Below are positions 1-39,366 of a stretch of 39,366 nt of DNA, piece after piece (position 1 is the stretch's first letter; every line of letters begins with the position of its first letter). Location: assembly GCA_902766435.1 (NCBI GenBank), contig CACXDM010000001.1:1-39366 (forward strand), given 5' to 3'. The notes under the pieces were generated by a model that ran no database searches, was not told the DNA's origin, and saw only the letters and a list, made by a program, of their open reading frames with translations. Made by a program: the position numbers and the translations under genes. Origin of the DNA: an uncultured Erysipelotrichaceae bacterium (GTDB lineage: Bacteria; Bacillota_I; Bacilli_A; Erysipelotrichales; Erysipelotrichaceae).

Positions 1-676
1 ACGTTCCTATACATCGTGTCCCTCTGCGGATGCTTGGCTCGCTTCTTTTGCAGGAGCTTCCGAAATCTTTGTCATGACTGTCACAAGCGCTCTTTCCGGC
101 TCTTACAACAGCGCATGCATGGCAGCTGACATGTACCGTGAGGAACATCCCGGCGCAAAGATTTCCGTCATAGACTCCCTCTCCACAGGCGCAGAGGAAA
201 TTCTGCTTCTGCTGAAGCTGAAAGAATATATTCTGAGCGATGATTCTTTTGAAGAAGCAGACCGGAAAATCCGTGAATATCTTACCAGGACACGTCTGTT
301 CTTCTCATTCTTTTCACTGCATAATCTCAGCCAGAACGGCCGTGTAAACAAAGCCGCGGCTGCAGCTCTGTGTCTGCTGAATATTTCCGTCATCGGCACT
401 GCTTCCGCGGAAGGAAAGATCAGCGTCAACGGCAAGGCAAGAGGCGAAAAGAAATCTGTCCGCTCTCTGCTTCAGGAAATGAAAAATGCCGGATATCAGG
501 GCGGCCGGGCAGTCATCACACACGTTGAAAATGAAAAGGCAGCCGGTTGTCTGAAACAGGCAGTCTTAAATGAATATCCCGGAGCTGAAATACTGATTTA
601 CCCTGCCCGGGGGCTCTGCAGTTACTACATGGAGCGCAGAGGTGTTGTCATCAGCTGCGAAACGGAAAAACACTGA
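1..676 (+). CDS. DegV family fatty-acid-binding protein, 5' end cut by window edge
   Basis: The reading frame is open from base 2 and has no start inside the window, so the N-terminus lies upstream. About 224 residues are present; DegV proteins are usually about 280-290 residues, so most of the gene is here. The first residues contain TSCPSADAW, matching the DegV signature TSxPS that lines the lipid-binding pocket, followed by MTVTSALSGSYNSA, the typical second motif that binds the fatty-acid carboxylate. The C-terminus ends in a GLCSYYMERRGVVIS segment typical of the family. DegV/FakB proteins bind a single fatty acid in the cytoplasm and, with the kinase FakA, can feed it to phospholipid synthesis; whether this copy is a true FakB cannot be said. 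A strong hairpin follows the stop. The ATG at base 74 is internal and not the start. Confidence 0.9.
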   Translation, partial: RSYTSCPSADAWLASFAGASEIFVMTVTSALSGSYNSACMAADMYREEHPGAKISVIDSLSTGAEEILLLLKLKEYILSDDSFEEADRKIREYLTRTRLFFSFFSLHNLSQNGRVNKAAAAALCLLNISVIGTASAEGKISVNGKARGEKKSVRSLLQEMKNAGYQGGRAVITHVENEKAAGCLKQAVLNEYPGAEILIYPARGLCSYYMERRGVVISCETEKH

Positions 677-695
677 TCATACGTTTTGTTCCCCG

Positions 696-738
696 GCTCT
701 TTCCGCGCATTTCCCCCACTGTGCGGAAGGAGCTTTTT
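696..738 (+). terminator. Rho-independent terminator of the degV gene
   Basis: A stem begins GCTC at 696 and closes GAGC at 730-733, with inner pairs TTCCGC/GCGGAA, and is followed directly by five T at 734-738. It lies 20 bases after the DegV stop. Confidence 0.85.
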
Positions 739-745
739 AGGTTGT

Positions 746-782
746 AAAAAGCCTCCTGTCCGTTAACGGAAAGAAGGCTTTT
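746..782 (-). terminator. Terminator of the beta-glucosidase/MFS operon
   Basis: AAAAGCCT (747-754) pairs with AGGCTTTT (775-782), with the self-complementary TCCGTTAACGGA (759-770) inside. Read on the minus strand the stem ends in a T run. It sits 11 bases beyond the MFS stop codon. The two A/T-flanked arms may let it work in both directions. Confidence 0.8.
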
Positions 783-792
783 ATGATCTTCG

Positions 793-2007
793 TTAAGCTT
801 TTCTGCCGTAAACCTTCAGAATGATGAATGTATTCAGACCTAGCATGACAATCATCATCAGAAGTGTCGAAACATAATTTCCCGACATATCGTACATGAA
901 GCCGATCACGGAAGAGAAGAGCGCATTGGCAATCGTCCCTGCCAGTGAGATCTTCGGATAAGTACGGCTGTAGTTTTCCAGACCGAATGTATCCTTTGTC
1001 ATCATGACAACGCCGACCGTACCGAGTGAATATGTAAGACCGAACAGTCCTGCGCCGACATACATCGCTGCCGGAGCGTGAACAAGCAGAAGGACAGCTG
1101 CGCCGCCGATTGTCAGCGCGCTGTAGAGAAGCAGAGACATTCTGCTTCCGAAACGGTCTGCCAGTGCTCCGAGAACGATCTTGCCTGCGCTGTTGCATAC
1201 CATACAGATTGACAGCATCATCGCCCCGACGGAAGCCGCCATCGCATAGGATCCCGCAATTGAAGGGAAATGCTGAGGAAGAGCTGTTGCGCCGCATGCC
1301 ATGAAGGAATAGATGACTGCCAGAACAAACAGTGCCGCCGGTACAGCCGAAGCCTTTTTCACTTCTCCTGTTTCCGCCGTCTGTTCCTTCTTCGCTTCCG
1401 GATCGTATCCGAGAGGAACCATGTTTTTTGTCTTAGGATGCAGACTCGGCAGGAAAAGAATTGCCGGGAGGTTCAGCACAACCATGACCGCCGCCGTAAA
1501 CAGATAACCCGTACGCCAGCCGCCGCTTTCGATCACAGAGGAGATAATCGGTGAGAACAGCGCTCCCGCAAGACCGCTGCAGCTCATGACAATACTTGTC
1601 GCAAGACTGACATTTGACTGGAACCAGTTGTTGATGACCATGGTAACCATGACGAATCCCAGAACACCGCCGGCAAATCCTCTGACCGCATTGAGAATAT
1701 ACATCAGACAGATGTTGGAACACATTGCAAGCAGTGCCGTGGATCCCGCAATCAGCGCAGTTCCGGTAATCAGCAGCATCTTCAGCCGTTCTTCCTTCAG
1801 CAGCTTAGGCGCTGCCAGACCGCCCAGCGCGAATACGATATTGCAGATCGTAAGCGTCATACTGACGGTTCCTTTTAAGATTCCGAATTCTTCCGCGATA
1901 CCGTTGAAGAACAGTCCTGCCACATTTGTCACAAGACCTACCGATGTCGCGATCAGACCGGACATCGCAGCCAGTATCAGAAGATACTTTCCTTTGATTT
2001 TACCCAT
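793..2007 (-). CDS. MFS transporter, OFA (oxalate/formate antiporter)-like
   Basis: A 404-residue, very hydrophobic protein with about 12 predicted membrane helices in two halves joined by a charged central loop (about residues 190-225). The loop between helices 2 and 3 and the helix pattern resemble the OFA/monocarboxylate branch of the major facilitator superfamily, which exchanges small anions or sugars across the inner membrane; the second half has the MFS-like LADRFGSR motif. AGAGGT lies 6 bases before the ATG. The gene starts 14 bases after the stop of the GH1 gene upstream, so both are probably one operon, and the carrier may move the glucoside or a fermentation acid. Substrate cannot be read from sequence. 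It is not a PTS permease, which matters for the pathway because the neighbouring glucosidases look phospho-specific. Confidence 0.85.
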   Translation of the reverse strand: MGKIKGKYLLILAAMSGLIATSVGLVTNVAGLFFNGIAEEFGILKGTVSMTLTICNIVFALGGLAAPKLLKEERLKMLLITGTALIAGSTALLAMCSNICLMYILNAVRGFAGGVLGFVMVTMVINNWFQSNVSLATSIVMSCSGLAGALFSPIISSVIESGGWRTGYLFTAAVMVVLNLPAILFLPSLHPKTKNMVPLGYDPEAKKEQTAETGEVKKASAVPAALFVLAVIYSFMACGATALPQHFPSIAGSYAMAASVGAMMLSICMVCNSAGKIVLGALADRFGSRMSLLLYSALTIGGAAVLLLVHAPAAMYVGAGLFGLTYSLGTVGVVMMTKDTFGLENYSRTYPKISLAGTIANALFSSVIGFMYDMSGNYVSTLLMMIVMLGLNTFIILKVYGRKA

Positions 2008-2021
2008 CTTATTACCTCTGA

Positions 2022-3527
<1,506 letters not shown>

Positions 3528-3539
3528 TTACTTCCTATC

Positions 3540-3585
3540 CATGCTTAAAAAGCATGAATAAAAGAGACAGTTATTTCTGTCTCTT
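3540..3585 (-). terminator. Terminator hairpin of the GH1 gene at 3599-5071, next to a second palindrome
   Basis: AAGAGACAG (3562-3570) pairs perfectly with CTGTCTCTT (3577-3585) and on the minus strand is followed by TTTTATT. Directly beyond is CATGCTTAAAAAGCATG (3540-3556), a seven-base-pair stem with a three-base loop. The first stem is the terminator. The second could extend it, or be an operator for the next gene, whose start is 75 bases further on. Confidence 0.75.
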
Positions 3586-3598
3586 CCATTCGTATTCT

Positions 3599-5077
<1,479 letters not shown>

Positions 5078-5105
5078 TTATCTCCTTGCTTTTTCTATTA
5101 TATCC

Positions 5106-5321
5106 TCACCGTGTCGAATCCCGTTCAATAAGGGATACGCTGATGACATTTTCCTTCTGTACTTCTTTTCCTTCAATCAGATCAAGAAGAATCCCGATAA
5201 ACTCTTCACTGTTCTGCAGATGTCTGCTTTCTGCTTTTCCTTTTTGCAGAAACTTCATGTTTTCATCCATCACAGCATACTTGACAGATGAACCGCCGAC
5301 ATCAATCACAAAGTACTCCAT
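5106..5321 (-). pseudogene. Remnant: N-terminus of a ROK sugar kinase joined in frame to the C-terminal tail of a LacI-type repressor
   Basis: A 71-codon frame with a good ribosome site (AAGGAG, 7 bases before ATG). Residues 1 to about 45 (MEYFVIDVGGSSVKYAV onward) match the opening of ROK-family kinases such as beta-glucoside kinase, including the DxGGSSVK phosphate-binding turn. The last 25 or so residues (DLIEGKEVQKENVISVSLIE, then RDSTR and stop) look like the extreme C-terminus of LacI/GalR repressors, which typically end with a LIERxST motif. Full kinases are about 290-300 residues and repressors about 330, so about 220 kinase codons and about 300 repressor codons are gone. The likely cause is one in-frame deletion between two adjacent genes in the same direction. 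The product would have no sugar site or DNA-binding domain. It could instead be an uncharacterised small protein, but the two-ended resemblance argues otherwise. Seen: motifs and length. Inferred: the deletion. Confidence 0.7.
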
Positions 5322-5334
5322 GCCTTTTCTCCTT

Positions 5335-5550
5335 TCACTCAGCTTTGCCGAGACTGTAGATCAGCCAGTCAATATGCCGGATTTCATCTTCCTTCATGTG
5401 AATTTCCGCAAGCAGAGATTCCCTGCCTTCATGAAGCAGTTCCTTTGCCTTCGGATAATTGCCGGTTTTCACACACGCCCTGATTTCCTTCTGACGCATT
5501 TCCGGCAGTCCGGTTTCTTCAACCGCTGTAACAATCATTTCTTTTCTCAT
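5335..5550 (-). CDS. Small charged helical protein of unknown function
   Basis: A 71-residue protein rich in Glu, Lys, Arg and Leu, with no Cys pattern, signal peptide or membrane segment apart from one conserved Cys (RACVKTG). It reads as two or three helices, the last one (KELLHEGRESLLAEIHMKED) having the heptad spacing of a short coiled coil. It lies 13 bases upstream of the ROK-LacI remnant and is first in the operon ending with the GH1 gene at 3599. I do not recognise a named family; similar small helical proteins do occur beside sugar-utilisation genes of Bacillota, so a regulatory or adaptor role is possible but not shown. There is no clear Shine-Dalgarno before the ATG at 5550 and the promoter -10 box ends only 9 bases upstream, so the transcript may be leaderless or the fifth-codon ATG (5538) may be used. 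Confidence 0.65.
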   Translation of the reverse strand: MRKEMIVTAVEETGLPEMRQKEIRACVKTGNYPKAKELLHEGRESLLAEIHMKEDEIRHIDWLIYSLGKAE

Positions 5551-5559
5551 CGCACTTTT

Positions 5560-5588
5560 ACTATAGAAGCAGTTTTGAGATATTTGAA
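5560..5588 (-). promoter_or_regulatory. Promoter of the small-protein/remnant/GH1 operon
   Basis: On the minus strand TTCAAA (5588-5583) and TATAGT (5565-5560) are separated by exactly 17 bases. The predicted start site falls within a few bases of the ATG at 5550. The region between this and the divergent LysR gene holds AT-rich dyads (GAGATA...TATCTC, 5577-5606), the kind of place where a LysR regulator binds. Confidence 0.6.
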
Positions 5589-5617
5589 ATATTTGTTAAT
5601 TATCTCTGGTTATTCTC

Positions 5618-5626
5618 TGTTAGAAT
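5618..5626 (+). promoter_or_regulatory. Extended -10 promoter of the lysR gene
   Basis: TGTTAGAAT fits the extended -10 form TGnTAnAAT, 20 bases before the ATG at 5646. No good -35 box is visible. The divergent arrangement with the minus-strand promoter at 5560-5588 is typical for autoregulated LysR genes. Confidence 0.5.
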
Positions 5627-5645
5627 ATCTGTAAAGAGGTATGAT

Positions 5646-6527
5646 ATGGAACTCCGTGTACTCCGTTATTTTGTTCAGGTTGCGCGTGATGAAAGCATCA
5701 CAAAGGCGGCTCAGGCCCTGCATATTTCACAGCCGACACTGTCAAAACAGATCAAGGATCTGGAAGCCGAACTGGGTGTAAAGCTGTTTGTGCGCACCAA
5801 TTACTCCGTCCGTCTGACAGAAGACGGAATCAGACTCCGTCTGAGAGCTGAGGATATACTTGCCATGGCCGATCAGACCATGAATGAATTCACACGGAAG
5901 GACAGCACTGTTTCGGGAGAACTGCGGATCGGCGCTGCCGAAGGTGAAGCGGTCAGACTGCTCGGAAAAGTCATGCATGAACTGTCGGAACCTTACCCGG
6001 GAATCACCTATCACATGTATGCCGGTGATACGGAGATGCTGAAGGAAAAGCTCGACAGCGGTTTTCTTGATTTCCTGCTGATCGTGGAGGATCCGGATCG
6101 GCGCAGATACCAGAGTATCGAACTGCCGGTGGATGATGTATGGGGTCTGGTGATGAAAAGAGAAGATCCGATGGCAGAAAAAAAGACCATCAGTCCTGAT
6201 GATCTTACAGGTCTCCCTTTGCTGATATCACGTCAGGCAATGCATCAGGATCTTGCCCGTCTTTTCGGGCCGAACGTGCACCGTATGCATTTCGCAGCCA
6301 CATATGATCTGTGTCACAACGCTTCTCTTCTGGTGCAGGAGGGATTCGGTTATCTTCTTACATTCGATCATCTGGTTGATCTTTCCGAACGGTCCGGTCT
6401 TGTATTCCGGCCGCTCAGCCCTGCTCTGCGGACACGTTCCCACCTGATTTACAGAAAGTATCAGATCTTTTCCGAAGCAGCCGAACTGTTTCTGAAAACA
6501 CTTGAGAATCATCTGGCCGCAGAATGA
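5646..6527 (+). CDS. LysR-family transcriptional regulator
   Basis: A 293-residue regulator of standard LysR length. Residues 1-60 form the winged helix-turn-helix (MELRVLRYFVQVARDESITK, then AAQALHISQPTLSKQIKDLE), followed by a linker helix and the two-lobed effector domain from about residue 90. AGAGGT is 6 bases before the ATG. It diverges from the operon 5550-3599, so control of the small protein/GH1 operon is likely; the effector is unknown. A nucleotidyltransferase gene follows 25 bases downstream with its own good ribosome site. A second LysR gene of similar length and N-terminus lies at 14465-15346, probably a paralogue. Confidence 0.95.
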   Translation: MELRVLRYFVQVARDESITKAAQALHISQPTLSKQIKDLEAELGVKLFVRTNYSVRLTEDGIRLRLRAEDILAMADQTMNEFTRKDSTVSGELRIGAAEGEAVRLLGKVMHELSEPYPGITYHMYAGDTEMLKEKLDSGFLDFLLIVEDPDRRRYQSIELPVDDVWGLVMKREDPMAEKKTISPDDLTGLPLLISRQAMHQDLARLFGPNVHRMHFAATYDLCHNASLLVQEGFGYLLTFDHLVDLSERSGLVFRPLSPALRTRSHLIYRKYQIFSEAAELFLKTLENHLAAE

Positions 6528-6552
6528 CAAATAATACATTAAGGAGTCCGGC

Positions 6553-7338
6553 ATGACACAGGAAGAAATGAATATACTCGTCCCGCAGAAACTGCATGAA
6601 ATCGAAGAAAAAGATAATATGGAAGTTCTCTGGGCATGTGAATCAGGAAGCCGCGCCTGGGGGTTTGCCTCAGCCGACAGTGATTTTGACGTGCGCTTCA
6701 TCTACCGCAGAAAACCACCGTACTATCTGAAGCTCAATCCCGGAAGAGATGTCATTGAACTTCCGGTTGATGATACCTGGGATGTCAGCGGCTGGGATCT
6801 CGACAAGACACTGAAGCTGCTTGAGCGCTCAAATCCCACGCTGTATGAATGGATGAATTCACCCATCGTATATATTGAAACAGATTTCAGGAAAAGACTG
6901 CAGCCGCTGATGAGGGAATGCTTCTCGGAAAAGAGAATGCTTTATCATTATGTGAATACCGCCAAAAGCAATATGAAGCATCATCTCGCATCTGATCATG
7001 TTGTGCCGAAAAAATACTTTTATGTCCTTCGTCCCGTACTTGCCTGCAGATGGATCATGAAATACCACAAGGCGCCGCCGGTACTGTTTGAAACACTCCT
7101 GAATGAGGTCCTTCCCGAAGGACTGACCGTAACCGTCAGTAAACTGCTGACACTGAAGATCAGCGGTCCGGAAAAAATGACCATTTCCCCCATTGAGGAA
7201 CTCAGCACCTTTCTCACTGATGAAATCAGGAACATCGAAGCATATCTTTCCGCGCTTCCTGAGAATCCTGATGATCATTGGGATGCGCTGAACCGCTTCT
7301 TCCTGCAGGAAACCGGTCTTGGTGAATTCGCCGGATAA
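6553..7338 (+). CDS. RlaP/YcgL-type predicted nucleotidyltransferase
   Basis: A 261-residue protein with a polymerase-beta-fold nucleotidyltransferase signature near the N-terminus: GSRAWGFASADSDFDV, where GS (32-33) and D44/D46 are the metal and nucleotide-binding residues. The RRKPPYYL and GWDLDKTLKLLERSNPTLYE stretches match the PF10127 family (RlaP, B. subtilis YcgL), proposed to take part in RNA repair or nucleotide addition; no substrate is established. The acidic residues look intact, so activity is plausible. AAGGAG lies 6 bases before the ATG. Being only 25 bases behind lysR, it is probably cotranscribed, without an obvious functional link. Transcription ends at the hairpin just downstream. 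Confidence 0.85.
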   Translation: MTQEEMNILVPQKLHEIEEKDNMEVLWACESGSRAWGFASADSDFDVRFIYRRKPPYYLKLNPGRDVIELPVDDTWDVSGWDLDKTLKLLERSNPTLYEWMNSPIVYIETDFRKRLQPLMRECFSEKRMLYHYVNTAKSNMKHHLASDHVVPKKYFYVLRPVLACRWIMKYHKAPPVLFETLLNEVLPEGLTVTVSKLLTLKISGPEKMTISPIEELSTFLTDEIRNIEAYLSALPENPDDHWDALNRFFLQETGLGEFAG

Positions 7339-7346
7339 CAGAAAAA

Positions 7347-7387
7347 ACGTATCCGTACGGATTATTCCGTCAGATACGCTTTTTTTT
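7347..7387. terminator. Bidirectional terminator between nucleotidyltransferase and IDI-GH13 genes
   Basis: CGTATC (7348-7353) pairs with GATACG (7373-7378), with inner ACGGA/TCCGT arms, six A on the left and eight T on the right, so it can end transcription on both strands. The stop codon of the minus-strand gene (7386-7388) lies inside the right T run. Confidence 0.85.
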
Positions 7388-9623
7388 ACAGTTCCCTCAT
7401 CCTGAATACGATCGCCTGATACGGCTTCAGTCTGAGCTTCATTCCATCCATGTCAGCCTCTTCATAATTGTTGATGAGTATATCGGAGCCTTTCAGCCAG
7501 TTCGGCAGAATACAGGAAGCCGGACGCCTGCTGAAATTACCGATGACATACAGTTTTCTGTTTTTCCATGTACGGCTGTAGGCAATGATCTGTCTGCTCT
7601 GCTTTTCGTATTCCTCTGTCTTACCGTATACGGCAGTTTCATTTTCCTTACGCAGCGCAATCAGCTTCTGATAAAACCGGTAAACGGATTTATCACTCTC
7701 CATGTCCTTTTTGATATTGATGCTGCGGTAAAGAGGATTGACACACTGCCACGGTTCACAGCCCTTGTTGAAGCCGCCGTTTACCGAATCATCCCATGCC
7801 ATCGGAACCCGGGCATGATCCCTTGCGCCATAGCGGATAAAGCGGAAGGCAAGCGGTGAAGGAATACCGTAGCTGACCATCAGGTCATGCACGAAGTGAC
7901 TGACCGGATCCTTCATTTCGTCCATGTTCTTAAACGGTGTGTTGACCAGTCCCGCTTCCTCACCCATATAGATAAACGGCGTTCCGAATCCCATAAAGGT
8001 AATCACCGCCAGCATTGTCGCCGCCTCATAGCGGTATTTTGCTGTGCTGATGGAGAAACGGCTGATGCTGCGGACATTGTCATGATTCTCAAGAACCAGG
8101 GTATTCCATCCGCCCTCATAATTCATGATCTGAGGCTGAAGCAGTCCTTTTTTAAACTGCAGAAGATCAAACGGCTTCCGGAAGAATTTCTTACCCCTGA
8201 TATTGTCGGAATCAAGATGTCCGAAACTGAAGATCGCATCGAGCTCTTTGTTTTCAGCCCTGACATATTCACGGGCATTCCTTTCGGAAGGATGGAAGGA
8301 TTCACCCACCGTGAAGGTGTCATACAGTGAGAATGCCTTTTCATACATCTCCTTCAGGAATTCATGCATACGCGGCCCGTCCACATAGTACGGCGCGCCT
8401 TTCTGGAATGAATCCTTATTATGATCATCTTCAAACGGATACACTTTTGAAAACATGTTGAAGACATCAAAGCGGAAGCCGTCCACTCCCTTTTCCAGCC
8501 AGAAATTCAGAATATCAATGATCTCTTTGCGGACAGCGGGATTCTCCCAGTTCAGATCTGCCTGTTCCACACAGAACAAATGCAGATAAAACTCGTCCGT
8601 ATCGCCGATCCTCTCCCAGGCGCTGCCGGTAAAGGTGGATTCCCAGTTGGTCGGCGGAAGCAGTTTGTCTCCCTCTTTTCTGCCTTTGCGGATAATATAA
8701 TAATCCCTGTACGGGGAATCGGGAGATGAAAGCGCCTCGCGGAACCAGCGGTGTTCGGTGGAGGTATGATTGACAACCATATCCATGATGACTTTCAGAC
8801 CTCGTTTATGGCACTCTTCGAGAAGTCTTTCAAAATCTGCCATTGTGCCGAACTTTTCATCAATTGCCCGGTAATCACTGATGTCGTAACCATAGTCATA
8901 ATCCGGTGACTGATACAATGGTGAAAACCATACTGCCGTTACACCAAGGTCCTTAATATAATCCAGTTTTGAAATAATGCCTTCAATATCGCCCCATCCG
9001 TCATTGTCGGAATCCATGAAGCTGAAGGGATAGATCTGATAAACTACTGCTTCCTTAAACCATTCCGTTCTCATGTTATTTTTCCCCATATACTTTTCCG
9101 CCAGTCTGTAAGCAGGAAGAAACCAGGCCGAAAATGTTTCCGGATATTCCTGTGTTTCCTCTTCAAGCTCTTTTCTTGTGATCCAGCGCAGTTCATTGAT
9201 TTCCTCAGGATTGAATGCGTTCAGCGGAATCTCATCCCTGTCTGCCTTCAGCAGGAATACATGATCCACCTCATGTTCGGAAAGACCGTCAAACTTCGCT
9301 TCGTAGGTAAATCTGCCGCATTCCCTCAGCTCAGCATCCTTCAGTGCCATCAGATCAATTCCCGTTTCAAAACGGAGTCTTTCTTCTGCAGCCTTCTTTG
9401 TTTCTTCGCCGGCTCTTGGATGTGAGCAGCATGTATTTGACCAGAGACCGCCGGAATGATATTTCCCGTATGCCCGCCTCTGCAGAAGGACCTCATCCCT
9501 GAGAGGATCATAGACAAAGACCGAAAACGCCCGGTGCAGCTGTCCCTTAATGTGTGTCTCCATCTTTTCACCTGTGCCGGTAACATTGTCATTCTCATCG
9601 ACCCAGATCAGCATTTCTTCCAT
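7386..9623 (-). CDS. Fusion of type I isopentenyl-diphosphate isomerase (Nudix) and GH13 alpha-glucosidase
   Basis: One open frame of 745 codons. Residues 1-183 are a complete type I IDI: metal-binding H24 and H30 (in GQLHRAFS), C66 in WSNTCCSHP, the Nudix helix AAEERLRFETG, and E116/E118 in SEHEVDHVF. IDI interconverts isopentenyl and dimethylallyl diphosphate. Residues 184-745 are a complete GH13 enzyme starting MRTEWFKEAVVYQIYP, with a calcium-site loop DSDNDGWGD, DMVVNH, nucleophile D386 (GFRFDV), acid/base E441 (VGESF) and H514-D515 (ENHDN). Val after the nucleophile is typical of oligo-1,6-glucosidases; trehalose-6-phosphate hydrolase is an alternative. The two domains join with no linker. 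At the junction the minus strand reads GGGGAAAAATAACATG; with one extra A the isomerase would stop at TAA just before the GH13 ATG. So this is either a real fusion or two overlapping genes joined by a one-base indel. MATE gene upstream by 14 bases. Confidence 0.8.
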   Translation of the reverse strand: MEEMLIWVDENDNVTGTGEKMETHIKGQLHRAFSVFVYDPLRDEVLLQRRAYGKYHSGGLWSNTCCSHPRAGEETKKAAEERLRFETGIDLMALKDAELRECGRFTYEAKFDGLSEHEVDHVFLLKADRDEIPLNAFNPEEINELRWITRKELEEETQEYPETFSAWFLPAYRLAEKYMGKNNMRTEWFKEAVVYQIYPFSFMDSDNDGWGDIEGIISKLDYIKDLGVTAVWFSPLYQSPDYDYGYDISDYRAIDEKFGTMADFERLLEECHKRGLKVIMDMVVNHTSTEHRWFREALSSPDSPYRDYYIIRKGRKEGDKLLPPTNWESTFTGSAWERIGDTDEFYLHLFCVEQADLNWENPAVRKEIIDILNFWLEKGVDGFRFDVFNMFSKVYPFEDDHNKDSFQKGAPYYVDGPRMHEFLKEMYEKAFSLYDTFTVGESFHPSERNAREYVRAENKELDAIFSFGHLDSDNIRGKKFFRKPFDLLQFKKGLLQPQIMNYEGGWNTLVLENHDNVRSISRFSISTAKYRYEAATMLAVITFMGFGTPFIYMGEEAGLVNTPFKNMDEMKDPVSHFVHDLMVSYGIPSPLAFRFIRYGARDHARVPMAWDDSVNGGFNKGCEPWQCVNPLYRSINIKKDMESDKSVYRFYQKLIALRKENETAVYGKTEEYEKQSRQIIAYSRTWKNRKLYVIGNFSRRPASCILPNWLKGSDILINNYEEADMDGMKLRLKPYQAIVFRMREL

Positions 9624-9637
9624 AATCGTTTCCTCAC

Positions 9638-11044
9638 TCAGCCTAATTGTACGTCACCGCTTCTGCTGATCGTACGCTTAAGCAGATAAAATGCAAACAA
9701 AGCCGCAAGTCCTTCCCCAACCGGCAGAGCCGCCGCAAGACCGGTTTCCCCGAATAATCCGTCAAGAATAAACATCAGCGGGATATACAGAACAATTTCC
9801 CGGACAAAAGCATGAAGCAGTGTTTCCCTGCCCTTGCCCATTGCCTGCATGCAGAATGACGTATGATAGTTCAGCATCTGAACCGGTGAAGCAAAACACC
9901 GGATCCTGAGAAACAAAGCCGCATAACCGATGGTTCTGAGCGCCGTTTCACTGTCAGCGGTTTTCGTACTGAGAAACACTTTTGTGACATCGGAGGCAAA
10001 GATCTGAAAGAAGATGATGCTTAAGCAGGAAATCAGCAGTCCGGCAAGCCTTGCCGTATTAATGGTTTCCTTCATTCTCTGATGATTGCCGGAAGAATAG
10101 TTGAATGCCACAATCGGCAGCATGCCCTGACAGATTCCGATATTCACCGCATTGGGAATACGCTCAACCTTCATGACGATTCCCATGCCCGCAAGAACAA
10201 GATCATTATGGCCGGAAGCGATGATATTCACACATATATTGGCCAGATCGAACAGTCCCGTCAGAAGAGCTGAGGGAATACCCACCGCAAACAATGACTT
10301 TCTTTCCGCCTTCCCGATCCGCAGCGCATCCTTCGGATTCATTGAAAGAGGAGCGTCTTTTCCCGCCTTCTTATAAGCATACAGCAGATACAGACAGGCA
10401 ATTGTATTTGAGATTGTGGTTGCCGCAGCTGCACCGGTCACTTCCATTCCCGGCGGAAGAATGACAAACATGAACAGCGGATCAAGAAAACAGTTCAGAA
10501 TTCCTCCCATACTGAGACCGAAGCTCGCCTTGGCGGAAAAGCCGGTATTTCTCAACAGGTGCGCGAGAGCCATGGAAAGAATTCCCGGCAGACTGCCGAT
10601 TACGATGACAATCACCGCATAGCTGTGGGCGTAGCCGATCGTTGCGCTCGAAGCGCCGAGTATGCCAAGCAGCGGATCAAGGAAAATACCGACAAGAAAA
10701 GAATACAGAAGCGCAATACAGACGGCGCCGTATAAACTGAAGGAACTGACATATCTTCCCTCTTCATTTCTCTTCTGTCCCATCAGTCTTGCGGCAAGCG
10801 AACCGCCGCCTATGCCGAACAGATTTGACAGGGCAACATTCATCATCACCATGGTCAGTGTTACCGAAGTCGCTGCCATCATATAGGAATTGCCTGTTCT
10901 GCCGATAAAGAACGCATCAACCATGTTGTAGATCAGATTGATCACCTGACTGATAATGGTCGGCACAGCCATGGTCAGCAGTGCCTGCGGGACGGGTACT
11001 TCCGCAAAAAGTTCCTGTCTCGAATAGTCTTTTTTCTGTTTCAT
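9638..11044 (-). CDS. MATE family multidrug/Na+ efflux protein
   Basis: A 468-residue membrane protein with 12 predicted helices in two six-helix bundles, opening with PQALLTMAVPTIISQVINLI, NMVDAFFIGR and later a matching second-half pattern, as in the MATE exporters (NorM/DinF-like) that expel cationic compounds using Na+ or H+. GAGG lies 5 bases before the ATG at 11044; a GTG two codons earlier (11050) would leave no room for a ribosome site, so I reject it. TATAAT sits upstream at 11074-11069. The fused IDI-GH13 gene follows after 14 bases, suggesting one transcript. It is one of three MATE proteins in the window (others at 31886 and 34621), and they are different from one another. Confidence 0.92.
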   Translation of the reverse strand: MKQKKDYSRQELFAEVPVPQALLTMAVPTIISQVINLIYNMVDAFFIGRTGNSYMMAATSVTLTMVMMNVALSNLFGIGGGSLAARLMGQKRNEEGRYVSSFSLYGAVCIALLYSFLVGIFLDPLLGILGASSATIGYAHSYAVIVIVIGSLPGILSMALAHLLRNTGFSAKASFGLSMGGILNCFLDPLFMFVILPPGMEVTGAAAATTISNTIACLYLLYAYKKAGKDAPLSMNPKDALRIGKAERKSLFAVGIPSALLTGLFDLANICVNIIASGHNDLVLAGMGIVMKVERIPNAVNIGICQGMLPIVAFNYSSGNHQRMKETINTARLAGLLISCLSIIFFQIFASDVTKVFLSTKTADSETALRTIGYAALFLRIRCFASPVQMLNYHTSFCMQAMGKGRETLLHAFVREIVLYIPLMFILDGLFGETGLAAALPVGEGLAALFAFYLLKRTISRSGDVQLG

Positions 11045-11068
11045 TTTCACCTCGCAGATGACCTGTCT

Positions 11069-11074
11069 ATTATA
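11069..11074 (-). promoter_or_regulatory. Likely -10 box for the MATE/IDI-GH13 operon
   Basis: TATAAT on the minus strand, 24 bases before the ATG at 11044. There is no convincing -35 box at 16-18 bases, so the call rests on the -10 and its position. Confidence 0.5.
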
Positions 11075-11126
11075 CCCTTACGGCGTTCAAAGAATCACAA
11101 AAGATAACATACTGATCAAAGAACCC

Positions 11127-11159
11127 GGAAAAAAACAGTGCCTGATTTCAGACACTGTT
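11127..11159 (-). terminator. Terminator of the third GH1 gene
   Basis: AACAGTG (11134-11140) pairs with CACTGTT (11153-11159), with CTG/CAG inside; on the minus strand it is followed by a run of seven T. It starts 22 bases after the GH1 stop. Confidence 0.85.
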
Positions 11160-11180
11160 CTTTCTGTCTGTGTAAATGGT

Positions 11181-12749
<1,569 letters not shown>

Positions 12750-12831
12750 TTACGGAAAACATGTAGAATATTTCAGGATACAGAACAGGTACATATATGC
12801 CTGAATGAACACTAAAGGAACGGTGATACAT

Positions 12832-13965
12832 ATGTCATTATGCAGTAAAGCAAAAGTACTCCCCGTGCTCGCCATACTGCTCGGTATTTCAGCAGCCGGA
12901 TGTTCCGCACCGCAGGAAGTCAGTGAAGCAGTGAGTTATCCTGTCGAACACGAACATGAGTTCGGCGGTGTCTACATCAAGATTCCGATCGAGGATTTTC
13001 TCGCGTCGGGATTCAGCTTCGGAGACAGCGTCAGAGTGGAATTCTCAAACGGCTTTGTACTTGAGGATATTCCCTTCTACAACGGCTATTATGTCCCGGA
13101 AGGCGATCCGCTTCTGATCGGATATCCCGGCTATCCCTACATCAAAGCCGCAAACAACAACGGAAAAGATCTCTGGGATGAAGCGGGACTGAGTGAGAGC
13201 GATACGGCAGTTGTCCGCATGAATATTCCCGGAAAGTATCTGGAGATCATGAATCTGCGGGATATGCCGCTGATCTCGGACAGAAATGCTTTTGAAAGCG
13301 ATGAAGTGTTTGCCTCCTTCCGATCACTCAGTGGCGGCAGGATGAAGGAAAACGTGATCTTCCGTTCTTCCTCCCCGGTTGACGATACATACGGACGGGC
13401 AAAGTACGCCAGCTCCCTGATGGAGAAATACGGCATCCGTTTTGTCATCAATATGACGGACTCCGTGGAGACACTGGAAAACCATCTTTCTTCAGACGGA
13501 GCGGAAAGCACCTATTACGCGCAGCTTTACAAAGAAGGTAATGTTCTGATGCCGCAGATCAACACCCGTTATGAAGAAAAAGAAAACAAAACCGCCGCTG
13601 CCAATGCCCTCAGAACGATGTGTCAGAAGGAAGGACCCTATCTGATCCACTGTTCCCTCGGCAAGGACCGCACGGGATTCATCGCCATTCTTCTGGAAAT
13701 GCTGGCAGGAGCGGATTATGAGGAAATCGTCGAGGATTATATGATGACATACGACAGTTTCTATCACGTCACAAAGACAGGTTCGCCTTACAAATACAAG
13801 ACTGTTGTTGATGAGGACTTTACCGGTCTCATCCGTCATATCGTCACCGATCCCTCAGTTGATCTTCAGACAGCCGATCTCTTCTCATGGGCTGAGAAAT
13901 ATCTGCGGGAAGGCGGCATGAGTGATGCGGATCTGGAAACACTGAAATCAGTGATCATGGAATAA
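12832..13965 (+). CDS. Exported tyrosine-phosphatase-like lipoprotein
   Basis: A 377-residue protein. Residues 1-25 form a lipoprotein signal peptide (hydrophobic VLPVLAILLGISAAGC, cysteine at the lipobox), so the mature protein should be anchored outside the membrane. The C-terminal half has the CX5R phosphatase loop HCSLGKDRTG (C274, R280), as in PF13350-type tyrosine/dual-specificity phosphatases, preceded by FRSSSP and FVINMTD segments usual in that family. The N-terminal stretch (about 40-130: GDSVRVEF, PLLIGYPGYPYIKAANNNG) resembles the C-terminal barrel of SAM hydroxide adenosyltransferases, a tentative link. AAAGGAA lies 11 bases before the ATG at 12832; an ATG at 12805 has no ribosome site. 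Substrate unknown: phosphoprotein, phosphoinositide or another phosphoester. Confidence 0.8.
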   Translation: MSLCSKAKVLPVLAILLGISAAGCSAPQEVSEAVSYPVEHEHEFGGVYIKIPIEDFLASGFSFGDSVRVEFSNGFVLEDIPFYNGYYVPEGDPLLIGYPGYPYIKAANNNGKDLWDEAGLSESDTAVVRMNIPGKYLEIMNLRDMPLISDRNAFESDEVFASFRSLSGGRMKENVIFRSSSPVDDTYGRAKYASSLMEKYGIRFVINMTDSVETLENHLSSDGAESTYYAQLYKEGNVLMPQINTRYEEKENKTAAANALRTMCQKEGPYLIHCSLGKDRTGFIAILLEMLAGADYEEIVEDYMMTYDSFYHVTKTGSPYKYKTVVDEDFTGLIRHIVTDPSVDLQTADLFSWAEKYLREGGMSDADLETLKSVIME

Positions 13966-13975
13966 ACCCGGAAAA

Positions 13976-14000
13976 AGAGACACCTGTCTCTATTTCTTTA
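13976..14000 (+). terminator. Terminator of the phosphatase gene
   Basis: AGAGACA (13976-13982) pairs with TGTCTCT (13985-13991) over a two-base gap (the true loop will open by a pair or two), followed by ATTTCTTT. It begins 11 bases after the stop. Confidence 0.65.
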
Positions 14001-14021
14001 CACCTTCACACCGGACACATA

Positions 14022-14046
14022 AGAAAAGAGACCATATACAGGTCTC
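14022..14046 (-). terminator. Terminator of the ABM-domain gene
   Basis: GAGACC (14028-14033) pairs with GGTCTC (14041-14046); on the minus strand it is followed by TTTTCTT. It lies just after the stop at 14052. Confidence 0.7.
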
Positions 14047-14051
14047 CGTAA

Positions 14052-14381
14052 TTATTGTCTGATAAATGCCTTGTCCTTTTCCGTCATATTATTGTCGGAA
14101 ACATATCTCTCCACCTTCATGTGAAGATCGTACTTTTCCCTGAGCGCGCTGATTTTACCCATTACCGGGCTGTCATGGTGAATATCAATCGCTTCCTGGT
14201 TTTCCCATGAATCGATCAGCAGAACCGTTTCGGGATCTTCCATCGGGAAGAAATACTCATATCTGAGGTTTCCGGGTTCATTACGGATATACGCTACATT
14301 GCCGCTGTTCATCATCTCTTCGGCAAACTTTCTCGCTGTTCCGTTTTCTCCGGTGTAGTAAATGTTGACTGTAATACTCAT
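14052..14381 (-). CDS. Antibiotic-biosynthesis-monooxygenase (ABM) domain protein
   Basis: A 109-residue protein of the dimeric alpha/beta-barrel superfamily, the size of quinol monooxygenase YgiN-like proteins. Typical elements are NIYYTGENGTARKFAEEMM at the N-terminus, EPGNLRYEYF and LLIDSWENQEAIDIHH, with the conserved W and paired H near the barrel mouth. ABM proteins oxidise quinols or other aromatic compounds without a cofactor, but many have no known substrate. AAGGAG lies 8 bases before the ATG. The gene is 83 bases downstream of a LysR gene in the same direction, so the two may be cotranscribed; a role in handling a toxic aromatic compound is only a guess. Confidence 0.8.
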   Translation of the reverse strand: MSITVNIYYTGENGTARKFAEEMMNSGNVAYIRNEPGNLRYEYFFPMEDPETVLLIDSWENQEAIDIHHDSPVMGKISALREKYDLHMKVERYVSDNNMTEKDKAFIRQ

Positions 14382-14464
14382 CTTGCTGTTCTCCTTAGTC
14401 TTATGTTGTTATTTCTCTGTTTATTTTCACGGCTTCAGACTGAACCCGAAACCGCTGAAGCCTG

Positions 14465-15346
14465 TCACTCTCTGCATGCAAAACATCTCAGAAACGCGAT
14501 GAACTGTTCTGCCGCCTTCATCATCGGCCGGTATTTCCTGAAAGCAATGACAGCTTCCGTTTCCAGCGGCGGATTCAGCTCTTTCTTCACGAGTTTTGTT
14601 TCATCGGTAAACGGCAGTGATCCGTCAACCATGAATGCGGCAGCGCCGGTAGTATATACTGCTTCGGCAGCCGTCGTACTGAGTGTGCTGTAATAGGATA
14701 CGGTATACGGGTGCTTAGACGCATTCAGCCATTCACTGACAATCCCGCGGACATTTTCCCTTCCCGGCATGACGATCTCATGTGACTGCAGATCCTCACA
14801 GGATACAGATTCCCTGCTGCAGAGAGGATCATCAAAGCGCAGAAGGACAACCCATTTTTCCTTTTCCTTCAGACGGATCACCTCACAGTCGGACAGACGC
14901 GCCGGCTCCATCATCACCCCGATATCGATCAGTCCCTTGTCCAGCCTTTCACGGATTACATCCGCCGAAGACGTAAAGAAGCTGAAGTTTACCTTCGGAT
15001 TCTCTGCCCGGAAACGCTCAGCTGCCGCAAACAGAATATGATTTGCGTGCAGTCCGCCTGTTCCGATTCTGATTGTTCCCTCAACCTCATCATAAACGGA
15101 CAGTTCTTCCATTGTCTTATCAGCCAGACTGACAATCTCCTCCGCCCTGCTTTTGAGAAGAAGTCCTTCACTGGTGAGTGTAATCTTACGGGCACCTCTT
15201 TGAAACAAAGTGACACCCGTCTCTTCTTCCAGAAGGGCAAGCTGACGGCTCAAAGTCGGCTGGGTGATATGCAGTGTCTCTGCCGCACGGGTAATGTTCT
15301 CCTCTTTTGCGGCTGCGAGAAAATAACGCAGAACACGAATCTCCAT
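14465..15346 (-). CDS. LysR-family transcriptional regulator
   Basis: A 293-residue regulator with the N-terminal winged helix (MEIRVLRYFLAAAKEENITR, then AAETLHITQPTLSRQLALLE) and a two-lobed effector domain. It has the same length as, and a similar start to, the LysR at 5646-6527, so the two are probably paralogues. AAGGAGA lies 6 bases before the ATG. It does not diverge from a neighbour: the ABM gene is downstream and the DUF6765-like operon upstream (48 bases away), all on the minus strand, so its target is unclear, the ABM gene being the nearest candidate. Confidence 0.93.
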   Translation of the reverse strand: MEIRVLRYFLAAAKEENITRAAETLHITQPTLSRQLALLEEETGVTLFQRGARKITLTSEGLLLKSRAEEIVSLADKTMEELSVYDEVEGTIRIGTGGLHANHILFAAAERFRAENPKVNFSFFTSSADVIRERLDKGLIDIGVMMEPARLSDCEVIRLKEKEKWVVLLRFDDPLCSRESVSCEDLQSHEIVMPGRENVRGIVSEWLNASKHPYTVSYYSTLSTTAAEAVYTTGAAAFMVDGSLPFTDETKLVKKELNPPLETEAVIAFRKYRPMMKAAEQFIAFLRCFACRE

Positions 15347-15394
15347 TCTTGTCTCCTTATGATTCCCCTCATTAACCGTCTTCCCGGTACTTTG

Positions 15395-15925
15395 TTACTG
15401 AATCGCAATAATATCATTTGTCCGGAATCCGTTAATGATATGAATCACGCCGTTGTAGATCAGACCGAGGCAGTAGATAATCACCACGGTTGAAGGAGAA
15501 TTACGGAAGAACAGGCAGCCGGCTGCCGCGGCAATGCTTCCCACTCCCCTCAGCATACGCAGTTTCCAGTGTCCCTCAATTTTCTTTGATTCCAATGCAT
15601 TCAGGATATCGATAATCCCGGACAAAAACAGCATGGCAACCAGATACAGCAGGATATAGGTATTCGGCACCGATACAAGCGAATTGGCAAACAGACCGAG
15701 ATCCGTGAGCAGGATTCCCATATACAGAATCATTTTACCGCCGGTCATGTTTTTTGCCATTGCAAAATAATAGACAAGCATCCGCAGTCCCGAGAAAATC
15801 AGAATCATGACGAAAATGACCATAATGACACCATATGCATCTTCACGGTATGTCAGAAGTGATGCAGCTATGGCAAGCATGAATAATCCGATCAGAATGG
15901 ATTTGATTTTCTGCCATCTTGTCAT
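15395..15925 (-). CDS. HdeD/DUF308-like membrane protein
   Basis: A 176-residue protein with about six short membrane helices arranged in pairs, consistent with the HdeD (DUF308) family, whose E. coli member is linked with acid resistance at high cell density. Helices include KSILIGLFMLAIAASLLTY and ILLYLVAMLFLSGIIDIL; the final helix VIIYCLGLIYNGVIHIIN is typical. No catalytic motif is visible. Its ATG overlaps the stop of the upstream gene (ATGA, 15922-15925), so translation of the two is probably coupled. It is last in a three-gene operon with two other proteins of uncertain role. Confidence 0.75.
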   Translation of the reverse strand: MTRWQKIKSILIGLFMLAIAASLLTYREDAYGVIMVIFVMILIFSGLRMLVYYFAMAKNMTGGKMILYMGILLTDLGLFANSLVSVPNTYILLYLVAMLFLSGIIDILNALESKKIEGHWKLRMLRGVGSIAAAAGCLFFRNSPSTVVIIYCLGLIYNGVIHIINGFRTNDIIAIQ

Positions 15926-17088
15926 TTCTTTCCGACCCCCAATTCCTCACCGACGATCTGCCAGTAATCCCTGATTCCCCGCAGTCCTTCAACTTTGTAA
16001 TCAATGGAACGTCCGGCAAGAATACTGCCCGTGGAAAAAATCCTTGAAGTAACCATGCTCTTCTGGCTCATCGCCGCAACAAAAAAGCGTCCGAGACACG
16101 TGTTTTCCTTGTTTCCGTTCTCTGCTTCCCGGTATTCCTTCTGATAATTCATCAATGAGAAAGCCGGTATCTTTTCCCCGCTCAGAGATTCACCGAATTC
16201 CTGCCATGCATCTGCCGAACTGATTCTGCGGACGGTCAGAATATCCATTATCTTCTCTTCATACGGCTTTACGCTTTCCGTGTCATAAATATCCGTCTCA
16301 AAGATGCCGTCTTCCGACCGCAGATATTTCAGGGCATAGACCATCTGTGTGAAAGCATGATAATAATCCGAAGGATTGTCCTTCAGTATCTCACGGTACT
16401 CGTTCCATGCGGGGATGTAGATATAGCGCATGAAGCTGTAATCGGGAAGATGCCCTGCTCTTCCGTGTCCGAGATTCATGATTGAGTTTTCCGATACCTG
16501 ATAGAGACTGGCGGTATACCTGCCGGTTTCCGGATCATCCGCTGCGGCCGGGTTATGACTGAAAACAACCGGTCTGTTTTCAAAACCGGATTCACAGGGA
16601 ATCAGTTCACGGAAGTTATAGTCGGTGTTGTTGATGACGAGAGAAGGCGTTCCGGCAAAATACATATGCGCCCATGTATCCGCCAGAATATGCATCGCAA
16701 GACCTGCCGCCTCATATCCCTTTCCTTTGGCCAGCTCAACCGCTGCCTTCAGCAGCTCCCCGTTGGGACCGCAGATCAGCCGGTATTTGTTTCTGTATGT
16801 TCTGGTTCCCCTTTTCACGAGCGCATTCAGATTGCGCGGCAGAAAATGAAAGGATGCCCAGATTCTGGTAATATCCTGAAGTCCGAGAATATCCGTTCTC
16901 ACATCGGCCAGTTCCGACTGCAGCTGTGTTGTTGCGGCAGAAAGCGGACCGCCGACTGTTCTCAGAAACGTACGCGAACAGAAATCCACCAGATTCGCGC
17001 TGTAACAGATCTTCAGTGCCTCCTCATGGGAATATCCGGCAATAACAGAGGCACAGTACGTTGCGTAATAATGAAAATCACCGTTCAC
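15922..17088 (-). CDS. DUF6765-like protein with a zinc-phospholipase-type His/Asp motif
   Basis: A 388-residue, apparently soluble protein without signal peptide. It opens NGDFHYYATYCASVIAGYS, as in DUF6765 proteins, and contains HILADTWAH (H133, D137, H141), the Hx3Dx3H pattern of the alpha-helical zinc phospholipase C / S1-P1 nuclease fold. H6, D35 and H81 (ASFHFLP) could supply the other metal ligands. This suggests a metal-dependent hydrolase, but neither substrate nor activity is established for the family. It overlaps both neighbours by ATGA: its start with the stop of the membrane protein at 17085-17588 and its stop with the start of the HdeD-like gene. A membrane-associated role for the trio is an inference from that gene order. 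Confidence 0.65.
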   Translation of the reverse strand: MNGDFHYYATYCASVIAGYSHEEALKICYSANLVDFCSRTFLRTVGGPLSAATTQLQSELADVRTDILGLQDITRIWASFHFLPRNLNALVKRGTRTYRNKYRLICGPNGELLKAAVELAKGKGYEAAGLAMHILADTWAHMYFAGTPSLVINNTDYNFRELIPCESGFENRPVVFSHNPAAADDPETGRYTASLYQVSENSIMNLGHGRAGHLPDYSFMRYIYIPAWNEYREILKDNPSDYYHAFTQMVYALKYLRSEDGIFETDIYDTESVKPYEEKIMDILTVRRISSADAWQEFGESLSGEKIPAFSLMNYQKEYREAENGNKENTCLGRFFVAAMSQKSMVTSRIFSTGSILAGRSIDYKVEGLRGIRDYWQIVGEELGVGKK

Positions 17089-17588
17089 TGCTGTCCCTCC
17101 TTTCCGATCCGTTTTTTCAGCCTGCGGGAAACAACTGCCCCCACAAATACTTCAATACAGATAAACGCAGTTGCCATGTCCATCAGGACGGCCAGCTGCG
17201 GAATCTCCGGCAGCCTGCTGATCTGTCCCGCAACGGCAAGCACGGCAAAAGCCATGATAATCAGCGTCAGAACCAGATATACATTTCCTTTTTTCTTTCC
17301 TTTTCCCTCTTTCACCGCGCCGATGCCTGCACCGAAATGCAGTAAAAAAACAAGCAGAGCAGTCACTGCGAAAATCACCGTAACAACGGCAACCGCAATT
17401 GACCGGTCAATTTCCGCATCAACGGACTCAAGGAGTTTATATATGTTTTCCTGACCGTAATACAATCCCAGAATCGCCTTCAGCGCATCCCAGAGTCCGC
17501 AGAGGATTATTCCTTCACCGCTGACCGTAAGCAGATTCTGATACTTTCTGAGTTCTGTATTCAGATTGTCGTTTTTCACTTCATACAT
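17085..17588 (-). CDS. Unrecognised membrane protein, first gene of the DUF6765-like operon
   Basis: A 167-residue protein with about four predicted membrane helices (around residues 26-42, 64-88, 103-122, 133-152) separated by a strongly basic loop (KEGKGKKKG) and ending in a basic tail (SRRLKKRIGKEG). I do not recognise a family. It has no obvious catalytic residues. The region before ATG 17588 lacks a good Shine-Dalgarno sequence. TAAAAT at 17618-17613 could be its -10 box. The ATGA overlap with the next gene makes cotranslation likely. Confidence 0.6.
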   Translation of the reverse strand: MYEVKNDNLNTELRKYQNLLTVSGEGIILCGLWDALKAILGLYYGQENIYKLLESVDAEIDRSIAVAVVTVIFAVTALLVFLLHFGAGIGAVKEGKGKKKGNVYLVLTLIIMAFAVLAVAGQISRLPEIPQLAVLMDMATAFICIEVFVGAVVSRRLKKRIGKEGQQ

Positions 17589-17687
17589 AACCGTTTTCTG
17601 TATTCTTAATCTATTTTATCAAATGCGGTAAGATATGTTTAACAGATTTGTGTGAATTATCCCGAAGGCATAAAGGAAAGGAACATC

Positions 17688-18191
17688 ATGCTTACAAAAC
17701 AGAAACAACTGATCATGGAAATGATCGCCTATGAAAGCGGCTCCCCCAAACGCATACAGCACTTCCTTAAGGTATACCAGTTTGCCTCCCTGATCGCGGA
17801 AGCAGAAGGAATGAATGACGCCGACCGTGAGATTCTTGAGACAGCAGCCATACTCCATGATATCGGCATACGGAACGCGCTCGAAAAGTACGGCAGTGAA
17901 GCCGGATATCTGCAGGAAAAAGAAGGACCGGCAGAAGCCCGTATTCTCCTGGATAAAGTCGGCGGATATACGGAGGAACAGACTGAAAGAATTCTTTTCC
18001 TGATTGCCCATCACCATACCTATACCGGTGTTTCGGGCATTGATTACCGCATTCTGATTGAGGCGGACTTCCTCGTCAACCTCTACGAAAGCGAAAGCAG
18101 ATACCGTGCGATTCTCGCAGCGGAAAAGAACATCTTTGAAACAGAGACGGGAAAGAAAATCCTGCATGAGATGTTCGGCATTGAAAGCTGA
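17688..18191 (+). CDS. HD-domain phosphohydrolase
   Basis: A 167-residue protein carrying the HD metal-binding set: a first His in RIQHFLKVY, the HD pair in AAILHDIG, HHH in LIAHHHTY and a final Asp in EADFLVNL. Proteins of this size in Bacillota hydrolyse nucleotides or other phosphoesters in the cytoplasm; the exact substrate cannot be assigned. The frame is open back to 17652, but AAAGGAAAGGAA lies just before the ATG at 17688, the better start. It is a single-gene unit, converging with the ElaA-like gene at a pair of back-to-back terminators. Confidence 0.88.
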   Translation: MLTKQKQLIMEMIAYESGSPKRIQHFLKVYQFASLIAEAEGMNDADREILETAAILHDIGIRNALEKYGSEAGYLQEKEGPAEARILLDKVGGYTEEQTERILFLIAHHHTYTGVSGIDYRILIEADFLVNLYESESRYRAILAAEKNIFETETGKKILHEMFGIES

Positions 18192-18217
18192 AAAAAGAGA
18201 TCATCTTCATGACCTCT
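18191..18217 (-). terminator. Terminator of the VOC/ElaA-like operon
   Basis: AGAG-TCAT and ATGA-CTCT arms (18197-18217, one mismatch, CTTC loop) with six T following on the minus strand. It lies 30 bases beyond the acetyltransferase stop. Confidence 0.65.
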
Positions 18218-18223
18218 GTAACG

Positions 18224-18248
18224 GATACCGGGTTTCCGGTATTTTTTC
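18224..18248 (+). terminator. Terminator of the HD-domain gene
   Basis: ATACCGG (18225-18231) pairs with CCGGTAT (18236-18242) over a GTTT loop, followed by five T. The stop of the converging minus-strand gene overlaps its edge. Confidence 0.85.
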
Positions 18249-18693
18249 ATCTCTGTACGGTGCGGCGCATCTGTACATGCGGGATTCCGTCTTCCATGAA
18301 TTCAACGGAGGATACGGAAAACCCTTCTCTCTGATAAAAACCTACGGCATACGTCTGCGCTTCAAGATAGATTTCTTCCGCGTCTGTTTTTTCCTCAATA
18401 TACTGCACTGCTTCACACAGAAGCTTTGCCCCAAGACCTGCCATCCGTCTGGTTGTCAGAACCCGGCCGATCCGCAGTGTTCCCGGCTCATCCTTTTTCG
18501 GAAAGATCCTGAGATACGCTGCAGTCGTTCCGTCACTGTTCTCATAAAACAGATGGACGGCTTCAAGATCCGTATCGTCAATCTCCGGATACGGACATTT
18601 CTGCTCGACGACAAATACATCCACCCTTGCCTTGAGAAAATGAAAGAGTTCATATGTTGTCAGTTCATTAAACCTTCTGATCTTCAGCTCCAT
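18247..18693 (-). CDS. ElaA-like GNAT acetyltransferase
   Basis: A 148-residue protein with the GNAT fold, closest in pattern to E. coli ElaA: ELFHFLKARVDVFVVEQKCP near the start, RIGRVLTTRRMAGLGAKLL as the acetyl-CoA-binding segment (motif A: R-x-x-x-G-x-G/A form) and EIYLEAQTYAVGFYQREGF. Members transfer an acetyl group from acetyl-CoA; the ElaA acceptor is not known. AGGAGT lies 7 bases before the ATG, and that ribosome site overlaps the last codons of the VOC gene, whose stop is two bases upstream, so the two genes form an operon. Confidence 0.88.
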   Translation of the reverse strand: MELKIRRFNELTTYELFHFLKARVDVFVVEQKCPYPEIDDTDLEAVHLFYENSDGTTAAYLRIFPKKDEPGTLRIGRVLTTRRMAGLGAKLLCEAVQYIEEKTDAEEIYLEAQTYAVGFYQREGFSVSSVEFMEDGIPHVQMRRTVQR

Positions 18694-18695
18694 GA

Positions 18696-19073
18696 TCAGT
18701 ACTCCTGGAATATCTCGACTTCTTCATTCAGCGGACCGCGGAAAAAAGCAATTCTTGCCGGCAGCGGCGGATCGGAAGCGATGACGATATCCTTCGGCTC
18801 AATAAACACTTCGTAACCGGCTTCTCTGACCCTGTCAATGATTTCATCGGTATTGTCAGCTGCCAACGCAAAATGACGCACTGCGCCGGTCTCCCTGCTG
18901 CCCTCGCCGTTATTGAAGATTTCCAGAAGACCGCCTCCTGTGTCAAGCATGACTCCCGCATCCCATCGGCGCAGAAGCTTCATGCCGAGTATATCCTTAT
19001 AGAATGAGACTGCTTCACTGAATAATTCAGGGTCACTGCATTTCATTGAAACGTGATGGATTCCTTTGATCAT
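18696..19073 (-). CDS. VOC-superfamily (glyoxalase/bleomycin-resistance) protein
   Basis: A 125-residue protein of the vicinal-oxygen-chelate fold. It starts MIKGIHHVSMKCSD, has the usual FYKDILGMKLL strand-helix unit, and shows H8, E54 (LLEIFNN) and a late E (EVEIFQEY) in positions used for metal in this superfamily. Such proteins act as glyalase-like enzymes, dioxygenases or drug-binding proteins; the substrate is not evident. Start choice: ATG at 19073 is 10 bases from AGGAG and ATG at 19079 only 4 bases, so I prefer 19073, but either is possible; the frame further upstream is shadow. An inverted repeat CAGAAAC-6-GTTTCTG (19105-19124) lies in its upstream region and could be an operator. 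Confidence 0.85.
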   Translation of the reverse strand: MIKGIHHVSMKCSDPELFSEAVSFYKDILGMKLLRRWDAGVMLDTGGGLLEIFNNGEGSRETGAVRHFALAADNTDEIIDRVREAGYEVFIEPKDIVIASDPPLPARIAFFRGPLNEEVEIFQEY

Positions 19074-19104
19074 ATACATTTTTCTCCTGTTGTATTCATC
19101 GTAA

Positions 19105-19124
19105 CAGAAACGATCTTGTTTCTG
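19105..19124. promoter_or_regulatory. Inverted repeat upstream of the VOC gene
   Basis: CAGAAAC (19105-19111) and GTTTCTG (19118-19124) form a perfect seven-base dyad with a six-base centre, 32 bases upstream of the VOC ATG and within the divergent region with the ABC gene. It could be a regulator site; no T run makes a terminator unlikely. Confidence 0.4.
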
Positions 19125-19170
19125 AACAGGATTAACACTTAGAATGATTCTGTAAGCGGAATTATTCTGA

Positions 19171-19198
19171 TGGACAAATGATGTCAGAAAAGTATAAT
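19171..19198 (+). promoter_or_regulatory. Promoter of the large ABC transporter gene
   Basis: TGGACA (19171-19176) and TATAAT (19193-19198) separated by 16 bases. The predicted start gives a leader of about 19 bases before the ATG at 19224. Confidence 0.7.
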
Positions 19199-19223
19199 CA
19201 ACTTGATTTGAAAGAAACGGACT

Positions 19224-22200
19224 ATGCTGCAGATTAAGGATATATGCAAAGAGTACAGAACAGGGTCTCTCGTCCAGAAAGCACTGGATCATGTTTCCCT
19301 GAATCTGAGAGATAACGAATTCGTGGCAATTCTCGGCCCCAGCGGATCGGGAAAAACCACGCTTTTAAACATTATCGGCGGTCTTGACCGCTATGACAGC
19401 GGCGATCTGATCATCAACGGCATATCAACCAAAAAATACAAAGACCGAGACTGGGATTCATACCGGAATCATACGATCGGTTTTGTCTTCCAGAGCTATA
19501 ACCTGATTCCGCATCAGACAATCCTCTCAAATGTCGAACTTGCCCTGACAATTTCCGGCATATCGGGCAGTGAGCGTAAACACAAAGCGGCAGAGGCGCT
19601 CGAACGGGTCGGACTCGGCGATCAGATTCATAAAAAACCGAACCAGCTTTCCGGCGGACAGATGCAGAGAGTTGCGATTGCCCGGGCTCTTGTCAACGAT
19701 CCGGATATCCTTCTGGCAGATGAGCCGACCGGCGCGCTCGACAGTGAAACAAGCGTTCAGGTCATGGACCTCCTGAAGGAAGTGGCCAATGACCGTCTGG
19801 TTGTCATGGTCACCCATAACCCCGAACTGGCGGAAGCCTATGCCACAAGAATCGTCAATCTGAAAGACGGGGTGATCCGTTCTGACTCAGATCCGTATAT
19901 TCTGGATGAATCGGAAATGGAGGATCCCACCCACCGGAATCTCGGCCGGGCTTCAATGTCATTTCTTACCGCTCTTACGCTGAGCTTCAATAATCTCTGG
20001 ACGAAAAAGGCAAGAACCGTACTGGTTGCCTTTGCCGGTTCCATCGGCATTATCGGCATTGCATTGATTCTCTCACTTTCCAACGGGGTCAACGGATACA
20101 TCAAATCCATTGAAGAGGAAACTCTCTCACAGTATCCCCTGCAGATTCAGTCAGCCAGCTTTGATCTCTCGTCACTTGCGGACATGCGGGAAAGCGCGGG
20201 TGAAGAACCCGAAGGTGAAGTCATCGAGCGGAAAATGGTAACGACGATGTTCTCCCAGATGGCCTCCAATGATCTTAAGGCGCTGAAAAGCTATCTCGAC
20301 AGTCCGGAAAGCGAAATGACGGAATACACCAATGCCATTGAATATACATACAGTCTGACACCGCAGATTTTCCGTCTGAATGAAGATTCTTACCGCCAGG
20401 TCAATCCCGACAAGTCATTCCAGTCTGTCGGCATCGGCTCTACGATGTCTTCATCATCCGTGTTCTCGCAGATGATGAGTACGGATGACTTCTACTGTCT
20501 GCCTGATCACGAAAAACTGTATACCGGACAATATACTGTCATGGCCGGAAGATGGCCGCAGAACAAGAATGAATGCATTGTCATACTGACCTCCCGCGGA
20601 TACATCACCGACTTCATGCTGTATACACTCGGACTGCGTGACGCAGCAGAGCTGGATGACATGGTAAAGCGCTTCTCGCTGGAAGAGGATGTCAAGCCGA
20701 CAGAAGATATCAAAACCTTCAAATATACCGATTTTCTCGGTATTGACTTCAAGGTTGTCGGAAGCTATGACTTCTATCAGTATGATGATGAATACAAGGT
20801 TTGGAAGGATAAGACGGAGGATGAGAAATACATGCTTTCTCTCATCAGACAGGGCATGGATCTCGAAGTCGTCGGTGTAGCCAAGGCAAATGAAGATGCC
20901 GATACGGCGATGCTGACAACGGGAATCTACTATACACCTGATCTTGTCTATGATCTGATTGACAAAGCGTCCGCCAGCCGGATCGCAGCCGAACAGCTTG
21001 CCAAACCCGACACCAACGTCTTTACCGGAAAATCATTCGACGACAAAGAAAAAGACGAATTCGACATGTCAAAGATCTTTGCCGTTGATCAGGACGCCCT
21101 TTCCAAAGCATTCCAGTTTGACGCCTCAAAGCTGACCCTGGATACATCCTCCCTGCAGAATTCAATGGATTTCTCAAATCTCATGTCTCCGGAGGATATG
21201 AAGCTTGATCTGCCGGACGGATCGGATATTGATTTTGCGTCTATCCTTTCACAGCTCAACATCAAGATCACAACCGATCATCTCGGCGAACTGTTCAGCG
21301 GCATGATGCAGAGCTATATGAACTATGCCTCTGAGAAGCCGGAAACAGATTATCAGAAGCTTCACGAGGCGATGGGAAAATACCTGGAAACAGATGCGGC
21401 CCAGTCGGCGCTGAGAGACAATATCAACGCGATTCTCGATGCCAATCAGGTTGTCATCATCTCTCAGGATCAGCTCGAAGACACAGCCACCCGGCTGATG
21501 AACGGCTTTCAGGCATATATACTCGAACAGGGAGTAACCGACCCTTCCGCGATCGGTGATCTCTTCCCTGCCTATCTTCAGACTGAACAGGCACAGAGTA
21601 TTATCGGCGAACAGCTTGCCTCCATCGAATCTTCTGTCTCCTCCATTGAAGTCTCGGATGAACAGCTGCAGAAGCTGACCGGTGATCTGCTGAACGGATA
21701 CAACGCATTCGCCTCAGAAAACGAACTGCCTGATCTCAGTAAGCTTCCGGAGTCATTCTCCGCCTGGCTCACTACAGATGAAGCACAGGGCCTCATCGGC
21801 AATGCAGTTACACAGACGGTAAACCTCGATGAGATACAGCAGCAGCTCTCGTCCATTCTCTCTGAAACGCTTTCCGGTTATTCTTCTTCCCTGCAGGAAC
21901 AGCTGACGGGAATGATTACGAAGATGATGGGCAATATCGCCTCATCCATGGAAAGCGCACTCACCACAATGATGACGGACTTTGCCTCAGGCATGCAGGA
22001 TGCCATCAAGATCAATCCGAATGCCTTCGCCGAAGCCATTACCGTAAACATGGACCAGAATTCCCTGCAGGAGATCTTCATGTCCATGATGACAACGGAA
22101 ACTGCTTCCTATGACGGCAATCTGCGTAAGATCGGCTTTGCGGACAATACAAAGCCGGCTTCCATATCGATTTATCCCAAGGACTTTGCGGCCAAGGAAG

Positions 22201-22727
22201 AAATCGTAAAGAAACTCGATGACTACAATGACAGAATGCGGGAGATTGACGATGAAAAAGTCATCACCTATACGGACTATGTCGGTCTGCTGATGTCCTC
22301 TGTCACAAACATCATCGATACCATCAGCTATGTCCTGATTGCATTTGTTTCCATCTCACTGATCGTCTCTTCGATCATGATCGGTGTCATCACATATATC
22401 AGTGTTCTTGAACGGAAGAAGGAAATCGGTATTCTGCGTGCCATCGGTGCCTCCAAACGGAATATCTCCCAGGTATTCAATGCCGAAACCTTCATCATCG
22501 GACTTCTCTCAGGTCTGTTCGGTGTAGGTATCTCGGAACTGCTGCTGATCCCCGGCAACTATCTGATCCATGTGATTTCAGACAACTATGATGTCAACGC
22601 CTTCCTTCAGCCTGAAGCAGGTGTGATTCTGATTATTCTGAGTGTTATTCTGACACTCATCGGCGGCATCATCCCCTCCCGCAAAGCGGCGAAAAGTGAT
22701 CCCGTCACAGCGCTCAGGACAGAATAA
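19224..22727 (+). CDS. MacB-like ABC transporter (ATPase fused to FtsX-type permease) with large outer domain
   Basis: A 1167-residue protein. Residues 1-230 are the ATPase: Walker [10 protein letters not shown] (38-46), signature [15 protein letters not shown] (about 142), Walker [12 protein letters not shown] (about 163). A first membrane helix follows at about 262-284. A very long extracytoplasmic region (about 290-1025) precedes three C-terminal helices and an FtsX-type end ([36 protein letters not shown]). Such type VII exporters are mechanotransducers working on lipoproteins, peptides or cell-wall hydrolases rather than classical pumps. The outer part carries about four tandem repeats of 61-64 residues (about 685-930). 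There is only a weak Shine-Dalgarno but a strong promoter. It is a single-gene unit ended by a bidirectional hairpin; no two-component system is nearby. Substrate unknown. Confidence 0.9.
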
Positions 22728-22755
22728 AATGCGGTTTCAGCAAACCGCATTTTTT
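22726..22755. terminator. Bidirectional terminator of the ABC gene and the FG-GAP-like gene
   Basis: ATGCGGTTT (22729-22737) pairs perfectly with AAACCGCAT (22742-22750) over a CAGC loop and is followed by six T; on the minus strand the other flank gives TTTTATT. The stop of the minus-strand gene (22754-22756) overlaps the T run. Confidence 0.9.
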
Positions 22756-23287
22756 AATCTGCCCGTTCCAGACCCCAGGTTATCCACTGCCACAGCGATT
22801 TTTCTCCCATCGTATCAGAGGCTTCAATCATCCCGTCATCCCTGACAAGAACCGAAGTCAGTTCCGGCTTCAGCTGGGAAGACATCCAGAACGGAACAAG
22901 TTTTCCGTTTTCATAATGATAGATGTAAATATGCTCGTAGAATTTTTCCTGATCTTTTCCTTCCCAGACCGGGCGGTATCTGCCGAAGTTCTGACGGTTG
23001 AACACAAGCAGGATGATTTCCTGTCTGCCGTCACGGTCAATATCCCCGCTCTGCAGATCAGAGATCAGCCATTCCTTCGGCAGAAGGATATTTCCGTCCA
23101 TGAGAATCTGCTTCTTTTCCGTCTGCAGTGTTTCCTCTTTTCCGTCCAGATCAAAATCACCGGTGAGGGAAACCTCTTTCCACTCAACCCATGACGGAAG
23201 AAAGAAACCTCTGAGATACATCTGCCAGAGGACAGCGGCACTCATCAGAACCGCCGCTGCCACAGCAATTACACGTTTAATCCGCAT
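22754..23287 (-). CDS. Membrane-anchored FG-GAP/VCBS-like protein
   Basis: A 177-residue protein with a basic start and one hydrophobic helix (VIAVAAAVLMSAAVLW) that anchors it or acts as a signal peptide; the rest should be extracytoplasmic. It contains two calcium-loop-like segments, GDFDLDGKEE and GDIDRDGRQE, as in FG-GAP/VCBS beta-propeller blades, though only about two blades are present. The ATG at 23287 lies inside the last codons of the DUF3160 lipoprotein gene (11-base overlap), so translation is coupled and the two proteins probably act together on the outer face. An alternative upstream start would overlap that gene further and has no better ribosome site. Confidence 0.65.
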   Translation of the reverse strand: MRIKRVIAVAAAVLMSAAVLWQMYLRGFFLPSWVEWKEVSLTGDFDLDGKEETLQTEKKQILMDGNILLPKEWLISDLQSGDIDRDGRQEIILLVFNRQNFGRYRPVWEGKDQEKFYEHIYIYHYENGKLVPFWMSSQLKPELTSVLVRDDGMIEASDTMGEKSLWQWITWGLERAD

Positions 23288-25421
23288 ACAGCGGAGATGT
23301 CCAGTCAGGCTTTGCGGGCGGATTGTTCCAGTCATTCACCTTTTCACGCCATTCCTCATCGGTCATTCTGTCAGAAATGGGCTGTTCAAACTGATAGAAC
23401 GAATATACGCTTCCAAGACATACCCTGACTTCCCCGTCAAAGTATACAGCCACGTAGATTGTGGAAGGCTTGCCTGTTCCGAGTTCCAGACATGTGCCGT
23501 TGGGATCGGTTGCGACATCGGCAACGATCGGTGAAGGATGATCCATTGCCCGGTAGTATTCCTGTGTTCCGTCATCAACCGTTCTTGTCCACAGATGTTC
23601 AAGCTGACCGCCGTATGAACGGATCAGATCAAATTCCTCATCTGTCGGCAGTTCCCCGCGGAGTTCCTTCTCCGCAATTACCTGCAGTTTTGAAGCAAGA
23701 TCGGCAAATGCATACATGTATTCCTTATCTGTGTCACTGATCATCTGATATGATTCAAGACCGTCTGCCGTGGCTTTGGCAATGGAAGAAAGACGTGCAA
23801 ACACCTCAGGTTCAGTTTCAACATAACCTCTGTCATCCGGAATCTCATCAAAACCGGCGCCGCCCATTTCCGCCATGACCTGCTTTGCATAGAGAATACT
23901 GTCATGTTTCAGTTCGGTATAGCTTCCAAGATAACCGACAAGATTCTTTCTGGTCCATGCCGCACTCTTCGTAAATGCCGGATAGCCGTCCGGTTTTTCT
24001 TCGAGCAGAGGCTTGAGGGTATACAGCCACGCGCTGTAAATACTCGCATTCCATGTCTTGTCGTCTGCCTTTGCCAGGGATTCTCTGAGCGTATTCATGT
24101 TCTTTTCATAATCCTTGAATTCGAATACACCCTTTTCCTTCAGGATCGAAAGAGCCTCATCATTTCCCATGGCAGCGCAGACATCAAGCGCGTCCGGCAG
24201 CATTCTTCTTTCTCCCGAGGCATTTTCACCGACCTCCCGGTATGTCAGATTCTGGAAGATTGACGCATCAAGTGTAAATCTTTGTCCCATAAGACGCCAC
24301 CCGAGTGTCTTTGCGTCACGGTCAGGATCGATGGTTTCATCATAGACAACAATGGAATTGATCTTCGGCGGCTTCATCCCGGAAGTCAGTTTCCTGTACT
24401 TTTCAAAAGCCGGTGTATTTCCCTTCAGCGTATCCGCAGTTACCGTACTGCCGTATGCCGAATGAACTGCCGGATTATATTCGTAATATCCGCAGTCATC
24501 ACTTTCACCGCTGAAGAATGCCGTAATGGTATAGATGCTTTCCCATTCCTTCACAGCGGATTCCTCAAGCGCAAGATTCATCAGAAGCGCGCTGCGGTCG
24601 AGGTCTTCATATTTCTGTGTGAAATTCATCTGTCCGAACCACATCATCGCCCGGAAGTACTTTTCCAGCTTCTCGTTTTCGGTATAGTATCCCCTCGGTT
24701 TGAACTGTGTATAGTCCTGCAGATACGGATCCGCTTCATCCGTTGTAAAGAGTACCGAAGGAGAAATATCCGCGGCTCCCATAATACTGTCGATTTCCTT
24801 CTGCGCATCACCGCTCAAAGAAACATCTTCTCCGAGAAGACTTAAGGCAACCGAGAAATAGTCGACATTGCGCTGCGCCGCGCTTTCCCATTCCGATCCC
24901 TTCAGCGCTTCATACTGATTCTGACTTGCCTCAAGCATTTTCTTACTCATGGCACTCAGCGCATCAAAAAGATACGTCTGCTCGGTGTTTTTCTGCAGGA
25001 ATGCATAGTAAAGATGGAATGTATGCATCATTGAATCCACCGTGACAAAACTCGGCGTATATCCGTATGTATTGCTTTCGTAGATTTCAAAGAATTCATC
25101 CGACCAGCCGTCCCTGACGGTGAAGTACTGTTCTTCAATCTGCTTTTTCGCACCCTCCGTAAGATATTCGACATCGCTGTAATTGAGAACATTCGTCAGT
25201 CCCGGTTCAACCGTATATTCTTCTGCGGAAGCTTCGGTACCGGTATTCTTTGCGAAACTTCCGTCAAGAAGCGAAGGTCTCTCCATCAGCTGAAGTGTTT
25301 CTTCTTCCTGTACTGCAGCTGTTTCTTCTGTTTCACTTACTGCCGCCGGAGCAGCGCCCCCGGAACAGCCGGAAGCCAAAGCAGCAGCGAGCACAGCCAT
25401 CATGATTCTGTTCTTTTTCAT
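23277..25421 (-). CDS. DUF3160 domain lipoprotein
   Basis: A 714-residue protein. Residues 1-20 are a lipoprotein signal (MKKNRIMMAVLAAALASGC, lipobox Cys), followed by an acidic low-complexity linker to about residue 45. The rest matches DUF3160: PSFVTVDSMMHTFHLYYAF near 130, DVSLSGDAQKEIDSIM, and the late segment GRDTYV/GQLEHLWTRTVDDGTQEY. The family has no known activity; it occurs in anaerobes and archaea. AGGAGT lies 6 bases before the ATG at 25421; a GTG six bases earlier would overlap the ribosome site. TATAAT at 25453-25448 could be its -10 box. The downstream FG-GAP-like gene overlaps its end by 11 bases. Confidence 0.8.
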   Translation of the reverse strand: MKKNRIMMAVLAAALASGCSGGAAPAAVSETEETAAVQEEETLQLMERPSLLDGSFAKNTGTEASAEEYTVEPGLTNVLNYSDVEYLTEGAKKQIEEQYFTVRDGWSDEFFEIYESNTYGYTPSFVTVDSMMHTFHLYYAFLQKNTEQTYLFDALSAMSKKMLEASQNQYEALKGSEWESAAQRNVDYFSVALSLLGEDVSLSGDAQKEIDSIMGAADISPSVLFTTDEADPYLQDYTQFKPRGYYTENEKLEKYFRAMMWFGQMNFTQKYEDLDRSALLMNLALEESAVKEWESIYTITAFFSGESDDCGYYEYNPAVHSAYGSTVTADTLKGNTPAFEKYRKLTSGMKPPKINSIVVYDETIDPDRDAKTLGWRLMGQRFTLDASIFQNLTYREVGENASGERRMLPDALDVCAAMGNDEALSILKEKGVFEFKDYEKNMNTLRESLAKADDKTWNASIYSAWLYTLKPLLEEKPDGYPAFTKSAAWTRKNLVGYLGSYTELKHDSILYAKQVMAEMGGAGFDEIPDDRGYVETEPEVFARLSSIAKATADGLESYQMISDTDKEYMYAFADLASKLQVIAEKELRGELPTDEEFDLIRSYGGQLEHLWTRTVDDGTQEYYRAMDHPSPIVADVATDPNGTCLELGTGKPSTIYVAVYFDGEVRVCLGSVYSFYQFEQPISDRMTDEEWREKVNDWNNPPAKPDWTSPLYAD

Positions 25422-25447
25422 AACCACTCCTGTTATTCCTTAAACAC

Positions 25448-25453
25448 ATTATA
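25448..25453 (-). promoter_or_regulatory. Possible -10 box for the DUF3160 operon
   Basis: TATAAT on the minus strand in the 47-base gap after the HAD gene, 26 bases before the ATG at 25421. No -35 box is clear. Confidence 0.4.
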
Positions 25454-25468
25454 CATATTTGTTCCGGT

Positions 25469-26131
25469 TCAGTGACGGTCAATCAGCTTTTCCGCCAGCC
25501 ACTGACACGCTTCATCCAGATTCACACATACAGCTTCACACAGCTTACGGATCTCATCCGTCGGCTGCAGAAGATCGGGAACCATGACCGGATGCATGCC
25601 TGCCGCATGGGCTGCCCTTACCCCGTTAAACGAATCTTCAATCACAAAGCACTCAGCCGGGGAAACTTCAAGCATCTCCGCCGCTTTGAGAAAGATATCC
25701 GGAGCCGGTTTGGAACGTTTGATCTGACTGCCGAAAACCATCTGATCAAAGTACTCATACAGTCCTCTTTCCTTCATCTGCCGCTTTGCCGTATTCATCT
25801 CGGTGGAAGTCGCAAGCGCTGTCTTTACTCCGTTTTCATGAAGAAATACGAGAATCTCCTTTGAACCCGGTTTCAGAAGAAGCTTTCCTTCGAGTTCTGC
25901 CTGATGAAACAGCGTTGAAGCCTCACTGACATATCTGTCATACGGAAAATCATTCCCGAATGCTTCCATAAAGATCTCCCTTGTCTTTTCGGCTGTTGTG
26001 CCGATTGAAGCGTGAAGACACGGGGAAATTCCTTTCAGTCCGTATTGTTCCCCGAGTTTCTCCCAGCAGTCGATCCAAAGCTGTTCCGAATCCAGCAGAA
26101 CACCATCCATATCAAATATCACTGCATTCAT
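25469..26131 (-). CDS. HAD-superfamily phosphatase/phosphoglucomutase-like
   Basis: A 220-residue HAD protein of subfamily IA size. Motif I is FDMDGVLLDSEQLW, motif II ATSTEMN, the conserved lysine lies in KRSKPAPDIF and motif IV is VIEDSFNGVRAA; this is the pattern of the beta-phosphoglucomutase/YniC/DOG-type branch with an alpha-helical cap after motif I. Mutase or sugar-phosphatase activity cannot be separated by eye. The frame extends to 26182, but AAGGAGA lies 7 bases before the ATG at 26131, a clear start. It precedes the DUF3160 operon by 47 bases. An extended -10 TGCTATGAT (minus strand, near 26190) is its probable promoter. Confidence 0.88.
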   Translation of the reverse strand: MNAVIFDMDGVLLDSEQLWIDCWEKLGEQYGLKGISPCLHASIGTTAEKTREIFMEAFGNDFPYDRYVSEASTLFHQAELEGKLLLKPGSKEILVFLHENGVKTALATSTEMNTAKRQMKERGLYEYFDQMVFGSQIKRSKPAPDIFLKAAEMLEVSPAECFVIEDSFNGVRAAHAAGMHPVMVPDLLQPTDEIRKLCEAVCVNLDEACQWLAEKLIDRH

Positions 26132-26262
26132 GTTTGTCTCCTTCCGTACGGACTGATCCGTCCATCTGTTCGTTAACTGCATTTATCATAGCACAAACAG
26201 GAAAACAGACTTTTTGCGGCTTTGATTTTGCGTTAAGATGTATTCAGTGAGAGGTAAAGAAT

Positions 26263-26622
26263 ATGAAATACCTGAAACAATTCGGGATCATCCTGCTGAT
26301 TACAACAGTGGGTGAGATCATCCGTTATATTGTTCCCCTTCCCATTCCCGGCTCCATCTACGGACTGCTTCTGATGTTTTTCCTCCTGCTGAAGAATGTC
26401 ATCAAACTTGAGCAGGTAAAAGACGCTGCGATGTTTCTGATCGAAATCATGCCGGTCATGTTTATTCCCGCTGCCGTCGGTCTGCTTGACTCCTGGGGCG
26501 ATCTCAAGCCGATCATTATACCGACTGCCGTCATTCTCGTTGTCTCTACAGTCGTTGTCATGGCAGTAACCGGTCTGACCGCCCAGGCAATCATCCGGAA
26601 AAGCGGAAAGGAGGATCAGTAA
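26263..26622 (+). CDS. lrgA: LrgA/CidA-family holin-like protein
   Basis: A 119-residue membrane protein with four helices and the family's conserved turn VPLPIPGSIYGLLLMFFLLL, and ending in a charged tail. LrgA/CidA proteins act as holin-like regulators of autolysis or, in more recent work, as transporters of fermentation by-products with LrgB. GAGGT lies 6-7 bases before the ATG. The stop is directly followed by the ATG of lrgB, with no gap. No LytSR two-component system, the usual regulator, is in the window. Confidence 0.92.
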   Translation: MKYLKQFGIILLITTVGEIIRYIVPLPIPGSIYGLLLMFFLLLKNVIKLEQVKDAAMFLIEIMPVMFIPAAVGLLDSWGDLKPIIIPTAVILVVSTVVVMAVTGLTAQAIIRKSGKEDQ

Positions 26623-27315
26623 ATGAATAATCTCGTTATGAGCTCTGCCTCCTTCGGCGTGGCAATATCTCTGCTTGCCTACTATGCAGGTGTACAGCTG
26701 AAAAAGAAATTCAAACTCGGTATCTTCAACCCGCTTCTGATCTCGATCATCCTTGTCATGATCTTCCTGCTTGTGACGCACGTTGAGTATCAGACATACT
26801 ACAGCGGAGCCAAAATGCTCGGCTGGTTCCTTACCCCTGCCACTGTCAGTCTGGCAATCCCGCTCTACAGTGAAGTGGACCGTCTGAAGAAGAATATCAA
26901 AGCCATCATGATCAGTATCTTTGTCGGCTCACTGACAAGCATGGGATGCATTCTGATCATGTCCCTGCTGTTCGGCTTCAGTCACGCGCAGTTCGTCACC
27001 TTCCTGCCGAAGTCCATCACAACTGCCATCGGTATGAGTGTATCCGAAGAACTCGGCGGCATCGTTCCGATCACTGTCGCGGCAATCGTCATTACCGGTA
27101 TTCTCGGCAATGTCATTGCGGAATCTCTGCTGAAGCTGTTTAAGATCGAAGATCCCGTTGCCAAGGGTCTTGCGATCGGCACCAGCGCCCATGCGATCGG
27201 TACTTCCAAGGCAATGGAAATCGGTGAGACCGAAGGCGCAATGAGCAGTCTTTCAATCGTTGTGGCAGGTATCATCACCGTCATCGGCGCCAACATCTTT
27301 GCGATGTTCCTGTAA
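26623..27315 (+). CDS. lrgB: LrgB/CidB-family membrane protein
   Basis: A 230-residue protein with about six to seven helices. Diagnostic segments are AKMLGWFLTPATVSLAIPLY, LPKSITTAIGMSVSEELGG and GTSAHAIGTSKAMEIGETEG, all hallmarks of the LrgB/CidB/YohK family. It works with LrgA in control of murein hydrolase activity or in 3-carbon metabolite transport. AGGAGG, 8 bases before the ATG, lies inside the end of lrgA, so the genes are translationally linked. A terminator starts at the stop codon. Confidence 0.95.
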   Translation: MNNLVMSSASFGVAISLLAYYAGVQLKKKFKLGIFNPLLISIILVMIFLLVTHVEYQTYYSGAKMLGWFLTPATVSLAIPLYSEVDRLKKNIKAIMISIFVGSLTSMGCILIMSLLFGFSHAQFVTFLPKSITTAIGMSVSEELGGIVPITVAAIVITGILGNVIAESLLKLFKIEDPVAKGLAIGTSAHAIGTSKAMEIGETEGAMSSLSIVVAGIITVIGANIFAMFL

Positions 27316-27339
27316 CGTTTCCTGCGGGAAACGTTTTTT
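27314..27339 (+). terminator. Terminator of lrgAB
   Basis: AACGTTTCC (27314-27322) pairs perfectly with GGAAACGTT (27327-27335), followed by T to 27339. The left arm begins inside the lrgB stop codon. Confidence 0.9.
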
Positions 27340-27343
27340 CATG

Positions 27344-27369
27344 AAAAAAGATGCCGCAGCATCTTTTTT
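27344..27369. terminator. Terminator of the metY-metA operon
   Basis: AAAAAGATGC pairs with GCATCTTTTT around a CGCA loop, flanked by A on the left and T on the right, so it can work both ways. The metA stop (27368-27370) overlaps it. Confidence 0.85.
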
Positions 27370-28306
27370 ACATTTCGCTTTTTCTGGCATTCGGGATCTC
27401 ATTGAGATCGTACGGTGTTGTCTGATAGACGAAGTAATTCAGCCAGTTTGAATAGAGAAGATTGGCTGCTGAACGCCATGTGTTCAGCGGTGTCTTCGTA
27501 TCGTCATCATCAGGATAATAGTTTTCCGGCACATGGATCGGCAGACCGGCATCCTTATCCCTTCTGTATTCGGCATCCAGTGTCAGTGTATCGTACTCGG
27601 AATGACCTGTAATAAAGATCTGTGAACCGCCGTCCGTTGAGATCGCATAGACTCCTGCCCTGTCACTTTCAGCAAGAATTTTCAGATCCGAACACGCCGC
27701 AATGTCTTCTCTCCGTATCGAGGTATGACGGGAGTGCGGAGTAAGGAACACATCGTCAAACCCGCGGAACAGGATGCTGTTCTTATGTGTAACCGTGTGT
27801 CTGAATACACCGAACAGCTTTTCACTGAGCGGAACCTTTTCAATGCCGTAGTGATAATACAATGCGGCCTGCGCTCCCCAGCAGATATGGAATGTGCTGT
27901 AGACATGTGTTTTCGTCCACTCCATGATCTCACATAACTCATCCCAGTATTCAACTTCCTCAAACGGCAGATGTTCCACCGGCGCCCCGGTAATGACCAT
28001 ACCGTCAAAGTAACGGTCCTTCAGTTCGTCAAATGTCTTGTAGAACGTCAGCATGTGTTCCTGGGAAACATGTTTGCTCTGATGAGTGTCTGTGCGCATC
28101 AGTTCCAGATCCACCTGCAGCGCCGTATTGCCGAGCAGCCTTGCCAGCTGTGTTTCGGTTACAATCTTCGTCGGCATCAGATTCAGAATCAATATACTCA
28201 GCGGACGGATATCCTGTGTTTCCGCCCGGAGTGTATCCATGACAAATATGTTTTCATTTTCCAGGATCTCCTTTGCAGGAAGACCCTGCTGTATTTTTAT
28301 CGGCAT
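27368..28306 (-). CDS. metA: Homoserine O-acetyltransferase (MetA)
   Basis: A 312-residue enzyme of normal length. Catalytic C142 lies in [11 protein letters not shown] and the H235/E237 pair in ITGHSEYD. Residue 111 is Glu (GAPVEHL), the residue known to select acetyl-CoA, whereas Gly at this site selects succinyl-CoA in E. coli. So despite many records calling it succinyltransferase, this copy should make O-acetylhomoserine from homoserine in the first committed step to methionine. That fits the partner gene, metY, 21 bases upstream, which uses O-acetylhomoserine. The gene ends in a bidirectional terminator shared with lrgAB. Confidence 0.97.
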
Positions 28307-28327
28307 ATTCTACCGCCTTTCCGGATT

Positions 28328-29602
28328 TCAGATAAAACTCAGTGCATTTTTCAGATCATCGATAATATCATCGACATTTTCGATTCCGACGGACAGACGG
28401 ATCAGATCCGGTCCGACGCCGGCAGCGACCAGTTCTTTGTCAGTCATCTGCCTGTGGGTGGAGGAAGCAGGATGCAGTACGCATGTATGGGCGTCAGCCA
28501 CGTGTGTCGCAATCATCGCCACCTGCAGATGCTTCATGAATTCCTCAGCCGCTTTTCTTCCTCCCTTTACACCGAAGGATACAACACCGCATGTTCCGCC
28601 GGGCATATATTTCTTCGCTCTGTCATAATACCTGCTGGAAGGCAGACCGGGATAGTTGACCCAGACAACGTTCTCATGATTTTCAAGGAATTCGGCGACC
28701 TTCTGCGCGTTGGCACAGTGTCTTTCCATTCTGACAGCCAGAGACTCAAGTCCGAGATTCAGAATATAGGCGTTATGCGGTGAAGGAATCGAACCGAAGT
28801 CACGCATCAGCTGGGCAGTTGCCTTTGTGATAAATGCGCCTTCCTTTCCGAATCTTTCGGCATAGGTTACACCATGGTATGACTCATCCGGTGTGGTGAG
28901 ACCGGGGAATTTGTCACTGTGTGCCATCCAGTCGAATTTGCCGCCGTCAACGATGCAGCCGCCGACAGTCGCGTCATGACCGTCCATATACTTTGTCGTG
29001 GAATGCGTCACGATATCGGCACCCCATTCAATCGGCCGGCAGTTGACCGGTGTGGCAAATGTATTGTCAATGATGAGCGGTACACCGTGTCTGTGGGCGG
29101 CATCCGCAAAGCGTTCGATATCAAATACGGTCAGCGCGGGATTGGCGATTGTCTCACCGAACACACACTTTGTATTGGGTCTGAACGCAGCTTCCAGTTC
29201 CTCATCACTGCAGTCGGGATCCACGAATGTGAAGTCAATCCCCATTCTTCTCATGGTTACATTAAACAGATTATAGCTTCCGCCGTAAATTGCCGAGGAA
29301 GAGATCACATGATCACCGCATCCGGCAAGATTGAATACGGAATAGAATGTCGCAGCCTGTCCGCTTGACGTCAGCATCGCAGCCGTTCCGCCTTCAAGTG
29401 CGGCAATCTTGGCAGCTGTCCAGTCATTCGTCGGATTCTGCAGACGGGTATAGAAATAGCCCTCTGCCTCAAGGTCAAACAGTTTTCCCATGTCTTCGCT
29501 GGTGTCATATTTGAATGTCGTACTCTGTACGATCGGCATCAGCCGTGATTCACCGTTCTTCGGCACATAACCGGCCTGAACGCATAATGTTTCCTTCTTC
29601 AT
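28328..29602 (-). CDS. metY: O-acetylhomoserine sulfhydrylase (MetY), PLP enzyme
   Basis: A 424-residue Cys/Met-metabolism PLP enzyme. The PLP lysine is K204 in HSTTKYMDGH, D179 (IIDNTFATP) binds the pyridine nitrogen, and ALEGGTAAMLTSSGQAA binds the phosphate. The length of about 425, longer than cystathionine gamma-synthase (about 380), and the FDWMAHSDKFPGLTTPD insertion are typical of MetY. It would convert O-acetylhomoserine and sulfide to homocysteine. GGAGGG lies 6 bases before the ATG. It is first in the operon with metA. The leader is only about 22 bases, too short for an S-box or T-box. Confidence 0.95.
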   Translation of the reverse strand: MKKETLCVQAGYVPKNGESRLMPIVQSTTFKYDTSEDMGKLFDLEAEGYFYTRLQNPTNDWTAAKIAALEGGTAAMLTSSGQAATFYSVFNLAGCGDHVISSSAIYGGSYNLFNVTMRRMGIDFTFVDPDCSDEELEAAFRPNTKCVFGETIANPALTVFDIERFADAAHRHGVPLIIDNTFATPVNCRPIEWGADIVTHSTTKYMDGHDATVGGCIVDGGKFDWMAHSDKFPGLTTPDESYHGVTYAERFGKEGAFITKATAQLMRDFGSIPSPHNAYILNLGLESLAVRMERHCANAQKVAEFLENHENVVWVNYPGLPSSRYYDRAKKYMPGGTCGVVSFGVKGGRKAAEEFMKHLQVAMIATHVADAHTCVLHPASSTHRQMTDKELVAAGVGPDLIRLSVGIENVDDIIDDLKNALSFI

Positions 29603-29631
29603 TTTTACCCTCCGCAGATATAATTGTTTCT

Positions 29632-29660
29632 ACTATACCACCAATCCGATTGACTGACAA
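29632..29660 (-). promoter_or_regulatory. Promoter of the metY-metA operon
   Basis: TTGTCA (29660-29655) and TATAGT (29637-29632), 17 bases apart, a near-consensus sigma-A promoter. Transcription would begin near 29625. The dyad CAATCCGATTG (29642-29652) lies in the spacer and could be a repressor site. Confidence 0.8.
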
Positions 29661-29677
29661 AACAACCCTCCGGCAGG

Positions 29678-29704
29678 AAAAAAACGGCTCCGCAAAGAAG
29701 CCGT
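29678..29704 (-). terminator. Terminator of the PurF-like gene
   Basis: ACGGCT (29684-29689) pairs with AGCCGT (29699-29704); on the minus strand seven T follow. It lies 11 bases past the stop. Confidence 0.85.
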
Positions 29705-29714
29705 ATCATTGATA

Positions 29715-31130
29715 TTATTCTCTGCCGTCCCAGCAGTATGTGCAGAGACAGTCTTTCGGCAGTCCCGTAGCCTTGATGACATCATCGAGACGGTTGAACT
29801 GAAGTGAGGAGAAATTCATCTGCCTGCACATCTTGTCCACCATCTGATGATACCTGTCGCTGTCAGGGTTCGCGTAATCATCGAGAATGACACGCTCGAC
29901 GTTCTCCCCTTCCTCTTCGGCGATGATTCTTCTCGCAATCAGTTCCATATCGGAAGTCGCTCTTGAGAAGTTGATGTATTTGCAGCCAAACATGATCGGC
30001 GGACATGCAGGCCTGACATGAACCTCCTTCGCTCCGCTTTCATAGAGAAATTCGGTTGTTTCCCGCAGCTGCGTGCCTCTGACGATTGAGTCATCAATCA
30101 GAAGCAGGCGCTTGTTCTGAATCAGCTCCTGTACCGGGATCAGCTTCATCTTCGCAATCAGATCACGCTTTGACTGCATTGTAGGCATGAATGAACGCGG
30201 CCATGTCGGCGTATATTTGATAAACGGTCTCGTATAGGGAATACCGGATTCATTTGAATAACCGATCGCATGGGCAATACCCGAATCGGGAACACCCGCT
30301 ACGGTATCGAGATCATTCTCCCCGAGGAAATCCCTCTGCGCCATGTACTTGCCGCAGTTGTATCTCCTATTTTCCACCGTCACGCCTTCATAGCGGGATG
30401 GTGAGTAGCCGTAATATGTCCAGAGAAACGTACAGATCCGCATCTTTTTGCCCGGCTGTGAGAGAACCGCAAACGAATCCGGTGATATTACATCAATCTC
30501 TCCCGGTCCGAGTTCATGATACAGTTCATACCCGAGCTTTTCGCAGGCAAACGATTCAAATGTGACACAATAGCCTTCTGTCTTTCTGCCGATCAGCACC
30601 GGGGTTCTTCCCAGACGGTCCCTGGCGCAGTAGATTCCCTTCTGTGTCAGTATCAGCATCGACATGGAGCCGCTGATCATTTCTTCCGCGAATTTGATTC
30701 CTTCAATCATATTGTCCTTCTGGTTGATCAAAGCTGCCACAAGTTCGGTTTTATTGATGTCACCGCCGCTCATTTCGAGAAAATGTGTCTGACTGTTACC
30801 GAAGATCTTATCCACAATTTCATCGGTGTTGTTGATCTTGCCAACCGTAACGATCGCATACGTACCGTGATGGGATCTGACAAGCAGCGGCTGCGGGTCA
30901 TAATCGGATATGCATCCGATGCCCATGTAGCCTTCCATCTCCTGTACTTCAGCGGTGAATTTCGTCCTGAAGGGAGAATTCTCTATGTTGTGAATCGCCC
31001 GGTTGAATCCGTCTTTGCCGAGAACTGCCATACCGGCTCTCCGCGTTCCGCGATGAGAATGATAGTCCGTTCCGTAAAACAGGTCAAATACACAGTCTTC
31101 TTTCAGTGCTGCACCAAAAAAACCGCCCAT
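29715..31130 (-). CDS. PurF-like amidophosphoribosyltransferase paralogue lacking glutaminase residues
   Basis: A 471-residue protein with the two-domain layout of PurF. The phosphoribosyltransferase half is intact: RLLLIDDSIVRGTQL (about 341-355) is the PRPP loop. C233, C383 and the CLCTYCW cysteines (461-466) match the four ligands of the B. subtilis-type iron-sulfur cluster. The N-terminal Ntn half, however, reads MGGFFG instead of MCGIFG/MCGVFG, so the nucleophilic Cys is absent; by eye the usual Arg of RYST is Ser (GCISDYD) and the oxyanion Asn-Gly is Val-Gly (TVGKINN). The start is firm (AGGAGG, 7 bases before ATG), so the loss is not a start error. It could use free ammonia, be regulatory or serve another reaction. 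It stands alone, outside a purine operon, with an extended -10 promoter. Confidence 0.85.
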   Translation of the reverse strand: MGGFFGAALKEDCVFDLFYGTDYHSHRGTRRAGMAVLGKDGFNRAIHNIENSPFRTKFTAEVQEMEGYMGIGCISDYDPQPLLVRSHHGTYAIVTVGKINNTDEIVDKIFGNSQTHFLEMSGGDINKTELVAALINQKDNMIEGIKFAEEMISGSMSMLILTQKGIYCARDRLGRTPVLIGRKTEGYCVTFESFACEKLGYELYHELGPGEIDVISPDSFAVLSQPGKKMRICTFLWTYYGYSPSRYEGVTVENRRYNCGKYMAQRDFLGENDLDTVAGVPDSGIAHAIGYSNESGIPYTRPFIKYTPTWPRSFMPTMQSKRDLIAKMKLIPVQELIQNKRLLLIDDSIVRGTQLRETTEFLYESGAKEVHVRPACPPIMFGCKYINFSRATSDMELIARRIIAEEEGENVERVILDDYANPDSDRYHQMVDKMCRQMNFSSLQFNRLDDVIKATGLPKDCLCTYCWDGRE

Positions 31131-31155
31131 ACGTTTCCTCCTTTTTTATTCCGGC

Positions 31156-31164
31156 ATTATAGCA
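31156..31164 (-). promoter_or_regulatory. Extended -10 promoter of the PurF-like gene
   Basis: TGCTATAAT on the minus strand (31164-31156), an extended -10 box, 26 bases before the ATG at 31130. Upstream a direct repeat ATATGC-AAAG-ATATGC overlaps it and could be an operator. Confidence 0.65.
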
Positions 31165-31191
31165 TATCTTTGCATATATACCGAAACAATT

Positions 31192-31884
31192 TCATCCGGC
31201 GGTTTTTTTCATTTTCTTCAGAATCTCTTTTCTGTCCCCGGGAATACGGTAGCTTTCAGCGGCTTTCTGTATCGTTTTATTATGTGTCCAGATGTCCATC
31301 TTTCCGGATTCCAGGTACCGTATGGCGGAGTCATACTGTTTGGCAAGAGCTTCCGCAAAATACCATGCGCGCATCATATTCACATAATAATCATCACTTC
31401 TGATCCGGCTTACGGCTTCCGGATATTTCTCTTCGTAATACTCATCAAGGTAATGATTCATCAATACCTTGATGCCGTAGCGGACAGTATACGGATGTTC
31501 CGATTCCATCCACTTCAGAGCATATGAAGCGAGTGTGTCCCGGTGCTTCGCAAATACCTTCGGCGCCATCTGATCACACGTTGCCCAGTTGTCGACATAC
31601 GGCAGAAAACATTCCGTTAATGAAAGACATCTGTCATAGTTCTTTTCCAGACTGATCAGAAAAGCGTGAAGCTGATTTTCCTCAAAGTACTGATGAGGCA
31701 GATCATGCAGAAACTCTTCCGTATCCGCTTCCCGGCTGACTGTGCGGGCAAAGGAACGCAGTTCAGGTGTTCTGATGCCGATGATCTTTTCCTCGTCAAC
31801 GGTCGGGATCAGCTTCTTCTGAAAGTCACGGTAATCCGTATCCTGCATTTCATTCAGTTTCTTTCTGATGATTTCCGGCTTCAT
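31192..31884 (-). CDS. AlkD-like DNA alkylation repair protein
   Basis: A 230-residue all-helical HEAT-repeat protein of the AlkC/AlkD glycosylase family. FAKHRDTL and YVDNWATCDQ (the Asp near W is the catalytic position in AlkD, WxxCD form) and DIWTHNKTIQKA are typical. Such proteins remove N3/N7-alkylated purines without base flipping; some members lack activity, so activity is likely but not certain. Its ATG follows the MATE stop by one base (31886-31888 TGA, then A, then ATG), so it is third in an SseB-like/MATE/AlkD operon and translation is coupled. The combination with an exporter suggests, but does not prove, defence against alkylating compounds. Confidence 0.88.
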   Translation of the reverse strand: MKPEIIRKKLNEMQDTDYRDFQKKLIPTVDEEKIIGIRTPELRSFARTVSREADTEEFLHDLPHQYFEENQLHAFLISLEKNYDRCLSLTECFLPYVDNWATCDQMAPKVFAKHRDTLASYALKWMESEHPYTVRYGIKVLMNHYLDEYYEEKYPEAVSRIRSDDYYVNMMRAWYFAEALAKQYDSAIRYLESGKMDIWTHNKTIQKAAESYRIPGDRKEILKKMKKTAG

Positions 31885-31885
31885 T

Positions 31886-33253
31886 TCAGATTAACCCCGT
31901 TCCTTCAATACCGTCCGCCGGCAGTTTTCGGTAAACGGTCAGATACATCGTAATAAAGCATGCCAATCCGCCAAGCACATTGGATACCGGTTCGGCAAGG
32001 AACACACCGTCCGTACCGAATCCGAGCCGCGGCAGAAGAAGCGTAAGAGGCACGACAATGATGACTTTACGAAAAAGCGAAAAGAAGATAGCCCTTTTGG
32101 AGCAGTTCATTGCCGTAAACGTAACCTGTCCGCCGCTTTGGAACGACATGAAGACAAACCCGAAGAAATACAGAATCATGGAAGACCTTCCCGCTTCAAT
32201 CATCGCTGTATCCTCGGTAAATATTCCCATCAGCTGAGACGGGAAAAGAAGGACAAGAGCCCATGCCGCAGCAGTATAGATCAGTCCGGCAATTGTAATG
32301 AAGCGTATCCCCTCCTTCACCCTGGAATGTCTTCTGGCGCCGAAATTGTAGCTGAGAACGGGCTGACCGCCCTGAGAGATTGAATTTGCCGGCAGCTGCA
32401 GGATTTCCCTGACGGAATTCAGTACCGTCATGATGCCGACATAGAGATCGCCGCCGTAAGCTCTGAGGGTGACATTGCAGATAATCTGCACAAGTGAATT
32501 GGTTCCCTGCATGATAAAGCCGGCTGTCCCAAGCGGTATCGTCTCCTTCAGTATGCCGGGATCAGGACGCATCAGTTCCGTTCTGATCCGGTATTCTGAC
32601 CGCTTTGAAAAAAAGAAGGAAACCGCCCATACGGCAGATACAATCTGTGAGATCAAGGTCGCAAGAGCCGCGCCGCTGACTCCCATATTCAGCCCGAAGA
32701 TCAGTACCGGATCCAGAATGAGATTGATTACGGCCCCGATGACAATTGTCATCATCCCCGCCTGGGGATAACCCTGGGCATTGATAAAGCCGTTAAGACC
32801 GGTCGCAATCATGGAAAACAGCGTACCGAACAGATAGATCCTGAGATAAGCATCCGCAAAGACAAACGAAGCGTCGCTTGCCCCGAATAAATAGAGGATC
32901 TGCCGCCTGAACAGAAAGAATACAACGGAAAGAATCAGCGAGGAATACACCAGCATTCCCGCCGTCTGACTCAGAATCTTTTCCGCCCTCTCATGTTTTC
33001 CGGCTCCTCTTGCCATTGCGAAAAGCGGCATACCTCCATAGGCAAAAAGATTTGTAAAAGCAGCCGTCAAAGTCGTAATGGGAAAGGCAAGACCGACACC
33101 GGTCAAAGCCAGACTTCCGTTTACCGGCATATGTCCGATATAGATGCGGTCCACGACATTGTAAAGCAGATGAACAAACTGCGCCGCCATCAGCGGAAGC
33201 GCCTGCATGATGATATTTACCGATACTTTGCCGTTTTCAAAATCATTCTTCAT
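31886..33253 (-). CDS. MATE family efflux protein, second copy
   Basis: A 455-residue, 12-helix exporter with MATE segments NIIMQALPLMAAQFVHLLYN, VVDRIYIGHMP and MTVLNSVREILQLPANSISQ. The frame is open to 33280, but AGGGAG lies 5-6 bases before the ATG at 33253, and that ATG overlaps the end of the SseB-like gene by 11 bases, so translation is probably coupled. AlkD follows directly. It is not closely similar to the MATE proteins at 9638 and 34621. Confidence 0.92.
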   Translation of the reverse strand: MKNDFENGKVSVNIIMQALPLMAAQFVHLLYNVVDRIYIGHMPVNGSLALTGVGLAFPITTLTAAFTNLFAYGGMPLFAMARGAGKHERAEKILSQTAGMLVYSSLILSVVFFLFRRQILYLFGASDASFVFADAYLRIYLFGTLFSMIATGLNGFINAQGYPQAGMMTIVIGAVINLILDPVLIFGLNMGVSGAALATLISQIVSAVWAVSFFFSKRSEYRIRTELMRPDPGILKETIPLGTAGFIMQGTNSLVQIICNVTLRAYGGDLYVGIMTVLNSVREILQLPANSISQGGQPVLSYNFGARRHSRVKEGIRFITIAGLIYTAAAWALVLLFPSQLMGIFTEDTAMIEAGRSSMILYFFGFVFMSFQSGGQVTFTAMNCSKRAIFFSLFRKVIIVVPLTLLLPRLGFGTDGVFLAEPVSNVLGGLACFITMYLTVYRKLPADGIEGTGLI

Positions 33254-33686
33254 TTCCGCTCCCTTTCTGCCCCGCGCCATGAAGCCGTACGTAGAGTTCC
33301 ATTCCTTCGGCGATGTCTTCCTTACTGATCAGAAGCGTTCCGCCGGTGCGCTTATAATTCAGACTGAAGCCGCCGGTCTGTGTATATTTACGGGCAGTTT
33401 CATACAGATCACTGATCCGGACCTGTACCGGATGATCTGCGCTGCTTTGTTCAAAACGCTCCGGCCCGCTGAATATATGAAAATAGAACCGGCCGTCAGA
33501 GGCATAATAGCCCTCCGGCTGTGTCATTCCGTCTTCCGTGATGCCTGCTCCGATAATCTCCGCCTCCCCGGCGCAAAGACGGACAATCTCGGCAATCAGC
33601 TGACTGCTGTTTTCATCACTCTGATCCGCCGCAAACCGTTCATAGAGCTGATCCAGTCTGGTATGATGTATGAAATGGTTTTCCAT
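33243..33686 (-). CDS. SseB-like small protein
   Basis: A 147-residue soluble protein. Its middle and end (GYYASDGRFYFHIFSGPERF, VQVRISDLYETARKYT, GGTLLISKEDI) resemble the SseB N-terminal domain, a module found in Bacillota next to many unrelated genes, whose role is unknown. There is no signal peptide, membrane helix or catalytic motif. AAAGGA lies 8 bases before the ATG. TATAAT at 33715-33710 (minus strand, 24 bases upstream) is the likely -10 box of the three-gene operon. It diverges from the YjjG-type gene. The family call is tentative. Confidence 0.55.
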   Translation of the reverse strand: MENHFIHHTRLDQLYERFAADQSDENSSQLIAEIVRLCAGEAEIIGAGITEDGMTQPEGYYASDGRFYFHIFSGPERFEQSSADHPVQVRISDLYETARKYTQTGGFSLNYKRTGGTLLISKEDIAEGMELYVRLHGAGQKGSGNEE

Positions 33687-33709
33687 ATCCGGTCCTTTCC
33701 GACTGAACC

Positions 33710-33715
33710 ATTATA
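33710..33715 (-). promoter_or_regulatory. Likely -10 box of the SseB-like/MATE/AlkD operon
   Basis: TATAAT on the minus strand between divergent genes, 24 bases before the ATG at 33686. A clear -35 box is not evident. Confidence 0.5.
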
Positions 33716-33768
33716 TCTTATTCAGCACATATATATCACGAAAACACATGAGAGACGGAGGCACTGAC

Positions 33769-34467
33769 ATGAAAGCGTATCAGATTCTTCTTTGGGATAT
33801 TGACGGAACAATCCTGAATTTCAAGGCAGCGGAAAAACATGCCTTTTCCGCCTGCATCACACGTTTTTTCAATATCCCCTGTACGGATGAAATGCATCAG
33901 AGATACTCCGCACTCAACGAAACATACTGGCAGAAGCTCGAGCGGGGTGAAATGACAAGGGATCAGATTCTGACTGAACGGTTTACCGATTTCTTCCGCC
34001 GGGAAGGACTGCCTCAAACCGATCCGGTCCGCTTCAACGCGCTTTATCATTCGCTTCTTCCGGAAACGATCGTCTTCAATGATGACTGTAAAAGCATGCT
34101 GGAGGAATTCTCTTCTTTTACAAAACAGTATGCCGTAACCAACGGAACCAAATCCGTTCAGGATCCCAAACTGAAAAAGTCCGGACTCGGCACGATCTTC
34201 GATGATGTATTCATTTCCGAAGTCATCGGTTATGAAAAACCGTCTTCCTCCTTCTTTGACTATGTCTTTGCCCATATTCCTTCCGTCCCGAAGGAAAGTA
34301 TCCTGCTGATCGGTGATTCACTGACAAGTGACATTAAAGGCGCAGTGACTGCCGGTATTGACTGCTGCTGGTATAACCCTGAAAGAAAACCCGTTCCGGA
34401 CAATCCAAAGATTACATATTTCATACAGGATCTCCGGGAACTGAGGGATATCGTCACCCCCCAGTAA
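33769..34467 (+). CDS. YjjG-type HAD nucleotidase
   Basis: A 232-residue HAD protein. Motif I LLWDIDGTILNF, motif II VTNGTKSVQ, the lysine segment EVIGYEKPSSSFFDYVF and motif IV LIGDSLTSDIKGA are those of YjjG-family noncanonical pyrimidine nucleotidases, which hydrolyse dUMP, dTMP and damaged pyrimidine nucleotides. The frame is open to 33670, but GGAGG lies 8 bases before the ATG at 33769, and the earlier start would overlap the divergent gene. It is a single-gene unit ended by a long bidirectional hairpin. Confidence 0.88.
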   Translation: MKAYQILLWDIDGTILNFKAAEKHAFSACITRFFNIPCTDEMHQRYSALNETYWQKLERGEMTRDQILTERFTDFFRREGLPQTDPVRFNALYHSLLPETIVFNDDCKSMLEEFSSFTKQYAVTNGTKSVQDPKLKKSGLGTIFDDVFISEVIGYEKPSSSFFDYVFAHIPSVPKESILLIGDSLTSDIKGAVTAGIDCCWYNPERKPVPDNPKITYFIQDLRELRDIVTPQ

Positions 34468-34478
34468 TCACCGGAAAT

Positions 34479-34530
34479 GAAAAAGACCTTCACAGTTGCT
34501 GTGGGGGTAACAACTATGAAGATCTTTTTC
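34479..34530. terminator. Long bidirectional hairpin between YjjG-type and MATE genes
   Basis: GAAAAAGA (34479-34486) pairs with TCTTTTTC (34523-34530), with inner CTTCA/TGAAG and AGTTG/CAACT arms, about 20 pairs in all. Because the arms begin in A and end in T, it can end transcription on both strands. The following 90 bases up to the MATE stop show nothing else. Confidence 0.8.
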
Positions 34531-34620
34531 AGAGACTTAAAAAATCCCTTAGCCTTCCGGCAATAATAATATACATTGTGTCACTGCCGAATAGCAAGAG
34601 ACAACCGCATTAATTTTCAG

Positions 34621-35976
34621 TTAATGAACACCCGCTTCATCCCTGTATCTTCCGTAAATGAAGAACCATAATACTGTCTGAACCGCAAGAGTGATGATCC
34701 AGCTGTACGGAAAACAAAGATACAGCTGATCAAGACCGGGATGTGTACTGCACCAGGACCAGATATACAGCAGTCTGAAGCCGCAGATTCCCGATAATGT
34801 AACAAGAGTCGGAAGCAGTGAATACCCCATTCCGCGGATACTGCCGACAACATCATCGAGCAGACCGTTAATACCGAGAAACAATGTGACATAACGCAGA
34901 CGGTACATCCCCATGGAAATGACTTCTGCATCTGAAGTAAACCATGAGAGAAGAAACGGACCTCCCTTTAACGCCCCGTATCCGATCGCAAATGAACCGG
35001 CAGCCGTCATGATCAGTGATGTGATCAGTATCTCCGGTATTCTTTTTATATTCCCCGCCCCGGCATTCTGTCCGGTAAATGTAACGACAGCCTTGGGAAA
35101 GGAATCCACACAGATATACACATATTCTTCAACTGCGTTGGCAGCCGCATTCGCAGCCACTGCAACTGATCCGTAAGAATTGATGCTTGACTGCACAGCA
35201 AGATTGGAAAGTGAAAACAGCATATTCTGCATTGCGGAAGGAACTCCGATACGCAGAATTTCACTGACACAGAACCCATCCGCCTTGATCATTGCCGGCT
35301 TCAGCCTGATTACGCTGTTTTCCCTCATCAGTGAGACCGTATTCAGTACACCACTCAGCAGCTGGGAAAGAAATGTCGCAAAGGCCACACCGAATACACC
35401 CATGCCGAACCATGCCACAAAGATCAGATTCAAAGCGACATTCACCGCCCCGCCAAGGGCAAGATAGAACGTCGGTTTTTTTGTTTCACCGGAAGCCCGG
35501 TATACCGCCGCCCCAAATGCATAGAAGGCATACGGCAGTCCGCTCAGAAAGTAAATCCTGAGATAACGTACGGTTTCCGCAATAATATCGTCAGGAACAC
35601 GCATCAAAGAAGCAATGACAGGCGCGCCGAAGAAACCGGCAGCCGACATCAGCAGACCACCGCACAAAGCAATAAAAAATGCAGTATGTACGGAAGTAAT
35701 AACTGCCTCTTCATCTTTTTTGCCGAGCATCCTGGCCACCAGAACATCCACTCCGACAGACAGTCCGCTGAAACCCCAAATAAAAAATACAGTAATCGGT
35801 CCGGCAGCTCCGACTGCAGCAAGAGCTTTCTGCCCGCAGAACTGTCCCACGATCACCGTATCAGCAGTATTAAAAGCAATTTCAAGAAGATTCGCCAGCA
35901 TCAAAGGAAATGCAAAACGGAGAATGTTTAACGCCGCAGATCCTTCTGTCATGTTGATCGTTTTCTTTTCAGCCAT
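34621..35976 (-). CDS. MATE family efflux protein, third copy
   Basis: A 451-residue, 12-helix exporter. It begins MAEKKTINMTEGSAALNILR, and the MTEGS start with NTADTVIVGQFCG is typical of a large clostridial MATE group. Second-half segments such as NILFSLSNLAVQSSINSYGS fit too. The frame is open to a TTG at 36012, but that start would lie 3 bases from the upstream stop and has no ribosome site; the ATG at 35976 is the usual family start, although it also lacks a good Shine-Dalgarno. It follows the Glu-rich zinc-ribbon gene, with which it may be cotranscribed. Confidence 0.9.
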   Translation of the reverse strand: MAEKKTINMTEGSAALNILRFAFPLMLANLLEIAFNTADTVIVGQFCGQKALAAVGAAGPITVFFIWGFSGLSVGVDVLVARMLGKKDEEAVITSVHTAFFIALCGGLLMSAAGFFGAPVIASLMRVPDDIIAETVRYLRIYFLSGLPYAFYAFGAAVYRASGETKKPTFYLALGGAVNVALNLIFVAWFGMGVFGVAFATFLSQLLSGVLNTVSLMRENSVIRLKPAMIKADGFCVSEILRIGVPSAMQNMLFSLSNLAVQSSINSYGSVAVAANAAANAVEEYVYICVDSFPKAVVTFTGQNAGAGNIKRIPEILITSLIMTAAGSFAIGYGALKGGPFLLSWFTSDAEVISMGMYRLRYVTLFLGINGLLDDVVGSIRGMGYSLLPTLVTLSGICGFRLLYIWSWCSTHPGLDQLYLCFPYSWIITLAVQTVLWFFIYGRYRDEAGVH

Positions 35977-36015
35977 GACATTAATTGTATACTGCGGCGC
36001 TTTGAAACTCAAATT

Positions 36016-37242
36016 CTAATCAAGATCCATGATTGATCTGCACTGCGGACAGATCTTCTTGTAGTTGTTTGATGTATAACCGCAGTATGAACAGTCTCTC
36101 TGCGGCAGATAGTAGATCCCCGTAACAGATTCGGGATCCTCTTTGATATGATGAATCCATTTTGCGTGTCTTGCCCCTGTGTTATCCGTCTTCGATTCCG
36201 GTTCGGCAACAGATGAAGGCTCGGCATTGTCATTGAATTCATCCACTTTCAGATAAAGAGCAGTAGTGGCGGAAAGCGGTTCTTCTGCTGTGGCCTCAGG
36301 CTTGGGAAGCTGCAGATCATCATTGTCATCTGCTTCCGCAGCCACAGCATATTCTTCCACTTCTCTGATTACATCATTTTCAGCCGGATGATCATTGATT
36401 CCCTCTTCCGGTCTGATAATCAGCTCTTCCGGTTCCTCAGTCACAAAGGAGATGTCATCATCCTCTTTGTCCTCTTCTATACCGGCTTCTGTTTCTTCTG
36501 CTTTCTCTTCAGAAATGACATCCTCTTCCTCACAGGGAAGCACAAGTCTGATCTCTTCAGAAGTTTCCTCTGCAGCAGCATCGATCTCAGTATTCTCTTC
36601 AGTAATCTCCGGGATATCCGCAGCCGGTACTTCTTCTGCTTCCGCTGATTCAGGTTCTTCATCCTGCAGGTCAGCAGATTCAGTCACATGTATTTCTTCG
36701 TTGTCTGCAGGCACTTCCGGAATGTCTGCTTTTTCTTCCGGTTCAGACTCTTCCGTGATAGTCTCAGGAACATCTTCACCATCCGAATGTTTAAGGACAA
36801 CATCCTCGGTTTCTTCTGTTACAGGTTCTTCCTCACCGGGAAGAACAAGTCTGATTTCCTCAGATGCCTTCTTTTCCGGATTCTCTGATTCAGACACATC
36901 AGAAGAATCAATCATCTCATCATCAACTGCCGGCAGAACTTCCGTCATTGTTTCTGATGCCTCTTCCTGTATTTCCGGTGCAGTAATCTCTGCTGCAGGT
37001 TCCTTCCCTTCCGTTTCCGAAAGATCAGGAATCAGCTCTTGAGCTTCAGGAACATCCGTTTCCGCAGTGCCAGCCGCAGAAATGAATGTATCCTCATTTT
37101 CTTTCAGTTCAGACTGAATCACTGTATCCTGCTCACCGGCAAGATCATTCAGCATATCCTTCAGTTCAGATACTGCTGATTCAGTAAGAGGTCTTTCACT
37201 CTTTTTTCTGAACTTTCCCTTTTTCAGTTTCTTTGCTTTCAT
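36016..37242 (-). CDS. Glu-rich low-complexity protein with C-terminal zinc ribbon
   Basis: A 408-residue protein that I do not recognise. Residues 1-18 are highly basic (KAKKLKKGKFRKK), residues about 40-340 are strongly acidic and disordered-looking, and the end carries a zinc-ribbon motif, CSYCG...CPQC (C384, C387, C398, C401), which resembles rubredoxin-like zinc ribbons. The acidic part contains two copies of SEEIRLVLPxEEE (about 127-139 and 228-240), which looks like an internal duplication. There is no signal peptide or membrane helix. GGGAGA lies 8 bases before the ATG. The promoter is an extended -10 at 37356-37364 with a dyad at the start site. The MATE gene downstream begins about 40 bases after its stop. 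A role as a charged linker or scaffold with a nucleic-acid or protein-binding zinc ribbon is only a guess. Confidence 0.7.
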   Translation of the reverse strand: MKAKKLKKGKFRKKSERPLTESAVSELKDMLNDLAGEQDTVIQSELKENEDTFISAAGTAETDVPEAQELIPDLSETEGKEPAAEITAPEIQEEASETMTEVLPAVDDEMIDSSDVSESENPEKKASEEIRLVLPGEEEPVTEETEDVVLKHSDGEDVPETITEESEPEEKADIPEVPADNEEIHVTESADLQDEEPESAEAEEVPAADIPEITEENTEIDAAAEETSEEIRLVLPCEEEDVISEEKAEETEAGIEEDKEDDDISFVTEEPEELIIRPEEGINDHPAENDVIREVEEYAVAAEADDNDDLQLPKPEATAEEPLSATTALYLKVDEFNDNAEPSSVAEPESKTDNTGARHAKWIHHIKEDPESVTGIYYLPQRDCSYCGYTSNNYKKICPQCRSIMDLD

Positions 37243-37339
37243 ATGAAACTCTCCCTCAGTAATATTTTTTTACCCCTATGGTTTACCGAAGAAACATGTT
37301 CCCCTGACAATCTCTTTTGAATGCCAAATAAATCGTGAA

Positions 37340-37364
37340 AACCATAATCATGGTTATTATAGCA
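37340..37364 (-). promoter_or_regulatory. Extended -10 promoter with overlapping dyad, Glu-rich protein gene
   Basis: TGCTATAAT (37364-37356, minus strand) is an extended -10 box. AACCATGATTATGGTT (37355-37340) follows at once, a six-base-pair palindrome with a four-base centre covering the predicted start site, a common position for a repressor operator. The leader is about 100 bases long. Confidence 0.65.
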
Positions 37365-37429
37365 GACTTTTCACAAATGTTTCATCTGTGCATACACCTT
37401 ATTTGACACTTATATGAACAATAAAAAAA

Positions 37430-37513
37430 TGAGGATGATGGGACTTGAACCCACACGGTGTTTCCACCATCGGATTTTAAGTCCGATGCGTCTGCCGATT
37501 CCGCCACATCCTC
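37430..37513 (-). tRNA. tRNA-Leu (anticodon UAA)
   Basis: An 84-base tRNA with acceptor GAGGATG/CATCCTC, a D-arm with GGCGGAATTGGCAGACGC, the anticodon loop CTTAAAA (anticodon TAA), a long variable arm (TGGTGGAAACACCG) typical of class II leucine tRNAs, and a T-arm GGGTTCAAGTCCC. The discriminator is A. CCA is not encoded in the DNA. Confidence 0.97.
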
Positions 37514-37531
37514 ACATTTCAGACAAACATG

Positions 37532-37560
37532 ATTTTACCTTAATCAGTATTTAAACTCAA
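37532..37560 (-). promoter_or_regulatory. Promoter of tRNA-Leu
   Basis: TTGAGT (37560-37555) and TAAAAT (37537-37532), 17 bases apart. It diverges from the tRNA-Cys promoter, and a palindrome CAGAAATATTTCTG (37576-37589) lies between the two. Confidence 0.75.
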
Positions 37561-37589
37561 GATAATAATCAGACGCAGAAATATTTCTG

Positions 37590-37618
37590 TTGCAATTACC
37601 ACCCGGTAACCGTATAAT
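37590..37618 (+). promoter_or_regulatory. Promoter of tRNA-Cys
   Basis: TTGCAA (37590-37595) and TATAAT (37613-37618), 17 bases apart. The spacer holds the dyad TTACC-ACCC-GGTAA (37596-37609). The start would fall near 37625, 13 bases before the tRNA. Confidence 0.8.
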
Positions 37619-37637
37619 ATTTTAGCACGGAAAAAGT

Positions 37638-37711
37638 GGTGCCTTAGCCAAGTGGTAAGGCAGCAGACTGCAACTCTGTGAGCGCCGGTTCGACCCCGGC
37701 AGGCACCTCCA
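37638..37711 (+). tRNA. tRNA-Cys (anticodon GCA), CCA encoded
   Basis: A 74-base tRNA with acceptor GGTGCCT/AGGCACC, D-arm GCCAAGTGGTAAGGC, anticodon loop CTGCAAC (anticodon GCA), T-arm GCCGGTTCGACCCCGGC, discriminator T and an encoded CCA at 37709-37711. A terminator hairpin follows. Confidence 0.97.
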
Positions 37712-37719
37712 TGAAGCGG

Positions 37720-37741
37720 AAACGGAAGTTTCCGTTTTTTA
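37720..37741 (+). terminator. Terminator of tRNA-Cys
   Basis: AAACGGAA (37720-37727) pairs with TTCCGTTT (37730-37737) and runs into T to 37740. Confidence 0.85.
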
Positions 37742-37840
37742 TTGTTAATTTCAGTCATCCTTTACGCTTTGTTCATCAAAAGTTCATATTTCTCCTCTAT
37801 TCTTTATGTGCGTCAAGGAAAAACGCAAAGGAGAATGATG

Positions 37841-39202
37841 ATGAAAAAACTGAACAAGAATAGTATAAGCGCATTAATGGCAACTGCCCTTCTCTCAGCA
37901 GGGCTCTGCGGATGTACTGCTGTCAACAGTGAAAATATAAATGATTCCGGATCGGAAGAGGTCAGTGAAGTCACAAAGGAAACTGAAGTATCAGAACAGA
38001 CGGGAAAAACAGAAACTGCTGAAACGGAAGAAATCAGCACAGCTGCTGCCGTTACCTCCGGCGGAGCGATCGATGCATCTGATCTTTTCACAGACAGAGA
38101 TCTGAAACAGACTGCTGATCTCAGCGGCGCTGAGAAAATCACCCTTACAAGCGGTCAGGATGTCGAAATCACAAAGGAAGGTGTTTACGTACTGAGCGGA
38201 ACAGCGGCAGATGTTACGGTAAAGGTAAATGCGGCGGATGATGCCAAGGTACAGATTGTACTGGACGGTGTTTCCATTACGAATACAGACTCCCCCTGCA
38301 TCTATGTCGTGAGCGCAGATAAAGTATTCATTACAACAACCGACAGTGACAATACCCTGTCCGTTACCGGAACATTTACGGCAGACGGAACAACAAACAC
38401 CGATGCGGTTATCTTTGCGAAAGATGACATTGTTCTTAACGGTACGGGAACACTGACAATCAATTCCACTGACAACGGTATTTCCGGCAAGGATGATATC
38501 AAGATCACAGGCGGAACAATCAAGATCACCAGTGAGAGTGATGCGATTGAAGCAAATGACTCCGTTGCAGTCGCAGACGGCAATATTACGATTGTGACAG
38601 GTAAAGACGGTATTCACGCCGAAAATGATGATGACAACACAGTCGGTTATGTCTATATCTGCGGCGGAACCTTCAGCATTGACGCCGATGATGACAGCAT
38701 TCAGGCAACAACAGTCTGCCAGATTGATGACGGAACATTCACGATCAGTGCTGCCGAGGCAATTGAAGGCACATATGTTCAGATTAACGGCGGAACATAC
38801 AGTATTGAAGCATCTGATGACGGCATCAACGCTTCCTATAAGTCAACTGCCTATACCCCGACAATTGAGATCAACGGCGGAAATATCACAATCAATATGG
38901 GTCAGGGTGATACTGATGCCATTGACTCCAACGGAAATCTCTATATCAACGGCGGAACAGTAAACATCACAGCCCAGTCACCGTTCGATTATGACGGCAC
39001 CGGCGAACTGAACGGCGGAACGGTCATCGTCAACGGAAGTGAAGTCACACAGCTGTCCAACCAGATGATGGGCGGCATGGGCGGTCCCGGCATGCAGGGT
39101 GAAATGCCCGAAGGCGGTATGCAGGGAGAAATGCCCGAAGGAGAGATGCCTGAAGGCGGTATGCACGGCGGTCCCGGTATGGGCGGTATGGGCAGACGCT
39201 GA
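37841..39202 (+). CDS. Cthe_2159-like beta-helix carbohydrate-binding lipoprotein
   Basis: A 453-residue exported protein. The signal is KNSISALMATALLSAGLCGC with the lipobox Cys about residue 22, followed by an acidic, Ser/Thr/Glu-rich linker. The main part (about 85-410) is a right-handed beta-helix of short Asn/Asp/Gly/Thr-rich rungs (for example DNTLSVTGTFTADGTTNTDA, INGGTVNIT), as in the polysaccharide-binding Cthe_2159 (PF14262) family, where calcium binds between rungs. The last 40 residues are Gly/Met/Pro-rich repeats (GEMPEGGMQGEMPEGEMPEG, MGGMGRR end). It probably binds plant or bacterial polysaccharide at the cell surface. AGGAG lies 7 bases before the ATG at 37841 in a run of three ATG codons (37835, 37838, 37841), so the start may shift by two codons. 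Confidence 0.85.
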   Translation: MKKLNKNSISALMATALLSAGLCGCTAVNSENINDSGSEEVSEVTKETEVSEQTGKTETAETEEISTAAAVTSGGAIDASDLFTDRDLKQTADLSGAEKITLTSGQDVEITKEGVYVLSGTAADVTVKVNAADDAKVQIVLDGVSITNTDSPCIYVVSADKVFITTTDSDNTLSVTGTFTADGTTNTDAVIFAKDDIVLNGTGTLTINSTDNGISGKDDIKITGGTIKITSESDAIEANDSVAVADGNITIVTGKDGIHAENDDDNTVGYVYICGGTFSIDADDDSIQATTVCQIDDGTFTISAAEAIEGTYVQINGGTYSIEASDDGINASYKSTAYTPTIEINGGNITINMGQGDTDAIDSNGNLYINGGTVNITAQSPFDYDGTGELNGGTVIVNGSEVTQLSNQMMGGMGGPGMQGEMPEGGMQGEMPEGEMPEGGMHGGPGMGGMGRR

Positions 39203-39238
39203 TCCTTACAGTGTAATTGAAAACGCGGATCCTGACGG

Positions 39239-39366
39239 TGATATGATCCCGCCAAAGTAGACACACGAAATATAAAAACCGTGTATCTATGGAGGTGGGA
39301 TTTTATCATGGGGAGAAAAGCGAAGATTTCCTATGAAGATATGCTCAAGGCATGTGAGGATTATAT
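39239..39366 (+). mobile_element. Left end of an IS3-like insertion sequence, cut by window edge
   Basis: A short 5' region beginning with TGATATGATCCCGCCAAAGT and followed by AGACA resembles the terminal repeats of IS3/IS150-group elements. A transposase OrfA start follows. The right end and target duplication lie outside the window, so the left boundary is approximate. Confidence 0.5.
39308..39366 (+). CDS. Transposase OrfA start (IS3 family), partial
   Basis: Nineteen codons are visible (MGRKAKISYEDMLKACEDY) before the window ends. The basic start and SYEDMLKACEDY helix are typical of the helix-turn-helix OrfA of IS3/IS150 elements, which binds the element ends. GGAGGTGGG lies about 9 bases before the ATG. 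The rest, and any programmed frameshift to OrfB, cannot be seen. Confidence 0.6.
   Translation, partial: MGRKAKISYEDMLKACEDY

Follow-up and report, generated by a model that had tools for sequence, protein, structure and literature searches.

An in-frame ROK kinase/LacI-like open reading frame as the probable scar of a deletion inside a sugar-catabolism operon of Erysipelotrichaceae

Deletions that occur during gene loss can fuse what they leave behind: in the spheroid body of Rhopalodia gibba, a deletion removed a gene and fused the non-adjacent open reading frames (ORFs) flanking it in frame, giving sbl0010 (PMC2246100). In the model of border-induced selection, as applied to human introns, neutral sequence lying between conserved borders persists despite deletions (PMC9748784). 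Here we describe a chimeric ORF of 71 codons, with the start of a ROK-family sugar kinase gene and the tail of a LacI-like gene, in a stretch of 39,366 nucleotides (hereafter the window; contig CACXDM010000001.1) from the draft genome of an uncultured, rumen-type Erysipelotrichaceae bacterium (GCA_902766435.1). The ORF is very probably what a single deletion of about 4.14 kb left behind in a sugar-catabolism operon, and an ordinary young relic.

Two parent genes in one 71-codon frame

The chimeric ORF (5106..5321, reverse strand) runs from an ATG at 5321 to a TGA at 5106 and translates to MEYFVIDVGGSSVKYAVMDENMKFLQKGKAESRHLQNSEEFIGILLDLIEGKEVQKENVISVSLIERDSTR. Its codons 1-42 (5196..5321, reverse strand) derive from the 5′ end of a BglK-like ROK gene and are 76% identical to the ROK of genome G110 and 70% to that of G016; codons 44-71 and the stop (5106..5192, reverse strand) align with the 3′ end of the relatives' gene for a sugar-binding, LacI-like protein that has no helix-turn-helix (HTH). 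Searched against relatives, residues 1-50 align with ROK kinases of the same genus at 70-76% identity (E-values down to 2.8e-21); residues 38-71 are 79% identical to the C-terminal end of another protein in G016, LacI-like and 273 aa long; and residues 44-71 are 86-89% identical to their counterparts in RUG12097 and S2M_St_7; the tail alone, used as the query, finds the relatives' 273-aa protein with an E-value of 3.7e-12. Generic profile libraries recognise both ends weakly and leave the tail undecided: Pfam ROK gives 17.6 bits on the 71-aa ORF, under its gathering cut-off of 22.9 (an intact relative scores 109.3), and Peripla_BP_3 (PF13377) gives 13.5 bits on the tail alone against a cut-off of 26.5, only the C-terminal end of the domain being present. 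The preliminary description had seen in the ORF the start of a ROK gene joined in frame to the tail of a LacI-family one, and had proposed separate Pfam searches of the halves; the generic profiles stay below their cut-offs, and it is the matches to close relatives that assign each half and bear the reading out. By alignment, the halves stem from two different genes, and chance resemblance is excluded because both parents sit in one syntenic operon in the relatives (see below).

The chimera keeps little of what makes either parent work. DVGGSSVK at residues 7-14 is the DxGGSSxK phosphate loop, aligned with that of intact ROK kinases, and the frame leaves ROK at codon 42/43: the catalytic aspartate and the second ATP-binding loop (GTGxGG) are absent from the chimera in the alignment, the latter (IGTGLGG) lying in the G016 kinase downstream of the part retained here. 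There is no HTH in the chimera and none in its 273-aa LacI-like parent, so no classical repressor has gone, contrary to the loss of a LacI repressor first supposed. The ribosome-binding site was rightly described as good: it is an AAAGGAG (5329..5335, reverse strand) ending 7 nt before the ATG, and is inherited from the kinase gene. In a plasmid collection, a DNA-level search returned nothing past 69 nt of GH1 start.

Among the parents, the kinase of genome G115 passes Pfam ROK (PF00480) and scores highest on BglK (NF042998; 119.7 bits, far under the curated cut-off of 550, which makes the substrate assignment putative). We did not adopt an allose-pathway reading of the operon (ROK, rpiB, and rpe): the kinase scores higher on BglK than on allose kinase, and the product of the rpe-like gene clears the cut-off for ribulose-phosphate epimerase but not that for the allulose-6-phosphate enzyme. 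The LacI-like parent (273-274 aa) passes both Peripla_BP_3 and Peripla_BP_1 (PF13377, PF00532); its match to the LacI-family profile begins only at about position 59, and its start overlaps or abuts the rpe stop codon. An HTH-less LacI-type protein of this length, encoded right after rpiB and rpe, is kept genus-wide and recurs in another family of this order (G042), with genes at L045:1073-1894, L044:13594-14415, L078:12990-13811, L048:2177-2998, and L053:781-1593. It may serve as a sensor or binding protein for sugars in the cytoplasm; a literature search for LacI-like proteins without a DNA-binding domain in such operons found nothing pertinent.

The ancestral operon and the extent of the deletion

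The intact operon is found on a single contig (L078) of the same-genus genome G115, in the order ROK kinase, GH1a, rpiB, rpe, LacI-like gene, and GH1b; the same order, whole or partial and in some cases split between contigs, occurs in G014, G015 (judged to be RUG087), G016, G109, and G110 (judged to be S2M_St_7). The relatives on public record are uncultured Erysipelotrichaceae. The stretch bounded by the kinase start and the LacI-like stop measures 4355 bp in G115 and 216 bp in the window, so that 4139 bp net have been lost. On the upstream side, the window has a LysR-family regulator gene and a small ORF before the kinase start, as do G015, G016, and G110; on the downstream side, the LacI-like tail is succeeded by GH1b, the arrangement also seen in G016, G109, and G115, and this flanking gene is 93-94% identical between the window and its relatives.

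The LysR-family gene (5646..6527, forward strand), syntenic in relatives, is divergent and flanks the operon. The small ORF (5335..5550, reverse strand; also L060:5566-5781 and L046:3037-3250) encodes about 70 aa with the pattern TAVEETGLP...LLAEIHxKEDEIRHIDWLIYxLGR, lies between LysR and the kinase start, and shares 63-70% identity with its counterparts in G110, G015, G016, and RUG12097. It matches no Pfam family above cut-off; its dN/dS is 0.12-0.36 across relatives and it stands before the kinase in LysR-type loci, and it is probably a real small gene tied to the LysR of the same locus.

Comparison with the relatives shows that the ancestral operon, with LysR divergent at its head, was ordered small ORF, ROK kinase, GH1a, rpiB, rpe, HTH-less LacI-like gene, and GH1b. 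The deletion began at kinase codon 42/43 and stopped about 28 codons short of the LacI-like stop; it removed five functions (the kinase, GH1a, rpiB, rpe, and the sugar-binding protein) and moved GH1b near the 5′ end of the operon. The two gene ends would have met in frame by chance, at odds of about one in three, leaving a 71-codon passenger frame; because the kinase and the LacI-like protein are encoded by separate genes, such a join needs no special cause. The intact G115 operon supports a single deletion as first proposed, and aligning the locus with relatives, as was also suggested, does yield intact ROK and LacI-like genes and the deletion endpoints; but the parents were not the adjacent pair envisaged, since GH1a, rpiB, and rpe stood between them and were lost too. 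The draft genome, searched for ROK, rpe, and LacI-like genes, has no orthologue or other close copy of these three: the best matches besides the chimera reach 37%, 37%, and 26% identity, respectively, the rpe match being presumably a housekeeping gene.

Codon alignment to both parents brackets the junction: codon 42 (ATC) is still kinase-like, codons 44-46 (ATT CTT CTT) are LacI-like, and codon 43 (GGG; 5193..5195, reverse strand) could come from either parent. Microhomology at the junction amounts to at most 1-2 nt, as in illegitimate recombination. A crossover by microhomology at a shared L.DL motif is ruled out, as codons 44-46 (ILL) are already LacI-like and the junction must lie upstream.

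Other scars of the operon and the status of the frame

We also found that the same operon has been eroded in other species. In RUG12097 (L060; the same sequence as G116, L131), an out-of-frame scar before GH1b (L060:5803-6087) consists of six kinase codons, 48 nt of GH1a, and the last 71 or so codons of the LacI-like gene, beginning at about codon 203; its kinase ATG is out of frame, and the frame opened there closes after 22 codons, far short of GH1b. Compared with the window, RUG12097 retains a shorter piece of the kinase gene and a longer one of the LacI-like gene; neither deletion can therefore have arisen from the other. In G104, codons 1-92 of a PRD-type regulator gene (48% identical), which is the gene before the kinase in G014 and G109, run in frame into the LacI-like gene at about its codon 206, forming a chimera directly before GH1b (L129:5605-6039, reverse strand), with a frameshift and an in-frame stop after the fusion. 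GH1b is intact in RUG12097 and G104, as it is in the window. These scars were found with the LacI-like tail and GH1b as probes, and loci lacking those parts would escape detection.

Three further loci were observed along the way. S2M_St_7 has, besides intact operon genes elsewhere, an orphan scrap (L062:4505-4678) in which a piece of rpe is joined to a LacI-like tail, between TetR-type and XRE-type regulator genes. The GH1b orthologue of G093 (L130:2615-3925, reverse strand) is missing its first 78 residues and opens instead in unrelated upstream sequence. In the window itself, a 745-aa ORF (7386-9623, reverse strand) with an N-terminus like NUDIX/isopentenyl-diphosphate isomerase and a C-terminus like GH13 alpha-glucosidase is a possible further fusion.

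The surviving GH1b (3599..5071, reverse strand) begins 34 nt past the chimera stop and has its own AAGGAG site. Its best solved relatives are 6wgd and 2xhy, it stays under the curated subfamily cut-offs, and its sequence resembles 6-phospho-beta-glucosidases, in agreement with the phospho-beta-glucosidase neighbour of the preliminary description. The same description held that this enzyme needs the product of the missing kinase, which our data do not support: the downstream GH1b need not be stranded, because the draft genome still encodes another BglK-like ROK kinase (161 bits; cut-off 550) and five PTS EIIC proteins above cut-off, one of them nearest to beta-glucoside IIABC but under that cut-off. 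A hairpin of 15 pairs resembling an intrinsic terminator (3556..3591, reverse strand) closes the unit, and a promoter-like site (5560..5588, reverse strand; a consensus match of 9/12) lies upstream of the small ORF, such sites being no more frequent in the window than in shuffled sequence. The sequence makes a single transcription unit plausible; it would probably begin ahead of the small ORF, take in the chimera and GH1b, and end at the hairpin.

This arrangement bears on an unlikely alternative to the relic, in which the peptide itself is irrelevant and the translated frame is kept because ribosomes travelling over the operon leader would shield the mRNA and thereby sustain the expression of GH1b. 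A single unit with a promoter-like site, small ORF, chimera, GH1b, and strong terminator-like hairpin would suit it, as would the retention of an upstream gene start and of GH1b in all three eroded loci; but the promoter-like site is no better than those in shuffles, the kinase-start frame of RUG12097 ends well short of GH1b, and GH1b does not depend on the chimera for a ribosome site. Coupling by reinitiation is nearly gone at about 20 nt (PMC10666635), and we judged translational coupling from the chimera to GH1b unlikely across the larger gap found here. A further combined reading is also very unlikely: that the operon was repeatedly eroded from inside in parallel lineages, each event moving GH1b near the operon's 5′ end, because selection favoured expressing GH1b alone, and that the in-frame scar of the window is now translated as a retained small protein.

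Whether the frame might be kept for its protein alone can be weighed from its age. The 71-codon frame has neither a stop nor a frameshift, its ribosome site and DVGGSS are intact, only three residues (M22, Q26, and I64) are unique to the window among the aligned sequences, and these differences are conservative; by pairwise substitution counts, both halves evolve no faster than in intact relatives. In a neutral simulation, a count of three amino-acid changes or fewer is improbable (P ~0.05) once divergence exceeds 0.05 substitutions per site. At synonymous sites, GH1b and LysR have diverged from G016 by 1.5-1.7, near saturation, so the window lineage itself would have accumulated roughly 0.7-0.8 per site. 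If the scar is neutral, it has to be young and would date to roughly the last 7% of the lineage, a figure made rough by the near-saturated synonymous sites. Purifying selection, or a recently selected small protein, would show the same undecayed picture.

The preliminary description had left a choice between a decaying relic and a small protein retained for another use. The latter, for example for binding a partner or as a kinase fragment, could account for the open frame, the good ribosome site, and the lack of decay and of accelerated evolution, the same features that youth explains equally well; yet it is very unlikely. Conserved 71-residue orthologues, which had been named as grounds for refuting a chimeric relic, were not found: none of the 316 genomes of the order has a full-length orthologue of the fusion. 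Of the comparable fusions, that of RUG12097 is out of frame and that of G104 is broken; the chimera has no more than the beginning of a ROK nucleotide-binding domain and the final piece of a LacI domain; and AlphaFold, given the single sequence, predicts no confident fold (mean pLDDT 54). With the catalytic and second ATP-binding parts and the binding domain gone, the chimera most likely has no protein function. Because orthologues are lacking, comparable fusions are broken, catalytic parts are gone, and the fold is poor, the evidence favours the relic over the retained small protein. The scar would have persisted through its youth, and perhaps also because longer deletions would harm the 5′ end of the operon or the start of GH1b.

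A misassembly normally leaves the missing genes on other contigs and requires a long repeat at the junction; in this metagenome-derived draft, whose 223 contigs and 87.8% completeness invite the suspicion, the junction has no repeat long enough to mislead an assembler, the excised ROK, rpe, and LacI-like genes are on no other contig, and other species carry different deletions of the same operon, which makes an assembly error very unlikely, though it is the main technical caveat.

Comparison with known fusions and protein families

The locus is a clean case of a deletion creating a new ORF, one that gene-finding software would annotate as a small protein. With a different scar in each of three related species, it forms a small natural series for operon shrinkage, and the repeated erosion of one operon around a kept GH1b adds a small point of interest. 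The case also cautions against reading function into a frame, or a metabolic gap into a downstream gene.

Deletion-made fusions during gene loss are already known from sbl0010 (PMC2246100), of which the chimera is a new example: it is likewise an in-frame fusion of non-adjacent ORFs made by deletion. Both flanking ORFs are complete in sbl0010, whereas just 42 and about 28 codons of the parents remain here. Border-induced selection (PMC9748784) offers a possible reason why a scar would persist between the 5′ end of the operon and GH1b, its extension to this locus being our own. As for protein families, the first parent belongs to the ROK/BglK-like kinases (NF042998, PF00480), of which the chimera holds only the first 42 residues; the second parent matches the LacI/GalR sugar-binding domain (PF13377, PF00532) without the DNA-binding domain, and the chimera retains its last 28 or 29 residues.
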